From: Methylobacterium sp. FF17
GTDB taxonomy: Bacteria; Pseudomonadota; Alphaproteobacteria; Rhizobiales; Beijerinckiaceae
NCBI RefSeq assembly: GCF_025813715.1
Contig: NZ_CP107533.1
Coordinates: 1 to 64,000 of the forward strand
Direction of reading: 5' to 3'
DNA: 64,000 nucleotides
Part shown: one piece after another, positions 1-64,000 of the stretch
How the letters are laid out: every line of letters starts with the position of its first letter
How positions within the stretch are numbered: position 1 is the stretch's first letter
Notes under the pieces: model-generated
What the model was told of the DNA's origin: nothing
The model's input: only the letters and a program-made list of their open reading frames with translations
The model's database searches: none
Made by a program: the position numbers and the translations under genes

Positions 1-197
1 GCCGTGGCGGCGTTGCGGGGCATGGCCACCGCGGCGGTGCCGGGCCCGGCGCTCCAGGGCTGGACCCAGGGCACGCAGCCGGCCTCGAGCTGGGCGACGA
101 TCGTGTCGGTGATCTGCCGGTACAGGTCGACGCGCGGGACGGGAGCTGCATCGGCGCGGGGGCGGCGGGCTGTCCGGGACGAGGGGCGGCGGGCCAT
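1..197 (-). CDS. ArdC-like antirestriction protein, N-terminal fragment (runs off left edge)
   Basis: Only the first 65 codons lie in the window, read leftward from the ATG at 197. After a basic, alanine-rich start the translation reads DLYRQITDTIVAQLEAG, then VPWVQPW, then AMPRNAAT. This is the signature opening of the ArdC / DUF1738 N-terminal single-stranded-DNA-binding domain, carried by plasmid antirestriction proteins and by TraC-like primases. Family members protect incoming plasmid DNA or act in conjugation. The start is preceded by a hairpin module (220-236) that also precedes other plasmid genes here. The C-terminal metalloprotease-like domain, if present, is outside the window. Confidence 0.8.
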   Translation of the reverse strand, partial: MARRPSSRTARRPRADAAPVPRVDLYRQITDTIVAQLEAGCVPWVQPWSAGPGTAAVAMPRNAAT

Positions 198-219
198 CGG
201 CGGGCTTTCGCGACGGGCG

Positions 220-236
220 CCGGAGCCTCTCTCCGG
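220..236 (-). repeat. Upstream hairpin module, copy A
   Basis: The minus strand reads CCGGAGAGAGGCTCCGG, with perfect 6-bp arms. It lies 22 bases before the ardC-like ATG, separated from it by a spacer containing CGTCGCGAAAGC. Closely related copies precede genes starting at 20831, 41109 and 44006. It may be an operator or a 5' leader hairpin; the loop is purine-rich and resembles a Shine-Dalgarno sequence. Confidence 0.6.
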
Positions 237-511
237 CCTGATCTCCCGTCACGCCGTTCCGGCTTCCTCTCACTCCGGCACGCCCCTCCCCAAGAAACCG
301 AGAGGTGATGTTTGACCGATCCTGTCGCGAGCGGCCGGGGTTTCAGTCCGATAGAGATACACCTTTAGTGAACTGCGTGGAATAACTGCTTGAGATGGAT
401 TTCTGTCGATTTGCTTCGGAGCGGAGATTGGCACAGCAGAGTGGTCGCTCGGGGTGGGTTTCTGCCCGTCCGCTATCGAGCTGCCAGCCGGCGAAAGCGG
501 ACGGTGGTACA

Positions 512-1003
512 TCACGGCCGATGCACGACGACTTCAAAAGCCTCGTCCAATGAGGGTGGTATGAAGTAAGTGGTGAATAGGTCAAATTCTTCGTTGCTGA
601 CGATAAATTCGTGCTCCCCGCTTTCATTTCTGCGTCGGAGGCGAGCTTTGCAAACCTGATCTGGCACATCGAGGTAGTGAAGCTGGTGCGCGCAGCGCGC
701 ATCCTCGAACAGGGTCCGCATTCACGCGCGGCTATTCAGAGTATTGGCGGGGAAGTCGAGCACGACAGAAAGCCCGTTGCGGAGTAAATCGACCAAATGC
801 GCCCCGATGGCACTTCTCAAGCGTGTCGAGTTGCGAACGTAATCGTCCAAAGTTTTTTGCTCTCCGGGATATAAGCGAGAAAGCCAATGGTCCTCTCGCA
901 CAATTACCGTGCTCGACCGGCGGCCCAACTCGGTAACGAGAGTCGATTTCCCAGCCGCGATCTTCCCGCACACGAGGTGCAGTGTAGTCTTGTTCGTAGA
1001 CAT
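512..1003 (-). pseudogene. P-loop kinase / AAA family ATPase interrupted by an in-frame stop
   Basis: Two adjacent reading segments in the same frame (93 and 69 residues) are separated by a single TGA at 722-724. Together they make a 163-codon protein with Walker A motif GKIAAGKST (residues 13-21), an EDHWLS segment and a C-terminal half beginning MRTLFEDA. Small cytosolic ATP-binding proteins of this length resemble zeta-toxin or nucleotide-kinase folds. Relatives, as I recall them, have tryptophan at the stop position (SRAWMR), so TGG to TGA is the likely lesion. The second half begins with ATG directly after the stop, so reinitiation is conceivable. Most likely a recent pseudogene. Confidence 0.75.
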
Positions 1004-1566
1004 GCATAAGGACCTTGCGAGACGCTAAAACGTCATGATGTTCACACGGACAGCCCCGGCCCGACGCATCAGGCCGGGCGGTTAATTCGTCCGATGGTCG
1101 CGAGAACCGCGATGTGAACAAGGAAGGTCATGCTCGGATGATGCCAGCCCATGCATGTCCGGTCCAGCCTCGCGTGTCCGGTTTCAGCTTTCAAAGGGCG
1201 ATGCGTGAGCGTTGAGGATGGGTCGGGAAGCGGGATGGCTGCTCAGGGTGGGGAGCGGTAGTTGGCGCGACGCCCGGAAGCGGTCCTTCGGCTTCGCGGC
1301 CGATTAGGTCGTTCAGAGCACGACAGGACCAGCCTAGAGACGGACATGCGACATCAATGTTCTCAATAGAAATTTTAAAAAGCAATGACTGAACGGAGAT
1401 CAAGGAAAAAGATTTTGGAAATGCCTTGCATATGCTATTATATTAGCTGTAATTCTAGATTTATGTAATACGTAATTCCGTATAATACTCACAATTCAAT
1501 TCGTAAAAACCCTTCAATGTTGCAGATTATTGAACTTCTCATCAGGCATCATGAAAAATATTTCCA
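1004..1566. other. Intergenic region, no gene seen
   Basis: I see no credible gene. The left part is GC-rich. About 1370-1560 is markedly AT-rich, unlike the surrounding DNA, and lies just beyond the 3' end of the RyR-domain gene. Short open frames here show no coding character. Confidence 0.5.
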
Positions 1567-4299
1567 TCATTTCGCATTTGAATGTTGATATACGACAGCA
1601 GCAAGCCAAACAGCTCGAAAATTAGCCTCGCAAATCCGGCGCCAATAATTTCGGACCATCATTCTGTCTTTCTTACGATCGTCCTCGCGCAACTCGTCGT
1701 AGACCACGAGGCAGGGATGGGTACGCCTTGCGAAGTCACGCATTGGGCCTTTAGTCCATCCATTCGCCAGCCTGTGTGCCATCCACCCGTCATGCTCTGC
1801 CTCTGCAAGTCGCTCGATGTTGTGCTCTACCATCATCTCATAATCTTGCTGTTGTACGACGCCGACGATATCGCTCTGCGCAATACTCATCCCGATGAGA
1901 GATAGTACATCAATGATGCGCCGGGCGGCGGCCACGTTGTCCTCTCTTTCCGCTGCGCCAAGGCTCTTGAAACACTTGTCGATATGCGGATCAATCGAGC
2001 TCCCCGCTTGACGGCGATAGGCGTCATGGATGGCGCCCGCCTGCTCCTCCACGGCTTGGTCGGTTCGAAAGGAGGCACTGGCATCGATGATGCGGGTGAA
2101 GGCCGGCCCATCGACGAACATGTCGAGCTGCCGCGGCGGCGGTAGCGCCGACCGTCGGACGGGGACGCCCGCGGGACTGCGCAAGGAGGCCACGAGTTTA
2201 TCGAGCGACCGAGCCCCATGCCGGTACCCGGGGACGAGCAGGAGCGCGTTGAGTAGGTCCGAGTCGATGTCCAGGCGGCCTTCCCCGGGACCAGCGAGCA
2301 GGCTCCGCACGAGTTGCGCGCGCCTGAGCGGAAAGGTTCCGTCGCGCGGGCGTGCCGTCCCTGCTTCGTCTTCCGCGCGCGGATTGGGTCCTAGTACGTC
2401 AAAATAGCCGTCCAGGCGGCTGACGAAGTCAGGGCCCTTGCACGCTTTGAAGGTCTTGGCCGTCTCGGGCACCTTCCCGTTCCGCTTGAAATGTTCGAAA
2501 GTCCAGCTTGTGCCTCCGGCGAAGATCCAGACGGCTCTCCCGGTCGAGTGGGTGAGTTGCCCGTCCTGGAAGTGGCCGTCCTGCATCGGCGCGATCAGGT
2601 ATTGCAGCCATTTCCAGTGCTCTGAGTCGAACTCGTCCCAGAGTACGACCGGGACGACGCCTTCGAGGGCGCGGTCGCGGCCGCGATGGAACGGGCCCAT
2701 GAGGTCCGAGGGCTTCTCGAACTGCGAGAGGTTGAACTCCAGCCACGAACGCTCGCCGAACAGCTCGAAGGCGAGTTGCTTGACGCCGAACGACTTGCCC
2801 GCCCCCGGCGGTCCGAACACGCCGAGGCATAGCGGTCGCGTGCGCTTGGTGTCCGCACGGTAGGCGCTCATCAGGGCGTGGAGCCCGCGTAGTGCCTCGA
2901 TCTCTTGGGGATCGATAGCGACCATCTTGCCGAACACCGCGTACGGGATCGCCCCGAGGATTTTGGACGGTCCGTGCGTCACGAGCAGCCGAGCCAAGCC
3001 GGGGACCGGGGCGCGCGGTTCGACGCCGTGCGGCACCTGGGCAGCCTCGACGATCGTCCAGTTGTCGTCCGCGCCCGCCCACGGCACCTCGACGCGGGCG
3101 AACGCCTTCACGGGAAGGCTTGCGGCGACCTTGGCGACCCGCTCGACGGGGAACCCCTCGGGTTTCTCCCCGGCGCTGCCGTGGCCCAGGTCGGCCAAGT
3201 CGCGCATCGCCGCGAGCCCGGCGGCAAGGGCTGCCTCGAACCCGGCACGCCGGATCTTCTCCGGATCCCCGTCCTGCGAGTCCCCCTTCCAGCCCGCTTC
3301 CTCCCAGCCGGCATCTTCGGCGCACCAGAGCGCGAGCGCGGCCGCGAAGGCGGTCAGCCGGCCGGGGACCGTGCCGGCGCGGCTCGCGTTCCAGCGGCCC
3401 TCGATCCCGCCGGGATCGAACATCAGGACTGCCCTCGCCGACGCGCCGACCGGGCGGTCCACCCAGAGGACGCCGTCGAGCGACAGGGCGACGACGAGGT
3501 GGCGCGCGCACGCGAGCTTCCTCAGTTGAGGATCGGTCCGGAGCGCCCGCCGCAGGTCCGCCACCGTTCTCTCCCAGGACAGGCCCCGGCTGATCGCCGC
3601 GCCCTCCGCCCGCAGGTCGTCGGCCGACACCAAGCAGACGGTCCTGTCCAGGCCCTCCTCTTCGAGGCGGCTCCACAGGTCGCCCCGCGCGACCGGCATC
3701 GTCGTCTTCAGGATGATCCAAGACGGTGGCCCGGGTAGGACGGTCGGCCTGCCGTCGAGCCCTCGGAACAGCCCGGAATCGTAGCGGGCGCCGAGATTGG
3801 CATCATCGAGCACGAAGACGTCGGCCGGAGGAGCGTCCGCTGCCGCGTCGACTTCCGCGGCATCAACCTCCGCGGCCTGGTCCGGCGCCTCGGCAGGGAA
3901 GGGCGCGGATGCCCGGTCCATCCCCTCGCCGAAGCCCAGCAGCCTCGCCCGCCAAACCTTGCGGGGTTCCCGCTCGGGCTCCCGGTCGTCGGTTGGATGA
4001 GGCGCCCAGGTCGCGTAGGCATGGGTGATCTGGCGCGGTCCCGGCCCGGCCGAAAGCTTGAGCTGGACGGAGATTCCCGGGCCACCCCGATGCGGGGCAG
4101 CAGCCGCGATCAGACGGGCGAGGCCGGCAGCCCCACCCCAGGCGTCCACGAAGCGCACGCCGCGGCTGCCGGCGAGGCCGGGTCTGTCCCCCTCGCCCTC
4201 ATAGAGATGATGGTCGACGACGAGATCCCCGGTCACTACCACGCGCCGCGGCGCCAGGGCCGTCGCTGCCCGCACGCCGTCCGGCGCCGCGCCGCTCAT
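1567..4299 (-). CDS. PfkB-like / AAA+ ATPase / RyR domain protein, probable defence component
   Basis: With the ATG at 4299 the protein has 910 residues. Residues about 18-330 look like a ribokinase/PfkB-type domain (RVVVTGDLVVDHHLYEG near the start; later ILKTTMPVARGDLW and ISRGLSWERT), but the usual GAGD catalytic signature is not evident. An AAA+ domain follows, with Walker A GPPGAGKS (Lys about 502) and Walker B VVLWDEFD (Asp about 555). The C-terminus, about 815-885, is a RyR domain (LAEAEHDGWM, then THPCLVVYDELRE, then DRMMVRNYW). RyR domains in bacteria occur in predicted conflict systems as ligand-binding parts. The gene is divergent from a SIR2-TPR giant gene, so a joint role in immunity is inferred. 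An in-frame ATG at 4410 also exists, but neither ATG has a strong Shine-Dalgarno sequence. Confidence 0.75.
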   Translation of the reverse strand: MSGAAPDGVRAATALAPRRVVVTGDLVVDHHLYEGEGDRPGLAGSRGVRFVDAWGGAAGLARLIAAAAPHRGGPGISVQLKLSAGPGPRQITHAYATWAPHPTDDREPEREPRKVWRARLLGFGEGMDRASAPFPAEAPDQAAEVDAAEVDAAADAPPADVFVLDDANLGARYDSGLFRGLDGRPTVLPGPPSWIILKTTMPVARGDLWSRLEEEGLDRTVCLVSADDLRAEGAAISRGLSWERTVADLRRALRTDPQLRKLACARHLVVALSLDGVLWVDRPVGASARAVLMFDPGGIEGRWNASRAGTVPGRLTAFAAALALWCAEDAGWEEAGWKGDSQDGDPEKIRRAGFEAALAAGLAAMRDLADLGHGSAGEKPEGFPVERVAKVAASLPVKAFARVEVPWAGADDNWTIVEAAQVPHGVEPRAPVPGLARLLVTHGPSKILGAIPYAVFGKMVAIDPQEIEALRGLHALMSAYRADTKRTRPLCLGVFGPPGAGKSFGVKQLAFELFGERSWLEFNLSQFEKPSDLMGPFHRGRDRALEGVVPVVLWDEFDSEHWKWLQYLIAPMQDGHFQDGQLTHSTGRAVWIFAGGTSWTFEHFKRNGKVPETAKTFKACKGPDFVSRLDGYFDVLGPNPRAEDEAGTARPRDGTFPLRRAQLVRSLLAGPGEGRLDIDSDLLNALLLVPGYRHGARSLDKLVASLRSPAGVPVRRSALPPPRQLDMFVDGPAFTRIIDASASFRTDQAVEEQAGAIHDAYRRQAGSSIDPHIDKCFKSLGAAEREDNVAAARRIIDVLSLIGMSIAQSDIVGVVQQQDYEMMVEHNIERLAEAEHDGWMAHRLANGWTKGPMRDFARRTHPCLVVYDELREDDRKKDRMMVRNYWRRICEANFRAVWLAAVVYQHSNAK

Positions 4300-4439
4300 C
4301 GGATGTGCGTTGTGCGCGGGGCAAGGCCGGCGCCTTGGCCGGATCGCCGGCGGGTCGGGCTCGTCCGAGCGGGCGGGCCGCCGCCACACCGCGTCGGCTC
4401 GACGCCGCATCGCAGGACCGTGAGCGCCGCGATGTCCAT
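4296..4439 (-). CDS. Possible 47-residue leader ORF coupled to the RyR-AAA gene
   Basis: The ATG at 4439 has the best ribosome binding site of the region (AGGAGACGGGA before ATG). The frame encodes 47 residues beginning MDIAALTVLRCGVEPT, and its TGA overlaps the ATG at 4299 in an ATGA. This would couple its translation to the large gene in the next frame. It could be a true small gene, a regulatory leader, or the original start of the large protein displaced by an indel between 4410 and 4439. The residues resemble no family I recognise. Confidence 0.4.
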   Translation of the reverse strand: MDIAALTVLRCGVEPTRCGGGPPARTSPTRRRSGQGAGLAPRTTHIR

Positions 4440-4476
4440 TCCCGTCTCCTCGGATACGGTCCTCAAACGCAATCTA

Positions 4477-5398
4477 AGCAGCTTGGTTTGATCTTCTCAA
4501 CAGATGAGCGCTGTGATTCGCTTGGGCCTGGATGGAGGCGAGGCGGACTATGGCGGGCCGATCCAGACTGACGGCGACAGCCGAGCAACGCGGGGAACTG
4601 GCGGCTCTGGCGAGCGGCCCGGATCGTCCGCAGGCGGATCGCGCCCGGGCGATCCTTCTGACGGTGTCGGGCTGGACCAACCCGCGCATTGCGGAGGCGT
4701 TCGGGGTACAGGAGAACACGGTGCGGCTCTGGCGATGCGCCTTCCAAAGCGGTGGCCCGGAGGCGTTGCGCAGCCGCGTATCCGCCGGGCCTGTGCCGGT
4801 GAAGGCCGAGGCCGCCCTGCGCGTGGCGGTCCCGTTGCTGAGCGCGCCGGTGACCGACCGGACCAACGGGACCTTGGCCCGGTTGACCGAGGAGATCGAG
4901 CGCCAGGAAGGCGTCACGATCTCGTGCTCGCAACTCTCGAAGGTGCTGCGCCGAAAAGGGGGCTGCGCTACCGGCGCCCGCGTCACACGCTGAACGGGCG
5001 CCAGGACGCGGATGACGTGGCCCGGGTCGGCCTGCGGCTGATCCTGCGCAAGCAGCAGGCGCAAGCCGGCGACACGGTGCTGTTGTTCGGCGACGAGAGC
5101 GAGGCGCTCACCCGTCCCTACCTCGCCCGCGCCTGGGCGCCGCGCGGGGCCGACCTGCGCGTGCCGGCGCCGGGACAGGCCCGCAAGATCGCTATGCTGG
5201 GCGTTCTCGATCATGTCAGCCGCGCCCTCGTCGTGACGACAGCCCGGACCAAGCGCAGCACCGACTTCATCGCCCTGCTGGAGCGGCTCGATGCCCTCTA
5301 CGGGCCCAAGCCCGGTCAGCCGTCCAAGCCGGTGGTGCTGGTCCTCGATAACGGCCCGATCCACACCAGCAAGCTCAGCCATGCCGCGTTGGCAGCTC
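4477..5398 (+). mobile_element. IS630-family element, 3'-truncated
   Basis: The left end reads CTAAGCAGC, with the TA target at 4475-4476, and aligns closely with the complete copy at 14870-15994. Similarity stops at about 5398, inside the transposase C-terminus, so the right end and its inverted repeat are lost. The 300 bases that follow to the next gene (5399-5695) hold no recognisable gene. They become AT-rich just before the SIR2 gene. The element lies between the two divergent defence genes. Confidence 0.85.
4550..5398 (+). pseudogene. IS630-family transposase, truncated, with a -1 frameshift site
   Basis: The first frame (4550-4993) encodes the N-terminal helix-turn-helix part, including AFGVQENTVRLWR. 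At the run AAAAGGGGG (4954-4962) a -1 shift leads into the catalytic frame, which contains GDESEAL and LVLDNGPIHTS. These supply the first two acidic residues of the DDE triad. The third, in the NDIEGVW block of the complete copy, is absent because the sequence diverges after ALAAR. The protein therefore cannot be an active transposase, though the complete copy elsewhere in the window could act on the remaining end. Confidence 0.85.
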
Positions 5399-5695
5399 GA
5401 TGCGGAGGCCACCGGCTTCCCGTGGCCGATCCGCGACGCATCGGGGGACCCGACGGGCCCGCGCCGCGGCCGATGCCGCGCACCCTGCTCCGCCCGATGC
5501 CGGCCCTCCGCGACTGGCATTCCGCCCAATCGATCCCGGATCGCTACAGGCCAACTTACTGCACTGCACAATCAAATCTCGTCACTCTGCCCTGCCAGAT
5601 CATGACTATCTTGATAATGATCTGACGCGCCCCATGCTTGAGGCGCCGACGCCGGCACACGGCTTTATTTTTTTGTTGCCAAATAGGAAGACATC

Positions 5696-8600
5696 ATGAG
5701 TTCAGGTACAGGCGAGGACGCCGACGCGGAACCAACGGGTGAAGCCAAGAAAGATGGAACAGATGGGTTCGCGTATCTGAACGATTGGCCCTACACGTCT
5801 TTCCATCTGCAATCGACGCTCGACCCGAAACTGATCGAGCGGCACGGCGAGGCGATCCTGTCACGCGCGCTCAACCTCGGGCGCGTGGTCGCATTCGTGG
5901 GCTCCGGCGTGTCGATGAGCTACGGGCGGTTGAGCTGGAAGTCGCTGGTGCAAGCGCTCGCGGAAGACGCGCATCGAGACCATGACAGGGAGGAGTCCGC
6001 CTGGGCGGATCGGGCGAAGAAGACCCTGGATGACCTCGACATCAAGGGCCGATCCCTGGGCGGCGACCTCCAGAGCGGTCGCTATCCCGCCGCCTTCCAG
6101 TTCTGCGAACAGCTCAGCATCGCCGGCGAGAGAAAAAACGGTCAGAAGGAATTTCGAAAAAAAGTGAAGCGCCTGCTGTTCCATGACGCCGGCCATGCAA
6201 AGGTTCTGATTGATGACTTGATTCGCGACTGCGCCGAGATCTCCTGCGTCGCGAAAAACACAGATGCGGAAAAGACTAAAATCGCAAAAACTCGAGACTT
6301 TTACAAAGAAAAATCGGATACGTGGCTGGAAAAACTACACGATTCCCTCTCGATAAAAGCCCTATATGGAAAAATCAATGAGGATGAGAAGACAGATTGG
6401 CGATATTTCTTTGCTATTCATAAATTAAGAGGAGATGAAAAACATTCTCCGGAAGGAGAATTATTTAATTCGGATGGTATTCTGCGCTTGAGTGACGATT
6501 TCGGTAACGACATTTCACGTGATGAGATCGCAAAAGGCATAGTACGAGATCTGGCCCTGAATTTGGGTGACGCCGTGTGTTGCACGAAAGACAACACAGG
6601 CCTCGGTAGATTGCCACTCCATCGTTACCTCGTAACGGCCGTCGCGCGGCTGTCCATCCCGGCAATCGACAAGCTTGAGCAGGTGTTGCCTTCAGGGGAC
6701 AGGTTGTGGAAGCTATTCGACGAGACCAGATCGTTCTTCAATCCCGATCCAGCTCCCGATCGATCGATCCTCGAACGAACCGACTTCGTTCCCCCCGAGC
6801 GTGATCCGCTCGCGATCCTGGCCGACCGGCTGAAGATCGGCCGGTTCATCACCTCCAATTTCGATCTCGACATCGAGCGGCTGATCAGGGATCGCGGGTT
6901 CACCCCGGACGGCCGCGACACGGACGACACGGCGCTGCCCACGTCGAACGAGACCATCAGCCCGCTCGGCGCCACGGCGACCGATTCGGTGTTCAAGACC
7001 AAGAAGGCCACCGACCTGATCGACTTCGCGATCAACGACGCCACGAATACGTTCACGCTCATGCACCTGCACGGCCGCGCCACCGAGACGGACGGCATGG
7101 TCGTGACCGAGCGTGACTACCTGGAGCTCTACCTGCCGCGGGGGCCGGACGGGGAGGTCGTCAACGACGCGCTGGAGATTGGCTTCGGATCGAACCCGCT
7201 GCTGTTCGTCGGCAACGGCATGGGCGAGGACGACATCCTGCGGCCGCTGCGCCAGTTCGTCTCGGAGCGGACCAGCGGCAGCGACCGGCAGGTGATCGCG
7301 CTGCTGCCGGCGCTCGGCAGCCCCGCCCAGGAGATCGAGGAGACCATCGCGATCTACAGCCGGTACGGCGCCTACACGGTCCATTTCGGGCACGCCGACG
7401 TCGGGACGGGGACGGGGACGGCGAAGACCAAGAGCGTCCGGTGGCTGGCGCATACGCTCGCCCTGACCAGCGACCTCAAGGATGTGTTCACGGCGCTCGA
7501 CCAGTGCCTTTCCGGTTCGGCAGACGCGTATAGGCTGTTGAACAAACTTAAAAAGCTGAATAAAAAACTCCACTCAAGCAGCGACGATGATTGGAATGTT
7601 CTTATAGAAAAAGCCGACCGCGATAAATGTAACAAAATTTCGATCAATCTGAAACAAATAAATATAATCGAAAACATTTTCTATATAAATGGAGACTCGC
7701 AGGACCATATTGAGGCCAGATTATTACACCCAACACTTGAGATGGAAGTCCTAAAGGCGGCGTTGTCTGCTGCCATGAGACTGTTCGAGAGAAATGTTGG
7801 AGAACAATCCAGAGACGTGAATGCCATAGCGTCGTCGATCAAGCTGGTTCCAGAACTCGAGTTCGCGATCAAGAGCCTACCGAAAGATCGATCAGGTGAA
7901 GCGGATCCACAATACGAACTCGTTCTCGGAGTCTCCGAGGACGACCGGAATGCGCAGCACCGGAGGGCCTGGCGCCGGGTCGCGCTCGCCTACGTCGCGG
8001 CCCTCGACGGCCTGCCCGACGCGCTGATCGGACTGAGCCTGTGCGCCAAGCTTCTCAGCATCGAGGCGGGCTGGGTGCGGTGGAAGCGCGATTGGCACGC
8101 GCTGCCGATCCCGCGGCTGACGGGCGGACCGTTCCAGGAACTGCTGCTCCGCGGAAAGAATGTCCCCTTCTGCGGGCGGCATCCGCTCGCCTTGCCCGTC
8201 CTCGCCTCGCCCGATCCGGGCGCGCCCGCCGGCAGCCTCCCCGGCAATCACGGTGACCGCTTCTTCGCCGGCGCCCCGTCGCAGATGTTCGGCAGCTTTC
8301 TCAGCGCGCTGCGATACGCGCGCGATCAGCCGGACTCCGCCCTCAAACGCCCTTGGGCGAATCAACGACCCGAAGTCTTCACGCATGACAAGACGCATAA
8401 CAAGGCCGGGCGTCGGATCTTCATCCTTCTCGCAAAGCGCGGGGCCGGGAGGGGCGACTTCTTCGAGAATCTGCGCTCGTCCGAGCAGGTCGAGCGGTTT
8501 ATCGAAGTGTCGTGGCCGAAGGACAAGAATCTGCCGCCCTACGCCGCGGTGGTCGCCCTGAACCTGCGGTTCTCCGCCGAATTCACCTCGGCCTTCGACC

Positions 8601-11600
8601 GCTTGGCCAACATCCTCGTCTACAGCGCGCCAGAGGTCTTCGGAGAACTCAAAGACAGTCCGGCGACCCGCGCGATCGTCGCGGCCGGCCGCGACCTCGA
8701 AAAGAACCGCCTCGGCAAGCTGACGCGGTTGTTCGAGCTCTACAGCGAACACCACGTCCATGCGCGAGCGCGCATCCTCATCGCGATCAACGCCGTCGAG
8801 GTTCTGTTCAACAGCGACGGTCAGCCCAAGACGGGGCAGGCCTCCCGCCTCGTCGAGGCGGTCCTGTCGAAGCGCGCGGATCACGCGCCGATCGACCTGA
8901 TGCTGGTCGGCGTGACCGGCGGCGTGCCGATCATGTTCCGCAAGGACCGACCCGGCCATCGCTATGAGCAGGCATCTGGCGCATTGTGTACCGTCGCCCC
9001 GATCCCGCTGGAGCATCTCGTGCGGGAGAAGGTAGACGAGGAGGGACGGCGAAAGCTCGCGAAAGTCGTCCAGCAGCACGAGATCCGCGACGAGAGCGGC
9101 TGGACCACGACCGGCGACCTCCGGTGGCGACCGACGTCGCCCGGCAGCCCGACCGCGTTCGTCCACCTGCTTCACGAGACGCGGGCCTCGCTGGTGATCG
9201 GCACATTCTTTCCACGGGTCGCCCTCGCCCTGGCCGCCAACCCAGGCAGGCTCTCGAGGGACGCTGCCGGAGCGCCGGAACGGTCGGTGCCCGATCTCGA
9301 TCACGATCGCCAGCGGGAGCTCTCGAAGGCCATCGCCGCTGAACTTGCCGGTAAGCCTTATCTCGCGAAGAACGCCTGCCTGATGGTCCGAAAGACCATG
9401 CTTCTCATTCTGGATCGTGCCGAAGAAAAGAAAATTAACCAAAGAATACCGAAAGATATTTTGAACGAATGCATTCGTGAGCGAACATTCAATGAGATCG
9501 CCCGTGAAATTGCCAGACAACCTGCGGATCAGCCGCCCTCTGACCCACGTCTCTCGTCCCTCGACGCGGACTTCAAGACGGTGTTCGGCCTCTGCGGCGG
9601 CTATCGCCTCGTGCTGTCCATCGCCTGCGCGGCGGCGGACGAGGCGGCCGGGAAGCCGGGATCAGGCGCCTTCGCGGCCGATCGGATCGTGCGTTGGTTC
9701 AGCGATGCCCTGGGCCACATGCACGGCGCGCCGCTGCCCGCGCGCCCCGAGTTGATGATCGGCTACGTGCTCCAGTTCTACGCGACCCGTCACGATTCCA
9801 AAATGCCGTTGCCGGACGCCTGCAAGATCGTACCCACGCTGGCTCAGAGGATGACGAAGGCGAACAAAGCTTGTCTGGGCGGCAAATTCACCAAAGCTGA
9901 GACGATCGTCGAAGATCTTGCCCGTGAGCTCGAAAAAAGATTGGAGAGTCCCGATGGCTGGCGCCTGCAGCAGGTGATCCTGTGGCACCTTGGTGTCACC
10001 GGCAATCCTCTGACCGCGGACGTCCTCGCTGCGGCGCCCAAGATCCGTGAGCTGTGCAGGAACATCGTCAACGAGGCCGATAAAGAAAAAGCGCATACGG
10101 ATGAGCGCAAACGGTCGCGCTGCTGCGTCGTCCTGGTCCAGGCGGCGCTCGACATCCTCGTCCACCGCTGCCTGATCTTCCGTCTTCAGGAGGGCCTGAC
10201 GGATTCGAAGGATGTCCCGGGTCGGTCGGATACGCCAGTCAGGCCGGATGCGCCGTCCGATGGAGAAGAGAACAAGCCGCCCGTCCCCGAACCCCTTTGG
10301 CGCTTCACGCTGCATAGGTTGCTGCAACGCTCGATCTATCAGCGCCTGCACGCCCCGGCGGTCGAGTTCACGGCGGTCGACCAGTACACTCTGTCGCTCT
10401 ACGGGACCCTGCCGAACGACCTGCCCAAGCCGCGGGCCGAGGCGGTCCGCGACCTCGATGCGCTGATCGCTGACTGGACCGGGTTCCCGAAGGACTCCGA
10501 GGCGATCACCACCCCGTCATCCTATCACGACGCGGATCGGGCACGGATGGTGGCGGAGACGGTGGCGGAGGCGGCGAAGGCAGAGGATGCGGCGAAGACG
10601 GCGGCTGCGGCGGCGAAGGCTGTTGCGGTTGATGCGGAGAACGCGGCGGCGGCGAAGAAGGCGGCGGTGGCGGCTCCGGCAGAGAAGGCGGCTGCGGCGG
10701 TGGAGACGGCGCAGAAGGATCGAGAGGTGGAGGCGGCGAGGAAGGAGGCGGCGGAGGCGGCGGCGGAAAAGGTGGCGATACAATCCGCGCAAGGGCTGCC
10801 GTCACGGATGCTGCGAGCCGCCTTCGGCGTCGTGCGGTCGGTCTACTCGGTCGGCGTGGTCTCGCGCTTCGACGATTTCGGCGACTGGAATGGTCCCCGA
10901 TGCGGCTATTTCGAGGAGCACCGCCTCCAGATCCGCTGGCTGCTCAAGAAGGCCGTCGGCCTGTCCTACGAGGACCCCAAAACGACCCGAGTCTTCGAGG
11001 GAGCCGAGTTCGAGCACGACCATCCCGGCACGCCGTTCTTCGCCGAGGAGATCGTGTGGCTCTACAACGAGTGCGGGCTCTTGAGCCTGATCGAAGGCCG
11101 GCTCAACGACGCGCTGGCCCTGTTCGGGCGCGCTCTGGCGGCGGCGGAGCGGATCGAGCCGGGGTCGGAGCACGGACCGTTGCGGTCGCGGCTGATGCTG
11201 AACAAGTCGATCGTCGACATGGAGCGCGGCCGCGTGTCGTCGGCGCGCAGTCAACTCGAGATCGTCGCCGCTCGTCCGAACGAGCATCACGTCATCGGGG
11301 CCGTGGCCAACGGCTACATCGGCGTCTGCGCCCACATCGCCGGGGATTTCGAGACTGCCCAGGCGAAGTATCGTAGCTCCATCAAGAGTCTGCGCGCGTC
11401 CGGGCACTCGCGCGGGGTCGCGATCTTCTCCCGGCACCTCGCTGATCTGTACCGGGCCTGGAGTCCCGACTTCCAGGGCCAAGCCTTTCGGGCGGTGGAG
11501 CAGGCGATCTCGCACGCGGAGAAGGGCGGTCACGAGGATATCCGACAGATCGCCCGCTTGGCCCGCGTCCGGCTGGAGATCAACCGATCCTCAACGAGCC

Positions 11601-11944
11601 CTCAGAGGGACGGCGTCCAGTCGGAACTCGACGATCTCGAGCGCTACGCCGAGGTCATGGGCTTGCCGCGGTTGCTTTGCGAGGTTCTCTACGTGCGTGC
11701 TTCGTTCCTGCTGCAGATCGGCGAAACACGGCATGCCGCCAGTCTGGCGAGAAGATGCCTGCAGCAGGCGACGATGAACGATCTGAAGCTTAGGCAGGTG
11801 TCTACGCTAGGTTTGCTGGCGAGCATCTATCAAAAGCGCGGTCTTCACGATGCAGCCAAGCCGCTATTTGATCGAGCTCGGATGTTTGCTACCCTATGCA
11901 ATTACAGAAACACACGCTTCGCAACAAATCTGCGCGGGGATTAA
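5696..11944 (+). CDS. SIR2-like / STAND-like ATPase / TPR giant protein, probable antiviral effector-sensor
   Basis: 2082 residues; the start has a good Shine-Dalgarno (TAGGAAGACATC before ATG). Residues about 55-560 form a SIR2-like NADase-type domain: VAFVGSGVS (64-73), ITSNFD (about 384-389), LHLHG-like MHLHG (about 457) and LLFVGNGMGEDD (about 502). Residues about 850-1330 resemble a STAND/AAA module with a degenerate P-loop (KRGAGRGDFF, about 915) and a weak Walker B (ILIAINAVEVLF, about 1031). An alanine-rich helical stretch (about 1616-1697) joins to a C-terminal TPR array (about 1780-2075). SIR2-STAND-TPR layouts are known in Avs-like antiviral proteins, where SIR2 depletes NAD after the TPRs sense a phage protein. 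That role is inferred. AT-rich patches give it mosaic composition. Confidence 0.75.
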   Translation: MSSGTGEDADAEPTGEAKKDGTDGFAYLNDWPYTSFHLQSTLDPKLIERHGEAILSRALNLGRVVAFVGSGVSMSYGRLSWKSLVQALAEDAHRDHDREESAWADRAKKTLDDLDIKGRSLGGDLQSGRYPAAFQFCEQLSIAGERKNGQKEFRKKVKRLLFHDAGHAKVLIDDLIRDCAEISCVAKNTDAEKTKIAKTRDFYKEKSDTWLEKLHDSLSIKALYGKINEDEKTDWRYFFAIHKLRGDEKHSPEGELFNSDGILRLSDDFGNDISRDEIAKGIVRDLALNLGDAVCCTKDNTGLGRLPLHRYLVTAVARLSIPAIDKLEQVLPSGDRLWKLFDETRSFFNPDPAPDRSILERTDFVPPERDPLAILADRLKIGRFITSNFDLDIERLIRDRGFTPDGRDTDDTALPTSNETISPLGATATDSVFKTKKATDLIDFAINDATNTFTLMHLHGRATETDGMVVTERDYLELYLPRGPDGEVVNDALEIGFGSNPLLFVGNGMGEDDILRPLRQFVSERTSGSDRQVIALLPALGSPAQEIEETIAIYSRYGAYTVHFGHADVGTGTGTAKTKSVRWLAHTLALTSDLKDVFTALDQCLSGSADAYRLLNKLKKLNKKLHSSSDDDWNVLIEKADRDKCNKISINLKQINIIENIFYINGDSQDHIEARLLHPTLEMEVLKAALSAAMRLFERNVGEQSRDVNAIASSIKLVPELEFAIKSLPKDRSGEADPQYELVLGVSEDDRNAQHRRAWRRVALAYVAALDGLPDALIGLSLCAKLLSIEAGWVRWKRDWHALPIPRLTGGPFQELLLRGKNVPFCGRHPLALPVLASPDPGAPAGSLPGNHGDRFFAGAPSQMFGSFLSALRYARDQPDSALKRPWANQRPEVFTHDKTHNKAGRRIFILLAKRGAGRGDFFENLRSSEQVERFIEVSWPKDKNLPPYAAVVALNLRFSAEFTSAFDRLANILVYSAPEVFGELKDSPATRAIVAAGRDLEKNRLGKLTRLFELYSEHHVHARARILIAINAVEVLFNSDGQPKTGQASRLVEAVLSKRADHAPIDLMLVGVTGGVPIMFRKDRPGHRYEQASGALCTVAPIPLEHLVREKVDEEGRRKLAKVVQQHEIRDESGWTTTGDLRWRPTSPGSPTAFVHLLHETRASLVIGTFFPRVALALAANPGRLSRDAAGAPERSVPDLDHDRQRELSKAIAAELAGKPYLAKNACLMVRKTMLLILDRAEEKKINQRIPKDILNECIRERTFNEIAREIARQPADQPPSDPRLSSLDADFKTVFGLCGGYRLVLSIACAAADEAAGKPGSGAFAADRIVRWFSDALGHMHGAPLPARPELMIGYVLQFYATRHDSKMPLPDACKIVPTLAQRMTKANKACLGGKFTKAETIVEDLARELEKRLESPDGWRLQQVILWHLGVTGNPLTADVLAAAPKIRELCRNIVNEADKEKAHTDERKRSRCCVVLVQAALDILVHRCLIFRLQEGLTDSKDVPGRSDTPVRPDAPSDGEENKPPVPEPLWRFTLHRLLQRSIYQRLHAPAVEFTAVDQYTLSLYGTLPNDLPKPRAEAVRDLDALIADWTGFPKDSEAITTPSSYHDADRARMVAETVAEAAKAEDAAKTAAAAAKAVAVDAENAAAAKKAAVAAPAEKAAAAVETAQKDREVEAARKEAAEAAAEKVAIQSAQGLPSRMLRAAFGVVRSVYSVGVVSRFDDFGDWNGPRCGYFEEHRLQIRWLLKKAVGLSYEDPKTTRVFEGAEFEHDHPGTPFFAEEIVWLYNECGLLSLIEGRLNDALALFGRALAAAERIEPGSEHGPLRSRLMLNKSIVDMERGRVSSARSQLEIVAARPNEHHVIGAVANGYIGVCAHIAGDFETAQAKYRSSIKSLRASGHSRGVAIFSRHLADLYRAWSPDFQGQAFRAVEQAISHAEKGGHEDIRQIARLARVRLEINRSSTSPQRDGVQSELDDLERYAEVMGLPRLLCEVLYVRASFLLQIGETRHAASLARRCLQQATMNDLKLRQVSTLGLLASIYQKRGLHDAAKPLFDRARMFATLCNYRNTRFATNLRGD

Positions 11945-12298
11945 TATTATTAGTTGCGGAATGTCGCTTACCGCTTAAAATATGTAAATCTGGATTGAAT
12001 TGGGAACAAAATTAAACGACTTGGCGATATGATACAACAAATATTGACTCTTCAATGCTGGCCTTTACGCCACTTCCCTAGGCGGTGGTCAATGCCGTCT
12101 ATAGGATCGGCGAAATTGGGACACTCATGCATGATTTTGACGTCCGGATGGACAAGCCGCCTTCCAGAACCGACTAGGCAGCTTTCGGCCGCACTCAGTC
12201 ATTCGTGGCCAATCAGACTGCCAGCAAGCGGACCTTTCGAAGGTCTCAGAAGGGTCGCAAGCAGCCCCTCGCATAGTCAATCCGATTAAGTTTTGACC
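11945..12298. other. Intergenic region, no gene seen
   Basis: This stretch lies between the stop of the SIR2-TPR gene and the IS1380 element. I see no credible gene and no clear terminator. The first 100 bases are AT-rich. A short open frame on the plus strand (12029-12289) is rich in Ser, Pro, Arg and Trp and lacks family resemblance. Confidence 0.5.
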
Positions 12299-12302
12299 CT
12301 AG

Positions 12303-13919
12303 CCCGTCTTATTCACCGGGCGGCAGCGGACTGTCAGTTTTGGGGTCCTGACGAGCGGGGTTGTCCGTCCGATTCGACGCTTGTGGATCAGGCTTGGCTC
12401 GCGGGCGCTGGAGGGACGGTGATGGGTTGGTCGGGGTGTCACAGCCCCCTCGTTCAGGCTGGTGCCGGGGCGAGCGCGACTATGAGGTGGCGCAACAGGT
12501 CGGCCTCGGGGCAGGCGGCAGCGAAGGCGAGGCGGACGCGGGTCGCGGTCTCGCGGATGCGGGCGCCGAGCTTGAGCAGCCGCAGGCGGAGCGTGGCGAA
12601 CTCGGCCTTGGCGAGGCGGTGCGCATTCGGGACGGCATCGCGTACGGTGAGCATCAGCCAGTAGGCGGCGGTGTGCAGCACGAGCCGCATCTGGTTGGCG
12701 GCGGCCGAGCGGCATGAGGTTCGGTCGGAGGCAAGCTGGCCCTTGTGCAGCTTGATCAGGTTCTCGGCCTGCCCGCGGGCGCAGTACAAATCGGCGTAGA
12801 GCCATTCGGGCGTGCCGGTCGTGATATTCGTGACGATGTAGCGGATGTCGAGCCCGAGCCGGGTGGCTTCGATACGAGCGGTCACGCGGCGCTTCTGCCG
12901 CCAGGACTTGGCCGCGTGCGTGGTCTCGGCAAAGCCGCGCTCCGCATCCTTCTTGCCGATCGCCCGCACGACCCGGATGTGGTCGGCGGTCGGCTCGACC
13001 TTGGCAGCCAGCGCCTTGGTGCCGCTGAGACCGAAGATGTAGGCGATGCCGTGGTCCTCACACCAGTCCATCACCTCGGGCCGCCCGTAGTGGCCGTCGC
13101 CGCGCAGGGTGATGGCGGTGTCGGGCCAGTGCCTGCGGATCGCCCGGATCAGGCGGCGCAGATGGCCGCGCACCTCGCAGCCCGAGGGCGTCTTGCCCGG
13201 CCGCAGGATCACCGCGACCGGGCAGCCGGTGGCGGTGTCGTAGACGTGGATCGGCAGAAAACACCGCGCATCATAGTGGCCGTGGAACAGCGAGAGTTGC
13301 TGCTGGCCATGCACCACGTCGCAGGTGTCGTCGATGTCCAGGGTGACGGCCGCGGGCGGCACGGCGTAGCTGGCGCAGTAGAGATCGACCAGCACCCGCC
13401 CGAGGCGGATCAGGTCGCGCAGGCCAGGGGTGTTCTCCAGCCGCGAGACGGTGGGCTGGCTCATCAGGTCGCGCCCGCTCTCGGGCAGGCGGCCGCAGGC
13501 CAGCTTGAAGGCCGGGTCGGCGCGCAGGTGGTCGAGGTCGTCGGCGTCCGCGTAGCCGCAGGCGATGGCCAGGATGCGCGCCAGTACGATCTCCGGCAGC
13601 GGATGCACGACCCGGCTCGGATCGCGGCCGTCAGGGATCACCGCGGCGAGCTTCTCGGCGATGCCGAGCCGCCGGGCGGCCTGAGCCAGGAGCAGCACGC
13701 CGCCGTCCGAGGTCAGGCGTCCGCCATCGAAGGCGGCTGTGAGCTTTCTGCCCCGCACGGATGGAAACGCGAACGCGGCGGCCGTAGGATCAGACATGGC
13801 GGGCGTGGCGGGCTCGATCCGGTGGTGGACGTTGGCGTCAGCACCCAATCCCTAAGCCACATCAATGCCTTACGCTACGCTCGCCACCCCAAATCCACCA
13901 CTCCAGTGAATAAGACGGG
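12303..13919. mobile_element. IS1380-family insertion sequence
   Basis: The ends are perfect 14-bp inverted repeats: CCCGTCTTATTCAC at 12303-12316 and its complement at 13906-13919. CTAG precedes the left end (12299-12302) and TTAG follows the right end (13920-13923). A second pair of the same repeats bounds a short element immediately to the right, and CTAG recurs after that at 14090-14093. The element is 1617 bp and carries one transposase gene. Confidence 0.9.
12454..13797 (-). CDS. IS1380-family transposase
   Basis: 447 residues from the ATG at 13797; an upstream TTG at 13848 is a less likely start. The N-terminus FDGGRLTSDGGVLLLAQA and central DIDDTCDVVHGQQQ, HYDARCFLPIHVYD and LRGDGHYGRPEVMDWCEDHG are characteristic of IS1380 DDE transposases, and the length is typical. 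YADLYCARGQAENLIKLHK supplies the late acidic region. The reading frame is intact, so the element may be active. It can also be expected to recognise the matching ends of the adjacent 166-bp element. Confidence 0.9.
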   Translation of the reverse strand: MSDPTAAAFAFPSVRGRKLTAAFDGGRLTSDGGVLLLAQAARRLGIAEKLAAVIPDGRDPSRVVHPLPEIVLARILAIACGYADADDLDHLRADPAFKLACGRLPESGRDLMSQPTVSRLENTPGLRDLIRLGRVLVDLYCASYAVPPAAVTLDIDDTCDVVHGQQQLSLFHGHYDARCFLPIHVYDTATGCPVAVILRPGKTPSGCEVRGHLRRLIRAIRRHWPDTAITLRGDGHYGRPEVMDWCEDHGIAYIFGLSGTKALAAKVEPTADHIRVVRAIGKKDAERGFAETTHAAKSWRQKRRVTARIEATRLGLDIRYIVTNITTGTPEWLYADLYCARGQAENLIKLHKGQLASDRTSCRSAAANQMRLVLHTAAYWLMLTVRDAVPNAHRLAKAEFATLRLRLLKLGARIRETATRVRLAFAAACPEADLLRHLIVALAPAPA

Positions 13920-13923
13920 TTAG

Positions 13924-14089
13924 CCCGTCTTATTCACGAGGGCGGACGTGATCGGTCTCGACGCGTTGAAAAGGGCGCGTTTTATGAGTTTTTTGGCCGA
14001 GACAATTTCTGTCCGCTGCCGTTTCAGGAAAAGACCAATGCGGTCAGGCGGTTGGCCCACTTTGATCTCGGCGTGGTGAATAAGATGGG
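13924..14089. mobile_element. 166-bp MITE-like element with IS1380 ends
   Basis: Bounded by CCCGTCTTATTCAC (13924-13937) and GTGAATAAGATGGG (14076-14089), the same ends as the adjacent IS1380 with one mismatch in the right arm. It is flanked by TTAG on the left, shared with the IS, and CTAG on the right. It contains no gene and its interior does not resemble the interior of the IS. It is either a non-autonomous derivative mobilised by the IS1380 transposase or the remnant of a second copy. Confidence 0.8.
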
Positions 14090-14173
14090 CTAGCGAACTG
14101 CGTGGAACAACTGCTTGATGTGGAAACCGGACTGGCAGCTTTTCATTCTCCGTCCGACAAAGCTGCCGCCCAA

Positions 14174-14782
14174 TCAACCGTACTGGCGAGCCAACCAGAC
14201 GGTGCGATGACCACAGTCCGGATCTTCCAATACGTGAGCGACAACCTCGAAACCGGTGGCATCGAGCAGGGTTCGATACTCGTCCGGGTCAAGGCTGCCA
14301 TGATAGAGAGGATCGCCCTCCAACTCGCCAATGGCGGCACCTTCGGCAGTCCCGCTCGTGAACATCAGAGCGCTATCCGGTACGGCATGGGCTTGGAAAC
14401 GGGAGAACATGGCGCGTTGATCGTCGGGCGAGAGGTGAAAGAAGCTATCCCAGGCGATCAGCCCTGCGAAACGTCGGCCCAAGGCAAGTTGGCGCATGTC
14501 CGCGAGATGCGCCGGGGCGCCTGGCAGATTGCGCCGGAACAGCGCGAGCATCGTCGGGGTGCCGTCCACCCCCGTTACGTCGAAACCGCGCCGGATCAGC
14601 TCGCCTGCGATCGGCAGGCCCGAGCCGCAGCCAACGTCGAGCACCGCCGCTCCGGGTGGCAGCAGGTTGCAGAAGCGATCAAGCCACGCATTCTCGACCA
14701 AAGTATCGCCGCGCAGCTCGGCCCATGCCGCGCCGTGGCGCTGATAAACGTCGATCACGGAAGCTTCCGGGCTGTCGGTCAT
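14174..14782 (-). CDS. Class I SAM-dependent methyltransferase
   Basis: 202 residues, a usual length for a stand-alone Rossmann-fold methyltransferase. Motif I is VLDVGCGSGLPIAGEL (from residue 48), followed by FDVTGVDGTPTMLALFRR (motif II region, acidic D for SAM ribose) and FAGLIAWDSFFHLSPDDQ (motif IV region). The start is well supported by AGGAGAAAC before the ATG. The substrate cannot be told from sequence; relatives are often annotated as generic small-molecule methyltransferases. It is isolated between two mobile elements, so it may be cargo brought in by transposition. Confidence 0.85.
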   Translation of the reverse strand: MTDSPEASVIDVYQRHGAAWAELRGDTLVENAWLDRFCNLLPPGAAVLDVGCGSGLPIAGELIRRGFDVTGVDGTPTMLALFRRNLPGAPAHLADMRQLALGRRFAGLIAWDSFFHLSPDDQRAMFSRFQAHAVPDSALMFTSGTAEGAAIGELEGDPLYHGSLDPDEYRTLLDATGFEVVAHVLEDPDCGHRTVWLARQYG

Positions 14783-14869
14783 GTTTCTCCTGCGTCACCG
14801 TGAACTGGTGCTTGAACGCCGTATGTGGTGAGACGGCGGACGCCGCTGCCCGCTCCTGCGGCGTGTCTA

Positions 14870-15994
14870 AGCAGAGTGGTGCGGTCTTCTCAACGGATGG
14901 CTGGCGTGATTCGATGGGCCTGACGGCGAGGCGGGGCGGATCATGGCGGGACGATCGCGGTTGTCGGCGACGGCGGCGCAGCGCGCTGAGTTGTCGGCTC
15001 TGGCTGGCGGCGCGGACCGGCCGGAGGCGGACCGGGCGCGGGCGATCCTGCTGACGCTGTCGGGTTGGACCAGCCCGCGGATCGCCGAAGCCTTCGGGGT
15101 GCAGGAGAACACGGTGCGGCTGTGGCGCAGCGCCTTCCAGGCCGAGGGCATCGCGGCCCTGCGCACGCGTGTGGCGTCTGGACCGGCTCCGGTTAAGGCC
15201 GAGGCGGCTTTGCGTGTCGCGGTGCCTCTGCTGAGCGCGCCGGTGGCCGACCGCACCAACTGGACCCTGGTCCGGCTCGCCGAGGAGATCGAGCGCCGGG
15301 AAGGCGTCACGATCTCGCGCGCGCAACTCTCGAAGGTGCTGCGGGCCAAAGGGGGCTCCGCTACCGGCGGCCGCGCCACACGCTGAAGGGCCGCCAGGAC
15401 GCCGAGGCCGTCGCACGGGTCGGCCTGCGCCTGTCCTTGCGCAAGCAGCAGGCACAGGCCGGCGACATCGTGCTGCTGTTTGTCGACGAGAGCGAGGCGC
15501 TGACCCATCCCTATCTCGCCCGGGCCTGGGCGCCGCGCGGGGCCGACTTGCGCGTGCCGGCGCCGGCCCGCAAGATCGCCGTGCTGGGCGCCCTCGACCA
15601 CGCTCGCCGCGACCTCGTCGTGACCACGGCGCGCACGAAGCGCAGCACCGACTTCATCGGCCTGCTGGAGCGGCTCGACGGCCTCTACGGTCCCAGACCC
15701 GGCCAGCCGACCAAACCCGTCGTCCTCGTCCTCGACAACGGCCCGATCCACACCAGCAAGGCCAGCCGGGCCGCCCTCGACGCACGTCGGCATTGGCTCA
15801 TCGTCGAGTGGCTGCCGCGCTATGCCCCCGAACTCAACGACATCGAGGGCGTTTGGCGCGATCTCAAGGCGCATCACCTGGCCCATCGAACCTTCACCGA
15901 GCTCGATGATCTCGACACCACCATCCATGACGCCGTCGCCAACCTGAACCACCGCCGCCAGCGCGATCCGTTGGTCAGCCCACGAATCTCTGCT
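14870..15994 (+). mobile_element. IS630-family element, complete
   Basis: The ends are AGCAGAG (14870-14876) and CTCTGCT (15988-15994), flanked by a duplicated TA (14868-14869 and 15995-15996). Restoring the target gives TGTCTAGACA, a CTAG site as preferred by IS630. The right end falls in the stop codon of the neighbouring minus-strand gene. The element is closely related to the truncated copy at 4477-5398 and is the only complete one of the three IS630-type elements in the window. Confidence 0.9.
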
Positions 15995-15997
15995 TAG
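14943..15997 (+). CDS. IS630-family transposase, two frames joined by -1 frameshift
   Basis: Frame A (14943-15386, 147 residues) has the helix-turn-helix half. A -1 slip at AAAGGGGG (15348-15355) would fuse it to frame B, which ends at 15997. Frame B contains VDESEALT, LVLDNGPIHTS and NDIEGVWRDLK, giving a complete D-D-E catalytic set, and finishes HRRQRDPLVSPRISA. Its stop codon TAG is made from the duplicated TA plus a flanking G. Frameshifted expression is established for several IS630-group elements; here it is inferred from the overlapping frames and the A/G run. Confidence 0.85.
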
Positions 15998-16725
15998 ACA
16001 GTGCGCACGACCCGCTGCGTCGCGGCCGCTTCGGCCTTCGCGCTCGCCTTGGGCGCCGCGACTTCACCAACCGAGCTGTTCATGAACTCGACGCTCCACG
16101 ACCGCAGCTTCCCGTCGTCGAGCGTCATCGTACCCGACAGGTCCTGCGACTTCATCAGCCGTGCGGTGTAGCGTCCATAGGCGGCGTCGCGCTCCTCGTC
16201 GTTCCGGGCCGCCTTCTTTTCCTTGTCGAAGGCCTCCAGCGCCTTTTGCGCCGCCTTCATCGCGTTGAGTCCGGCAACTTCCCTGAACTCCTTGGCGAGC
16301 TCAGGGTCGTCCTTGAACATCTTCTCGATTTTTTTCTTGTAGGGACTGTCGGTCGTGACGTTTCCGGCGCTATCCAACTTGAGATCGATCGGTTCGTCGA
16401 GCGGGATGCCCAGGTTCGTCAGCCGTGAAACGAGGGTGTCGGCCAAGGCTTTGGAGCGATCCTGCACCACCTCGTCGAACGACTTGATGCCGATGGCGCC
16501 CGAGGTCGACGGCGCTCCACTGACGAGGTTGGCGAGCTGAGCCTTCGCGTTGGCACTCAGATCGACCACCGCCGCGGCACCCGCCTTGGCGGACGAGGTC
16601 GTCGTCGGGCTCGCGCCGGTCTGGGTCGCGGTCGACGATGGCCTGGTCGCGGCTTTGCCGCCAACCGAGTGCTCGGACGACGCTGCTCTCGTCCTTTGCG
16701 CCGTCGCTGCTGCTACCGTCGTCAC
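15994..16725 (-). CDS. Hypothetical protein, Ala/Ser/Thr-rich N-terminus
   Basis: 243 residues from a GTG at 16725, chosen because GGGGGG precedes it and AT-rich, promoter-like DNA lies just upstream. The first 70 residues are Thr/Ala/Ser-rich and probably disordered. VDLSANAKAQLANLVSG follows, a short motif often seen in rhizobial proteins of unknown function. The rest is helical and charged (SPYKKKIEKMFKDDPELAKEF). The TAA stop is formed by the IS630 insertion: the restored CTAG target would give TAG in the same place, so the protein is unchanged. I do not recognise a family or function. Confidence 0.7.
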   Translation of the reverse strand: MTTVAAATAQRTRAASSEHSVGGKAATRPSSTATQTGASPTTTSSAKAGAAAVVDLSANAKAQLANLVSGAPSTSGAIGIKSFDEVVQDRSKALADTLVSRLTNLGIPLDEPIDLKLDSAGNVTTDSPYKKKIEKMFKDDPELAKEFREVAGLNAMKAAQKALEAFDKEKKAARNDEERDAAYGRYTARLMKSQDLSGTMTLDDGKLRSWSVEFMNSSVGEVAAPKASAKAEAAATQRVVRTV

Positions 16726-17039
16726 GATCCGTCCCCCCAACCGATCACGCTCCCCTCGCTCTAGTCGAGATAGGGATAAAGTACTCTTAAAGGCCCGGGG
16801 AATATTGAGAATTACGGACGCGGGGCGACGTCGTTCGAGGAGGCCGGCACCTCGACCGACGAGCCCCCCTCGATCCCCTCGCGCGGAATGTCGCCGATCC
16901 CCCGCACCGGCGCGCACGGGCGAAGTTCCAGACGGTGATCGGCCGCCGTCTGCCTCGGGCGCCGGGTCCGCTGCTGGGGCGTCCGTCCGGCCTGTCGGAG
17001 ACCGTGCGCTCTGCTGGGCCCTCCGGGTGTCGCACGGTC

Positions 17040-17064
17040 CCGCCCCGCCCGAAGGGCGGGGCGG
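17040..17064 (-). terminator. Strong GC hairpin downstream of the DUF736 gene
   Basis: Perfect 11-bp arms (CCGCCCCGCCC and its complement) around a 3-base loop, starting 12 bases past the stop of the minus-strand DUF736 gene. There is no clear T-run, so termination is inferred from position and stem strength. The rest of the gap back to 16726 holds no gene that I can support. Confidence 0.5.
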
Positions 17065-17076
17065 CGGAGGCCTCGA

Positions 17077-17397
17077 TCAGTCCTGGCGGCGACCGCTGGA
17101 GCGGGTCCAGACCAGCGAGTGGGTCCTGCCATCCTCCTCCGCGAAGAGGCGGGCGTAGAGGGGCGCCGGCAGGCTCGGGTCGTCGAGCTTGATCGAGATG
17201 TAGTCCCGCTCGCCCTTCGACACCTTGGCCCAGCCCGCCCCGATCTCGGCCTTGCCGAGGTAGATGCGGTGGGTGGGCGCGTTCTCGCCGCCGCGGTTCT
17301 CCTCCACGATCGCGACCTTGCGCGCCTGGATCGTCAGGGTGGCGATGTCGCCGGTGAAGCCGGTCTGGGTCTGGGTGAAGGTGCCGATGGTCGCCAT
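17077..17397 (-). CDS. DUF736 family protein
   Basis: 106 residues from the ATG at 17397, which has GAGGAG six bases upstream. MATIGTFTQTQTGFTGDIATL is the typical opening of DUF736. IYLGKAEIGAGWAK, DYISIKLDDPSLPAPLYARL and the C-terminal HSLVWTRS complete the family pattern. DUF736 proteins are small, cytosolic and very common on alphaproteobacterial plasmids and integrative elements; their biochemical role is not established. The gene stands alone, with a hairpin after it and more than 500 bases without a gene before it. Confidence 0.85.
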   Translation of the reverse strand: MATIGTFTQTQTGFTGDIATLTIQARKVAIVEENRGGENAPTHRIYLGKAEIGAGWAKVSKGERDYISIKLDDPSLPAPLYARLFAEEDGRTHSLVWTRSSGRRQD

Positions 17398-17944
17398 GGT
17401 GTGCTCCTCGTCCGGTTGCTCTCGGCCGCGCCCTGCGGCCTCGATGGCGGTCGTCGAGCCGGAGGCTGCCCGGCGCCGCACCTGCGTGCAGGCCGCAGCG
17501 CAGCGGAGGACGGCGAGGGACGGGTTTGTTGTTCCGCGAGGAGCCGCCTTGGCGGCGGGGAAGAAACCCGGCCTCCGCCGTTGCGGTGGTCCCGGGCGCC
17601 CCGGATAGAACCGCCCATCCACGAGGCCCATGGGCTGCGGCTGCGCTCAGCGCGCGAGGTGAACCTTGGCCTTCTCGGATCCACCATCAGCCGGCACGGC
17701 ACCGCGACGTCCTCCACGGGCCAGGCTGCCGGACGCAACGCAAGGAGATCTCGCACCGGGCAGCACCGTCCCCATGATCCGACGTTTGCAGGGCCTTCGG
17801 GCGCGGCCGGTAGGGATCTCGGTTCGGAACAGGGCTCCTCTGGCTCGCGGCGGCGCCACAGGCCGGGGGATCGCGTCCCACCACCCACGGCGCGGAGGGC
17901 AACGGACGACTCTCCGATCCCAAGGTGACGGCGTGGGCGTACCG
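17398..17944. other. Intergenic region, no gene seen
   Basis: GC-rich DNA with many overlapping open frames on both strands, none with family resemblance or a convincing ribosome binding site. It lies between the MucR-type gene and the DUF736 gene. I see no repeat or RNA gene in it. Confidence 0.4.
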
Positions 17945-18448
17945 CTAGCTCCTGCGGCCACGCCCCGCCGCCCGGTTCGCGATCGGCGCCTGCTTGGTGA
18001 CCCGAGAATGCCTCGGAACGAATTTGTGGGTTCGGGCAATGGCGGCGCGCCTGATCGAGTAGTTCGCGGCCGTCTTCAGGTAATCGGCCGGCAGCCCGTA
18101 GAGGGCTCGATAAGCGGCAAACGTCAGGCCGCGCTCCGTCAGATGTCGCTTCAGGGTCTTGTAGCGCTTTCCGTTGATGAAGGAGATCAACGCATCCGGC
18201 GTAATCGATCGACGGATCTGTTCCGGCGTCGGCATCGTGGAGAGCGCTTGAGCTTTCTCCGAAGCTGCATCATCCTGCGTTATCAATTCCTCTCGGCCGA
18301 TTTGGTCCAATGCTTCATGGACGGCGCCGATCAGCGTGACGATCTCGCGCGGACGCACGTAATTGTTCATGACATACGCCGCCACGACAGCCGTCGTGAG
18401 TTTCAACCGACCAGCCGATTGACCGGCGTGTCGTCCGACAACACTCAT
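17945..18448 (-). CDS. mucR: Ros/MucR family transcriptional regulator
   Basis: 167 residues. The C-terminal half has the MucR hallmark SFINGKRYKTLKRHLTERGLTFAAYRALYGLPADY, broken here into its recognisable parts NGKRYKTLKRHL and YRALYGLPADY. The two cysteines that begin the zinc finger in Ros are missing (DALISFINGK instead of a C-x2-C). This is seen in some MucR relatives that bind DNA without zinc coordination by cysteine. The family represses exopolysaccharide, virulence, motility and horizontally acquired genes by binding AT-rich DNA. The upstream sequence is AT-rich, compatible with autoregulation. The TGA-proximal tail is basic. Confidence 0.85.
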   Translation of the reverse strand: MSVVGRHAGQSAGRLKLTTAVVAAYVMNNYVRPREIVTLIGAVHEALDQIGREELITQDDAASEKAQALSTMPTPEQIRRSITPDALISFINGKRYKTLKRHLTERGLTFAAYRALYGLPADYLKTAANYSIRRAAIARTHKFVPRHSRVTKQAPIANRAAGRGRRS

Positions 18449-18682
18449 TTCAACAACCTCTGCGTAAGGTTGTATCGAATTTTGGAAAAATCGTATCGTC
18501 AGTCAATGACCAGACAGCCGCTCGAGCAGGCGGAATGTCGGTCGACGGAAAAGCGTTGCCTTCGAACCGCAACGGCCTGCGGCAGGCCGGGGCGCGCGCA
18601 AAAGGCGAAGCGATCCCCGACATCGAGCCCGGCCGGTCTGCATCGGGGGAGGGGCAGCCTCGAAACTGCCCCCGCGCGCGGT

Positions 18683-18853
18683 TCACCCCTCATGGGGATC
18701 GAACTCGGTGACGACGCTGGCGGGATCGCCCTCGAACTCGTCCGAGGTGACGACGGCGTAGCCGGCCTCGGAGCGGAAGACGGTGACCGGGACCATCAGG
18801 GAGAGCGCGAGGCTGTGGGCGTAGCGGTTCGCGAGGGTGAGATCGGTCGCCAT
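18683..18853 (-). CDS. Small plasmid-type protein, 56 residues
   Basis: Start ATG at 18853 with CAGGAGC upstream; the stop is TGA at 18683-18685. The translation begins MATDLTLANRYAHSLALSL, continues MVPVTVFRSEAGYAVVTSDE and ends with an acidic tail (FDPHEG). Codon use matches its neighbours. The short beta-rich composition and acidic end resemble small hypothetical proteins that recur on Methylobacterium plasmids, but I cannot name a family. It is followed by a 230-base stretch without a gene, ahead of the MucR promoter. Confidence 0.6.
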   Translation of the reverse strand: MATDLTLANRYAHSLALSLMVPVTVFRSEAGYAVVTSDEFEGDPASVVTEFDPHEG

Positions 18854-19096
18854 CGGGGTCTTGCTCCTGACGGAGCGGGGGCGATCCCCGCTCGACAGCG
18901 CCCCAGAAGGCCGGGAGCGGCCGCGATCACCGCGGGAGGCGAAGCCGGGAGCGGCCGCCCGCTTGCGGAGCGGACCCCTCGAGGGTTGATCGTGGAAGGC
19001 CGCGACGGCCTATCGGGGTTGCTGCGAGAGAGCGGGGTCGACCACCGCCAGCCGGGCGCGCCATCGACAGGACATCGATCTCATAGCGAAATGCGG

Positions 19097-19519
19097 TCAC
19101 AGGGTCCGGTCGATCCGGCCCTGGGCGGCGGTGAAGAGCGGACGGATCGCGGTCCGGATCAGGTTCATGAACCCGGGTCCGAACGAGCCGCGTGGCGTCT
19201 GGTTCGGGTCGAAGTGGAAGGACCGCTCGGCGACGTCGTAGTTGTACTCGCTGACCATGACCCAGCCGCGCTTCAGCGTCGACAGGCCAGCCCGGCGCAG
19301 TTCGAGCACCGGGATCTCGAGGGCGATCTGTCCCTCGCCCGGCGGGGTTCCGGAGATGGCCAGCAGGACGAGGTGGGTCAGCCCCTGGGCCTGATCGGGC
19401 ACGGTGATGGCCAGGCAGGTCGGGCGATCCTTGGGCGCGTTGAACCGGCCCTCCTCCCGCTGCCACCGCCACAGGTAGGGATAGGCGATGACCGTGCCCG
19501 ACGGGAAAGCGCCGGTCAT
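19097..19519 (-). CDS. PemK/MazF-like toxin candidate
   Basis: 140 residues from the ATG at 19519, one base past the stop of the Phd-like antitoxin gene. VIAYPYLWRWQREEG near the start, then KDRPTCLAITV, then LLAISGTPP fit the beta-barrel layout of PemK/MazF-like proteins, where the first strand holds W/Y-rich residues and the KxRP element follows. ALEIPVLELRRAGL and WVMVSEYNYD complete a family widespread in alphaproteobacteria. Such toxins are usually ribonucleases. Toxicity is inferred from the antitoxin neighbour and the fold-like pattern; similarity to canonical MazF is low. Confidence 0.6.
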   Translation of the reverse strand: MTGAFPSGTVIAYPYLWRWQREEGRFNAPKDRPTCLAITVPDQAQGLTHLVLLAISGTPPGEGQIALEIPVLELRRAGLSTLKRGWVMVSEYNYDVAERSFHFDPNQTPRGSFGPGFMNLIRTAIRPLFTAAQGRIDRTL

Positions 19520-19520
19520 C

Positions 19521-19778
19521 CTAGTTGCTCCCGTGCTCGGCCGACTGGCGGTCGAGTTCGTCCAGGATGAGGTGCGCCAGCTCCGGGGGCGTCTCTCCTG
19601 CGGCATAGGCCCGGCGCGGGTCGGCCTGTTCGGTCAGTTGCCGGTAGGTGTCGGCCGAGAGCACGACCAGGGATGGCCGGCCGTGCTTGGTCAGGGTCAG
19701 GGGCGCCAGGCGCGCCTCGTCGTGGTAGCGGCCGAAGTGGCGGAGGAACTCGGCGGTGGTGACGGATTTTTCGGGCAT
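19521..19778 (-). CDS. Phd/YefM-type antitoxin
   Basis: 85 residues. VTTAEFLRHFGRYHDEAR and PLTLTKHGRPSLVVLSADTYRQL are the classic N-terminal DNA-binding pattern of Phd/YefM antitoxins. The C-terminus is longer and charged, as expected for the toxin-neutralising tail. The ATG at 19778 has GGGGGGAG upstream. A near-consensus promoter lies at 19804-19832. The toxin-like gene follows at one base, so the two form an operon. Antitoxins of this type repress their own promoter. Confidence 0.8.
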   Translation of the reverse strand: MPEKSVTTAEFLRHFGRYHDEARLAPLTLTKHGRPSLVVLSADTYRQLTEQADPRRAYAAGETPPELAHLILDELDRQSAEHGSN

Positions 19779-19803
19779 GCTCTCCCCCCTCTGAGTTACA
19801 CGG

Positions 19804-19832
19804 ATTATACAGATAACACGAATTAGCGTCAT
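19804..19832 (-). promoter_or_regulatory. Sigma70-like promoter of the Phd/PemK-like operon
   Basis: On the minus strand the -10 is a perfect TATAAT (complement of 19804-19809). The -35 is ATGACG (complement of 19827-19832, four of six matches to TTGACA), and the spacer is exactly 17 bp. GTGTTA and GTGTAA half-sites flank the -10, a plausible place for antitoxin binding. Confidence 0.6.
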
Positions 19833-19857
19833 CCCGCTCTGTGGCGGGGCCACGCCG

Positions 19858-20241
19858 TCACAGGCCGAGGTCCTGCTGGAGGAAGCGGGCCGGGATGTCC
19901 TCCTCCCTGCCCTGCCAGACGACGCGGCCGTTCTCCCAGATCGTGACGAAGCCGCCGCCCTTCGGCATCGGCGGCGGAGGCGCCGCCTCGAAGTTCCGGC
20001 AAGCCGAACTCGCCCGTCGTGGCCGAGAAGGTCGGCGTCCGGCTGTTGCCGATCAGGACGCGGTCGCAGGCGCCTGTCGGCCGCCGGACGCGGCGGCGCG
20101 ACAAGCCGAGGTGGAACAGCTCGTAGGCGCGCTGCTCCTCGAGGGCGCGTTCCAGTGCCGACAGTGCTTGCACCGGCCGGGGCGGGTGTCGGCCGGCTCG
20201 TCCAGGGCCGGTCCGCCATTGTGCCCGACCCGGGCGGTCAT
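19858..20241 (-). pseudogene. Plasmid-type hypothetical gene with two compensating frameshifts
   Basis: The ATG at 20241 overlaps the stop of the upstream gene in an ATGA. The frame opens MTARVGHNGGPALDEPADTR and GRCKHCRHW, with a C-x2-C pair. The next sensible segment (ALEEQRAYELFHLGLSRRRV, then GACDRVLIGNS) is one frame over, and the last segment (CRNFEAAPP, FVTIWENGRVVWQG, then EDIPARFLQQDLGL) is back in the first frame. A one-base loss near 20140 and a one-base gain near 20002 explain this. Either the gene is decaying or the assembly has two indels; correcting both gives an intact protein of about 127 residues. Confidence 0.6.
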
Positions 20242-20831
20242 GGCCGCCCTCCCCGCGCCCGAGCGGCTCCGCACAGCCAGCGCCGCAGGTCCCGGCGCAT
20301 CAGGCCGATCGGCCCGTTGAGGACGCTGACGCGGGCATCGCGGCGCACGCAGCCCATCTCGACGAAGCCGCGCACGAGGGCGTGCATCACCGTCAGGTAG
20401 AGCTGGCCGCCGACCAGCGCGACGTCCTCGACCGGTTCGTCGCCGTAGCGGGTCAGCCCGGCAATCTCGGCGCCGGCGTGCATCCCATAGGTGTCGGGTC
20501 GCCGCGGCGAGGGTGGCCGTGGCCAGCGCGTGGTCACGCCGCCGGCGATCATCCGCTCGGCGAGGTCCTGCGTCAGCCGCGCGTCGTAGTCGGCGATCGG
20601 GGTCGCCGCGTCGCGAAAGCCGTAATGGGCCGAGAGGAAGGCGACCTTGGCCATTCGGCCGTCCGGGTCGGCGGCGCGCAGCGTGCGCCAGAGCGGGCCG
20701 TCGTAGCGCGCGAGCGCCGGGATGCGGTCGGGATCGGGGCGCTTCGTCGCCGAGCAGGCGAGGACGAGGAGGCGGGCAGGTCGGGAGAAAGGGAGATCGG
20801 CTGGGCCAGCGGCGGAGCGATGTCGGTCCAT
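20238..20831 (-). CDS. DUF6884-like protein
   Basis: 197 residues from the ATG at 20831, placed just downstream of hairpin module copy B. LLVLACSATKRPDPDRIPA near the N-terminus, ARYDGPLWRTLR, KVAFLSAHYGFRDA and TPIADYDARLT fit the DUF6884-like family, whose C-x-T-K motif recalls nucleotide-modifying enzymes. The function is unknown; the family is frequent on mobile elements. The last codons overlap the next gene (ATGA), so the two were an operon before the second gene frameshifted. Family assignment is from memory of motifs. Confidence 0.65.
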   Translation of the reverse strand: MDRHRSAAGPADLPFSRPARLLVLACSATKRPDPDRIPALARYDGPLWRTLRAADPDGRMAKVAFLSAHYGFRDAATPIADYDARLTQDLAERMIAGGVTTRWPRPPSPRRPDTYGMHAGAEIAGLTRYGDEPVEDVALVGGQLYLTVMHALVRGFVEMGCVRRDARVSVLNGPIGLMRRDLRRWLCGAARARGGRP

Positions 20832-20852
20832 GGAGACGCTTTCGCGACGGGG

Positions 20853-20868
20853 CCGGAGCCTCTCTCCG
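20853..20868 (-). repeat. Upstream hairpin module, copy B
   Basis: The minus strand reads CGGAGAGAGGCTCCGG, ending 21 bases before the ATG at 20831. The spacer carries CGTCGCGAAAGC, identical to copy A. Confidence 0.6.
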
Positions 20869-20992
20869 ATCACTCATCCCGTCGCGAGGCCTCGCCCCTC
20901 CTCTGGCTCCGGGCCTCTACGCGTCGATGTCCCGCAGCCCTGCGATCGAGGGGGATTCGCCGTTCAGCCGGCCTTGCTAGCGTGGCCGCATC

Positions 20993-21424
20993 GTGCCGAT
21001 CCACCCCGAACACCGCCACTTCTACCCGATCGACTGGCCGCAGCTCTCGGACGCGATCCGCTTCGGCCGGGCCGGCGGGCGCTGCGAGGCCTGCGGACGC
21101 CCGCACGGGCAGGTCATCGTCTGCCTGGACGAGGGGACGTGGTACGATGCCGAGGCCGGGCATTGGCGCTCCGGCCGGGGTCGGCCGCTGCGGCGCCCGC
21201 CCGGGCTCGCGGCCCTGGCCGAAGCCCGGCTGACGCTGCCGATCCTTGCGACCTGCCATCGGGCGCACGACACCAGCCTGAACGGCGACCGGGATCTGGC
21301 GGCGTGGTGCCAGCGCTGCCACCTGCTGCACGACCGGCCCGAGCATCTGCGGCGGCGCCGGCTCACCTATCTACGGCGCCGAGCCCTCGGCGATCTGTTC
21401 CTCGGTCCCTACCCGCTCCCGTGA
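20993..21424 (+). CDS. HNH-like zinc-binding hypothetical protein
   Basis: 143 residues from a GTG. CEACGRPHG (a C-x2-C pair with a following histidine), LATCHRAHDTSLNGD and CQRCHLLHDRPEH give the spacing of Cys/His ligands seen in HNH-type nucleases on plasmids and phages. YPIDWPQLSDAIRFGRAGGRC precedes them. The start has no strong ribosome binding site. Nuclease activity is inferred only from the metal-ligand pattern. It is divergent from the DUF6884-like gene, so the hairpin region at 20832-20992 serves as promoter space for both. Confidence 0.65.
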   Translation: MPIHPEHRHFYPIDWPQLSDAIRFGRAGGRCEACGRPHGQVIVCLDEGTWYDAEAGHWRSGRGRPLRRPPGLAALAEARLTLPILATCHRAHDTSLNGDRDLAAWCQRCHLLHDRPEHLRRRRLTYLRRRALGDLFLGPYPLP

Positions 21425-21434
21425 ATGGCGCGGC

Positions 21435-21731
21435 TCAGGACCGTCCGGCCGGACCACGGCCATAGGTTCCGGGTTCCTGCGGGGGAATGCCGGGACCGGC
21501 GGGACCGTGACCATGGTACGGGTTGGCGCCGCGTCCGATGAAGCGGCCCGCCACCCAGCCGGAGCCGCCGTAGACATCGACGTAGCACCAGGTGCCCCGA
21601 GACGCGCCGACATTGACGAAGTCGCCGCGCGCGAGGCGATTGACGATCCGGCTGCCGTCACCGGGGCGGGCATGCACGGCGGTTCTTACCGTTACATAGG
21701 CCTGCTCGTATCCGCCCGCGCGCCTCGGCGG
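21435..21731 (-). pseudogene. Bacterial SH3-domain protein, 5'-truncated
   Basis: The frame encodes YEQAYVTVRTAVHARPGD, RIVNRLARGDFVNV and WCYVDVYGGSGWVAGRFIG, a periplasmic SH3_3-type domain, then a Gly/Pro-rich tail (GPAGPGIPPQEPGTYGRG). The SH3 domain starts before the only usable start codon (GTG at 21677), and an in-frame TAG lies at 21732-21734. A signal peptide and true start are therefore missing. The lost 5' end lies toward the IS630 remnant, which probably caused the truncation. Confidence 0.65.
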
Positions 21732-21861
21732 CTACCTCGCCCGCTCACGCGATCCGCCGCCCGGCAATCTCGTCATGTGGCGCGGCTTTGCACGGCTCAC
21801 CGACATTGCGCTCGGAGCCGCCCTCGCGCGGACATCGACAGGATATGGGTAAAAGGAAGCC

Positions 21862-22200
21862 TCACCGAGGGCTTACGGCAGAGGATGCGCGACAGCATGG
21901 CCGGCGTCGCCGTCACACCATGCTCGGTCAGAAGCCGCTCGGCCAGTTCCGGCATGGTGACGTCGGGCGTAGCCTCCACCGCTGCGATCAGGAAATCCGC
22001 CACCGGCTCCAGCTTGCCGCTGCCCTTGGGGCGCCCTTGGCGGGCCGGTGCCGCGGAGCTGGTCCGAGAGGGACGCCACGCCAGCTTGATCGCGCAACTC
22101 GCACTGACCGAAAACTGCCGGGCCGCAGCTCGGCGAGAACCGCCGTTCTCGACAAACCCGGTGATCCGCTCGCGAAGATCCTAAAGAGTAGCAGCCACAC
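21862..22200 (-). pseudogene. IS630-family transposase remnant
   Basis: One frame reads DLRERITGFVENGGSRRAAA, then RQFSVSASCAIKLAWR, then GRPKGSGKLEPVADFLIA and TPDVTMPELAERLLTEHG. These are the N-terminal helix-turn-helix and linker of an IS630 transposase of a different subgroup from the other two copies. A TAG and an extra base precede DLRER where relatives have a YSQ-type start. The catalytic domain is missing after ILCR. It is inactive and is probably responsible for the break in the adjacent SH3 gene. Confidence 0.75.
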
Positions 22201-22317
22201 ATGATCCACCTCCTCGCACAAGGCAATCAGGTCAGCCGCACCCTCGCAACCCGCGAGTCCAATTTCTAGGACGACGCTTTAGTGGCGACTTTGCGAGTCC
22301 AACGCTTACAAATGCAG

Positions 22318-23271
22318 CTACTGGCCAATATTGCGGCGGATCTCATCTAACAGTTCTGGAACTATAGAGAAAAGATCACCAACAACGCCGTAATCGGCCA
22401 CCTGGAAGATCGGCGCGTCCTCGTCCTTGTTGATCGCAACGATGGTCTTCGAATCCTTCATCCCGGCGAGATGCTGGATGGCGCCGGAGATTCCCACCGC
22501 GACGTAGAGGTCCGGCGCCACCACCTTGCCGGTCTGACCCACCTGCCAGTCGTTCGGCGCGTAGCCGGCGTCCACCGCCGCGCGCGAAGCGCCGACCGCG
22601 GCACCCAGCGCGTCGGCCAGCGGCTCGATCAACTCGTGGAACTTGTCGGCCGAGCCGAGCGAGCGCCCCCCGGACACGATGATCCGCGCCGAGGCCAGCT
22701 CCGGCCGGTCGGACTTGGCGATCTCCTCGCCCTTGAAGGTGGAGCCGCCGGCCTCCGGCGCCGCCGCCGACACCACCTCGACCAGGGCCGCCGATCCGCC
22801 CTCCTCCGCCGCCTTGAAGGCCGCCGTGCGGACGGTGATCACCCGCTTCGGGCCGGGCGCCTGCACCGTCTGGATGGCGTTGCCGGCGTAGATCGGCCGC
22901 TCGAACGTGTCGGGCGCCACCACCCTGATGATATCGGACACCTGCGCCACGTCGAGCAGCGCGGCCACCCGCGGCAGCACGTTCTTGCCGGTGGTGGTGG
23001 CCGAGGCGATGACCGTCTCGTAGGGCTCGGCGACCGCCGCGATCAGGGCCGCGACCGGCTCGGCGAGGTCGTGGTCGTAGACCGCCTCCTCGCTGTTGAG
23101 CACCTTCTCGACCCCGTCGAGCTTGGCCACCGCGTCAGCGACCGCCTTAGTGCCGGAGCCCAGGACCAGGGCGTGGACCGGCGCGCCGATCGCCTTGGCG
23201 GCGGTGAGCGCCTTCAGCGTGCCGTCCTTGATCTGGCCGTCGCCGTGCTCGACGAAGAGAAGCGTGGTCAT
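22318..23271 (-). CDS. etfA: Electron transfer flavoprotein, alpha subunit
   Basis: 317 residues, full length for ETF-alpha (FixB). The C-terminal FAD domain shows [80 protein letters not shown] and [17 protein letters not shown], all canonical. With EtfB it carries electrons from acyl-CoA dehydrogenases to ETF-quinone oxidoreductase. It follows etfB by 70 bases on the same strand. Bacteria of this group normally also have a chromosomal copy, so this set is likely dedicated to the neighbouring beta-oxidation genes. Confidence 0.93.
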
Positions 23272-23341
23272 GTGCGCGTGAACTCCGGTTGCGGTTCGCG
23301 CCGCTCGACCTCTGGGGGAGCGACGCCGAGTCCGAGAAGAA

Positions 23342-24091
23342 TCAGATGACGCCGGCCTCGACCTTGAGTTTCTGAACGAGCTCGGCAGCCGAGCCGACCT
23401 TGACGCCCGCCTGACGGCCCGGCGGCTCGGCGGTCTTGAGCACCTTGAGCTTCGGGGTCACGTCGACGCCGAGACCCTCGGGGTTCAGCTCGTCGAGCGG
23501 CTTCTTCTTGGCCTTCATGATGTTGGGCAGCGAGGCGTAGCGCGGCTCGTTGAGGCGCAGGTCGGTGGTGACGATCGCCGGGAGCTTGAGGGCGACCGTC
23601 TGGAGGCCGCCATCGACCTCGCGGGTCACGTCGATCCCGCCCTCGCCCGCCTCGATCTTGTAGGCGAAGGTGCCCTGCGGCCAGCCGAGCAGGGCACCGA
23701 GCATCTGGCCGGTCTGGTTGCAGTCGTCGTCGATCGCCTGCTTGCCGAGGATGACGAGCTCGGGCATCTCCTTCTCGACGACCGCCTTGAGGATCTTGGC
23801 GACGGCAAGCGGCTCGCAATTCACGTCGGTCTTCACGAGGATCGCGCGGTCGGCGCCCATGGCGAGCGCGGTGCGCAGGGTCTCCTGCGCCTGCTGCGGC
23901 CCGATCGATACCGCGACGATCTCGGTGGCCTTGCCCTTCTCCTTCAGGCGGATCGCCTCCTCGACGGCGATCTCGTCGAAGGGGTTCATCGACATCTTGA
24001 CGTTGGCGAGTTCCACGCCCAATCCGTCGGCCTTCACGCGGATCTTCACGTTGTAGTCGACCACCCGCTTGACGGGCACTAGAACCTTCAT
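23342..24091 (-). CDS. etfB: Electron transfer flavoprotein, beta subunit
   Basis: 249 residues, full length for ETF-beta (FixA). [48 protein letters not shown] and [20 protein letters not shown] are family signatures; the last is the AMP-binding region. The ATG has GGGAGAC upstream. It pairs with the etfA gene downstream and follows the ETF-QO gene by 78 bases, so the three probably form one transcription unit for electron transfer to quinone. Confidence 0.93.
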
Positions 24092-24169
24092 AACAGTCTC
24101 CCTAGCTCCATAGTCCCAAAACGACTTTTATTTATTCCGATAACAGATTGTCATAAAAGATCTACACAA

Positions 24170-25843
24170 CTACATATTTGGGTAGTTCGGCCCGCCCGGG
24201 CCTTCCGGCGGTACCCAGTCGATGTTCTGGTTCGGGTCCTTGATATCGCACGTCTTGCAGTGGACGCAGTTCTGCGCGTTGATCTGGTAGCGCACCCCGT
24301 CCGAGGCGGAGGCGTCCTCCACCCACTCGTAGACGCCCGCCGGGCAGTAGCGCGCCGAGGGCCCGCCGAACACGTCGTGCTCGGAGCGCTTCTGCACCTC
24401 CAGGTCGCGGACCTGGAGGTGGGCCGGCTGGTCCTCCTCGTGGTTGGTGTTCGACAGGTAGACCGAGGAGAGCCGGTCGAAGGTCAGCTTGCCGTCCGGC
24501 TTCGGGTAGACGATCGGCGTCACCTCCGAGAGCGGCTTCAGGCAGGCGTGGTCCGGCTTGCCGTGGCCGAGCGTGCCGAACGGCGAGGCGCCGAGCAGGG
24601 TCGTCGCCCACATGTCGATCCCGCCGAGGCCGACCCCCACCAGCGTGCCGTACTTCGACCAGAGCGGCTTGACGTTGCGCACCGCCTTGAGGTCCTGCCC
24701 GATCGGGCTGTCGCGCCAGCCGGCCTCGTAGGCGGCGAGCTCGTCCCCGGCCCGGCCGGCCTTCAGCGCCTCGGCGATCGCGTCCGCCGCCTGGATGCCG
24801 GACAGGATCGCGTTGTGCGAGCCCTTGATGCGCGGCACGTTCACGAAGCCCGCGGAATCGCCCACGAGGCAGCCGCCGGGGAAGACGAGCTTGGGCACCG
24901 ATTGCCAGCCGCCCTCCATGATCGCCCGCGCCCCGTAGCCGATGCGCTTGGCGCCCTCGAACGTGTCGCGGATCAGCGGGTGGGTCTTGAAGCGCTGGAA
25001 CTCCTCGAACGGCGACAGGGTCGGGTTCTCGTAGTTCAGGTGGGTGACGAACCCGACCGAGACCAGGTGGTCGTCGAAGTGGTACAGCCACGAGCCGCCG
25101 CCGGCCTTGTTCGGCAGCGGCCAGCCCATCGTGTGGCGCACCAGCCCCGGCTCGAACCGGTCGGGAGCGAGCTGCCACAGCTCCTTCACGCCGATCCCGT
25201 ACTTGAAGTGGTCGCTTTCCTTGTTGAGCGCGAAGCGCTGGATCAGCCCCTTGGTCAGCGAGCCGCGGGCGCCCTCGCCGAACACCGTGTACTTGGCGCG
25301 CAGCTCCATGCCGCGGGTGTAGTCGTCGCGCTGCGCGCCGGACTTCGCGATCCCGAGATCGCCGGTGGCGATGCCCACGACCGCGCCGGCCGCGTCGAAC
25401 AGCACCTCCGCGGCAGGGAAGCCCGGGTAGATCTCGACGCCGAGCGCCTCGGCCTGGGCGCCGAGGTACTTGGCGACGTTCGACAGCGAGCCGACAAAGT
25501 TGCCGTGGTTGGACATCAGACGCGGAAAAAACACGTTCGGCAGGGTCACGCCGCTGTTCCTGGTGAGCATCATGAACGCGTCGCGGGCGACCTCGGTCTT
25601 GAGCGGCCGCTCGGGGTCCTGGCGCCAGTCGGGCAGCAGGGCGTCGAGGCCGGTCGGGTCGACCACGGCGCCGGACAGGATGTGGGCGCCGACCTCCGAG
25701 CCCTTCTCGACCACGACGACCGAGATGTCCCCGCCGGCTTCCGCCGCGCGCTGCTTGAGGCGGATCGCGGTGGCGAGCCCGGCCGGCCCCGCCCCGACGA
25801 CGACCACGTCGAAGTCCATGCTCTCGCGTTCGGGCAGCGCCAT
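24170..25843 (-). CDS. Electron transfer flavoprotein-ubiquinone oxidoreductase
   Basis: 557 residues from the ATG at 25843, chosen for AGGAGAGG upstream. FDVVVVGAGPAGLATAIRL is the FAD-binding start. VEKGSEVGAHILSGAV and GCLVGDSAGFVNVPRIKGSH follow. The C-terminus has the 4Fe-4S ferredoxin part (CPAGVYEWV, then QNCVHCKTCDIKDPNQNIDW). The enzyme is a membrane-associated flavoprotein that takes electrons from reduced ETF and passes them to ubiquinone. Linkage with etfBA is not universal in proteobacteria and here suggests a mobile beta-oxidation package. Confidence 0.93.
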   Translation of the reverse strand: MALPERESMDFDVVVVGAGPAGLATAIRLKQRAAEAGGDISVVVVEKGSEVGAHILSGAVVDPTGLDALLPDWRQDPERPLKTEVARDAFMMLTRNSGVTLPNVFFPRLMSNHGNFVGSLSNVAKYLGAQAEALGVEIYPGFPAAEVLFDAAGAVVGIATGDLGIAKSGAQRDDYTRGMELRAKYTVFGEGARGSLTKGLIQRFALNKESDHFKYGIGVKELWQLAPDRFEPGLVRHTMGWPLPNKAGGGSWLYHFDDHLVSVGFVTHLNYENPTLSPFEEFQRFKTHPLIRDTFEGAKRIGYGARAIMEGGWQSVPKLVFPGGCLVGDSAGFVNVPRIKGSHNAILSGIQAADAIAEALKAGRAGDELAAYEAGWRDSPIGQDLKAVRNVKPLWSKYGTLVGVGLGGIDMWATTLLGASPFGTLGHGKPDHACLKPLSEVTPIVYPKPDGKLTFDRLSSVYLSNTNHEEDQPAHLQVRDLEVQKRSEHDVFGGPSARYCPAGVYEWVEDASASDGVRYQINAQNCVHCKTCDIKDPNQNIDWVPPEGPGGPNYPNM

Positions 25844-25959
25844 CGTCGCCTCTCCTGATCTGATCCGCTTTATCGCCGGATCTATAGTCCGGGCAGCACT
25901 GTCGGCTCTACATTTCGATTGATCTGCCCCAACGGGGTAATCCGATTCGAAAGTTAGCG

Positions 25960-25989
25960 CAGGGTCAGGGTGGAATTGACCCTGTTTTT
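25960..25989 (+). terminator. Hairpin followed by T-run between two catabolic operons
   Basis: Arms CAGGGTCA and TGACCCTG around nine bases, followed on the plus strand by TTTTT. The T-run orientation suits plus-strand transcripts, for which no gene is evident. On the minus strand it could still attenuate read-through from the thiolase end into the ETF-QO gene. The surrounding 25844-26111 contains no gene. Confidence 0.4.
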
Positions 25990-26111
25990 GATCCACGACC
26001 TATGCAAGTTCTCGGGCTGTGACAGCTTGGTTGGCGAAGGCTCGACAGTCCCTCGTCCTGATAGAGCCGGCACGGTCCATCGCAAATCGATGCTCAACAG
26101 GCATCGTCGGT

Positions 26112-27317
26112 TCACGTCCGCTCAAGAGCCAAAGCGATCCCTTGGCCGACGCCGACGCACATGCAGACCAGGGCTCGCGCCTTGCTGGAGAGGGACAATT
26201 CGAGGGCAGCCGTGCCGGCGAGCCTCGCGCCGCTCATGCCGAGAGGGTGGCCCAGCGCGATGGAGCCGCCGTTTGGATTGACCCGCGGCTCGTCATCGCC
26301 GAGGCCCAGTTGGCGCAACACGGCCAGGCCCTGCGACGCGAAGGCCTCGTTCAGTTCGACCACATCGAGCGCCTCGACGGTCCAATTGATGCGGCCGAGC
26401 AGCCTGCGGGTTGCCGGAACAGGGCCGATTCCCATAACGCGGGGCGCCACGCCGGCCGCCGCTCCTCCGACGATGCGCGCGACCGGCGTGAGACCGTGCC
26501 GCCGCGCCGCCGCTTCCGAAGCGATGATCAGCGCCGCGGCACCGTCGTTCACCCCTGAGGCATTGCCCGCTGTGACCGTTGCGCCGGTTATCCGATTGAC
26601 GGGCGCCAGCTTCGCCAGAGTCTCCAGACTCGTCAGACGCGGATGCTCGTCGGTCGCCACTTGGACGGGTTCGCCCTTCCTGCGCGGCACAGGGACTGCC
26701 ACGATCTCGCTGCTCAAGCGACCATTCGCCTGCGCGGCCGCAGCCTTTTCCTGGCTGCGAAAGGCGAAGAGATCCTGGTCGGCGCGGGCGATCTCATAGT
26801 CGATCGCCACGTTGTCCGCCGTCCCCGGCATCGAATCGACCCCATACCGGGCCTTCATCTGCGGGTTCACGAAGCGCCAGCCGATCGTGGTGTCGTGGAC
26901 CTCGGCCGAGCGGGAGAACGCGGCCTCCGCCTTCGGCAACACGAAGGGCGCGCGGCTCATGCTCTCGACCCCGCCGGCGACCACGAGTTCAGCCTCGCCC
27001 GACTTGATGGCGCGGGCCGCAGTGGCGACGGCGTCGAGCCCTGAACCGCACAGGCGGTTGATCGTGGTGCCCGGGATGGTGTCCGGCAGGCCAGCGAGCA
27101 AGAGAGACATCCGGGCGACGTTCCGGTTGTCCTCGCCCGCCTGATTGGCGCACCCGAAGATCACATCATCCACGCTCGCCCAGTCCAGACCTGGATTGCG
27201 GTCGGCCAGCGCCCTGAGCGGGATCGCGCCAAGATCGTCGGTCCGAACGGACGAGAGCGCGCCGCCGAAGCGGCCGATGGGCGTGCGGATGTAGTCGCAG
27301 ATGAAGGCTTCGGTCAT
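26112..27317 (-). CDS. pcaF: 3-oxoadipyl-CoA thiolase (acetyl-CoA acyltransferase)
   Basis: 401 residues from the ATG at 27317, the exact usual length. TEAFICDYIRTPIGRFGGAL and GCANQAGEDNRNVARM match the PcaF/PaaJ/DcaF subgroup rather than general thiolases. The acyl-binding Cys is Cys90 (INRLCGSGLDA). NPNGGSIALGHPLGMSGAR carries the catalytic His, and LVCMCVGVGQG the proton-transfer Cys. It cleaves 3-oxoadipyl-CoA into succinyl-CoA and acetyl-CoA. Last gene of the minus-strand operon. The symbol is for the subgroup; in context a DcaF-like role in dicarboxylate beta-oxidation is more likely than protocatechuate catabolism, since no pca ring-cleavage gene is present. Confidence 0.85.
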   Translation of the reverse strand: MTEAFICDYIRTPIGRFGGALSSVRTDDLGAIPLRALADRNPGLDWASVDDVIFGCANQAGEDNRNVARMSLLLAGLPDTIPGTTINRLCGSGLDAVATAARAIKSGEAELVVAGGVESMSRAPFVLPKAEAAFSRSAEVHDTTIGWRFVNPQMKARYGVDSMPGTADNVAIDYEIARADQDLFAFRSQEKAAAAQANGRLSSEIVAVPVPRRKGEPVQVATDEHPRLTSLETLAKLAPVNRITGATVTAGNASGVNDGAAALIIASEAAARRHGLTPVARIVGGAAAGVAPRVMGIGPVPATRRLLGRINWTVEALDVVELNEAFASQGLAVLRQLGLGDDEPRVNPNGGSIALGHPLGMSGARLAGTAALELSLSSKARALVCMCVGVGQGIALALERT

Positions 27318-27409
27318 GGCTGCTGATTCGTCTCCCGGATCGATGTCGGATGCCTGCCCGCGTCGGAGCTTGGCCTCCTGGGAATTCTCGGTTTCGGGCT
27401 GCCGCGTCC

Positions 27410-28648
27410 TCAAGACTCGAGTGGCAGGCCGACGGCGCCTCGACGCTCGAGTTGCCCGAGCTGCTCGTCATCCACGCCGGCCAGGCGTCGGAGGATGGAA
27501 GCGGTGTGCTCGCCCAGCATCGGCGGCGGCGCGGGATATTCGACCGGGGTGCCGGACATCTTGATCGGGCTTCCCACCGTCATGAAGTCCGTCTTCAAGG
27601 GGTGCGGGATCTCCACCAGCATCTCGCGCGCCTTGACCTGCGGCTCGTCGAGGGCCTGGGCGACGTCGTTGATCGGCCCGATCGGGACACCATGGGGATG
27701 GATGCGCCCGATCCATTCCTCCGCAGTGCCGGTGAGAAAATGCGCGGCGAGGATGCCGACGACCTCGACACGATTCACCACGCGGTCGGAGTTGCGCGCG
27801 AAGCGAGGGTCCTTCGGAAGGTCCGGCAGACCAATGGCCTTGCACAGGGAAACGAATTGCGAATCGTTGCCGCAGGCGATGACGAAGTCGGCGTCGGACG
27901 CTCGGAACACCTGATAGGGAACGATGTTCGCGTGGGCATTGCCGTACCGTCCGGGCGGCCGTCCGGAAGCCAGGAAATTCTGGCTCTGGTTGCAGAGCAT
28001 CGCGATCTGCACATCGAAGAGCGCCATGTCGACGTGCTGGCCTCTGCCGGTCAGGTGCCGGCTCAGGAGAGCGGCCTCGATCGCCACGACCGCGTAGAGC
28101 CCGGTCATCAGATCGGCCACGGCGACGCCCACCTTCTGCGGGCCTCCGCCGGCCAGGTCGTCCCGCTCGCCGGTGATACTCATCAACCCGCCGAGTCCCT
28201 GGATGATGAAGTCGTAGCCGGGCTCTGCCGCGCGTGGGCCGGTCTGCCCGAAGCCCGTCACCGAGCAATAGACCAAACGCGGGTTGGCCTTCGACAGCGT
28301 CTCGTAATCGAGGCCATACTTCGCCAGAGACCCGGCCTTGTAATTCTCGACGAGAACGTCAGATTTCATTGCGAGGATACGCAGCAGCTCCTGTCCTTCG
28401 ACAGAGGCGATATCGATCGCAACGGAATACTTTCCGCGATTCGTCGACTGATAATAGGACGACTCGCGGGTCGGCTCTCCCCGAGCGTCCTTCATCCACG
28501 GCGGACCCCAGTCGCGTGTATCGTCGCCCCGTCGCGGACGCTCGATCTTGATGACCTCCGCCCCAAGGTCGGCCAGGATCTGGCTGCACCAGGGGCCGGC
28601 CAGCACACGGCTCAGGTCGAGCACCCTCAATCCGGTCAAAGCGCCCAT
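27410..28648 (-). CDS. CaiB/BaiF family (type III) CoA-transferase
   Basis: 412 residues from the ATG at 28648, with GGAGGAAC upstream. LRVLDLSRVLAGPWCSQILA, DLGAEVIKIERP, YYQSTNRGKYSVAID, GYDFIIQGLGGLMSITG and GVAVADLMTGLYAVVAIEAA (the last contains the Asp that forms the acyl anhydride) are typical of family III. PHGVPIGPINDVAQ is near the C-terminus. Relatives include succinyl-CoA:glutarate CoA-transferase. Here it probably activates a dicarboxylate using succinyl-CoA, in the place occupied by the two-subunit DcaIJ enzyme in Acinetobacter. The true substrate is not shown by sequence. Confidence 0.85.
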   Translation of the reverse strand: MGALTGLRVLDLSRVLAGPWCSQILADLGAEVIKIERPRRGDDTRDWGPPWMKDARGEPTRESSYYQSTNRGKYSVAIDIASVEGQELLRILAMKSDVLVENYKAGSLAKYGLDYETLSKANPRLVYCSVTGFGQTGPRAAEPGYDFIIQGLGGLMSITGERDDLAGGGPQKVGVAVADLMTGLYAVVAIEAALLSRHLTGRGQHVDMALFDVQIAMLCNQSQNFLASGRPPGRYGNAHANIVPYQVFRASDADFVIACGNDSQFVSLCKAIGLPDLPKDPRFARNSDRVVNRVEVVGILAAHFLTGTAEEWIGRIHPHGVPIGPINDVAQALDEPQVKAREMLVEIPHPLKTDFMTVGSPIKMSGTPVEYPAPPPMLGEHTASILRRLAGVDDEQLGQLERRGAVGLPLES

Positions 28649-28813
28649 TCTGTCGTTCCTCCCTCTGATGTATGTCTTCGCTTCGGCCGTCGGTCCGCGA
28701 CGACGGAGCTTGGTCAGTGCCCGAAGTCGAGCGGAGGTGGCGCGTGCGGCCAAAGGGGTCGCGCACCGCCTCCGTGGCCCACAGAACGATCCGAGCCTCC
28801 GGAGCTTGACCCG

Positions 28814-30358
28814 TCAGCGCGTGTCCGCTGAGGCCGCGCACGGTTCCGCGGTGCGCAAGGACAATCCGAGCGCAGCCCGGCGGCGGAGCCACGGGCTCGG
28901 CCGGTAGCGGGGATCGCCCGTTGTCGCGAGCAGGCGCGTCAGGATCGTGTGGAGACGGTCCGCCCCCAAGGCGTCGCCCCAGGCCAGCGGGCCGCGCGGA
29001 TAGCCGAGCCCGAGCCGGACGGCATCGTCGATGTCCTCGACGCTCGCGATGCCTTGCTGCGAAATATCGCAGGCCAGGTTCACGATGGCGGCCAGTGTCC
29101 GCTGCACGATGAAGCCGACGCTGTCGTTGATCACCGTCACGCCGACGCCGTCACGCGCCAGAATGGCATGCGCGGCATCCCTGGCCCCGGCGTCGGTAGC
29201 GGGCGTCAGCATCAGCGTCCTGTGCCGATCGAGACCGGGCAGGAGGTCGATGCACACGGTCCTGCGAGGATCGGTCACGTGCAGTCGACACGCCGTCGTC
29301 GCATCCTGACCATAGGGCGCGAGGAGGCAGAGCGCTCCCCTGGAAGGCACCGCCTCCGTCTCCACCGTGACGCCGATGGCGTGCAGGAGGGTCCGGAGCG
29401 CATCGCGGTCGGCCTCGCGTTCGGCGCCGATCCAGACCGGCGGCAGAACGCCGACATCCGGAACCCGCTGGTTGGGTGCCGGATCGAGCGGCTTCCCATC
29501 GCGATATCGGTAGAAGCCGTGGCCGGTCTTCCTTCCGAGCCGGCCGCCCTCCAGCATCTGCCGCGTCAGGGCCGACGGCCTGCAGCGAGGCTCCTGATAG
29601 AACTGCGCATAGATCGATTCCATGACCGGGTGGGACACGTCGAGCCCGGTAAGGTCGAACAGCTCGAAGGGACCCATCCGGAAACCCGCCGCCTCGCGCA
29701 GGACGCGGTCGATGTCGCCGCAGGATGCGACGGATTCGCCGAGCATCATCAGGGCTTCGGTCCCGTAGGCGCGGCCGGCGTGGTTGACGACGAAACCCGG
29801 CGTGTCCTTCGCCCGGACGGCGCGGTGGCCCATGCGCTCCGCAAGGGCGACGAGCGCATCGCCGACGGCAGGAGACGTCTCCAGGCCATCGACGACCTCG
29901 ACGACCTTCATCAACGGGACAGGATTGAAGAAATGGAAGCCGGCGATGCGCTCGGGATGTCGGGCGCATCGAGCGATGGCGGTGACGGACAGCGACGAGG
30001 TGTTCGAAGCCAGGATGCAGGTCTCGCCGACGATGTCCTCTAGTTCGGCCAGCAGGGCGCGCTTGGGCTCGATCCGCTCGACGATGGCTTCGACGATCAG
30101 GTCGCAAGACGCCAGGTCGCCGAGGGTCGCCGCGACGTGGAGGCGCGCGGCGGCGTCCGTGGCCTCGCCCGCGCCGATCTTTCCCTTGTCGGCCAGCCTG
30201 TCGAGCGTCGAGACCAGGTTGTCGCGAGAGGAGGCCGCGGCACCTGCCCGGGCATCGAAGAGATGGACGCTCAGCCCCGCCTGCGCGGCGATCTGCGCGA
30301 TCCCGGTGCCCATGACGCCAGTGCCGACGACCGCCATGCGATGGATGGAATGCGCCAT
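28814..30358 (-). CDS. paaH: 3-hydroxyacyl-CoA dehydrogenase (3-hydroxyadipyl-CoA dehydrogenase type)
   Basis: 514 residues, the length of the PaaH/DcaH group, which has a repeated C-terminal domain. The NAD-binding start is MAVVGTGVMGTGIAQIAAQ. SNTSSLSVTAIA and FHFFNPVPLMKVVEVV hold the catalytic region with the active-site His. KDTPGFVVN, GPFELFDLTGLDVSHPVMES and GRKTGHGFYRY follow. The second C-terminal domain begins near TVINDSVGFIVQRT. It oxidises the 3-hydroxyacyl-CoA produced by the hydratase encoded four bases upstream. The symbol reflects the subgroup only; no phenylacetate ring-opening genes are present. Confidence 0.85.
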   Translation of the reverse strand: MAHSIHRMAVVGTGVMGTGIAQIAAQAGLSVHLFDARAGAAASSRDNLVSTLDRLADKGKIGAGEATDAAARLHVAATLGDLASCDLIVEAIVERIEPKRALLAELEDIVGETCILASNTSSLSVTAIARCARHPERIAGFHFFNPVPLMKVVEVVDGLETSPAVGDALVALAERMGHRAVRAKDTPGFVVNHAGRAYGTEALMMLGESVASCGDIDRVLREAAGFRMGPFELFDLTGLDVSHPVMESIYAQFYQEPRCRPSALTRQMLEGGRLGRKTGHGFYRYRDGKPLDPAPNQRVPDVGVLPPVWIGAEREADRDALRTLLHAIGVTVETEAVPSRGALCLLAPYGQDATTACRLHVTDPRRTVCIDLLPGLDRHRTLMLTPATDAGARDAAHAILARDGVGVTVINDSVGFIVQRTLAAIVNLACDISQQGIASVEDIDDAVRLGLGYPRGPLAWGDALGADRLHTILTRLLATTGDPRYRPSPWLRRRAALGLSLRTAEPCAASADTR

Positions 30359-30361
30359 GGC

Positions 30362-31147
30362 TCAACCTCCCGTGAAGACCGGCCGGCGCTTCGCCAGGAA
30401 CGCGTCGGCTCCTTCCTTCTGGTCCTTGGAATCGAAGAGGAGTTGAAAGGCCTTGCGTTCGAGCGCGAGCCCGCCTTCGAGCGACATGTCCGCGCCGGTG
30501 AGCATGACCTCCTTGATCTGTGCGACCGCCAGGGCCGGCAGCGCGGCGATCTCTGCCGCCAACTCACGCGCTCTGGCCAGGGTCCGGCCATCCGGCACGA
30601 CCTCGCTGATCATACCGATCGCCAAGGCTTCCGGCGCGCGGATCGTGCATCCGGTCAAGGCAAGCCGCATGGCGTGGAATTTTCCGACCGCTCGGACGAG
30701 CCGCTGGGTTCCACCCGCACCCGGCATGAGGCCGAGCTTCACCTCGGGCTGTCCGAATCGGGCGGACTCGCCCGCAACGATGATGTCGCAGTGCATGGCA
30801 AGCTCGCATCCGCCCCCCAACGCATAGCCGTCGACCGCGGCGATGACGGGTTTCGGGCAGCGTGCGATCGCGTCCCAGAGCAGCTCGGTATGCCGGAGAT
30901 ACATCTCGACCGGGCCGGCGGCGGCGAATTCTCGAATGTCGGCACCCGCGACGAAGCACTGGTCCGTCCCGGTCAGGACGATCGTGCGCGTTTCCGCATG
31001 GGCCGAGGCGGCGCGGAAACACGCGGCCAACTGCTCCCGGATCCTCAGATTCAGAGCGTTCTTGGCCTCCGGTCGATCGATGCGGATGGTGGCGACGCCG
31101 TCGCCTGAGCTCTCCAGTGTGACGAACGCATCCTCGGACTCTCTCAT
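30362..31147 (-). CDS. Enoyl-CoA hydratase
   Basis: 261 residues from the ATG at 31147. The crotonase-fold oxyanion segments are CFVAGADIREFAAAG and AAVDGYALGGGCELAMHCDI. The catalytic Glu lies in GQPEVKLGLMPGAGGTQRLV. It hydrates the 2,3-dehydro-dicarboxyl-CoA. The stop is followed by GGAGG-type sequence (its own last codons) and the dehydrogenase ATG three bases on, so the two are translationally linked. First gene of the minus-strand catabolic operon. An operator-like site lies 22 bases upstream. Confidence 0.9.
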   Translation of the reverse strand: MRESEDAFVTLESSGDGVATIRIDRPEAKNALNLRIREQLAACFRAASAHAETRTIVLTGTDQCFVAGADIREFAAAGPVEMYLRHTELLWDAIARCPKPVIAAVDGYALGGGCELAMHCDIIVAGESARFGQPEVKLGLMPGAGGTQRLVRAVGKFHAMRLALTGCTIRAPEALAIGMISEVVPDGRTLARARELAAEIAALPALAVAQIKEVMLTGADMSLEGGLALERKAFQLLFDSKDQKEGADAFLAKRRPVFTGG

Positions 31148-31169
31148 GGCGGATCCAGCAGTTTCGCTA

Positions 31170-31188
31170 TGCGAAATTTGGTTTCGCA
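31170..31188. promoter_or_regulatory. IclR operator candidate, hydratase side
   Basis: TGCGAAATTTGGTTTCGCA, with perfect 7-bp arms TGCGAAA/TTTCGCA around five bases. It sits in a longer 27-bp conserved block beginning TTTCGCTA. It recurs near the regulator start at 31319-31337. Confidence 0.7.
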
Positions 31189-31318
31189 CATGATCATAGG
31201 CACTGGTCTGCACGGTTGTAAATAGGCTTTGCCGCGAGTAATCCACCCGTCCTTCAAGTGTACCCTCGCGCTGTTTTGCATTCCTTGCGCCATTCCAAGA
31301 AATCTGCTAATTTTGCTA

Positions 31319-31337
31319 TGCGGAATTGGATTTCGCG
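31319..31337. promoter_or_regulatory. IclR operator candidate, regulator side
   Basis: TGCGGAATTGGATTTCGCG, preceded by TTTTGCTA as in the first site. The block matches the hydratase-side site at most positions and lies 29 bases before the regulator ATG, suiting autorepression. Confidence 0.7.
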
Positions 31338-31365
31338 GATTGACAAGGCTCAAGGAGTGGCTCTA

Positions 31366-32238
31366 ATGCGCCGCAAGAACAATGACACGCACACCGGGAG
31401 CCCCGAAAAAGGTCTCGATGCTCCGACCGATGCGATACCGGCTGTCCTCGGTCCGATGGAGGCGAAATGGGAGGAGGATCGGCAGTTCGTGACCGCCCTC
31501 GGCAGAGGTCTCGAGATTCTGCGCTGCTTCACGCCGAAGGAAAATGCACTCGGCAATCAGGATATCGCGGCTCTGACCGGGCTTCCGAAGCCGACCGTCT
31601 CGCGGTTGACATACACTCTTCTGCGGCTCGGCTATCTCCGGCAAGACGCCCGCACCGGACGGTATCAGCTGGACATCGGCGTCCTTGGCTTCGGCTACTC
31701 AATGCTGTCCAATCTTGTGATCCGATCCGTCGCGGCGCCACTGATGATGGAACTTGCCGAGCACGCGAAGGCTGCCGTCGCCATGGCCGCGCGCGACCGG
31801 TTGCAGATGATCTACGTCGACGTCGTGCAGGGACAGGGCAACATGACGATGCGCCGTCAGATCGGGAGCGGCGTGCCGTTGCCGCAGAGCGCACTGGGTC
31901 GCGCCTGTCTGGCCGCGATGCCCGAGAGCGAGCGGGATTTCCTGCTCGATCATGTCCGCCGACGCGATCCGGATGGATGGCCAACCGTGCGGAAGGGCTT
32001 GGACCGGGCACTGCGTGACTATGAGGACTACGGCTACTGCCTGTCGATCGGGGAGTGGCACAAGGATGTGAATGCGGTCGCGGTGCCTTTGGTCCATAGC
32101 CAATATGGTCTCTTGGCCTTCAACTGTGGCGGCCCGAGTTTTCAGCTTTCACGCGAGAAGCTCGAAGACGATATCGGCGCGCGCTTGGTCGGAATGGTTC
32201 GCAACATCAGCTCCGCTGTCCCTTCATCGATAGGGTGA
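31366..32238 (+). CDS. IclR family transcriptional regulator
   Basis: 290 residues from the ATG at 31366, with AAGGAG upstream. The winged helix-turn-helix (RGLEILRCFTPKENALGNQD, then IAALTGLPKPTVSRLTYTLL) is followed by the IclR ligand domain (YQLDIGVLGFGYSML, then GVPLPQSALGRACLAAM, then YCLSIGEWHKDVNAVAVPLV). It most resembles the PcaR/PcaU/KipR-like branch that senses aromatic or dicarboxylic acids. It is divergent from the hydratase operon and is followed at 48 bases by the acyl-CoA dehydrogenase gene. Two matching palindromes around the divergent start region are its likely binding sites. Confidence 0.88.
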   Translation: MRRKNNDTHTGSPEKGLDAPTDAIPAVLGPMEAKWEEDRQFVTALGRGLEILRCFTPKENALGNQDIAALTGLPKPTVSRLTYTLLRLGYLRQDARTGRYQLDIGVLGFGYSMLSNLVIRSVAAPLMMELAEHAKAAVAMAARDRLQMIYVDVVQGQGNMTMRRQIGSGVPLPQSALGRACLAAMPESERDFLLDHVRRRDPDGWPTVRKGLDRALRDYEDYGYCLSIGEWHKDVNAVAVPLVHSQYGLLAFNCGGPSFQLSREKLEDDIGARLVGMVRNISSAVPSSIG

Positions 32239-32286
32239 CGGAGTTCTCAAACCATCGCTCGAGAGACAATCGAAGAGGAAAGGCGT

Positions 32287-33441
32287 ATGATCAGGGATCA
32301 AAACACACTGGAGATGATCACGAATTCCGTCCGTCAGTTCGTGACGGAGGTCCTGATCCCACGCGAGGAAGAAGTCGCGGAACACGACGCCATTCCTGAA
32401 GACATCATCGAGCAGATGAAATCTCTGGGCTTCTTCGGGCTGACCATTCCGGAGATGTATGGCGGTCTCGGTCTGACGATGGAAGAGGAGGTGGAGGTCG
32501 TGTTCGAACTCGGCCGCGCCTCCCCGGCCTATCGGTCATACATCGGAACGAATAACGGGATCGGTTCGCTCGGCATCTTGATCGACGGCACGGATGCCCA
32601 GAAAGATGTCTATCTTCCTCGGCTCGCGAACGGGGACTTGCTCAGTTCTTTCTGCCTAACCGAGCCCGATTCCGGCTCTGACGCCGCCTCTCTGAGGTGC
32701 ACCGCAGTCCGCGACGGCGACGTCTATGTTCTGAACGGCACGAAGCGTTTCATCACGAACGCGCCGGTCGCCGACCTGTTCACGGTGATGGCTCGGACGA
32801 CGCCGGCGATTGCGGGCGCCGCGGGCATCAGCGCTTTCATCGTGGATCGCCACAGTCCTGGCCTCTCCGTCGGCAAGGCCGATCGCAAGATGGGGCAGAA
32901 GGGCGCCCTCACCAGCGACGTTATCTTCGACGACGTCGCCGTACCGGTCGGCAACTTGATCGGGGGCGTCGAAGGGATCGGCTTCAAGACTGCCATGAAG
33001 GTCCTCGACAAGGGGCGGCTGCACATCGCAGCGTTGAGCGTGGCTGCAGCCGAACGGATGCTTGCCGATGCCCTGCTCTATGCCACCGAACGCCGACAAT
33101 TCAGGAAACCGATCTCCGAGTTCCAGTTGATCCAGGCGATGCTGGCGGACAGCAAGGCTGAGATTTACGCCGCCAAATGCATGGTCCGCGATGCGGCGCG
33201 ACGCCGCGACGAAGGCCTCGATGTCGGCACGGAGGCCTCGTGCGCGAAGATGTTCGCGTCTGAGATGTGCGGACGTGTCGCCGATCGCTGCGTTCAGATC
33301 CATGGCGGCGCCGGCTACGTGAGCGACTATTCGATCGAGCGATTCTATCGGGATGTCCGGCTGTTCCGGATCTATGAAGGAACGACACAAATCCAGCAAA
33401 TCATCATCGCCCGCAACATGATCCGAGAGATCACGAGTTAA
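32287..33441 (+). CDS. Acyl-CoA dehydrogenase (probable dicarboxyl-CoA dehydrogenase)
   Basis: 384 residues; AGAGGAAAGG precedes the ATG. LTIPEMYGGLGLTMEEEVE, FCLTEPDSGSDAASLRC (substrate and FAD binding), RKMGQKGALTSDVIFDDVAVP, ERRQFRKPISEFQ and IHGGAGYVSDYSIERFYRDV are standard. IYEGTTQIQQ near the C-terminus contains the catalytic-base Glu position. FAD-dependent; it would form the 2,3-double bond and pass electrons to the ETF encoded in this island. The subgroup resembles DcaA-type enzymes by context, but the acyl substrate cannot be fixed from sequence. Confidence 0.85.
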   Translation: MIRDQNTLEMITNSVRQFVTEVLIPREEEVAEHDAIPEDIIEQMKSLGFFGLTIPEMYGGLGLTMEEEVEVVFELGRASPAYRSYIGTNNGIGSLGILIDGTDAQKDVYLPRLANGDLLSSFCLTEPDSGSDAASLRCTAVRDGDVYVLNGTKRFITNAPVADLFTVMARTTPAIAGAAGISAFIVDRHSPGLSVGKADRKMGQKGALTSDVIFDDVAVPVGNLIGGVEGIGFKTAMKVLDKGRLHIAALSVAAAERMLADALLYATERRQFRKPISEFQLIQAMLADSKAEIYAAKCMVRDAARRRDEGLDVGTEASCAKMFASEMCGRVADRCVQIHGGAGYVSDYSIERFYRDVRLFRIYEGTTQIQQIIIARNMIREITS

Positions 33442-33687
33442 GACAATGCCGGAGCACGGCGTGAACGATCACGTTCGGCTGTAGATCCTGCGTCGTGCGA
33501 CACGCCTCGACTGAGGCGCACACGACAGAGAAGCGGAGGCGGGCAGGTCGGGATTTTGCGGCTGCCTCCCAACCCATCACAGAACTCGATTTGAGAATGG
33601 CTGTAGCGGACCCGCACTGTGCGTCCGAAGGAAGACCTATGTCCGCTGCAGACAGAACGCAACCATCAATGCAAGGGGAGGATATCG

Positions 33688-34965
33688 ATGCAAACGACTA
33701 CTGCCGGGAGCGCACGCGCAAAGGATGAGATCGCGCGTGACAGGACATGGATGTACGCCTTCGTCTTCTGTTTTCTCGCGCTGTTGATCGATGGCGCCGA
33801 TCTGATGCTGCTGGCCTACGCCTTGACGAGCATCAAGGCCGAGTTCGGGCTCACCAGCGTGGAAGCCGGCAGCCTCGGCAGCGTCACCCTCGCCGGCATG
33901 GCGCTCGGCGGCATCTATGGCGGCTGGGCGTGCGATCGCTTCGGCCGGGTCCGGACCGTCGCGTGGACGATCATGCTGTTCTCGGTCGGCACCGCCCTGC
34001 TCGGCTTCACGCAAAGCTACCTGCAGTTCGCCGTCGTAAGGTTCGGGTCCTCCCTCGGACTTGGGGCACTCTACGTAGCCTGCAACACGCTGATGGCGGA
34101 ATACGTACCGACCAAGTACCGGACGACCGTGCTCGGCACCCTGCAGGCTGGGTGGTCTGTCGGCTATGTCGTGGCAACCTTGCTGGCTGGCTGGATCCTG
34201 CCCATCCACGGCTGGCGGTGGCTGTTCTTCATCGCGATCATTCCCGTCATCCTGTCGCTTTTCATGCGCAAACTTGTCCCGGAGCCGGAGAGTTGGGTGA
34301 AGGCCAAGGCTGAACGGCTAGAGACGGCCGGCACCGTGGAGACGCAGGCCCAGCCTAGCGAGAGCGCGTTCAAGGCTGTCTTCGGCGACCCGCGCACCCG
34401 AAGCATGTTCCTGTTCTGGGCGGCCACGGCCGGATTGCTCCAGTTCGGTTATTATGGGGTCAACAATTGGCTTCCGGCCTACCTGCAGACAGAGATGAAC
34501 ATGAAGTTCAGTTCAGTGACGTCCTATCTCGTCGGCAGCTACACGGCGATGATCCTGGGTAAGATCGTCGCCGGCGTGGCGGCGGACAAACTCGGCCGTC
34601 GTGCTGTTTTTGCCCTCGGTGCTCTCGGGACCGCCGTCTTTCTTCCCGTGATCGTGCTCTGGCACACTCCAGACAACATTCTCTGGATGCTGGTGGTGTT
34701 CGGCTTCCTCTATGGTGTCCCCTACGGTGTCAACGCGACCTATATGGCCGAGAGTTTCCAAGCCCGCTATCGCGGAACGGCGGTGGGCGGTGCCTACAAC
34801 CTCGGCCGGATCGGCGCGGCCCTCGCCCCGATCGTCATCGGGTTTCTCGCGAGCCAGTTCTCGATCGGCTTCGGGTTCCTGGTCATGGGGGCTGCGTATC
34901 TCGTCTGCGGACTGATCCCCGCCCTCTTCATTCGCGAGAAGCAGTTCGATCCGAAGACCCAATAA
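33688..34965 (+). CDS. MFS transporter, AAHS-like (aromatic/dicarboxylic acid:H+ symporter)
   Basis: 425 residues from the ATG at 33688, with GGGGAGG upstream. About 12 membrane segments. The first contains FLALLIDGADLMLLAYAL, an acidic pattern typical of the AAHS/benzoate family. GGWACDRFGRVRTVAWT is the loop 2-3 MFS motif, and ADKLGRRAVFALGALG repeats it in the second half. Related DcaK of Acinetobacter imports dicarboxylates. Located downstream of the dehydrogenase with a 246-base gap that contains no gene, so it may have its own promoter. Inner-membrane uptake of the growth substrate is inferred. Confidence 0.85.
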   Translation: MQTTTAGSARAKDEIARDRTWMYAFVFCFLALLIDGADLMLLAYALTSIKAEFGLTSVEAGSLGSVTLAGMALGGIYGGWACDRFGRVRTVAWTIMLFSVGTALLGFTQSYLQFAVVRFGSSLGLGALYVACNTLMAEYVPTKYRTTVLGTLQAGWSVGYVVATLLAGWILPIHGWRWLFFIAIIPVILSLFMRKLVPEPESWVKAKAERLETAGTVETQAQPSESAFKAVFGDPRTRSMFLFWAATAGLLQFGYYGVNNWLPAYLQTEMNMKFSSVTSYLVGSYTAMILGKIVAGVAADKLGRRAVFALGALGTAVFLPVIVLWHTPDNILWMLVVFGFLYGVPYGVNATYMAESFQARYRGTAVGGAYNLGRIGAALAPIVIGFLASQFSIGFGFLVMGAAYLVCGLIPALFIREKQFDPKTQ

Positions 34966-35110
34966 GTGGGTTAGCACTCGGCAGAAACGGCTCAAGTCGG
35001 ACGGACAATGATGGTGCGCCGCTCAAGGCGTCGACACCAACATTGCCCGTCCGCATCGCAAGAAGAACCGAAAGCTGCATTCTTGCCATACATAGGGCAA
35101 GCTATTAGAT

Positions 35111-35671
35111 CTATGTCAGCCCTGACTGGGATGTTCTGAGTGCACGATAGACGCTGGCCCGGGCTATGCTGAGCTTCCGTGCGATCTCGGCAGGCCCCAA
35201 GCCCTCGGCCTTCAGGGCACATACCTCGGCGGGATTGATCGAGGGGGTCCGGCCCTTGTAGACGCCGGCGGCCTTGGCCTTGGCGATCCCTTCCATCTGG
35301 CGTTCGCGCCGCAGGTTGGTCTCGAACTCGGCGAAGACCCCGAGCATGTCGAGGAAGGCCTTGCCGGTGGCCGTGCCGGTGTCGATCGGCTGCTCGGTGG
35401 CCTGCAGGCGGGCGCCTTTGGCCTTCAGGGTGCGCACGATGTCCTGGAGGTCGCCGATGGAGCGGGCGAGCCGATCGATGCGGGTGACGACGAGGGTGTC
35501 GCCCTTGCCGATGAAATCCAGCACGATCGACAACTCGGTCCGGCCGGTGGTCGAGGTGCCGGAGACTTTCTCCGCCCGGATCGGGTCGCACCCGGCCGCC
35601 TTGAGGGCGTCGAGCTGGATCGTGAGGTCCTGATCAGTGGTGGAGACGCGTGCGTAGCCGATACGAGCCAT
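35111..35671 (-). CDS. Serine recombinase (resolvase/invertase family)
   Basis: 186 residues. MARIGYARVSTTDQDLTIQL includes the nucleophile Ser10. TLVVTRIDRLARSIGDLQDI, FAEFETNLRRERQMEGIAKA and the C-terminal helix-turn-helix (GPAEIARKLSIARASVYRAL) complete a resolvase of standard length. It catalyses site-specific recombination, for example cointegrate or plasmid-dimer resolution. It lies at the end of the catabolic island, convergent with the transporter gene, and may have helped assemble the island. I did not identify a convincing three-subsite res region in the upstream 216 bases. Confidence 0.9.
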   Translation of the reverse strand: MARIGYARVSTTDQDLTIQLDALKAAGCDPIRAEKVSGTSTTGRTELSIVLDFIGKGDTLVVTRIDRLARSIGDLQDIVRTLKAKGARLQATEQPIDTGTATGKAFLDMLGVFAEFETNLRRERQMEGIAKAKAAGVYKGRTPSINPAEVCALKAEGLGPAEIARKLSIARASVYRALRTSQSGLT

Positions 35672-35773
35672 GAAGCGTCCCGGATGGATCTAGACCCTGC
35701 ATGCTTAGCGTCGCAAAACCCCAAAAACAACCCTAATAAGACGCCGTTTTGCGTCTCAAGGTCACGACTCTTT

Positions 35774-35785
35774 TGGGTATACCCA
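35774..35785. promoter_or_regulatory. Palindrome between recombinase and vapB1
   Basis: TGGGTATACCCA, a perfect 12-bp palindrome about 100 bases upstream of both divergent genes. It is a possible operator for either. Confidence 0.35.
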
Positions 35786-35887
35786 TCTGCTCCATTCAGA
35801 CCGTGACATAACTGCGCCTTGATGCGAGAATGCCGCTTAGGGAGAGATGCATTCTTACTCCCTGGATAGGTGGCAGGGCTAACGCTG

Positions 35888-36175
35888 ATGGCAGAGCTAA
35901 TTCGCCGAACCGTACAGGTGGCCGAGAATGGAAGGATGAACCTCCCTGCCGAGATGCGTCGCGGCCTAGGACTGACCGGACCGGGGCGTGTGATCCTCAC
36001 TCAGGATGAGGATGGCATCCGTATCACGACGGCCGACCAAGCCCTCAGACGCATTCGCGCCCTGGCTGCTCCATTTGCCCAAGGACGAGCGTCCGTAGTC
36101 GACGAATTCCTCGCGGAGCGTCGGGCTGAAGCGGCCCGTGAGGAGGGCGGGGAAGCGGATGCCGGGCATGACTGA
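35888..36175 (+). CDS. vapB: VapB-type antitoxin (AbrB/SpoVT fold)
   Basis: 95 residues from the ATG at 35888. IRRTVQVAENGRMNLPAEMR is the swapped-hairpin DNA-binding element (NGRMNLPAEMRRGLGL), followed by VILTQDEDGIRITT. The acidic, Ala/Glu-rich C-terminus (VDEFLAERRAEAAREEGG) would block the toxin. It overlaps the PIN-domain gene by 8 bases. A second module with the same organisation lies at 41390-42018, but the antitoxins are only modestly similar, so cross-talk is uncertain. Confidence 0.8.
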   Translation: MAELIRRTVQVAENGRMNLPAEMRRGLGLTGPGRVILTQDEDGIRITTADQALRRIRALAAPFAQGRASVVDEFLAERRAEAAREEGGEADAGHD

Positions 36176-36560
36176 TCCGGTTCTGGATGCCTCGGCGGTG
36201 CTGGCCGTCATATTCGACGAGCCGGGTGCCGATCGCGTGGCGGCCCACCTGCCCGGCGCGCGGATCTCCGCGGTCAACGCCGCGGAGGTGATGACCAAGC
36301 TCGTCGATCTCGGGATGCCGGAGGATACCGTCGACGCGATCTTCGAGGGGCTGCAGCTCACGATCCTGCCCTTCGAGATGGCTCATGCGCGCGAGACCGC
36401 GCGCCTGCGGACGCTCACCCGGGCGGCCGGCCTCTCGCTCGGCGATCGCGCCTGCCTGGCGGTGGCGGGACAGCTCGATGCCCCTGCGTTCACGACCGAT
36501 CGGGCTTGGTCGCGGGTGGACGGTGCCGTCGTCGGCGTCACGATCGAGCTGCTGCGCTGA
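36168..36560 (+). CDS. vapC: VapC-type PIN-domain toxin
   Basis: 130 residues from the ATG at 36168. MTDPVLDASAVLAVIFDEPG supplies the first catalytic Asp (Asp7). VNAAEVMTKL carries the Glu, GLSLGDRACLAVA the third acidic residue, and FTTDRAW the fourth. PIN toxins are Mg-dependent ribonucleases that cut tRNA or rRNA. The start codon lies inside the antitoxin gene, the usual coupled order. A third gene follows after four bases. Confidence 0.85.
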   Translation: MTDPVLDASAVLAVIFDEPGADRVAAHLPGARISAVNAAEVMTKLVDLGMPEDTVDAIFEGLQLTILPFEMAHARETARLRTLTRAAGLSLGDRACLAVAGQLDAPAFTTDRAWSRVDGAVVGVTIELLR

Positions 36561-36564
36561 ACCG

Positions 36565-37239
36565 ATGGCGGGCGCCGCGGCCCTCGTGGTGATCGCCGCA
36601 GGGCTCAACGAGCGGCAGCGGGCCTATCTGCTCGCCACCTACGACGAGGATCAGGCCCGCGAGGCGACGCATCGCGGGCCGGGCGGTCCTCCGGCCCGGC
36701 GCTGGCGCTGGATCGAGTACGGGCCTGTCGGTCACAAGTGGCTCGATGGGCCAGGATCCCGCCTGCTGCGGGCCAAGCTGACGCAGTCCGGCATGGTCAG
36801 CCAGGGGACCGGCGCCACATGGGCGGCGCTGGCCGAGCGCGGCCTGCTGACCACGCGACACGAGCATACCGGCCTGATCGACACGCGCAGCCGCCGGGCG
36901 ATCCGGTCCCTCATGGTGCGGCTGACGACCGACGGCCGGAAGGTGGCCCGCCTCCTGCGGGGCGAGCCGCCGACACGGCCGCGGAGCATGGAGCCCAAGC
37001 CGCTCTCCCTGTCGGCGCTGCGCCTGGTGGCCTACGGCCAGCAGCATCCCGAGGAGGCGTTCGATTTCCATGCCCCCTGGGGCGTGTGCCCGCTCGACTA
37101 CCTCGTGGTCCTCGGGATCTGCCGCGGCCTCGTGAAGCGCGGGCTGCTCGCCGGCGACCCGCCGACCCGGCTCCGGATCACCCCGGCCGGCTCGGTCCTC
37201 GACGTCACGCAGGAGACCAACTGGAAGCCCTTCGCCTGA
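36565..37239 (+). CDS. Hypothetical protein in the first VapBC operon
   Basis: 224 residues; the ATG is four bases past the VapC stop, so it is probably cotranscribed. LNERQRAYLLATYDEDQARE is near the N-terminus. SGMVSQGTGATWAALAERGL, LTTDGRKVARLL and LVKRGLLAGDPPTRLRITPAG resemble two winged-helix-like DNA-binding segments of MarR flavour. I do not recognise a named family. Similar open frames occur on Methylobacterium plasmids. A regulatory role is inferred from the segments only. Confidence 0.55.
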   Translation: MAGAAALVVIAAGLNERQRAYLLATYDEDQAREATHRGPGGPPARRWRWIEYGPVGHKWLDGPGSRLLRAKLTQSGMVSQGTGATWAALAERGLLTTRHEHTGLIDTRSRRAIRSLMVRLTTDGRKVARLLRGEPPTRPRSMEPKPLSLSALRLVAYGQQHPEEAFDFHAPWGVCPLDYLVVLGICRGLVKRGLLAGDPPTRLRITPAGSVLDVTQETNWKPFA

Positions 37240-37411
37240 AATCCCGAGAGCGTGTCGCCGCGTTCCGACTGGTGAGCGGCGCACGGGCCTTGAGTCCTGG
37301 TCAAGGTGGTAGCCGCAGCGGTCCCCAGAGGAGTTCCGGCTCGGTCGACCGGCGGCGCGGCCGGCTGGCCCACGCGGCGATGGCGTCTCGGAGCGCTCCT
37401 CTCTCGGTCGG

Positions 37412-39958
37412 TCAGGATGAGCGCTGAACGAGGGCCTGCAGACTCGCCAGGATCGAGGCAGCCTCGTACGGCTTGCGGACCACCGGCACGTCCTTCAGTT
37501 GGGCAGGGATGTTGGCGCTGTCGCCATAGCCGGTCGCGAACAGGAACGGGACGTTGCGCCGCCGCAGCTCCTCCGCGACGGCGATCGACGTTCCCACCCC
37601 GAGGTTGATGTCCAGCACCGCGACATCCGGCGTCCGGGCAGCGAGAAGCTTCAACGCTTCCGACTCGGAGCCTGCCGTGACGACGTGCTCGATCCGGGCG
37701 TTGGCCAGGATCTGTTCGAGGCCGACCGCGATGACGAGTTGGTCCTCGAGGATCATCACGCACAGCTCGGCCAAGTCTTCGACGTCGAGAGCGGGAGGGA
37801 GAACGGACGGTACGGGCCGCGCGACGTCCCTGGCTTTGGACACCGTCAGATACCTTGCCGGGATCCTGAAGTGGCCCCGCAGCCCCTCGGGCCGGTACTC
37901 GACGGCGCTCGATCCGCCGAGATCGTAGGGGATGCTGCGGTCGATCAGAACGGACCCGAAGCCGCTGCGGCTCGGGGGACGGACCTCCGGACCGCCGCTC
38001 TCGCGCCAGGTGATGTCGCAGGTGCCGCCGGCATCGATCGTCCAGGCGACCGCGAGCTTGCCGCCCGGGCGGGACAGCGCGCCGTACTTGGCGGCGTTCG
38101 TCGCCAGTTCGTGCAACACCAGGGCCATGACGGAGTAGGCCCGCGCGTCGAGCACGAGGGAAGGCCCCGCCGTCTCGATGGCATCGGCGGCGGTGCGGTA
38201 GGGGGTCAGTTCCGCGTCGAGGAGCGCGGCGAGACTGCCGCCACCGTCGCCCCGCACGACCTAGTCGTGCGCCAGGGACAGCGCCTGGATCCGGCCCTTC
38301 AGCGTCGCGACGTAGCCTGCGAGGCTCTGGCCTTCCTCGGTCGGGTGGGCGACGAGGGCCCCGATCAGCGCGAGGATGTTCTTGACCCGATGGTTGAGCT
38401 CCTCGTTGAGCATGCGCTGGCGGACGTCCGCCTTCGACCGCTCGTCGGCCAGCAGCTCGCTGTTGTGGAGCACGACCTCGACCACGGCGGCGCGGATGGC
38501 CTCGCCGAACTGCCGGTCCTGCTCGGTCCAGGGCTGCGACTGGCAGTGGACCGTCTCCTTCCAGACGGCGAAGCTCTTGCGTGGGGTCAGGCGATCGCCG
38601 AACGGGCCGCTCTCGTAGCTCTTGTTCGGGTCGCCGGCCCATTCGAGGGTCTCGACCACCTCCCTGCGGAACAGCATCAGATAGTCCTGCGGGCGCTGCG
38701 ACATCGGGATGACCAGCGCGCCGGAGACGTCGCCGGCGTAGTCCTGCGCGGGCGCATGCGCGGCCGACAGCCGGTTGGAGGCCCAGGTCCGGCCTTCCGC
38801 CACCCCCTCGGCGAAGCGCAGCAGGGCCGGGAGAGCGGGCTTGGGTGGCGTGGTGCCCTCCGAGGACCACCGCCCCCCGAGCGACATGCCGATGCCGTCG
38901 CAGGGGATCAGCGCCTTGAAGACGGTCATGCGGGAACGGAGCAGCTCCTCGACGTCGGCGGACCGGTTCGCGTCCCTCAGCAGGTCGTCGAGGAACTGGC
39001 GCGCGCGGGTCGCGGCCTCCAGCGTCTGCCTCGCGCGCATGGTCTCGATGTGCAGCGAGAAGAACTCGCCGAACATCTCGGCGGCGACCCGCTGGCCCAG
39101 CGTCAGGGTCCGCGGCGCGTAGTGGTGGCAGGCGATCAGTCCCCACAGAGCGCCGCCGACGATGATCGAGATCGACATCGAGGCGCCGACGCCCATGTTG
39201 CGCAGGTACTCGCAATGGATCGGCGAGACGCTGCGCAGGTGCGCGTGAGACAGGTCGAGGGGCTCGCCCGACAGGTCGAGGACCGGCTCGATCGGAACGG
39301 TCTTGAAGTCGGCGTCGGAGATGACGCGGATCGGGTTGCGCAGGTAGAGGGCCCGCGCCTGCTGCGGGATGTCGGAGCCGGGGAAATTCTGCCCCATGAA
39401 GCTTTCGAGGTCGCCGCGCTTGGCCTCGGCGATCACCTTGCCGGCGCCGTCCGCGCCGAGCTGGTAGATCATCACCCGGTCGTAGCCGAGCATGGCCCGG
39501 ACGAGCCGTGCGGTGTCGCGAAACAGCCGGTCCGTCCTGTCGACGTCCCGGACGTGGGCGACGACCGTGCGCGCGAGTTCGAGGGGTTCGGCGACGTTGT
39601 CGCCGGCCGGCTCGAACTCGACGACGACCGTGCCCTTGAAGCGGTGGGCGGCGACGTCGAACGCTCGTCCGGACGGAAGCGTCAGGCCGAACGTCAGCGC
39701 CGGCCGGGACGCCTCCTTCGCGCGGGCCAGAGCGTTCCGGACGGCATGGGCGGCCTCGTCCCCGAGGACCGCCTCCAGCCGCAGGCCGTTCGGGTTGCCG
39801 GCCATCCCGAGCATGGCCGGCGCGTTCGCGGAATGGCGGAGCACGACGTTCGCCGCGGTGTCGCAGGCGAGCAGGCCGCCGTGGGGCTGGATGCTTCCCG
39901 GGATCTGGATCGGTTCCCGATCGCAATTGGTGAGGTCGACGCGTGGTCCAGAGATCAT
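37412..39958 (-). pseudogene. Bacteriophytochrome HWE histidine kinase with receiver domain, split by an in-frame TAG
   Basis: Reading continues in one frame for 849 codons except for TAG at 38261-38263. Before it are a PAS domain with the biliverdin-binding Cys12 (DLTNCDREPIQIPGSIQPHG), a GAF domain with PGSDIP (193-198) and SPIHCEYLRNMGV, a PHY domain, and the phosphoacceptor helix ELNHRVKNILALIGALV. After it come the HWE ATPase domain (VLHELATNAAKYGALS) and a receiver domain (VMILEDQ, phosphate acceptor in VAVLDINLG, later VVRKPYEA). The break (SLAHD-stop-VVRGDG) fits CAG to TAG. A red-light sensor that can bind chromophore but lacks its kinase unless read through. Confidence 0.85.
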
Positions 39959-40155
39959 GGCCTGCCGCCCGTGAACGACCGGCTGGATGCGCGACCGCTT
40001 GAAAAGGTTCCGCCGGGCGAGGCACTTGCCGCCGACGTCCCCATCCCCGTTCTACGCCCCGCGCCGGTCTCCGTCATCTCGGTTCACCGGGTGAGGTGGA
40101 TCCCGAGGCGAACGCCACGAGCTGGTGGTGCGGCGAGGTCGAGCCGTCGCCAGCC

Positions 40156-41109
40156 TCAACTCCGGTGTCGGTGGGCCGACGGGTGAAGGTGAGCCGCGGC
40201 CTGTCCACGCCCGGCCAGCCTGGCTCGGCCAAGGAGTTGCAGGCGGGCCCTCACGGCTTCGTGGGCAGCCTCCTGCGTCTTGAGGACTGCGGCTTCCCTG
40301 GGCGAGGCCGCGCGGGTGTAGGCGTAGCAGCAGGGCCGCCCCTCCTGCCCGTGGAGGTGGGGGCCCCACACGCTCGCGGTCTTCGGGTCGAGGAGAAACG
40401 TGCGGCCGAAACCATCGATCACGCGGGCTTCGGCGCCGATCCGCACCAATGATCCGGAGACCGGCCGGAGGGCGAGCAGCATCAAGACCCGGCCGGCCCG
40501 GCGCGCCCGCGCGGCCGCCTCGCGAGCCTCCTCGTCAACGCCCCGCTCCCGTGCCGCGGCCGCGGCCGCCCTCGCGAGGGATTCCTCCATCCGGTCGACC
40601 ACGCCGTGCAGGGCACGGACGTTCGCGAGGGAAACGGACCACGCCTTCAGATCCGGCAGGAAGCGAGCGCCCGGGACCGTGCGGACGAGAGCCACCGCTT
40701 CCTCGTTGTAGGCAAAGCCGACCCTCACATGGTCGTCCCTCACGCTCACGAGGATGTGGCGCGTCGAGAGCTTCTGGCCGTTGTGGGCGAGCGCGGCGAG
40801 GTACGAGCGTCCCTCGAGGCCGGGAGTGTCGAGGGGGATCGCGTGCCCCTCGAACTCGGCATCGCGCAGGATCCGCTCGATCCTGGCCTGCACCTCGCGC
40901 TGTTCCTGCGCGACGGCTTCCGCGAACCGGGTCACCCGGTTGACCGCGAGCACGCCCGGGACGTGCCACGATCTCGTTGCGAGGCGGAAGCGGGCCCTTG
41001 GGAAGGTCTGCTTGAACCGGGGCAGCATCGTCGGATCGGCGTCGGAGAGTTGCACGAGGGCGCCGTCCGGGAGGGCCGTGATGGCGAAGCCGCCGATCGT
41101 CGTCATCAT
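40156..41109 (-). CDS. Hypothetical protein with two HARP-like repeats
   Basis: 317 residues from the second ATG of the pair at 41104-41109, just downstream of hairpin copy D. Two segments of similar layout, TFPRARFRLATRSWHVPG (about 33-50) and TVPGARFLPDLKAWSVSL (about 150-170), look like HARP-type repeats (pattern PxARFxxxxxxWxVxx), known from SMARCAL1-like DNA-annealing helicases. No helicase domain follows. The middle is helical and arginine/alanine-rich, and the C-terminus (FLLDPKTASVWGPHLHGQEG) is unrelated to anything I know. Binding to branched or single-stranded DNA is possible but speculative. Confidence 0.55.
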   Translation of the reverse strand: MMTTIGGFAITALPDGALVQLSDADPTMLPRFKQTFPRARFRLATRSWHVPGVLAVNRVTRFAEAVAQEQREVQARIERILRDAEFEGHAIPLDTPGLEGRSYLAALAHNGQKLSTRHILVSVRDDHVRVGFAYNEEAVALVRTVPGARFLPDLKAWSVSLANVRALHGVVDRMEESLARAAAAAARERGVDEEAREAAARARRAGRVLMLLALRPVSGSLVRIGAEARVIDGFGRTFLLDPKTASVWGPHLHGQEGRPCCYAYTRAASPREAAVLKTQEAAHEAVRARLQLLGRARLAGRGQAAAHLHPSAHRHRS

Positions 41110-41124
41110 GGAGGTCGCCCCTTC

Positions 41125-41143
41125 GATCGGAGCCTCTCCGATC
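41125..41143 (-). repeat. Upstream hairpin module, copy D
   Basis: GATCGGAGCCTCTCCGATC, with 8-bp arms around three bases and the same GGAG/CTCC core as the other copies. It ends 15 bases before the gene start at 41109. Confidence 0.6.
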
Positions 41144-41201
41144 ACGGCCGACGTCTCGCAGGCCTGGCCAAGGCTGAGTCTAGAGGAGCCCGTGGCGCCT
41201 G

Positions 41202-41226
41202 TATGCGCCATCCGTCATGGCGCATA
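41202..41226. promoter_or_regulatory. Perfect 25-bp inverted repeat upstream of vapB2 and the HARP-like gene
   Basis: Arms TATGCGCCAT and ATGGCGCATA around CCGTC. A related half-site ATGGCGTATAT recurs at 41348-41358, closer to the second vapB start. This suggests an autoregulatory operator of the VapBC complex or a shared control site for the divergent genes. Confidence 0.55.
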
Positions 41227-41389
41227 TCTCATTCAGCGGCGGGAAAAGGTACGCTTTGCAACAGTGAGGACGACACCGTGCCTGCGAAGGAGCGCCGTGG
41301 ATCCATATGGCCACCGTCTCCGCATTTTATGGCTATCTCGGCTTCACATGGCGTATATGACTTTCTGTGGCGAACGATGGATATGCCCC

Positions 41390-41632
41390 ATGAAAGCTAA
41401 AGTGATGCCGGACGGGCGGATGAGCCTGCCAGCCGATCTCCGGAAACGGCACGGGCTCGGCAACGGCGGCGAAGTCATCGTCGAGGATACCGGGGACGCC
41501 ATCGTGCTCCGGACGCTCGATCAGGTGGTGGCGCGGGCACAGGCACTGAGCCGCAAGCTGATCGCCGGCAAAGCTGGCGCCACCGTCGAGGACTTCCTGG
41601 CTGACCGGGCCCGTGAGGCTCGAGGCGAATGA
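41390..41632 (+). CDS. vapB: VapB-type antitoxin (AbrB/SpoVT fold), second module
   Basis: 80 residues from the ATG at 41390. MKAKVMPDGRMSLPADLRKR is the DNA-binding hairpin (DGRMSLPADLRKRHGL), followed by VIVEDTGDAIVLRTLDQVV. The charged tail (TVEDFLADRAREARGE) resembles that of the first antitoxin. It overlaps the toxin start in an ATGA. Palindromic DNA upstream is a likely autoregulatory site. Confidence 0.8.
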   Translation: MKAKVMPDGRMSLPADLRKRHGLGNGGEVIVEDTGDAIVLRTLDQVVARAQALSRKLIAGKAGATVEDFLADRAREARGE

Positions 41633-42018
41633 CACGTTTCGTCTTGGATGCGTCTGCACTCCTAGCACTTCTGCTTGAAGAGCCTGGAGCCGACAAGGTC
41701 AAAGATGTGCTCGACCAGTGCGTCATGACGGCCGTCAACCTGGCCGAAGTGGTGAGTCACTACGCAAAGCTCGGCGCCGAGCGCCACGATATCGAGGCAC
41801 TGCTTCGGCCTCTGCCAATCCAGTTGATCCCGGTCGACACGATGTTGTCCTATGACGCTGGCCTATTGCGTTCAGTCACTCTCGAAGGCGGACTGTCATT
41901 GGGGGACCGCTATTGCTTGGCACTGGCAAACCGTGAAGGCGTGCCAGCGCTGACTGCCGAGCGGCGCTGGCCGGAGATTGCGAGTGTTGCTGGTGTTAGG
42001 ATTGAATTGATCCGGTGA
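41629..42018 (+). CDS. vapC: VapC-type PIN-domain toxin, second module
   Basis: 129 residues. MTRFVLDASALLALLLEEPG gives catalytic Asp7, VNLAEVVSHYAKLG the Glu, and GLSLGDRYCLALANRE the third acidic residue. The fourth position reads LTAERRW rather than TTDRxW, so the final acidic residue is Glu-shifted or lost. Ribonuclease activity may still be retained. Similar in length and layout to the first VapC, it probably shares ancestry with it but is clearly divergent in sequence. Confidence 0.85.
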   Translation: MTRFVLDASALLALLLEEPGADKVKDVLDQCVMTAVNLAEVVSHYAKLGAERHDIEALLRPLPIQLIPVDTMLSYDAGLLRSVTLEGGLSLGDRYCLALANREGVPALTAERRWPEIASVAGVRIELIR

Positions 42019-42024
42019 ACGACC

Positions 42025-42279
42025 ATGACTGGCGACAATGACGATTTCTCACCGCTTCATGAACGACTGCACGCAGCCCGCCGGCTTCTGGCTGAGGCTT
42101 ACGAGCGCCGCGATGTCCTCGCCCGCCAAATTGCGACCGTCGAGGCGACGGACGGCATCGGCCTCCCCGTCGATCTGATGAATGCCTACGGCGCGGCCGA
42201 GCGGGCAGTGCTGGTGGCCGAGGCTGATATGAAGGACGCGGAACACGCCCTCGCCATCGCGAGCGAACGCCTGCCGTAG
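42025..42279 (+). CDS. Small helical hypothetical protein
   Basis: 84 residues starting six bases past the VapC stop, so possibly the third gene of that operon. HERLHAARRLLAEAYERRDV and AAERAVLVAEADMKDAEHAL predict two long helices, possibly a coiled coil. No ribosome binding site of note and no family that I recognise. Operon position parallels the extra gene after the first VapBC pair, but the two proteins are not similar. Confidence 0.5.
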   Translation: MTGDNDDFSPLHERLHAARRLLAEAYERRDVLARQIATVEATDGIGLPVDLMNAYGAAERAVLVAEADMKDAEHALAIASERLP

Positions 42280-42396
42280 CTGCTCTCGCCCGACATCGCC
42301 CACGGCTCGACCATCTCCGCGACGACGTAGGGCCGCCCTTGGGCCGCACGAGGCAGCGGGCGCTCCTCAGCCCGCCCGGGCCGACATCCTCTCCCA

Positions 42397-42885
42397 TCAT
42401 GCGGTCCCGGCGGGCGGCCTGCTGTAGAGGTCGGCGCGCGCCAAGCCATCGCCGATCCCCTGGGCGATCCGATCGTGGGCTGCGGCCTCGGTCACATCGG
42501 GGTCCCAGGTGTAGACGTCCCGATGAGCCCCGACCTGACGACCGATCTCCCGCGGCCAGCGGCCGAGGGTGATCCAGGGCCAGCCAGGCGCTGGTGGCTC
42601 GTAGAGCGCCAGGACCGGGTCGCCGCCGCTGCCCGGCCGGCTCACGGCGGCGTCCGGGCCTGCGGAGAAGTCGAAGGCACCGGCCCGGCGCGGCACGGGC
42701 CGGGCCAGGGCCGCGAGCAGAGCCTCGCGTTCCGCCGGGGTCTCGACGGCCCAGAGCTTCCAGGGTGTCTCCGCGGCGATATCGGGCGGCCAACGCCCGA
42801 GGCAGAGGTCCGGCAGCCCGGGGAGGAAGCCGCCGTACCAGACGATCGGCATCCAGGATGTGAGGGGTGCGATGGGGTCGATCAT
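42397..42885 (-). CDS. Hypothetical plasmid protein
   Basis: 162 residues, Trp/Pro-rich. WMPIVWYGGFLPGLPDLCLG, WPPDIAAETPWKLWAVETPA, ALYEPPAPGWPWITLGRWP and VYTWDPDVTEAAAHDR are conspicuous, and the GRWP element occurs twice (LGRWPPDIA and LGRWPREIG), hinting at an internal duplication. No signal peptide or membrane segment. It belongs to a block of minus-strand plasmid genes of unknown function (to 44006). Immediately upstream, 42934-43023 holds a possible 29-residue frame ending ELAVRLLVGTEG that I cannot confirm. Confidence 0.55.
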   Translation of the reverse strand: MIDPIAPLTSWMPIVWYGGFLPGLPDLCLGRWPPDIAAETPWKLWAVETPAEREALLAALARPVPRRAGAFDFSAGPDAAVSRPGSGGDPVLALYEPPAPGWPWITLGRWPREIGRQVGAHRDVYTWDPDVTEAAAHDRIAQGIGDGLARADLYSRPPAGTA

Positions 42886-43051
42886 CGGGCGATCCTTCGG
42901 CGGCGTCGGGTTGTGGTGCCTCCTTGCGGCAGCTCATCCCTCGGTCCCAACGAGAAGCCGGACTGCCAGTTCGCGCGGTTCCGGTCCCGACGACAGGTCC
43001 GTCATGGCGCGGACCGCTCCCACGATACGCTCCGCCGCGGCGATCGCGGCC

Positions 43052-43636
43052 TCACCTCGGCTCTGTGGGCCGCTCGATCGGCGCGACGTCGCGCAGCTCG
43101 ACGAACGCGACCTTCTCCGAGCGCTCGGCGCCGATCAGGCGGAGATTGACGTAGACGTGGTCGGCGAAGACGGCGCTGCACAGGCGCCAGATCACGCCCG
43201 TGCGGCCGACGCGCCGCTCCGCGCTGCCGTCCAGGGTCAGGGGCGCCCCGGTGATCCGCACCGGCTGGCCCACGCGCAGCCAGTTGGCGGCGCTGGCGAC
43301 GAGAGCGGCGATCTCCTCGGCGGTGAGGCTCGCCCGCGTGGTGCGGGCGAAGGGCGTCCGGGGGTCGGCCGCGAGGCGCCGCGCCTGTTCCTCGGGGCTT
43401 AAGTCGTGGAACAACTCCACCTCGTAGTCGGGCGTCCAGGCCTGCGGCGCCGGCTGCTTGGGGGAGGCGCGGAACACCTCGATCGCCGGCCCGCCGAGCA
43501 GGTCGGGCTGGATGCCGATCAGGGCACGCTCGTACTGCGCCTGGCGGTACTCGGCCCGCCAGCGGGCGTCGCTGCCGGCCGGCAGCCGCGTCACGTCCTG
43601 GCGAACGTGGTGGGACTTCCTGGATCGTCTCGGCAT
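43052..43636 (-). CDS. Hypothetical plasmid protein
   Basis: 194 residues from the ATG at 43636. It opens with a basic segment (MPRRSRKSHHVRQDVTRL), then WRAEYRQAQYERALIGIQPD. LSPEEQARRLAADPRTPFAR is helical. WLRVGQPVRITGAPLTLDGS with RRVGRTGVIWRLCSAVFADH and VYVNL looks like a small beta-barrel (KOW/SH3-like) domain. The basic start and barrel suggest nucleic-acid binding, but this is only a structural impression. The next gene starts 10 bases upstream, so the two are likely cotranscribed. Confidence 0.55.
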   Translation of the reverse strand: MPRRSRKSHHVRQDVTRLPAGSDARWRAEYRQAQYERALIGIQPDLLGGPAIEVFRASPKQPAPQAWTPDYEVELFHDLSPEEQARRLAADPRTPFARTTRASLTAEEIAALVASAANWLRVGQPVRITGAPLTLDGSAERRVGRTGVIWRLCSAVFADHVYVNLRLIGAERSEKVAFVELRDVAPIERPTEPR

Positions 43637-43646
43637 GGCGCAGCCC

Positions 43647-44006
43647 TCACGCGAGGCCGATGCGGCGGGCGGTCTCCAGCTCGCCCGGGTCGACGTCGCC
43701 GGCGAGGCCGATATGCGTCGCGAGCGCCGCCAGCAGGACCTCCTCCCAGATCGGGAGGCCGCCGGGGCTGCGGGAGCCTTGCAGGTCGAGGTAGATGCCG
43801 GCGTCGAAACCGGCCTCGGCCCGGGCGCGGATCGCGGCGATGCCGGAGGCGAGCGCGGCGCCGTCGATATCGTCCTGATCCTGGAACGCCTCGGTGGTCG
43901 CGAGCCAACCCTCGAACCCGCGCACGAAGCAGGGCAGGCCGACACGCTCGGCCTCCTCGTGCTGGGCGTCGGACGTGGCGGAGGTGATGATAGGCTGGAT
44001 GAGCAT
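43647..44006 (-). CDS. Hypothetical plasmid protein
   Basis: 119 residues, acidic. It begins MLIQPIITSATSDAQHEEAE. GLPCFVRGFEGWLATTEAFQ, DIDGAALASGIAAIRARAEA and GGLPIWEEVLLAALATHIGL are helical. No family recognised. Hairpin module copy C lies about 44 bases upstream. First gene of a small minus-strand operon with the preceding entry. Confidence 0.55.
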   Translation of the reverse strand: MLIQPIITSATSDAQHEEAERVGLPCFVRGFEGWLATTEAFQDQDDIDGAALASGIAAIRARAEAGFDAGIYLDLQGSRSPGGLPIWEEVLLAALATHIGLAGDVDPGELETARRIGLA

Positions 44007-44049
44007 CGGATCGTCTCCCGAGAGGGAAGGTTTCTCGCCGGCCCGGATC

Positions 44050-44064
44050 GGAGCCTCTCTCCGG
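44050..44064 (-). repeat. Upstream hairpin module, copy C
   Basis: The minus strand reads CCGGAGAGAGGCTCC. A GGCGAGAAAC element follows toward the gene, resembling CGTCGCGAAAGC of copies A and B. The spacing to the gene start is larger (43 bases). Confidence 0.55.
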
Positions 44065-44183
44065 TCCTGGGAGCCGTCATCCAGGCCAGGCCCACCCTGG
44101 CTCCGGTGCGCTTTGGAGCGCTACAGCAAGGGCACCGGATCGGCGCCCCCTGCGACGTGCCCCTTCAGCCAGATGATGCCGTG

Positions 44184-44666
44184 ATGCCAAATCTGACCGA
44201 TCGCCAGCGCGTCGAGCTCGCGATCCCGGCCTACCTCCTCTACGCGCTGACCTCGGCGCCGGGCGTGTTCGTCCCGGCCGACCCGGCCCTGGCCGCTCGG
44301 GCCGAGGCCGACATCGCGGCGATGCGCTTTGACCTGAGGGCGGCCTGCTTCGAGCCGCTGGAGGACGTTTCCGAGAGGAAGAAGGGCGCTCTGCTGCGGC
44401 GGGTCGAGCGGATTGCGCGGGGCGTGATCGTCGACTGGAAGGATCGGCCGGCGCTGAGCGTGATGCTGACGCTCTGGTACGTCCTGAAGGAACTGACCGA
44501 CCGCGAGGTGCTGATCCTGTGGCAGGGTTCGGCGATGGATCGGGCGACGAGCCGGCTGCTGCCGATGTTCGCGCACGGGTTCGAGGAGCAGAAGCGCGAC
44601 GCCTCGGCCCAGGAGCAGGCCCGCCAGCTTCTCTCCCAGCTTCAGGAAGAGGGGCTGTACCGCTGA
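44184..44666 (+). CDS. Hypothetical plasmid protein
   Basis: 160 residues, largely helical. LTDRQRVELAIPAYLLYALT is near the start. RKKGALLRRVERIARGVIVD, LTLWYVLKELTDREVLILWQ and EEQKRDASAQEQARQLLSQL follow. No membrane segment or catalytic motif is evident and I do not recognise the family. It is divergent from the preceding two-gene operon, with hairpin copy C in the shared upstream space. Confidence 0.55.
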   Translation: MPNLTDRQRVELAIPAYLLYALTSAPGVFVPADPALAARAEADIAAMRFDLRAACFEPLEDVSERKKGALLRRVERIARGVIVDWKDRPALSVMLTLWYVLKELTDREVLILWQGSAMDRATSRLLPMFAHGFEEQKRDASAQEQARQLLSQLQEEGLYR

Positions 44667-45041
44667 GGCACCACCCGCGCCTCCCTATTTTCGGGGATCG
44701 GCAGGCTCGACCGCCCTCCCCTATCCGCGGGCTCGCGCGAGGCGATCGTAACCCGTCAGGGCCGAAACCGCGCAGTGGGTTCGGGGAGGCGCCCTAGGCG
44801 GCGAGTAGAGCGCGGTCCCGCAGGGACGCGCCCTCATGCTCCGTCTTCGATCTTTCCGTTCTGCGATAGAGAACGGTGTTATTTCAAACTTCGACCCCTT
44901 ATGTCAGGCTGACAGATCGACAAATTGGCCTTACCGGAGGCTGCTGGAGGCGGTGCGGCCTTAGGAGAGACGGACCGCGACGTTGAGCTTGGCCGCCTCT
45001 CACTGCCCTTTCACTGCCCTTTCCCGCTCGACGGCGAACGC
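44667..45041. other. Intergenic region before repB 3' end; two small inverted repeats
   Basis: No gene seen. CCGTTCT and AGAACGG form a 21-bp hairpin at 44856-44876. TGTCAGGCTGACA (44902-44914) is a perfect inverted repeat with a single central base. The first could terminate transcription reading rightward into the replication genes; the second resembles a protein-binding site. Local AT content rises at 44870-44930. Confidence 0.45.
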
Positions 45042-46082
45042 TCAGCTTTGAGAAGCATTTTCGGCACCGGCTTGTCCGGGATCGGAGCCTGCGCCTCTAT
45101 CACGGAAGGACGCATACAGCTCGTCAAGCTGCGAGGCCACGAACTCCCCAAATGCGGGATCGCGGTTGATAGCGAGCGTGACAGTTGCACCGCTCCGCGA
45201 GATGCGGGCCGTTGCATTCCCCCCCTGCCCTCTCCACGCCGTGGATCTTGGATCAGACTCCGTCCGCGGCGTTGCTGCTGCAAACACCCGCAGGAACCGA
45301 GCATCGCTGTCCAACGCCGCGAAAGCTTCCTCCCTGACAACTCGCTCCACGACCTTCACGCTTCCGGCATTCTCCAGGAGTTCGGCAAGGGCTAACCAGC
45401 GGCGGCGACCCGCCTTGGGAGCAGGTCCGACCGCCTGCACGATCGGTTCAGGAACTGCGCGAGCGACCGAGATCAGTTTCGAGAGTTCCCCCTTATCGGT
45501 CGAGAGAGCATCAACGATGACCGAACGCTCGAAGCCTCGATCCTCCAGCCTGCGTGCGAACAAGGCCTTCTCGATATAGGTGAGGTCCTGCCGGGCTGAG
45601 TTCTCGACGCCCTGGGCCACAACGAGTTCGACGTCGCTCAGCGTGCGGACGACAGCGCGCACGCGTTGTCCGAGTTCAGCAGCAGCCCGCAACCGCCGAT
45701 GACCGTAGGCGACCTGATAGCGTCCCTGCCGATCGGGATGTGGGCGTACGAGGATCGGTACTTCCTGGCCGCGCTCCTCGATGAGCCGTTTGAACTCCGC
45801 GAAGCCGGCCTCAGTCCCCTCGAGTCGGTCACGAACGAACGATGGATCGACTAGGTCTGGCTCGAGGTCGACGATCGAAGCGCCCCTCGCAAGTGCGTCG
45901 TGGAGAGCTCGGCTCTCTTCCTCCAAGCGTCCAAGCGCTAGCCCCATCGTCCGCACGGGCCCCGCAAGCACTCTCTCGTCTAAGCCAGGGTCGCTCTCAG
46001 GACGTGAGTTGGCCATGGCCAACTCTCCGCCTTCTGCTGGCTTCGTTGCGTACAGATTCTTGATTGCGTCACGCCGCTTCAC
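45042..46082 (-). CDS. repB: Plasmid partition protein RepB (ParB family)
   Basis: 346 residues from a GTG at 46082 that overlaps the repA stop (GTGA), with GGAGG seven bases upstream. VKRRDAIKNLYATKPAEGGE is a RepB-like opening. EVPILVRPHPDRQGRYQVAY and GHRRLRAAAELGQRVRAVVR form the ParB N-terminal box. LTYIEKALFARRLEDRGFER and STDKGELSKLISVARAVPEP are the helix-turn-helix part that binds parS. A parS-like palindrome lies inside its own N-terminal codons. Partner of RepA in active partition. Confidence 0.9.
   Translation of the reverse strand: MKRRDAIKNLYATKPAEGGELAMANSRPESDPGLDERVLAGPVRTMGLALGRLEEESRALHDALARGASIVDLEPDLVDPSFVRDRLEGTEAGFAEFKRLIEERGQEVPILVRPHPDRQGRYQVAYGHRRLRAAAELGQRVRAVVRTLSDVELVVAQGVENSARQDLTYIEKALFARRLEDRGFERSVIVDALSTDKGELSKLISVARAVPEPIVQAVGPAPKAGRRRWLALAELLENAGSVKVVERVVREEAFAALDSDARFLRVFAAATPRTESDPRSTAWRGQGGNATARISRSGATVTLAINRDPAFGEFVASQLDELYASFRDRGAGSDPGQAGAENASQS
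46007..46024. promoter_or_regulatory. parS-like palindrome inside repB
   Basis: AGTTGGCCATGGCCAACT, a perfect 18-bp palindrome. The identical sequence recurs at 47511-47528, upstream of repA. Perfect duplicated palindromes next to repAB are the expected form of RepB-binding centromere sites. Confidence 0.7.
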
Positions 46083-47290
46083 GCCGTCCTCCCCCAAACC
46101 TGATGGACGAGACCGAGGATCTCCCGATGCACGGCCTCGAGGCTTTCAACGGCACGGTCATAAGTCCCCCGCCCTACGCTACTGCGATCGAGCTCGTACA
46201 GGCTTTGCTTGGTCAGTCCTGCATCTGCGATCGCAGTGGACTTCCACACGGAAGCCGCAAGCACATCCTCACCGAATAGATTGCGCAGAAGCGCAACGAT
46301 CTGACTTTGCGGGCCATCGTGCGGCTCGTGCCGGGTTACGACGTACCGGATGAAATCATGGGAAAGATCACCACCCGCTTTGCGCACCACTGTCATCAGG
46401 TCAGATGCCATCAGCAGGAACTGCGACATGGACGCGATATCCACCATCTGCGGATGGACTGTGATGAGGAGCGACGTGGCTGCGCAAACAGCTCCCAGAG
46501 TAAGATAGCCCAGTTGCGGAGGGCAATCGATCACGACCAAGTCGTAATCGTCCTGAATCGTGGCGAGCGCAGTGCCTACACGCTCGAAGAACATGCCGCC
46601 GTCGCTCCGACGAACGGTCGAGAGCACGCGCGGTGTCTCATGCTCGAACTCTGTGAGTTCGAGGTTGCCAGGAATTAAGTCGAGGCCGTCGAAATAGGTT
46701 TTCCGAACAATCTCTCGCAGTGGCCGACGCTTTTCATCGTACCGGATAGCCCCATAAAGGGTATCACCCGATCGTAAATCAAACTCTGGCTGTATTCCGA
46801 ACATCGCACTGAGCGACGCTTGCGGATCGAGATCGACAGCCAGTACGCGGTAGCCCTGGAGGGCGAGCCACTGCACGAGATAAAGTGTCGTAGTCGTCTT
46901 CGCTGAACCGCCCTTGAAGTTCACACATGCGAGCGTTTGGAGCCGCTCACCGTCTCGCCGCCAGGGCACGAACGTTCGGGACTCCCTCGGGCGGGACTCC
47001 GAGAGGTAGCGACGCATCTCGTTGATCTGCCCGAGGGTATAGAGGCGCCGACCATTGAGCATGTTCGGGATTGGGCCAAGCCCGTCGAGCGAGAGCTGTC
47101 GCAGGAAACTGTCGGACACGCCCACGAGCCGGGCGGCCTCGCCCGAGGTGAACCTTCTCAGTTCCTTGTGCGCTTCAGGCGGGAAGAGTTGCTGCCGAAG
47201 CGTCTGTAGTTGCGATGAAAGAAGGCGTGCATGCCCGGACATGCGATCGTCGGACGAGGCTGACCGGGGACGGGCTTCGGCGATCGCCAC
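46079..47290 (-). CDS. repA: Plasmid partition ATPase RepA (ParA family)
   Basis: 403 residues from a GTG with GAAAGG upstream. The N-terminal helix-turn-helix (RRFTSGEAARLVGVSDSFLR) is followed by the deviant Walker A FKGGSAKTTT (Lys131), YRVLAVDLDPQASLSAMFG and DLVVIDCPPQLGYLTLGAVC. RepA drives segregation and represses its own operon together with RepB. repB follows with a GTGA overlap. repC is not downstream of repB, as is usual, but about 1.3 kb upstream of repA. Confidence 0.92.
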   Translation of the reverse strand: MAIAEARPRSASSDDRMSGHARLLSSQLQTLRQQLFPPEAHKELRRFTSGEAARLVGVSDSFLRQLSLDGLGPIPNMLNGRRLYTLGQINEMRRYLSESRPRESRTFVPWRRDGERLQTLACVNFKGGSAKTTTTLYLVQWLALQGYRVLAVDLDPQASLSAMFGIQPEFDLRSGDTLYGAIRYDEKRRPLREIVRKTYFDGLDLIPGNLELTEFEHETPRVLSTVRRSDGGMFFERVGTALATIQDDYDLVVIDCPPQLGYLTLGAVCAATSLLITVHPQMVDIASMSQFLLMASDLMTVVRKAGGDLSHDFIRYVVTRHEPHDGPQSQIVALLRNLFGEDVLAASVWKSTAIADAGLTKQSLYELDRSSVGRGTYDRAVESLEAVHREILGLVHQVWGRTA

Positions 47291-47509
47291 GCTTATTGCC
47301 TTTCAAAACGGATTTTTCCTGCAAACTGGGCAGGATCCGTTTCAGGAAGACACAATTTTTGACGCGGTGCAAGACCTTAAAGGTTAATGGATTTCGTCGC
47401 CTTGCGACTGCGCTGTCCAAGGTACGGCGTGGCATCCAAACCTTCATACTTGCCGGAGCGACATGAAGTGGCGCCAACATCCAAGCTATTGATTATAAAA
47501 AGAATTTCA

Positions 47510-47529
47510 AAGTTGGCCATGGCCAACTT
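47510..47529. promoter_or_regulatory. parS-like palindrome upstream of repA
   Basis: AAGTTGGCCATGGCCAACTT, a perfect 20-bp palindrome sharing its central 18 bp with the site inside repB. It lies 220 bases before the repA start in AT-rich DNA. Confidence 0.7.
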
Positions 47530-47700
47530 GCGCGCTTCGCTATTCCCCCACCCTGTCACTCGACTTCTGCCTCATCCCTCGCACCCGTCTCTAGAATTGC
47601 GAGTCGAGTTCGAGGAACTCTCCGCCGCCGGCGGTCCAAGAGCGCGAAGCGACCGCGGGAGCGGGCGACGGGGGAGCCGATTTGCGTGAGCAAATTGGGG

Positions 47701-47727
47701 GTGCCGTCCATCCTGGATGGACGGCAC
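47701..47727. repeat. Perfect 27-bp hairpin upstream of repA
   Basis: Arms GTGCCGTCCATC and GATGGACGGCAC around CTG, with no mismatch. A smaller hairpin, ATTTGC and GCAAAT around four bases, precedes it at 47680-47695. Possible stem of a plasmid regulatory RNA or a terminator. Confidence 0.5.
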
Positions 47728-48120
47728 GTACCCGTGCCACGGTATCGGACCGATCCTGAGATCGGGGAGGCGGCAATGCAGCGAAGGCAATGGCGAGGAT
47801 GGAAGGTAGACGAACCGACAGCATCCGGCCGCGGGAAGACGCGCTCAGGAGCGACGAGGCCTGGAGACGGGATTGCTCCGCTCGTGAGCGAGCCGCGACC
47901 GGCAAGGCACATCCTTTCCGGAAGTCCTAGAGCAGCCCGGTAGGGGAGAGGCCGGCAAAGCCGCGGGACCACGTGAGAACGATCTCGGGGAAGGCATCTA
48001 TGGGTAAGGTCCAACCCGTCTGAGGGGTGTTGTTCGGCTTCGGCCGATTTGGGCATGACTCGCACGAGTGCTGCCGCGTGTGCGGATGATGGATGCCCGA
48101 TTCCAGACCATCCGGGATAA

Positions 48121-48411
48121 CTATCCAAAGAGATAACTGCAAGTTGGATATGCAATCATCATTACCCCGATCGCCAGCATTATCGCGCCTGGAAAGCCAA
48201 TGACTAGCTCTAAAATCTCCTTCTTGGCCTCGGATTTCTGAAACTTCACCGCCTCCTCCCAATTCGGAAGTGCAACCACGCCGTGCTCATTCGAGTTTTC
48301 AAAGACGAACTTGTTGTGCGGTATGACGACTTTCTTCAGCATGATGTAGATCAACCAAGCACCCATCATCATGCACGGCCATCCCAGGAGCCATATAATC
48401 ATCAACATCAT
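48121..48411 (-). CDS. Small membrane protein
   Basis: 96 residues with two clear membrane segments. The first is MMLMIIWLLGWPCMMMGAWL and its extension (about 1-26), the second LVIGFPGAIMLAIGVMMIAY (about 69-88). A charged, probably cytosolic loop between them contains KKVVIPHNKFVF and NWEEAVKFQKSEAKKEIL. GAGAGG precedes the start. GC content is lower than in its neighbours, hinting at separate origin. No family recognised. It sits between repC and repA, so it may have been inserted there. Confidence 0.55.
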   Translation of the reverse strand: MMLMIIWLLGWPCMMMGAWLIYIMLKKVVIPHNKFVFENSNEHGVVALPNWEEAVKFQKSEAKKEILELVIGFPGAIMLAIGVMMIAYPTCSYLFG

Positions 48412-48612
48412 CGCCTCTCGCCATCTCTCCCGCTACCGGCACAGCGGCTACCCGCCACTCGAACTCGCGCAGTCTTTAAAGCAAGTTCGCCGAGTTCTCC
48501 GCCAGCACGACGGCAACGATGTGTCACCATGTGGGGCCATACGAACAATCACAGGATACAGTCCAATCTCAGGGGTTTCTGGATCCGCCGGACCGGATAC
48601 CCAGCCTTCGCT

Positions 48613-49890
48613 TCACGACTCCTCCCTTGGCTGTAGTCGCGCCCGGCGCAGGGCCTGCAGGACGGGCCCGAGGGAGTAGGTGCCGGAGCGTTTTCGCTCC
48701 GTGAGGGTCCGCAGGTAGCCGCCTGGGCTCTTGATGCGCTCATGGCGCTCGAGGATGGCCGCCAGCGTGATCGCGGCAGCCTCGGCGCCCATCGCATCCT
48801 GCGCGTCGCTCCAGGCCATGGGGCTGATGCCGAGCATCGGCCGGATTCGATCGGCCGTCTCGATCAGGTCGTGCCAGGATCGGATTCCGGAGGGCGAGAA
48901 ATCCTGCACCTGAGAGCAGGCCTCGAGCACGGATCTGAGGGGATACGTCGAGCGGATCGTGGAATCGGCAGCCGGTGAACGCACGGTGTTTGAGTCAGGG
49001 ACTGAGGGCGGCTTCTGCGCATCCCCGGATGCCTTTTCAATAACAGGGTCATCGGGGTTTGAACTCTGTATGTGCCGCTCGCTCTGAGCGGCACTGCCGC
49101 TCGTTTTTTTGGATTCTACACGAGCCGTCAGTGCGGCGCTCACAGCCAGGGCGAGGACCTCCAGGCCGTCGGCGAGTACCGTGACGTCGGCAGGCTCGGG
49201 CCGGCGCGGGTAGGCTGCCAGGAGTGCGAGGAACTGCGCCCGCAGCTCGTCGGCCGGCGGCTCCGAAGCGGGCTCGATGCCGTCGTCGCGATCGAGGGCA
49301 TCGAGGAGCTTGGCGCAATCGCGGCGAAGCAGGCTCGCTTTCTCGCGGGCAAGACGCTGGGCGAGAACATCGGCCCGGACGGCCGCCGCCATGCCGGCGA
49401 TTTCGGCCGCGCGAAGGGCGAGGGGAGTCAGGTCGAAGCCGAAGGCGCGCTCAATCTGCCCGCCCTCGCCGCGGCGGACGTAGCGCTTGCCGTTGGGGCT
49501 GTCGCGCCGGATGACGAGGCCCGCCTCGACCAGCGCCGAGAGGTGGCGGCGCAGCGCTGCCTCGGAAAGGCCGCGCGCCCGAGTGGCCAGAGTCCGATTC
49601 GACGGAAACACCACCAAATCGACGACGTCGTCCGGATCTGGAGCCAGCACGGTCTCGGGATGGAACGTCAGCAGGGCCTCGAGCACGGTGAGGGTCGCGG
49701 CCGAGAGGCCGAGCCTCTTGCGCGCCGCGGTGAGGTCGTGCAGCACGCGCCACTTCTCCGCCACGACACCGGCAGGCCGGCGGTTGGCGTCGGCCTGCGC
49801 GACAAGCTGCGCAGGCGTGAGCGATCGCGCGCCGAACGGCGCGGTGATCCGCCTGACCACCTCGCCGAGGCGGCCACTGGTGTTGGTCAT
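48613..49890 (-). CDS. repC: Plasmid replication initiator RepC
   Basis: 425 residues, the normal length. KWRVLHDLTAARKRLGLSAA, LEALLTFHPE, LVVFPSNRTLATRARGLSEA and LRRHLSALVEAGLVIRRDSP, NGKRYVRRG, then AFGFDLTPLALRAAEI are hallmark RepC segments. The C-terminal part includes GISPMAWSDAQDAMG, AILERHERIKSPGGYLRTLT. RepC initiates replication at an origin normally inside its own gene. AGGAGAGG precedes the ATG. It is transcribed ahead of repA rather than after repB, which is not the usual repABC order. Confidence 0.92.
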   Translation of the reverse strand: MTNTSGRLGEVVRRITAPFGARSLTPAQLVAQADANRRPAGVVAEKWRVLHDLTAARKRLGLSAATLTVLEALLTFHPETVLAPDPDDVVDLVVFPSNRTLATRARGLSEAALRRHLSALVEAGLVIRRDSPNGKRYVRRGEGGQIERAFGFDLTPLALRAAEIAGMAAAVRADVLAQRLAREKASLLRRDCAKLLDALDRDDGIEPASEPPADELRAQFLALLAAYPRRPEPADVTVLADGLEVLALAVSAALTARVESKKTSGSAAQSERHIQSSNPDDPVIEKASGDAQKPPSVPDSNTVRSPAADSTIRSTYPLRSVLEACSQVQDFSPSGIRSWHDLIETADRIRPMLGISPMAWSDAQDAMGAEAAAITLAAILERHERIKSPGGYLRTLTERKRSGTYSLGPVLQALRRARLQPREES

Positions 49891-49929
49891 ACGCCCGATC
49901 CTCTCCTTGGTCGGGCCGCAACACGTCGT

Positions 49930-50241
49930 TCAGAGCCGCTCCGTAGAGCGGGCTCTGTCCAGGCAAAGCCTCTCCGTCACGAGAAATGCGCTTTCTCGCT
50001 TGACGCCCGGGGGCGTTCTGTGGCTTGTGAGGAGTGGTTTTGAAGCCCTCACAAATTCTATGACGGTCACTCGGCCCTCATCTCCCGGCAAGGAGGTGGG
50101 GGCCGATGGCTTTTCAGGGTCTGACTGCGGCGGCGGGTTCTCCGGGGGTTGCGATGGCTCCCGTGAGGGAGTCGGTGAATTGGCATCTCGGTTGCCACGC
50201 TCGAAAGAGTCAACCGGATTCGCCCATTGGATGTGACTCAA
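49930..50241 (-). CDS. Possible Pro-rich ORF coupled to the DotL-like gene
   Basis: 103 residues from a TTG whose last bases overlap the stop of the upstream gene (TTGA). The N-terminal half is Pro/Ser/Glu-rich (REPSQPPENPPPQSDPEKPS); the rest is RVTVIEFVRASKPLL-like. The block GGGGGCCGATGGCTTTTC on the plus strand also occurs inside the upstream gene, where it encodes the same EKPSAP, so a short duplication links the two. It may be a real small gene or non-coding DNA before repC. Confidence 0.35.
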   Translation of the reverse strand: MSHIQWANPVDSFERGNRDANSPTPSREPSQPPENPPPQSDPEKPSAPTSLPGDEGRVTVIEFVRASKPLLTSHRTPPGVKRESAFLVTERLCLDRARSTERL

Positions 50242-51578
50242 GCGTATTTTCGGCGCACATCTGCATCTGTGAGAGCATTCACAGCTTGTGGCGTCGGCGC
50301 TTTAGGAAGCTGGATGTCCAGCGTGAATAAGCACTCCTTGATCGCAGAGGTGATCTTGCCGCCCAGAGGCGTGCCGTCAGGGGCGGGGGCCGATGGCTTT
50401 TCCTGGATGCTGACGGCGCCGATGTTCCGGGTGGCCTTGTAGACGTGATTCGCCGATCTCGCGGGGAGAGAGAGGCTGCTGATCGCACCGGCCTGCATGG
50501 CGGCGGCGCGGAAGCGCCTTGCTGACGCGCCCGACAGCGCCTCGGGGTAGACGACGTGAATGAGGGCGGTCGCGGCGTGTCCCGATTTGCCCTCCGCGAG
50601 AGCCTCGACGCAGCGCGCGATCACGAGAGCGGTGGTGAGAGCCGATGACGGGCGGATACAGACTAGCCCGCCCGTGGACAGGGCGGAGCGCAGTTCGAAG
50701 CCCTCGGAGAGAGAGACGCTGGTCAGGCCCGCGATCTCCCGGGCATGAACAGCGAGGGCCTTGCGCCCGTTCGCGCGCGTCTCGTCCTTGAGCTCCTTGA
50801 GCGGTTTGATGGCCGCCCTGAGGGCGGCGCCATCCGAGGAGGAGAGGCGTGCAGCGCTGACCTCGTCGCCGCCGATCTCGTACTCCCCGTTGACCAGACG
50901 GCCGAGCGCGGCTTCGTCGATGAAAGCCTCGTAGAGCGAGAGCGGGTTCATCTGGTGGCGGGCGCCGAGCATCTCGAGGATCGGCATCAACGCCTGATTC
51001 ACGGCGCCGGCGTCGGGCCCGAGGCCCAGATCCGTGACGGCAGAGGCCAGGGTCGAAGGCGCGATCCGCAGCGGCGGTCGCGGCACAGCCTGGAGATCGA
51101 TGGAATAGATCTCGTTGTCCCGGCCGTAGGGCCTCGCCACCTCGGCGAGGCGCCCGGTCAGCATTGGCTGCTTGACACTCTGAACGACGATGGCGCCCAT
51201 GCGATTGATACAGGCGCCGAGGGCGAGGCTGCAGATTGCCTGCTCCTGCCATCGCGGATCGTCGCCGTTGATGGACAGGCCTTGGACGAGGTCCTCGCGC
51301 CGAAGCCAGACTTGGCCGGTGGCGGCAAGGCCGATCGGCCAGGAAGCGTCGCCGCGCCGGCGCGTGGTCTCATCGCGGTAGCCGCGCCGGCCGAGATGGA
51401 GCGGCACACGTGCCGGCGCTCGCCAGGTGCGCCACCCGTAGGTGAAGTGGCGCAGGTAGCGGTATCCCGCGTAAGCGAGGATCGTCTCCGGCACGAACGG
51501 GGCGGCGATCGCCGAGAAGGAGAGGGCGGTCGCGATCCCGAAATGGGTCGCGATCTCTTTGGGGGTTGCGTCGTTCAT
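50238..51578 (-). CDS. DotL/TrbC-like coupling protein with degenerate ATPase motifs
   Basis: 446 residues, against about 780 in Legionella DotL. WLRREDLVQGLSINGDDPRW, GAIVVQSVKQPMLTGRLAEV and YGRDNEIYSIDL align by eye with the DotL block that carries FGSTGSGKTE, but Walker A here is NGDDPRWQEQ (about 104-113), without the Gly-Lys-Ser/Thr. No Asp-Glu Walker B segment is found either. GFELRSALSTGGLVCIRPSS corresponds to the later DotL strand. The N-terminus has hydrophobic stretches (about 16-40). Probably a pseudo-ATPase partner at the channel base, or a decayed coupling protein. Overlaps the DotA stop region. Confidence 0.6.
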   Translation of the reverse strand: MNDATPKEIATHFGIATALSFSAIAAPFVPETILAYAGYRYLRHFTYGWRTWRAPARVPLHLGRRGYRDETTRRRGDASWPIGLAATGQVWLRREDLVQGLSINGDDPRWQEQAICSLALGACINRMGAIVVQSVKQPMLTGRLAEVARPYGRDNEIYSIDLQAVPRPPLRIAPSTLASAVTDLGLGPDAGAVNQALMPILEMLGARHQMNPLSLYEAFIDEAALGRLVNGEYEIGGDEVSAARLSSSDGAALRAAIKPLKELKDETRANGRKALAVHAREIAGLTSVSLSEGFELRSALSTGGLVCIRPSSALTTALVIARCVEALAEGKSGHAATALIHVVYPEALSGASARRFRAAAMQAGAISSLSLPARSANHVYKATRNIGAVSIQEKPSAPAPDGTPLGGKITSAIKECLFTLDIQLPKAPTPQAVNALTDADVRRKYA

Positions 51579-51581
51579 CAC

Positions 51582-53873
51582 TCAGTTCCCCTTGCCGCCA
51601 TCCTTGCCGCGCATCTGCGACAGCATGGTCGCGCCCTTGCGCGAGCCCGAGATCATCCCCGCCATGGTGCGATGCGTGCGGCCGCCCGCGATCTGGTTGG
51701 GCGAGTTCGGCATGACGATGCCGGCCGCAGCCACCGCGGTGGCGTTACCGGTGCGGCGCTCGATCTGCGCCCCGATCCAGGAGAGCACGGTCTCGGGCAG
51801 GGCGCTGATCTGCCCGGCGGCCAGCATGACGATCGAGAACAGGACGACGGCGTAGACGAACAGTCCGGCGGTGCCGACCATGGCGTAGGCGATGGTTCCG
51901 TCCGGCGCGATCATCGCGAGCGCGCCGCGGAAGAAGATGTTGGTGATGTCGATCCCGACCCGCATCAGCAGGAGTGAGACGAGCAGGCCGATCACGATCA
52001 GGGGCGGCCGGAGCAGGATGCCGAGGAAGAACATGTAGCCCTGCCCGCTGTTGCCGACGAAGGAGTCGGATCGGGCCGGCATGAACTTGGTGAGCAGCCA
52101 GATCGGCACGGCGATCATCGCCTCGGCGACGACGAGGAACCAGTTGAAGGTCGCCATCAGGAAGTGGACGATCACCACGAACGGCACGAGGCCGATCAGC
52201 ATGAAGGCGGCGGCGAACAGGATCGCGGCGAGGAAATACAGGAACCCTGCGGCTCCCTGGATCACTTGCCTCACCGCGTTGTCGTCACCGACCTTGAAGA
52301 ACCCCATCGTCCAGTCGGTCAAGTCAAATGAAATTCCTGCAGCCGTCGACACTAATCCGAAATTGGCGATGGTCTGACCAACCTCCTGCACCTCGAGGAC
52401 CGGGTCTTTCCACGTGGTGCTCTCGGGTCTGCTGATGATCGAGAGAATGCCCGAGTAGATCGCCGCCAGACCTTTCGCGAACCGGTTCGGCGGGTCGTTC
52501 TGCGCGGCGGGGTTGTCGCTCGTGACGCGGGCGATGCTGCCCGAGCCCTGGGCGGCGATGTAGCCGCCGAAGCTCGCGACGTAGGAGAGGTTGCGCTGCG
52601 CCTCCTCGGCGAGCGGCGCGTAGGCGCTGTGCCCGAAGTAGGGGATGTAGGCGTTGATGTTGGCGGGGGGCACGACCCGGATCGAGCCGGCAGCTCCAGC
52701 CGAGGCGACGAGGAGCTTGACCTGGACTAGGCTCATCGAGCGCTGCCACAGCGCGGCCGAGAGCCAGCCGTTGTCGGCGGTGTTCGAGAGGTAGTTGCGC
52801 AGCGCGGTGTCGAGCTGAGCGTTGTTGCTCTGGGTCAGGCTCTGGCTGGCGGTGTCGTAGGCCGCGTCGAGCGCGTCCTTGATGCGGCCCTTGATCGCCA
52901 CGTCGTCGCGGCTGCCGGAGGTGATGGTGCTGGCGATGCCGCTCGCCGCGCCGTCGAGGCTGTTGAGCGCCGCCTGGAACGAGCGCTGGCTCTGCTGCTC
53001 GGCCAGGTCGAGGAGCATACGGGTGGTGCTGGCGTCGTTGGAGTCGGTCAGGTTGGGACTGATCTTGGTGTATTCGTGGACGATGCCGCCGCAGAGGTTG
53101 TTCGACTTGCGGAAATAGCCGTTGGCGTCGATGAAGTGGTAGGTCGTGGACCGGGCGCTGGACAGGCCCCAGAGGGCGCTGTCCGTCGTCGTCTCCGAGC
53201 GGATCGAGGCGGCATCGTCGCGACCCGACACGTTGGTGGCGTACTTCTGCAGCGCCTGGGCGCAGACATGGCCGTAGAGCCGCCCCTGGAGGGCGTCGGC
53301 GAGCTTGCCGCGCAGCGTGAAGTCGCCGAGTTGCTGGCTCGGCTGGGCGAGCGTGCCGTACATGCCGGTGAGCTGGGTGCCGGCGACGCGGGTCCAGAGG
53401 GTGTCGCCGAACCCGGAGCCCCAGACGGCGATCTGCACCACCAGGATCTGCACGAGCGACAGGCCGCTCTTGATCGGCAGGCTGAGGATGGCGCCGGTGA
53501 TCACCCGCAGCAGGGTGTACCTGGCGCTCGATCCGCGCCCGAACGCCTCGCCGTCGTTGGCCGTGTCGGCGACGAGCGAGTAGAGCAGGTAGCAGGCGAG
53601 GATCGTCGCGACGATCAGGCAGCCGACGTTGAAATACCCCAACGCGACGGTGAGCGGCCGGTCGTCGGTGCAGGTGGCGGCGGTCCAGACGCCGTCGACC
53701 ACGCAGCCGAGCAATTTGCGCAGGTTCACCAGCGCCAGGTCGTTCTGGACCGGCGTGAAGATCTCCTTGCCCGTGGTCTGGGCCTGGGCGGCCGTCGCGG
53801 CAAGGAGGGCGAGGCTGCCGGCGGCGGCCAGGATCCTGGCGAGGCGGCCGGCGGGCGAGATCCTGCGGAGCAT
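51582..53873 (-). CDS. dotA: DotA/TraY family type IVB secretion membrane protein
   Basis: 763 residues from the ATG at 53873, with AGAGG upstream; an N-terminal signal peptide ends near AAQAQ (about residue 32). Several membrane segments follow: LTVALGYFNVGCLIVATILA, the ILSLPIKSGLSLVQILVVQI region, and a C-terminal cluster (AAILFAAAFMLIGLVPFVVI, FLVVAEAMIAVPIWLLTKFM, LLRPPLIVIGLLVSLLLMRV). A large periplasmic region separates them. Layout and the LPIKSGLSLVQ and WLLTKFMPA motifs fit DotA/TraY. Part of the conjugation channel. Cotranscribed with the exported proteins upstream. Confidence 0.85.
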   Translation of the reverse strand: MLRRISPAGRLARILAAAGSLALLAATAAQAQTTGKEIFTPVQNDLALVNLRKLLGCVVDGVWTAATCTDDRPLTVALGYFNVGCLIVATILACYLLYSLVADTANDGEAFGRGSSARYTLLRVITGAILSLPIKSGLSLVQILVVQIAVWGSGFGDTLWTRVAGTQLTGMYGTLAQPSQQLGDFTLRGKLADALQGRLYGHVCAQALQKYATNVSGRDDAASIRSETTTDSALWGLSSARSTTYHFIDANGYFRKSNNLCGGIVHEYTKISPNLTDSNDASTTRMLLDLAEQQSQRSFQAALNSLDGAASGIASTITSGSRDDVAIKGRIKDALDAAYDTASQSLTQSNNAQLDTALRNYLSNTADNGWLSAALWQRSMSLVQVKLLVASAGAAGSIRVVPPANINAYIPYFGHSAYAPLAEEAQRNLSYVASFGGYIAAQGSGSIARVTSDNPAAQNDPPNRFAKGLAAIYSGILSIISRPESTTWKDPVLEVQEVGQTIANFGLVSTAAGISFDLTDWTMGFFKVGDDNAVRQVIQGAAGFLYFLAAILFAAAFMLIGLVPFVVIVHFLMATFNWFLVVAEAMIAVPIWLLTKFMPARSDSFVGNSGQGYMFFLGILLRPPLIVIGLLVSLLLMRVGIDITNIFFRGALAMIAPDGTIAYAMVGTAGLFVYAVVLFSIVMLAAGQISALPETVLSWIGAQIERRTGNATAVAAAGIVMPNSPNQIAGGRTHRTMAGMISGSRKGATMLSQMRGKDGGKGN

Positions 53874-53881
53874 GGGCGCCT

Positions 53882-54880
53882 CTACAGGTTGCCGCCGGCC
53901 TGCACGGCCAGGATGGTGCCGAACAAGGCCGCGATACGGGCCTGCTGCTCGATGAGCTGCTGGCGCAGCGCCAGCGCCATCGAGCGCATGCGGGTGAGCT
54001 CGATGAGCAGCCCGTGCTCGGACTGGCCGGCGAGCCCGGCCGACCACGCCTCATATTGCGGACCGCCGCCGTACTGGCCGATCAGCGCGTCGAGCTGGGC
54101 GAGCGGGGAGGGGGCGGCACTTCCGACCTCGTGCCCCTCGGCCGAGGACATCGCCCGCACGGCGCTGAGCGAGACGAGGGCGGGCGAGCGCAGGGCCTCG
54201 ACTCGGCGCGCCTTGAGCATCATCAGGTCGGCCTCGGCGCCCGGCATCGCCGCCGTCGGCTTGGGCATCGGCAGGCCGGCCATGGCCTGGATCACCGCCT
54301 TGCGGTCGTCGTCGCTGGCGGCCGGATCGAGGAGTACCGCCGCGTCCGTCCTGGTCGGATCCTGCAGCCGGTCGCGGGTCGCCTGGGGGAGGGGGGTGTT
54401 CTTGCCCGGCGCCACGTCGAGGCCACGATAGGTCTCCCGGCCGGTCATGGTGATGGTGCCCATGGCCCGGTTGGTCGCGTTCATCAGGTCGATCGAGCCG
54501 CAGGCGTTCACCCCCTGGCCGGTGTCGATCGCATACTGCTCGCGGGCATCCACCAGGGCGCGGCGCTGGGCGACCTGGGACAGGGTGGCGGCCACGGCCT
54601 GCTGGGTGTTGCTGACGAGGTTGACCTCGCGCGCGCCGTTGGTCGAGGTCTGGGCCGTCTGCACCTTCATCGCCGAGAGCAGCATCTCCAGGGTGAGGCT
54701 GCGCTGCGTGGCGACGGTGGTGCCCATGGTGGTCACCCGGGCGGTCAGGGTGGTGGTGGCGCTGTTGTGGCCCGCGATCCAGATCGGATCGGCCACGAAG
54801 CAGCTCTGCGCCACCGCCGGCGCGGCGACGGCAAGGCTGAGGGCGGCGACGGACGCGGCGAGGAGAGCCGGCTTCATCAT
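53882..54880 (-). CDS. Exported T4BSS operon protein, paralogue 1
   Basis: 332 residues with a signal peptide (MKPALLAASVAALSLAVAAP, cleavage near AQS). It shares with the next two genes the pattern AMKVQTAQTS, then a helical stretch, then YAIDTGQGVNACGS, and with paralogue 2 a C-terminal AWSAGLAGQSEHGLLIELTR segment. Probably periplasmic and helical. Position directly before dotA resembles traW/traX of IncI plasmids, but sequence similarity is not enough to name it. ATGA overlap with the upstream gene. Confidence 0.7.
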   Translation of the reverse strand: MMKPALLAASVAALSLAVAAPAVAQSCFVADPIWIAGHNSATTTLTARVTTMGTTVATQRSLTLEMLLSAMKVQTAQTSTNGAREVNLVSNTQQAVAATLSQVAQRRALVDAREQYAIDTGQGVNACGSIDLMNATNRAMGTITMTGRETYRGLDVAPGKNTPLPQATRDRLQDPTRTDAAVLLDPAASDDDRKAVIQAMAGLPMPKPTAAMPGAEADLMMLKARRVEALRSPALVSLSAVRAMSSAEGHEVGSAAPSPLAQLDALIGQYGGGPQYEAWSAGLAGQSEHGLLIELTRMRSMALALRQQLIEQQARIAALFGTILAVQAGGNL

Positions 54881-55899
54881 GGCGTCTGGAAGCTCGCTGG
54901 GGTGGAGGGCCGGCGGCCGGGCGCGGGGACGCTGTTCGTGATGCGGGCGTTGACCATGGCGAGCAGCAGCGCCGCGGCCGTGGCCTCGGTGCGCATGCCG
55001 CGCTTGATCTGGTGGGAGAGGAGGGCGAGGTTGGCCGCCTCCATCCGCACCGCGTCCTGGATGATGCCGCGGTCGTGCTGGCCGGCGACGCCGGCGGCCC
55101 ACGCCGCGCCGCCGTCGTTGCCCTGCCAGTGCGTGGAGAGGGCCCGGGCCTTCGCGACCGGGCCGTCGGCCCGGTAGTCGGCGGCGATGTCGGCGAGCAC
55201 GACCGCCGTCATCGAGCGGTAGGTGTCCCGGCCGGTCTTCTCCAGCTTGGCGAGATCGGTGGTGGCGGTCGTGGCGCCGATCCGCGGCTGCGGGTCGGGC
55301 GGACCGACGATCGCGTTGATGAACTTCGAGGCGGCCGCGGCGTCGCCGCTGTAGAGCGAGGCCCCGTCCGGCGCGTCACCGGATTTCACGTCGGCGACCC
55401 AATCCTTCGGGTCGGCGTAGCGGCCGGGCTGGGCCCGGACCGGCGTGACGATCTGCCGGCGGACAGCAGGGGAGCCCGTCATCGCGGTATAGAGCGCCTG
55501 GGCCTTGGTGTTCGACCCGCACGGGTCGTAGCCGACCGAGCCGTAGCGGTGGGCGGCGAGCGCCACGGCCTGGCGCTGTTCCTGCGTGACCACGGTGGTA
55601 GCCAGCGCCTCGCTCGAGGCGCGGAAGCCGTTGCTGACCTGATCGGAGCCGGCAGCAGACTGGGCCGTCAACACCTTGACGGCGGACAGGAGCCGCGCCC
55701 GCTCGGCGATTTCCTGTGCGACCAGGGCGGCCTCGGTGGTGGTGATCGCGCCCGCGATCGCCGTGGTCAGGGCGGTGGTCGCGCCGTTCACGCGGTACTC
55801 GACCCCGAAGCAGGTCTGGGCCTCGGCCGGGATGACGCCGCCGATCGCCGCGACGATGGCGCCGAGTCCGGTGAGGGCAATGGCGGTGCGACGCGTCAT
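54877..55899 (-). CDS. Exported T4BSS operon protein, paralogue 2
   Basis: 340 residues with a signal peptide (MTRRTAIALTGLGAIVAAIG, then VIPAEAQTC). Shares AVKVLTAQSA, YGSVGYDPCGS, and the C-terminal AWAAGVAGQHDRGIIQDAVR with paralogue 1, indicating tandem duplication. Cysteines near the mature N-terminus and in the shared motif could form a disulfide. Overlaps both neighbours by four bases. Function unknown; presumably a periplasmic component or assembly factor of the conjugation machine. Confidence 0.7.
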   Translation of the reverse strand: MTRRTAIALTGLGAIVAAIGGVIPAEAQTCFGVEYRVNGATTALTTAIAGAITTTEAALVAQEIAERARLLSAVKVLTAQSAAGSDQVSNGFRASSEALATTVVTQEQRQAVALAAHRYGSVGYDPCGSNTKAQALYTAMTGSPAVRRQIVTPVRAQPGRYADPKDWVADVKSGDAPDGASLYSGDAAAASKFINAIVGPPDPQPRIGATTATTDLAKLEKTGRDTYRSMTAVVLADIAADYRADGPVAKARALSTHWQGNDGGAAWAAGVAGQHDRGIIQDAVRMEAANLALLSHQIKRGMRTEATAAALLLAMVNARITNSVPAPGRRPSTPASFQTP

Positions 55900-56660
55900 G
55901 GCGTGCTGCCCTGGCGGCTGTCACCGCCCATGCCGCCGACGAGGACGCCGACGAGGTTGGCGCGAGCCCCGCTCATGATCGCGCCCTGGCGCCGGGCCTG
56001 GACGAAGGCGGCATCCTCCTCCGCGTTGGTGGGGGTGGGTTTCACCGTGGGTAGCGGGGCAACGGTGTCGAGGTAGTCGGCCGCCGTCATCACCTCCTCG
56101 GCGCCGTAATCACGGTTGAACAGCCAGGGCGCGGCGTCGGAGTCGCCCGCGCCGTAGCCGCCTGGCTTGGCGCCGGTGCACCAGCCCGTGGCCTGCTCGG
56201 AGGGCGAGCAGTAGAAGGTCCGACGCTGCTCGAGCGTGTCGCCCATGCGCGCGGCGGCGTCCCCACCGCTGGTCAGCCAGCGCTGGTCGGCCTGGCGGAA
56301 TGCCTGGCGGACCGCCGCTGCCGATGTCGCGCTGTCCCGCTCGTCCGAGAGGCCCTGCGCAATCGAGCAGGCGGCGTAGCCGGTGCCGGTATCGTAGCCG
56401 TACTGGTGCTGGGCCCGGGCGAGGCGCAGGGCGTTGTCCTGGCTCACCAGAGTCGAGGCCGCGGCCTCGGCCGCCGCCTTGTGGCCGTTGGTGGTCTGGA
56501 GCGCGGTGGCGCTCGACTGCGCCCCGGACACCTTCATGCCGGACAACAGCCGCTGCAGGGAGATCTCCCATTGCGGGAAGAGCCCCTGCGCCTGGGCCGG
56601 GACTGTCAGCGCGGTGGCGAGGACGGCGCATGCCGGAAGGAGGGGGGAGAGCTGGCGCAT
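55896..56660 (-). CDS. Exported T4BSS operon protein, paralogue 3 (shorter)
   Basis: 254 residues with a signal peptide (MRQLSPLLPACAVLATALTV, then PAQAQG). GMKVSGAQSSATALQTTNGH and YGYDTGTGYAACSI match the shared motif of paralogues 1 and 2. FYCSPSEQATGWCTGAKPGG adds two cysteines, and the shared C-terminal block is missing. WLFNRDYGAEEVMTAADYLD is distinctive. Start overlaps the M23 gene stop as TGATG. Likely another periplasmic product of the same expansion. Confidence 0.65.
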   Translation of the reverse strand: MRQLSPLLPACAVLATALTVPAQAQGLFPQWEISLQRLLSGMKVSGAQSSATALQTTNGHKAAAEAAASTLVSQDNALRLARAQHQYGYDTGTGYAACSIAQGLSDERDSATSAAAVRQAFRQADQRWLTSGGDAAARMGDTLEQRRTFYCSPSEQATGWCTGAKPGGYGAGDSDAAPWLFNRDYGAEEVMTAADYLDTVAPLPTVKPTPTNAEEDAAFVQARRQGAIMSGARANLVGVLVGGMGGDSRQGSTP

Positions 56661-57610
56661 CACGGCCGGCCCTCCACGGGACGCGCGTCGAGGGCGTAGA
56701 GGGCGACGAGCTGGGCGAGCGCGGCGTCAATCTGCGCGTCGTAGTCGAAGGTGTTGGCGGTCAGCTCGGTCGCGTTCATGCGGGCGAGCTCGATGTAGAG
56801 GCTGCGGTTGGGTTGGTTGGCCACCTTCACCGCATGGTCCTCGGATCCGCTGGCCTTCTCGGCAGCGCTGGCGATCGCTTTCTGCTGCGACTGGGTGTCG
56901 GAGCGCGACACGGTCTCGCTGGCAGCGCCCTCGTTGGCCCCTGGTGCACAGGTCTTCGGCAGCGTCGTGTCGCGTGGTCCGCCCGCCATGTCCGGGTACT
57001 TGTTTGAGATCGGGATCTGGCGCGGCAGGAAAGGTTCCGGGTTGACGAAGTACCAGGCCTGCGGAAGGGCTTCCTTGATCGCGTCGCCGGTCAATGGGCT
57101 CGTCGATTTACGTGAACCCTCGCGCCAGACCCGACCATTGGTTCCGGTGGTGGAGAGTGTACTACCCTTGAGGAGCGCGCCGAGATGAAGGTGTGGGGCA
57201 CAGCTATCCATGCCCTTGCACCCCATCGTACCGACCTGATCGCCGGCCGCGAGCTGACCGGACTGCCCGTCTTTGAGCGTTGTCGTGTTCATGTGTAGAT
57301 AGAAGAAACGTGTGTCTCCAGAGACCACGTCGGCAATGACACCCCCGCCACCGAAATGGCGATATCGAACACTTCCCGCCGATCCAGAATAGATCGGCGT
57401 TCCTGCCCCCTCACTGTTTACGATATCCATGCCCTGGTGATAGCCGGCCGACGCACCAGGGCGGCCGGTCCTGTCGACACCATAAGGGGAAGACACACGC
57501 TGACCAGCCGGCTTCATAATATCGGCTGTAAGGCAGGTTCCCGCGACAGCTTGACTGCTGGACAAAACAGCGGCCAAAATCGTTGAAAGAAGCGAACCAT
57601 GTCGTTTCAT
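56660..57610 (-). CDS. M23 (LytM-type) peptidase in the T4BSS operon
   Basis: 316 residues from the ATG at 57610, with GGGAGGTG upstream and a signal peptide ending near AVAGT. The zinc-binding pattern is present: GYHQGMDIVN (His58, Asp62) and APHLHLG (His140, His142). The C-terminal tail (RSLYIELARMNATELTANTF) resembles the C-terminal helices of paralogues 1 and 2, as if the peptidase were fused to that module. M23 enzymes cut peptidoglycan cross-bridges, here probably opening the wall for the secretion channel. Confidence 0.85.
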   Translation of the reverse strand: MKRHGSLLSTILAAVLSSSQAVAGTCLTADIMKPAGQRVSSPYGVDRTGRPGASAGYHQGMDIVNSEGAGTPIYSGSAGSVRYRHFGGGGVIADVVSGDTRFFYLHMNTTTLKDGQSGQLAAGDQVGTMGCKGMDSCAPHLHLGALLKGSTLSTTGTNGRVWREGSRKSTSPLTGDAIKEALPQAWYFVNPEPFLPRQIPISNKYPDMAGGPRDTTLPKTCAPGANEGAASETVSRSDTQSQQKAIASAAEKASGSEDHAVKVANQPNRSLYIELARMNATELTANTFDYDAQIDAALAQLVALYALDARPVEGRP

Positions 57611-58002
57611 TTCACACCTCCCGCCGAGGCGCAAAGCTCGTGAGGGGTATTGTTAAACAAGATCTTGGTAGGACCTTTCACGATCAGAGTGAAAGAGTCT
57701 TCGTCTTCATCGCCCTGAATCAGATATTCATCAGGAATTGATTTATCATATTCGCATGCAGCGAAGACTCTAATGTATCGACCGTCCTTCTTGATTTTTT
57801 TGACCGGGCAGCGTCCCTCCCCGCCTCCGATTCGTTTGACCACACGGTTAGGCTCGATCTTCAAGAAGGGCGGACTGCAATCGAGGCCGTGATTGGACGA
57901 ATGACCCCATTCACCCACTGGCAGGGAGAGCTTCTCGGCCTGCGCAGAGCCAACGGCTGACAGGAACAGGGTCGCGGAGAGAAGAGCTACACGGCGGATC
58001 AT
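57607..58002 (-). CDS. Small exported protein in the T4BSS operon
   Basis: 131 residues. A signal peptide (MIRRVALLSATLFLSAVGSA, cleavage after AQA) is followed by a beta-rich, Cys-containing domain: HSSNHGLDCSPPFLKIEPNR, GEGRCPVKKIKKDGRYIRVF, CEYDKSIPDEYLIQG and PHELCASAGG. It overlaps both neighbours by ATGA-type junctions, so it belongs to the operon. The lower GC content of its codons is noticeable. No family recognised. Confidence 0.65.
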   Translation of the reverse strand: MIRRVALLSATLFLSAVGSAQAEKLSLPVGEWGHSSNHGLDCSPPFLKIEPNRVVKRIGGGEGRCPVKKIKKDGRYIRVFAACEYDKSIPDEYLIQGDEDEDSFTLIVKGPTKILFNNTPHELCASAGGVK

Positions 58003-58676
58003 TGGAACATCTCCCCGAAGCCGCCGCTGGACGGCACGGGTTTCGTGAGCCCGGGCGTGGAGGCCGACGGAGCCACCTCCGGCTGGACGACGACGGGCGC
58101 GGGGGTTTGCGGGGCCTGGGTCAGATTGAGCGCCGAGCCGAAGGCCGAGTTCTGGACGTGGTTGTAGGAGCCGAGCCCGGTGATGCTCGGCAGCGTGATC
58201 GGCGAGATCGAGCCGTTGAGCTGCCGGAACAGGTCGCCCGAGATCGAGCTCTGGAAGCTCGTCATCTGCTGGTTGATGCTGCGGATCGTGTCCCGGAGCT
58301 GATCGTCGAGGATCTGGCAGACCTGCCGCTTGGCCGCGTCGATCACGGACGAGATCAGGTTCTGCGCCGCGCCCGTCAGGAAGCCGCTGAGATCCGGGAT
58401 CAGGTTCGACAGGTCGAAGCGCTTCAGGAGATCGCCGGCGATGCAGGAGTTCGGGCCGTTGAAGAAGCTCGACGGATTGACCTTGGCCGCGTCGATCAGG
58501 GCGATCTGACGCTGCACGGCGGCATCGGCCGCCTGGCGCACCAGGCAGTTGTTCCCGCTCGTCTGGGCCGCGGCCGGAGCGGCGCCGGCGAGCGCGAGCC
58601 CGCCGGCGAGGACGACGCGGCGCAAGCCAGTTCGCATCCGGATCCGGAGCGGAGTCGGGTCTAGAACGCGGGCCAT
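57999..58676 (-). CDS. Exported hypothetical protein in the T4BSS operon
   Basis: 225 residues from the ATG at 58676, which overlaps the icmT 3' end; an alternative ATG at 58637 would place the signal peptide (RRVVLAGGLALAGAAPAAAQ) at the very N-terminus. The mature part has QAADAAVQRQIALIDAAKVN, SSVIDAAKRQVCQILDDQLR, INQQMTSFQSSISGDLFRQL (helical) and a Pro/Val-rich tail (APQTPAPVVVQPEVAPSAST). Three cysteines. Function unknown; its position suggests a periplasmic part of the channel. Confidence 0.65.
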   Translation of the reverse strand: MARVLDPTPLRIRMRTGLRRVVLAGGLALAGAAPAAAQTSGNNCLVRQAADAAVQRQIALIDAAKVNPSSFFNGPNSCIAGDLLKRFDLSNLIPDLSGFLTGAAQNLISSVIDAAKRQVCQILDDQLRDTIRSINQQMTSFQSSISGDLFRQLNGSISPITLPSITGLGSYNHVQNSAFGSALNLTQAPQTPAPVVVQPEVAPSASTPGLTKPVPSSGGFGEMFQ

Positions 58677-58906
58677 TTGCCACCTTCGATGAATTTCGCA
58701 AAGATGTATTTGAGGAACCGCATCGGTCCCATCTTGCGATGATTGCAGTAGGCCAGGAACGCCGCGTACAAAGCCAGGGCGATGAACGTGTAGCGGCTCA
58801 GGCCCGTCACGATCAGCAGGGGGAAGAAGGCCGCGATGCTGCCGTGCAGGCCGAAGAACCGCAGCGGCACGGCGGACCACCGCCACGGGAGATGGCGATC
58901 GCTCAT
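58661..58906 (-). CDS. icmT: IcmT-like type IVB secretion protein
   Basis: 81 residues, close to the usual 80-90. WRWSAVPLRFFGLHGSIAAF and FPLLIVTGLSRYTFIALALY contain the RPxRFF-like opening and two short membrane segments expected of IcmT/TraK. RKMGPMRFLKYIFAKFIEGG is the basic C-terminal tail. The start overlaps the stop of the M15-like gene (ATGA). In IncI plasmids traK follows traHIJ; here the equivalent order is kept, with one extra gene inserted. Confidence 0.75.
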   Translation of the reverse strand: MSDRHLPWRWSAVPLRFFGLHGSIAAFFPLLIVTGLSRYTFIALALYAAFLAYCNHRKMGPMRFLKYIFAKFIEGGKWPAF

Positions 58907-59532
58907 GCGGGCTCCTTCGGCTTCGTGATCGGCGTGCCGGGCGCCGGCTGCCCGGCCGGCGGCGCCCTGCGTCCGCCGGCCCAGGCGCGGGCCTGGCCGA
59001 TGTCGAGGTGGCAGAACGAGGCGTAGATCCCGACCCCGCCGCGGCCGCAGAGCGCGCCGGCGACCGCCAGGGCGTCCGGGGCGTAGCCGGCCGCCTTGAG
59101 GTCGACCGCCCGGCCGGCGAGGTGGAGCGAGTCCCGGGCCGCACCCTCGAGGCCGGCGTTGTGCCGGGGCGTGCGGTAGCCGGAGGTCACGATCAGCGGC
59201 ACGACGGCGCCATGGACCGCGCTCATCGCCCCTTGGACCGCGGCGAGGAGGTCGAACAGGCGCGGGTCGATCCAGACCGCCGCGCTGGCGTCGCGGACAT
59301 CGCGCAGGAGCCAGGACAGCATGAGGAGGTCGCGCGCGTAGTCGCCGTCCGGCGTCCGGACGATCGCGCTCACCTCTTCGCCGGTGCCCTCGCGCCGTAG
59401 CCACAGCCGCACGGGCGGGGGTAGGGCGACGGCGCCGGCGAGCGCCGCGGCGTAGGCCCGGTCGAGCCCGCAGGCGGGCAGGGCGGCGAGCGCCGCGAGG
59501 CCGGAGAGCAGGCTACGCCGCGAGACGGGCAT
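58903..59532 (-). CDS. M15-like (DUF882/YcbK-type) peptidoglycan-modifying protein
   Basis: 209 residues. It begins MPVSRRSLLSGLAALAALPA, a twin-arginine-like export signal. LRDVRDASAAVWIDPRLFDL, PLIVTSGYRTPRHNAGLEGA, SLHLAGRAVDLKAAGYAPDA and GIYASFCHLDIGQARAWAGG show the SGYR, H-x6-D and final HLDIG elements of DUF882/M15 D,D-carboxypeptidase-like proteins. Probably periplasmic and acting on the wall at the site of the channel. The start lies 20 bases inside dotB, and the stop overlaps icmT. This gene is an addition to the canonical dotDCB-icmT order. Confidence 0.8.
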   Translation of the reverse strand: MPVSRRSLLSGLAALAALPACGLDRAYAAALAGAVALPPPVRLWLRREGTGEEVSAIVRTPDGDYARDLLMLSWLLRDVRDASAAVWIDPRLFDLLAAVQGAMSAVHGAVVPLIVTSGYRTPRHNAGLEGAARDSLHLAGRAVDLKAAGYAPDALAVAGALCGRGGVGIYASFCHLDIGQARAWAGGRRAPPAGQPAPGTPITKPKEPA

Positions 59533-60694
59533 CGCGGTATCCGTAGCGGTCGAGGACGCGGCGGGCGGTCTTCACGTCGATCGCGCCCTGCTCCAGCGCG
59601 GCCAGGACGGTGACCTTCATCGAGCGGCCGTCCTCGCCCCGCCCGATGATCGCCCGCAGGGTGTCGACGGCCTCGGCCATGCCGGCCCGGGCCACCTCGC
59701 GCCGGACCCGGTCGGTGAGGACCTGCCACTCGCGCAGGCAGACCCGGCCGCCGCCGACCCGCGGCACCAAGAGCTGCGAGACGAGGAGGTGCGTGCTCGC
59801 GAGCACGTCGTGGAAGGCTTGGACCTGGAGGTCGGCCGGGAATTTCAGCGTCAACCGGCGCAGGATGTGGGCGACGTCGTTGGCATGCGTCGTGGTGTAG
59901 ATCGGATGGCCGGTCTGGGCCGCCTCGACGCTGGCCAGGATCGTGTCCATGTCGCGCAGCTCGCCCACCATGATGAGCGCGGGCTTGCGCCGCAGCGAGT
60001 TGCGCACGCCGGCGGCGAACGAGGGCAGGTGCAGGCCGATCTCGTGCTGCATGACGGTGCAGGTCGCCGACGCCACGGCTTCGAACACGAACTCGATCGG
60101 CGCCTCGTAGCTGAGGATGTTGCCGTGGATCGGCGTCGGCTCCTCGAGGATCCGGCGCATCAGGGCGGCGAGCGTCGTGGTCTTGCCCGAGCCGGTCTCG
60201 CCGGCCACGATCACGGCGCCCTGGGCCGGGGTCGATTCCGCGACGATCTCGGGCTCGACGCCGACCGTCGTGACGGTCGGTGGATCGGCCGGGATGTACC
60301 GGTTGACGATCTGCACGCCGACGTCGCCCTCGTAGTAGCCGGCGGTGACGTTGACCCTGAACCGGTGCCGGACCGGCGCGACCTCGCGAACGGCCCCGGC
60401 CCGGTCCTCGATCGTGATGGCGCGATCAAAGTCCTGGCCCGAGTAGAGCTTAGACATGATCGAGTCGGTCGCGGTCAGCTCGGTGGCGATGCGCGCGAGC
60501 GTGCTCGGCTGCAGCCAGACCCGGGTCAGCGCGAAGAGGTGGCCGTGGACGGAGGCCAGCACCGGCCGGCCGGACTGGAAGATGACGTCCGAGGCGTCGA
60601 TCGCGACGGCATGGACGAGGAGGCGGGAGACCTCGTCGCGGCCATGCACGACGATGTCCTCCTCGGGGTAGCGGGTGGCGCCGGTCCAGAGCAT
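59513..60694 (-). CDS. dotB: DotB/TraJ family secretion ATPase
   Basis: 393 residues, full length. It is a PilT-like hexameric ATPase: VIVAGETGSGKTTTLAALMR (Walker A, Lys171), ILSYEAPIEFVFE (Asp/Glu box), LRRKPALIMVGELRDMDTIL (Walker B) and THANDVAHILRRLTLKFPAD (His box). The N-terminal PAS-like part has DASDVIFQSGRPVLASVHGH. It powers the type IVB system at the inner-membrane face. It follows dotC by three bases. Confidence 0.92.
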   Translation of the reverse strand: MLWTGATRYPEEDIVVHGRDEVSRLLVHAVAIDASDVIFQSGRPVLASVHGHLFALTRVWLQPSTLARIATELTATDSIMSKLYSGQDFDRAITIEDRAGAVREVAPVRHRFRVNVTAGYYEGDVGVQIVNRYIPADPPTVTTVGVEPEIVAESTPAQGAVIVAGETGSGKTTTLAALMRRILEEPTPIHGNILSYEAPIEFVFEAVASATCTVMQHEIGLHLPSFAAGVRNSLRRKPALIMVGELRDMDTILASVEAAQTGHPIYTTTHANDVAHILRRLTLKFPADLQVQAFHDVLASTHLLVSQLLVPRVGGGRVCLREWQVLTDRVRREVARAGMAEAVDTLRAIIGRGEDGRSMKVTVLAALEQGAIDVKTARRVLDRYGYRDARLAA

Positions 60695-60697
60695 GGC

Positions 60698-61834
60698 TCA
60701 CTCCGCGGCCACGGCGGCCGCAGAGGCGGTGCGGAGGAATTTCGGGGCGACGACGATCTTGAGGAGGCGCTGCTCGACCGCGGCCGAGCGGCCGTCCCGG
60801 CCGACCTTGAGGGCGGTGGCGCGGGTCTTGACGATCGGCAGGCTGACCGCGCCCTGCGCGGCGAGGTCGTGGTAGCGGCGCATGCCGGCGAAGTCCCGGT
60901 CGAGCCGCGCCAGGCCGTCGTCGAAGGCAGCCCTGGCCTGGGCCACGCCGACGTCCAGGCCGCCCTTGTAGCCGACGTCCCAGTTGGCCTGCTCCACATC
61001 CCCCTTCGGCGGGGTCCACGTCGTCTTGGCCTCCGGAGGCGGCGCCACGGTGAGATAGTCGCGCCAGTTCGGCGGCTGCACCGTGACCCGCGCGTCGCGC
61101 AGGATCTCGAAGCTCCCGAGCGTGGTGACGAGGAGGGTGCGGTTCGGGGTCTGGCGTACCTCGCGCAGCTCGGACACCACCGGGGCCACGATGTCGGGTC
61201 CGACCATCACCGCCGCGAACGGGTAGCGCTGGTCGAGCCGGGCGCTGATCTCGGGCGTGTCGAGGTAGGCGGCGATCCGCCGCGACTCCTCGCGGTAGCC
61301 GTCCTGGATGCCGGTCGAACGTGCCGTGCGTTGGACCACCTTGGTCGGGCGGTTGGCGTCGCCGAACACCCCGGCCGAGTAGCGGCTGAAATCGGGGTTG
61401 GCCGGGTGCGGCGGCGCGGGCGCCGGCTGGTTGTCGCCGAGGTTGGGCGGGAAGGGCTGCGGGCCGTCCTGGCCGGGCAGGCTGCGCGGGCCGTTGGCGA
61501 TCTGGGCGAGGGCGTTGGCCTGGGCGATGCCGCCGGGGCCGTAATAGCCCGGCGGCGGATACCCGCCGTAGCCGGGCCCGCCGTAGCCGCCGTAGCCGGT
61601 GCCGTAGCCGCCATAGCCGGGAGTGGCGTAGCCGCCGCCATAACCGGCGCCGTAGCCACCGTAACCCGGGGCAGCGTAGCCGCCAAAGGCCCCACCGTAG
61701 CCCGCGCCGTAGCCGGTCGAGACCGGAGCGCAGGCGGCCGGGTTCTGGGCGCAGTACATATTGGCGACCTGGGCCGCGGCCGGATGGCCGGCGAGGCATA
61801 GAGCGGTGGAGAGGAGCCATCCCTTCAGGCGCAT
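60698..61834 (-). CDS. dotC: DotC/TraI family outer-membrane-complex protein with Gly-Tyr repeat region
   Basis: 378 residues with a signal peptide (MRLKGWLLSTALCLAGHPAA). A Gly/Tyr-rich region at about 40-105 repeats GYGGYG-type units (PGYGGYGAGYGGGYATPGYG). The conserved part follows: REESRRIAAYLDTPEIS, VVSELREVRQTPNRTLLVTT and PPNWRDYLTVAPPP; PPNWRDYL is a DotC hallmark. No lipobox cysteine in the usual place, unlike Legionella DotC. With DotD and DotH it forms the outer-membrane ring. Confidence 0.85.
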   Translation of the reverse strand: MRLKGWLLSTALCLAGHPAAAQVANMYCAQNPAACAPVSTGYGAGYGGAFGGYAAPGYGGYGAGYGGGYATPGYGGYGTGYGGYGGPGYGGYPPPGYYGPGGIAQANALAQIANGPRSLPGQDGPQPFPPNLGDNQPAPAPPHPANPDFSRYSAGVFGDANRPTKVVQRTARSTGIQDGYREESRRIAAYLDTPEISARLDQRYPFAAVMVGPDIVAPVVSELREVRQTPNRTLLVTTLGSFEILRDARVTVQPPNWRDYLTVAPPPEAKTTWTPPKGDVEQANWDVGYKGGLDVGVAQARAAFDDGLARLDRDFAGMRRYHDLAAQGAVSLPIVKTRATALKVGRDGRSAAVEQRLLKIVVAPKFLRTASAAAVAAE

Positions 61835-61838
61835 GGCT

Positions 61839-61979
61839 CTAGATCCCGTGCTCGCGCAGCTTGGCATCGACGTGGCCCGAGGTGCTGCCGCCCGTGCTGA
61901 CGCAGGCCGGAAGTAGAACGCACATCCCGACCAGCACGACAAGCAGTTGAACAAGGGATACGACGCGGCTTCTGTCCAT
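61839..61979 (-). CDS. Short lipoprotein in the DotD position
   Basis: 46 residues, with AGAGG before the ATG. MDRSRVVSLVQLLVVLVGMC, then VLLPACVSTG gives a lipoprotein signal with lipobox LPAC. Only about 20 residues follow the lipid-anchored Cys, ending HVDAKLREHGI. VDxKL at that place resembles the start of the DotD mature region, so this may be a DotD gene cut short. It could equally be an independent small lipoprotein. dotC starts four bases after its stop. Confidence 0.6.
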   Translation of the reverse strand: MDRSRVVSLVQLLVVLVGMCVLLPACVSTGGSTSGHVDAKLREHGI

Positions 61980-62078
61980 ACTGATGCCTCTGAAGATTTT
62001 GTTTGTCTTGACCTTGCCGTGGCGGTCCATGTCGTTCCACAAGACAGGACGCAGAAACATCCTGAACGAGCGGGAGCC

Positions 62079-62597
62079 ATGGGGATCAGGTCGTTTGTGA
62101 GAAACCGGCTCGCGCGCCGGGTCGGGCCGGAGCACCGACGCTTCGCGAGCATGACCGGCACGGTGCTCGGCGGCACCCACGCCCCCTGCCCGGATTGCCG
62201 GCGCGGCCAGCTCGTCGCCGTTCCCGACGCGCTCGACCGGCGCAGGTGCGACGACCCCGCCTGCGGCGCGGAATACGCGCTGGCCGAGCTCGGCCGCACC
62301 TTCGCCCAGGAGGGCGCCGACCTGCGCGCGCTGGCAGCCCACGAGCGCCGGCAGGCCTTTACCCTGTTCGTGGCGGCCGAGATCATCGGCGTGCTGGCCG
62401 CCGCGTGGGCCGTCTACGCGCATTCCTGGCTCACGCTGTGGGGGGCGCTGCTCCTGTGCATCGTGGTCTGCGCCACCGCGATGGTGTCGCGCTACCGCGC
62501 CTGGCAGCTCGAGCAGGGCCGGATGTTCGAGGCGCGGGCGCCGCTCGGCGCATACCTCGCCGCCGAATTCGACGGCCTGTTTCGCCGTAACCGTTGA
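62079..62597 (+). CDS. Zinc-ribbon membrane protein, divergent from dotDCB
   Basis: 172 residues from the ATG at 62079. HAPCPDCRRGQLVAVPDALD and RRCDDPACGAEYALAELGRT form a four-cysteine zinc ribbon. Two membrane segments follow (FTLFVAAEIIGVLAAAWAVY and LTLWGALLLCIVVCATAMVS). The tail is QLEQGRMFEARAPLGAYLAA. It is the only plus-strand gene embedded in the conjugation block until the right edge. Its promoter space overlaps that of the lipoprotein gene. I do not recognise a conjugation role. Confidence 0.7.
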   Translation: MGIRSFVRNRLARRVGPEHRRFASMTGTVLGGTHAPCPDCRRGQLVAVPDALDRRRCDDPACGAEYALAELGRTFAQEGADLRALAAHERRQAFTLFVAAEIIGVLAAAWAVYAHSWLTLWGALLLCIVVCATAMVSRYRAWQLEQGRMFEARAPLGAYLAAEFDGLFRRNR

Positions 62598-62650
62598 GCG
62601 CCGGATCGCGCGGTCCGGCGCGAGCGTCGGAAGGGCAGGGGACCGCATCG

Positions 62651-63217
62651 TCAGCCCCCGATCATCGTGCAGACGTTCGCGAGCGACACGTCCATCCTGA
62701 TCGTGTTGCCGACGAGCTGCGCCACGTCGTTGATGAAGAAGGCCAGCGTGCCGCCGACGAGGTAGAGGAAGGCCGAGCCCGGGCCGCCGGGCTGGCCGCT
62801 CGTGGCGTGGTAGAGCTTGGTCCCGGCCACGAGCCACGCGAGCGCGCCGAGGCACATGAAGCAATAGGTGACGGCGAGCCGGATCTGCTCGCAGGTCGAG
62901 CCGCGCGGCGACGCGCCGTAGTTGAACATGCCGTAGGTGATGTCGCCGCCCAGAACGAACGAGTTGGCGAATTTCCACAGCAGGACGGGGGCGACGATCA
63001 TGGCGCTCGCCAGCGCGAGCCGGCCGAAGGCGGCATCGAGCGTCCCGGGCCGGTTGGAGAATTTATATTCTCCCGCAGCCACATTGTAGAGAACATATAA
63101 TCCGGACGTGCCATACCAGATGCCAAGCAGGGCGATGACCAAAAAGATCAGGTTGACGAAGAGCGGGAACACCTCGCCCAGCGACGCCAGCAGACTGCCG
63201 AGATCCGGAATAGCCAT
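62651..63217 (-). CDS. IcmC/DotE/TraQ-like membrane protein
   Basis: 188 residues with four or so membrane segments: FPLFVNLIFLVIALLGIWYG, the LALASAMIVAPVLLWKFANS region, AVTYCFMCLGALAWLVAGTK, and AFLYLVGGTLAFFINDVAQL ending VGNTIRMD. The last segment with its N-D-x-AQ-x-x-GN pattern resembles IcmC/DotE/DotV-type proteins, small polytopic parts of type IVB systems. The start overlaps the upstream stop (TGATG). Assignment to a specific member is tentative. Confidence 0.6.
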   Translation of the reverse strand: MAIPDLGSLLASLGEVFPLFVNLIFLVIALLGIWYGTSGLYVLYNVAAGEYKFSNRPGTLDAAFGRLALASAMIVAPVLLWKFANSFVLGGDITYGMFNYGASPRGSTCEQIRLAVTYCFMCLGALAWLVAGTKLYHATSGQPGGPGSAFLYLVGGTLAFFINDVAQLVGNTIRMDVSLANVCTMIGG

Positions 63218-63567
63218 CACCGCGCCCCTTTAGAACCATTCGACTGGTATTCCAGTCGTTCCAATCTCTCTTCCAGCGTGTTGATACGCTCCCTCAGCTC
63301 CTCCAGTTTCAGATTTGTCGGGTCCATATCGAGATCCGGCCTTCGGTAGAGGCGCTTTTCTTCAGCACTTCCATCATGATACTCAAATCTCGATCTGCTC
63401 TTCTTCTGTCCCTCGGGAAGCGCCGGGTCGGCAGCAGCGTGTTGCACCGCACAAACGAAACCAACGCTAAGTAAAATCGCCAAGGTTGTGTTTCGCGATC
63501 CGGACCGAACCCAATGTTGCGGGCCGGTTTCCACGCTGCGTGGTCCGCGCTGTCGTTGGCACTGCAT
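63217..63567 (-). CDS. Exported protein with C-terminal coiled coil
   Basis: 116 residues. After a basic start comes a hydrophobic export segment (NTTLAILLSVGFVCAVQHAA), then a charged region (EGQKKSRSRFEYHDGSAEEK). It ends with LKLEELRERINTLEERLERL, a regular heptad coiled coil. The first ATG (63567) gives a long pre-signal stretch; a shorter start would be more usual, but I found no better codon. First gene of the minus-strand block here; the 235-base gap before it (63568-63802) holds the promoters of this and the divergent gene. Confidence 0.6.
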   Translation of the reverse strand: MQCQRQRGPRSVETGPQHWVRSGSRNTTLAILLSVGFVCAVQHAAADPALPEGQKKSRSRFEYHDGSAEEKRLYRRPDLDMDPTNLKLEELRERINTLEERLERLEYQSNGSKGAR

Positions 63568-63802
63568 GGCGTTGACTAGGAGCTCTTACGCGAACCAGCC
63601 TCAGCGACATGAAGCATATACCCATGCATCGTTTTTGAATGCAAAATATACATCGCGTGCGACTGTGTTACGGACACCCTGACGACTCCCGATTTAGGCC
63701 GGTCGACTCTTCATATGCTTGCCATTCCTTGACACGTCGGGCGCACCTTCGCAATAAGCTCCCCGTGCAGGAATTCAGCGACTTCCACGAGGCAAACTCA
63801 GT

Positions 63803-64000
63803 ATGGAGAACGCAGTCAAACACTTGGCCTGGGCCGGATCACTCGTTGCGTGTGCCTATCTTGCCACAGCCCACAACTGGGTTCCGATCTCGGTTCAGAT
63901 CGTTGCGGGTACACCTAATCAGTCCGTGGCAGCGCTTCCATTGACGGCCCCTGCGGCAGGCGCGGCGACCGTTCCGACCACCCCGTCGGCGCCCGGGCTG
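63803..64000 (+). CDS. Membrane-anchored protein, N-terminal fragment (runs off right edge)
   Basis: 66 codons open from the ATG at 63803 to the edge. MENAVKHLAWAGSLVACAYL, then ATAHNWVPISVQIVAG predicts one N-terminal membrane segment, and the region after it becomes Ala/Pro/Thr-rich (ALPLTAPAAGAATVPTTPSA). One membrane anchor followed by a Pro-rich linker is common in channel components such as DotG/IcmE or TonB-like proteins, but the visible part is too short to say. Confidence 0.55.
   Translation, partial: MENAVKHLAWAGSLVACAYLATAHNWVPISVQIVAGTPNQSVAALPLTAPAAGAATVPTTPSAPGL

Follow-up and report, generated by a model that had tools for sequence, protein, structure and literature searches.

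Do the two large, divergently oriented genes near the start of this 64,000-nucleotide stretch of Methylobacterium sp. FF17 DNA (the window) form one immune module, or are they two genes of separate ancestry that share a plasmid? One of them encodes a giant protein with SIR2 motifs, and the other an AAA+ protein that ends in ryanodine receptor (RyR) domains, hereafter the RyR-AAA protein (Table 1). The initial annotation had described a 2082-residue protein with SIR2 motifs and a TPR array, divergent from a 910-aa protein with an intact AAA+ core and, among other parts, a RyR domain. Both descriptions were confirmed, the first by the Pfam models SIR2_2 (E = 7.7e-11, residues 384-541) and TPR_12, and the second by the ORF, Pfam and an alignment of 38 homologues.

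Table 1. Positions of the features discussed, in coordinates of the window
Feature	Position	Strand	Basis or remark
Cargo insert	282..17037	.	sits in conjugative-plasmid-type backbone
RyR-AAA gene	1567..4299	-	intact ORF, 910 aa from ATG at 4299
Second RyR repeat, putative ADP-ribose site	1612..1830 (residues 824-896)	-	Pfam RyR E = 1.1e-14 (824-893)
First RyR repeat, divergent	1879..2061 (residues ~747-807)	-	hhalign against second repeat
AAA+ ATPase core	2080..2922 (residues 460-740)	-	invariant motifs in 38 homologues; Pfam AAA
Walker A of AAA+ core	2791-2814 (residues 496-503)	-	GPPGAGKS
N-terminal domain, possibly degenerate ribokinase/PfkB-like	2950..4299 (residues 1-450)	-	weak profile match
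IS630-family remnant, truncated and frameshifted	4472..~5410	+	fills gap between RyR-AAA and giant genes
SIR2-TPR giant gene	5696..11944	+	intact ORF, 2082 aa
SIR2 domain	5894..7390	+	Pfam SIR2_2; motif conservation in 33 giants
P-loop-like segment RRIFILLAKRGAGRGDFF	8411..8464 (residues 906-923)	+	glycines invariant in aligned giants
C-terminal TPR array	11060..11878 (residues 1789-2061)	+	Pfam TPR_12 E = 6.9e-9 and weaker TPR models

Both genes are plasmid cargo

The two genes are cargo between conserved plasmid segments: the flanks of the insert lie only ~0.5 kb apart in Methylorubrum extorquens DM4 p1METDI and Methylobacterium indicum pVL1_1, both of which were typed as conjugative. The reading frames are open and divergent, and that of the RyR-AAA protein has an alternative start at 4410, which gives a 947-aa reading. 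The element between the genes shares 81.6% identity over 916 positions with a copy at 14866-15774 and contains a Pfam HTH_23 match; similar plasmid records carry IS630 names. It ends short on the giant-gene side. Because this remnant stands between the two genes, a single shared divergent promoter is less likely. The same insert also holds, 3′ of the giant gene, an IS1380-family element (12298-13923) and a second IS630-family element (14866-15997), and a short, truncated-looking AAA_33-type kinase (93 aa, 722-1003, E = 1.8e-15) is found downstream of the RyR-AAA gene. The contig to which the window belongs measures 99,759 bp (99.8 kb), and the contig-wide profile searches reported below cover all of it.

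The giant carries the residue set of SIR2 NADases

The SIR2 motifs of the giant are GSGVS (69-73), TSNFD (386-390), HG (459-460) and GxxxxEDD (506-513), of which the first two are separated by a long insert. In an alignment of 33 of the 78 giants found, T386, N388, D390, H459, G460, Y475, Y479, G506, E511, D513 and R519 showed no variation, and G69 and S73 were kept in 30 of the 33. The NADase-type residue set (GxGxS, TxNxD, HG and the distal Asp) is present, and the giant probably acts by destroying NAD.

The giant had also been labelled STAND-like and credited with a degenerate ATPase. The STAND label found no backing, as Pfam STAND models gave no match in the window's giant or in the four other giants scanned; the central region is long and free of Pfam matches above cut-off. 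As to the ATPase, the P-loop is indeed altered, RGAGRG standing in the place of GxxxxGK[ST], but the motif is family-wide and not a loss in this protein. G916, G918 and G920 occur in 33/33 giants and R915 in 30/33, and 27 have K at position 919, against R in the other six, among them the window's giant (motif GxG[K/R]G, in 33/33). Because position 920 is always G, canonical GK[ST] is absent from every aligned giant (0/33). Position 921, Asp in the window's giant, is S or T in seven of the 33; an S/T one position further on is also found in adenylate kinases. These seven weaken a simple 'dead ATPase' reading of the giants, whose P-loop-like motif may bind nucleotide. Since the altered P-loop occurs in all 33, nothing points to the AAA protein substituting for a lost ATPase. 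The earlier proposal that it takes over a step lost from the giant's STAND module was rejected, because the P-loop change is common to the aligned giants and none of the giants read in context adjoins a RyR-AAA gene (see below).

The RyR-AAA protein joins an intact AAA+ core to a putative ADP-ribose site

Walker A, Walker B, arginine finger and sensor 2 are all present in the RyR-AAA protein, the arginine-finger and sensor assignments having been made by eye. Every one of 38 family members gave a Pfam AAA match (E<=0.05), and the 38 aligned homologues are invariant at G496, P498, G499, G501, K502 and S503 of Walker A, at DEFD (555-558, with D555/E556 as Walker B), at R628 and at G695/R697/S698. 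For the N-terminal domain, a PfkB-like fold had been proposed, of which a weak profile hint remains: hhalign against a set of eight E. coli PfkB kinases returned E = 0.0014 with a probability of 18%, and single PfkB proteins returned E values of 0.00056-0.59 against 0.026-0.75 for twelve control proteins. Pfam PfkB (PF00294) gave no match in the 38 members at E<=0.05, and where the catalytic Asp of the GAGD motif would align, 19 of the 38 have S, 12 have T and seven have A, none of them D.

The C-terminus has a tandem RyR organisation like that of animal R12, the first repeat being missed by Pfam and recognised by its similarity to the second (hhalign probability 98.5%, E = 1.7e-15). According to the available text of a preprint of May 2026 (PMC13232231), the RyR domains of phages act on cADPR immune signals, which they bind or cleave, and phage RyDEP contacts ADP-ribose through H75, W78, H100 and D117. 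H836, W839, H861 and D878 of the second repeat match this spacing exactly (0/+3/+25/+42), the comparison being one of residue spacing with the positions given in that text. Among 38 homologues, H836, W839 and D878 were conserved in 38/38 and H861 in 31/38, the second His being absent in seven. The best-scoring solved RyR chain, 6uhi, aligned free of gaps across the ligand-residue stretch. Judged by these residues, an ADP-ribose-type nucleotide is a probable ligand of the tandem RyR domain; their conservation supports binding and would be compatible with reading, sequestering or cleaving the ligand.

Sequestering or cleaving an ADP-ribose signal would turn the RyR-AAA protein into a brake, serving either host protection or the counter-defence of a mobile element. 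Such a role would agree with the phage RyR proteins that cleave or sequester cADPR signals (available text of PMC13232231), with the conserved catalytic His/Asp pair of the RyR-AAA protein and with the place of its gene in plasmid cargo, but the large AAA+ and N-terminal parts of the protein argue against it, as do the SLOG-like/TIR fusions and clusters described below, which suggest a host signalling role, and we regard the brake as quite improbable. In phage records, the full 910 aa gave zero matches at E<=1e-5, and the RyR part alone matched 223 records at E<=0.1. An RyR-like segment is thus carried by 223 phage records, and among the 30 matches listed most are annotated as hypothetical protein.

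The pair is seen in this plasmid alone

The giant is rare: with its own genome counted each time, it was found in 4/240 and 6/385 class genomes and in 3/61 relatives, and in none of the 36 other same-genus genomes that form part of the latter sample. The RyR-AAA query matched 6/240 class genomes, full-length in its own genome only and at the RyR end alone in the other five. The RyR-AAA protein was present in 0/7 other giant-bearing genomes, one of which (G307) gave a RyR-end match only, in a different protein. Conversely, the giant was found in 0/20 genomes carrying AAA relatives of the RyR-AAA protein (at least 20 such relatives came from the genome scan); the search of these 20 genomes for the giant included no known giant-positive genome, so that its empty result alone shows nothing, and the same giant profile elsewhere detected the window's genome plus five more. 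In the protein database the window's giant appeared on 10 contigs and its RyR-AAA protein on one, which is a hint only. Plasmid records yielded one giant (Azospirillum lipoferum) and one RyR-AAA relative (Streptomyces) in separate records, and viral contigs a single AAA relative, which lacks RyR, and no giant.

Nine giant loci in eight records (seven genomes and the A. lipoferum plasmid, 175 kb) held no adjacent RyR, AAA-relative, TIR or SLOG-like gene, and their only recurring neighbours were generic ABC-type ATPases, at two of the nine loci. The loci read, here and below, leave out the closest homologues of the two proteins (48% and 36-38% identity). The initial annotation had named a lack of co-occurrence across genomes as a refutation of the exact pair, and neither the seven giant genomes nor the 20 AAA-relative genomes hold both proteins; the exact pair accordingly finds no support. 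Each component is of a known type and the pairing is seen only in this plasmid, where the adjacency of the RyR-AAA and giant genes may reflect chance.

RyR-AAA genes elsewhere stand beside SLOG-like, TIR and STAND-type genes

To describe the setting of RyR-AAA genes, 29 loci were read: 12 encode the N-terminal, AAA and RyR parts together, and the other 17, L092 among them, lack RyR. They derive from the genome scan, in which nine of the 20 AAA relatives listed (L017-L023, L026 and L033) combine all three parts, from plasmids and viral contigs (one each), and from 392 genomes of the phylum of genome G460, of which ten matched; G608, G625 and G771, RyR-end-only matches among these ten, were left out. 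L090, L091 and L093 complete the 12 RyR-AAA loci, and L018, which has almost no flank, was dropped, leaving 11.

Each of the 11 flanked RyR-AAA loci (11/11) has at least one further gene or domain of SLOG-like, TIR or RyR type, versus 0/9 giant loci. A GHR-type SLOG-like domain is adjacent or fused in six of the 11 (L019, L020, where it is fused, L021, L022, L090 and L091), and two more have LSDAT/SLOG matches below the Pfam cut-off (L017 24.6 and L093 17.5 vs 25.4 bits). TIR was detected by Pfam in 5/11 (L021, L023, L033, L090, L091), and a STAND-type protein in 6/11 (L017, L021, L023, L033, L090, L091), five with TPR and one with WD40; NPHP3_N in these neighbours we take to be STAND-type. 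A second RyR protein occurs in four (L017, L019, L026, L093), that of L019 being a TrkA-RyR protein. Among the 120 homologues listed, four (P0065, P0070, P0084, P0105) have a SLOG-like domain fused to the RyR-AAA protein, as does that of L020. In the 17 loci lacking RyR, TIR was absent and an adjacent SLOG-like gene occurred once (L092); in L028-L030 a fused SLOG-like domain occupies the position of RyR.

Fisher values for this comparison, in which L092 was grouped among the RyR loci and a weak L017 TIR match was included, are indicative only, because the neighbour classes were picked after the loci had been inspected, several control loci have short flanks, the controls were scanned by local profiles only with STAND excluded, and the TIR and SLOG profiles derive largely from sequences of the loci themselves. 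The counts given above omit that L017 match (7.5e-6, local profile) and a 'SLATT' label for small genes of L023 and L026 (L026 19.3 vs 26.3 bits; L023 no Pfam match). The GHR-type SLOG profile gave zero matches to solved structures at E<=1, and five GHR-type SLOG-like proteins gave no Pfam match at E<=0.01; the name SLOG for the GHR-type domain therefore relies on its motif, by which we presume the domain to be SLOG.

Several further arrangements were seen in these loci. RelA_SpoT-RyR proteins, in which a (p)ppGpp-synthetase-like domain is joined to RyR, occur near RyR-AAA genes in three different genomes (L017:360-9240, L093:5693-11042 and L026:3271-12403), those of L017 and L093 having a sub-cut-off LSDAT/SLOG match and that of L026 being without it. 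The AAA relatives L028:277-3090, L029:350-3139 and L030:9464-12268 end in a SLOG-like domain instead of RyR, which suggests that SLOG-like and RyR domains could be interchangeable ligand readers on AAA relatives. In L090:2287-11233 and L091:1049-11194, two TIR genes form a compact cluster with one SLOG-like gene and a RyR-AAA gene; the SLOG-like gene carries hydrophobic segments (by eye), and in L091 an opposite-strand gene intervenes between the TIR genes. Other Alphaproteobacteria have RyR proteins near SLOG-like/TIR genes (L053:3327-8742, L051:8884-13009, L052:8056-12372), L053 coming from the window's own family. A literature search at the level of titles returned no paper pointing to a bacterial RyR-AAA/SLOG/TIR cluster; Burroughs et al. 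2015 (NAR) reportedly treats SLOG and SLATT networks, and prior notice of the cluster there is possible. The main text of PMC13232231 contains neither 'SLOG' nor 'AAA'.

The cluster feature seen in homologous loci, a SLOG-like or TIR gene or domain adjacent or fused, is absent in the window. TIR and SLOG-like profiles gave no match on the rest of the 99.8-kb contig, so the window's RyR-AAA gene is without its usual neighbours; a SLOG remnant in the window was considered and rejected (best tblastn E 0.23). The gene could then be an orphan of IS-driven rearrangement, cut off from SLOG/TIR partners and non-working here. The truncation of the IS630 remnant on the giant side, the further IS copies nearby and the contig's zero SLOG-like or TIR matches would fit such a history, but the 910-aa frame is open and its motifs are intact, and we hold this explanation to be highly improbable.

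Roles of the two proteins

The suggestion that the families of both proteins are tied to NAD-linked conflict has held up, with RyR-AAA genes elsewhere lying within ~10 kb of TIR-STAND-TPR genes (L023, L033, L090, L091). This proximity, together with the open, divergent frames and the intact RyR ligand residues of the window's protein, would be expected of a true two-gene module, with the SIR2 giant as NADase in place of the TIR-STAND-TPR neighbour and the RyR-AAA protein as reader of the ADP-ribose that the giant produces. We nonetheless find such a module unlikely, since the two genes were together in 0/7 and 0/20 genomes, the IS630 remnant separates them, giants stand alone at the loci read, and the giant has zero similarity to five STAND-type neighbours by phmmer and giant profile at E<=10. 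Doubtful to the same degree is a general circuit whose NADase (a TIR protein at several loci, the SIR2 giant here) would make an ADP-ribose nucleotide for a tandem RyR-AAA+ motor to read. This tentative proposal would give the bacterial host a sensor of NAD-derived immune signals of the ryanodine-receptor type, of which this plasmid would carry a SIR2 version.

The reading that we prefer, with a probability of about 0.58, is that an AAA+ protein that reads ADP-ribose and a SIR2 NADase that acts on its own, of separate ancestry, travel as joint plasmid cargo. From the observed domains, conserved residues, gene neighbourhoods and the pair's absence in the genomes searched, we infer each of NADase activity, nucleotide binding, a defence role and the direction of signalling. 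The giant would probably be a stand-alone abortive-infection effector, whose C-terminal TPRs would bind an invader protein and thereby release the SIR2 domain, which would then hydrolyse NAD+ to ADP-ribose and nicotinamide. The tandem RyR domain would probably bind an ADP-ribose-type nucleotide from such NADases, upon which the AAA+ ring of the RyR-AAA protein might remodel or threshold a partner.

The RyR-AAA family is rare yet phylogenetically wide and is found elsewhere with SLOG-like, TIR, STAND and other RyR genes; the window holds an unusual member with a SIR2-TPR giant as neighbour. The wider family, with its recurrent links to SLOG-like, TIR and STAND-type genes, is a stronger result than the window's pair, and the window offers a less typical example of the RyR-AAA clusters. 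Such clusters suggest that bacteria couple a RyR domain to an AAA+ motor and keep it next to TIR and SLOG-like genes. If true, this would provide a reader of NAD-derived signals on the host side that can be put to the test, and would bear on the origin of the R12 domain in animal ryanodine receptors.

Comparison with known systems

According to the available text of PMC12931631, Avs5 has an N-terminal SIR2 domain, a mid P-loop region and C-terminal repeats, and the giant resembles it in its N-terminal SIR2 (GxGxS, T[TS]NxD, HG), its mid P-loop region and its C-terminal repeats, present here as Pfam TPR with a putative sensing role. However, the GxGxS and TxNxD motifs start 317 residues apart in the giant and 84 in PaAvs5-1 (same text), and the giant has neither nSTAND3 or another Pfam STAND match nor Walker A GxxxxGK[ST]. 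PADLOC Avs models gave no match in the giants scanned, and Avs5 membership was rejected on the lack of a STAND match, RGAGRG in place of Walker A and the lack of a PADLOC Avs match. With DSR1/ThsA the giant shares a SIR2 NADase-type domain and weak PADLOC matches (ThsA 1.4e-6, Dsr1 3.6e-5), but the match is confined to the SIR2 stretches and the giant has a TPR architecture without SLOG.

Thoeris, which consists of TIR and a SLOG or other effector, is resembled by the RyR-AAA relatives elsewhere that accompany TIR and SLOG-like genes, whereas the window's contig is without a TIR or SLOG-like match; Thoeris is not known to include an AAA+ RyR protein. The window was rejected as a Thoeris member, there being no TIR/SLOG-like profile match on the 99.8-kb contig. 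The MoxR-vWA ternary conflict systems (available text of PMC7159879) are approached by a weak bpMoxR match to the AAA region in 33/38 members (E<=0.05), although the window's protein falls below the Pfam bpMoxR cut-off (20.3 vs 27 bits); 'RyR' is absent from the main text of PMC7159879. Finally, the window's protein differs from RyDEP, as described in the available text of PMC13232231, in that the tandem RyR ends a bacterial AAA+ protein and has a ligand role predicted from sequence alone, and the two are alike in their PF02026 domain and in the equal spacing of four ADP-ribose-contacting residues.
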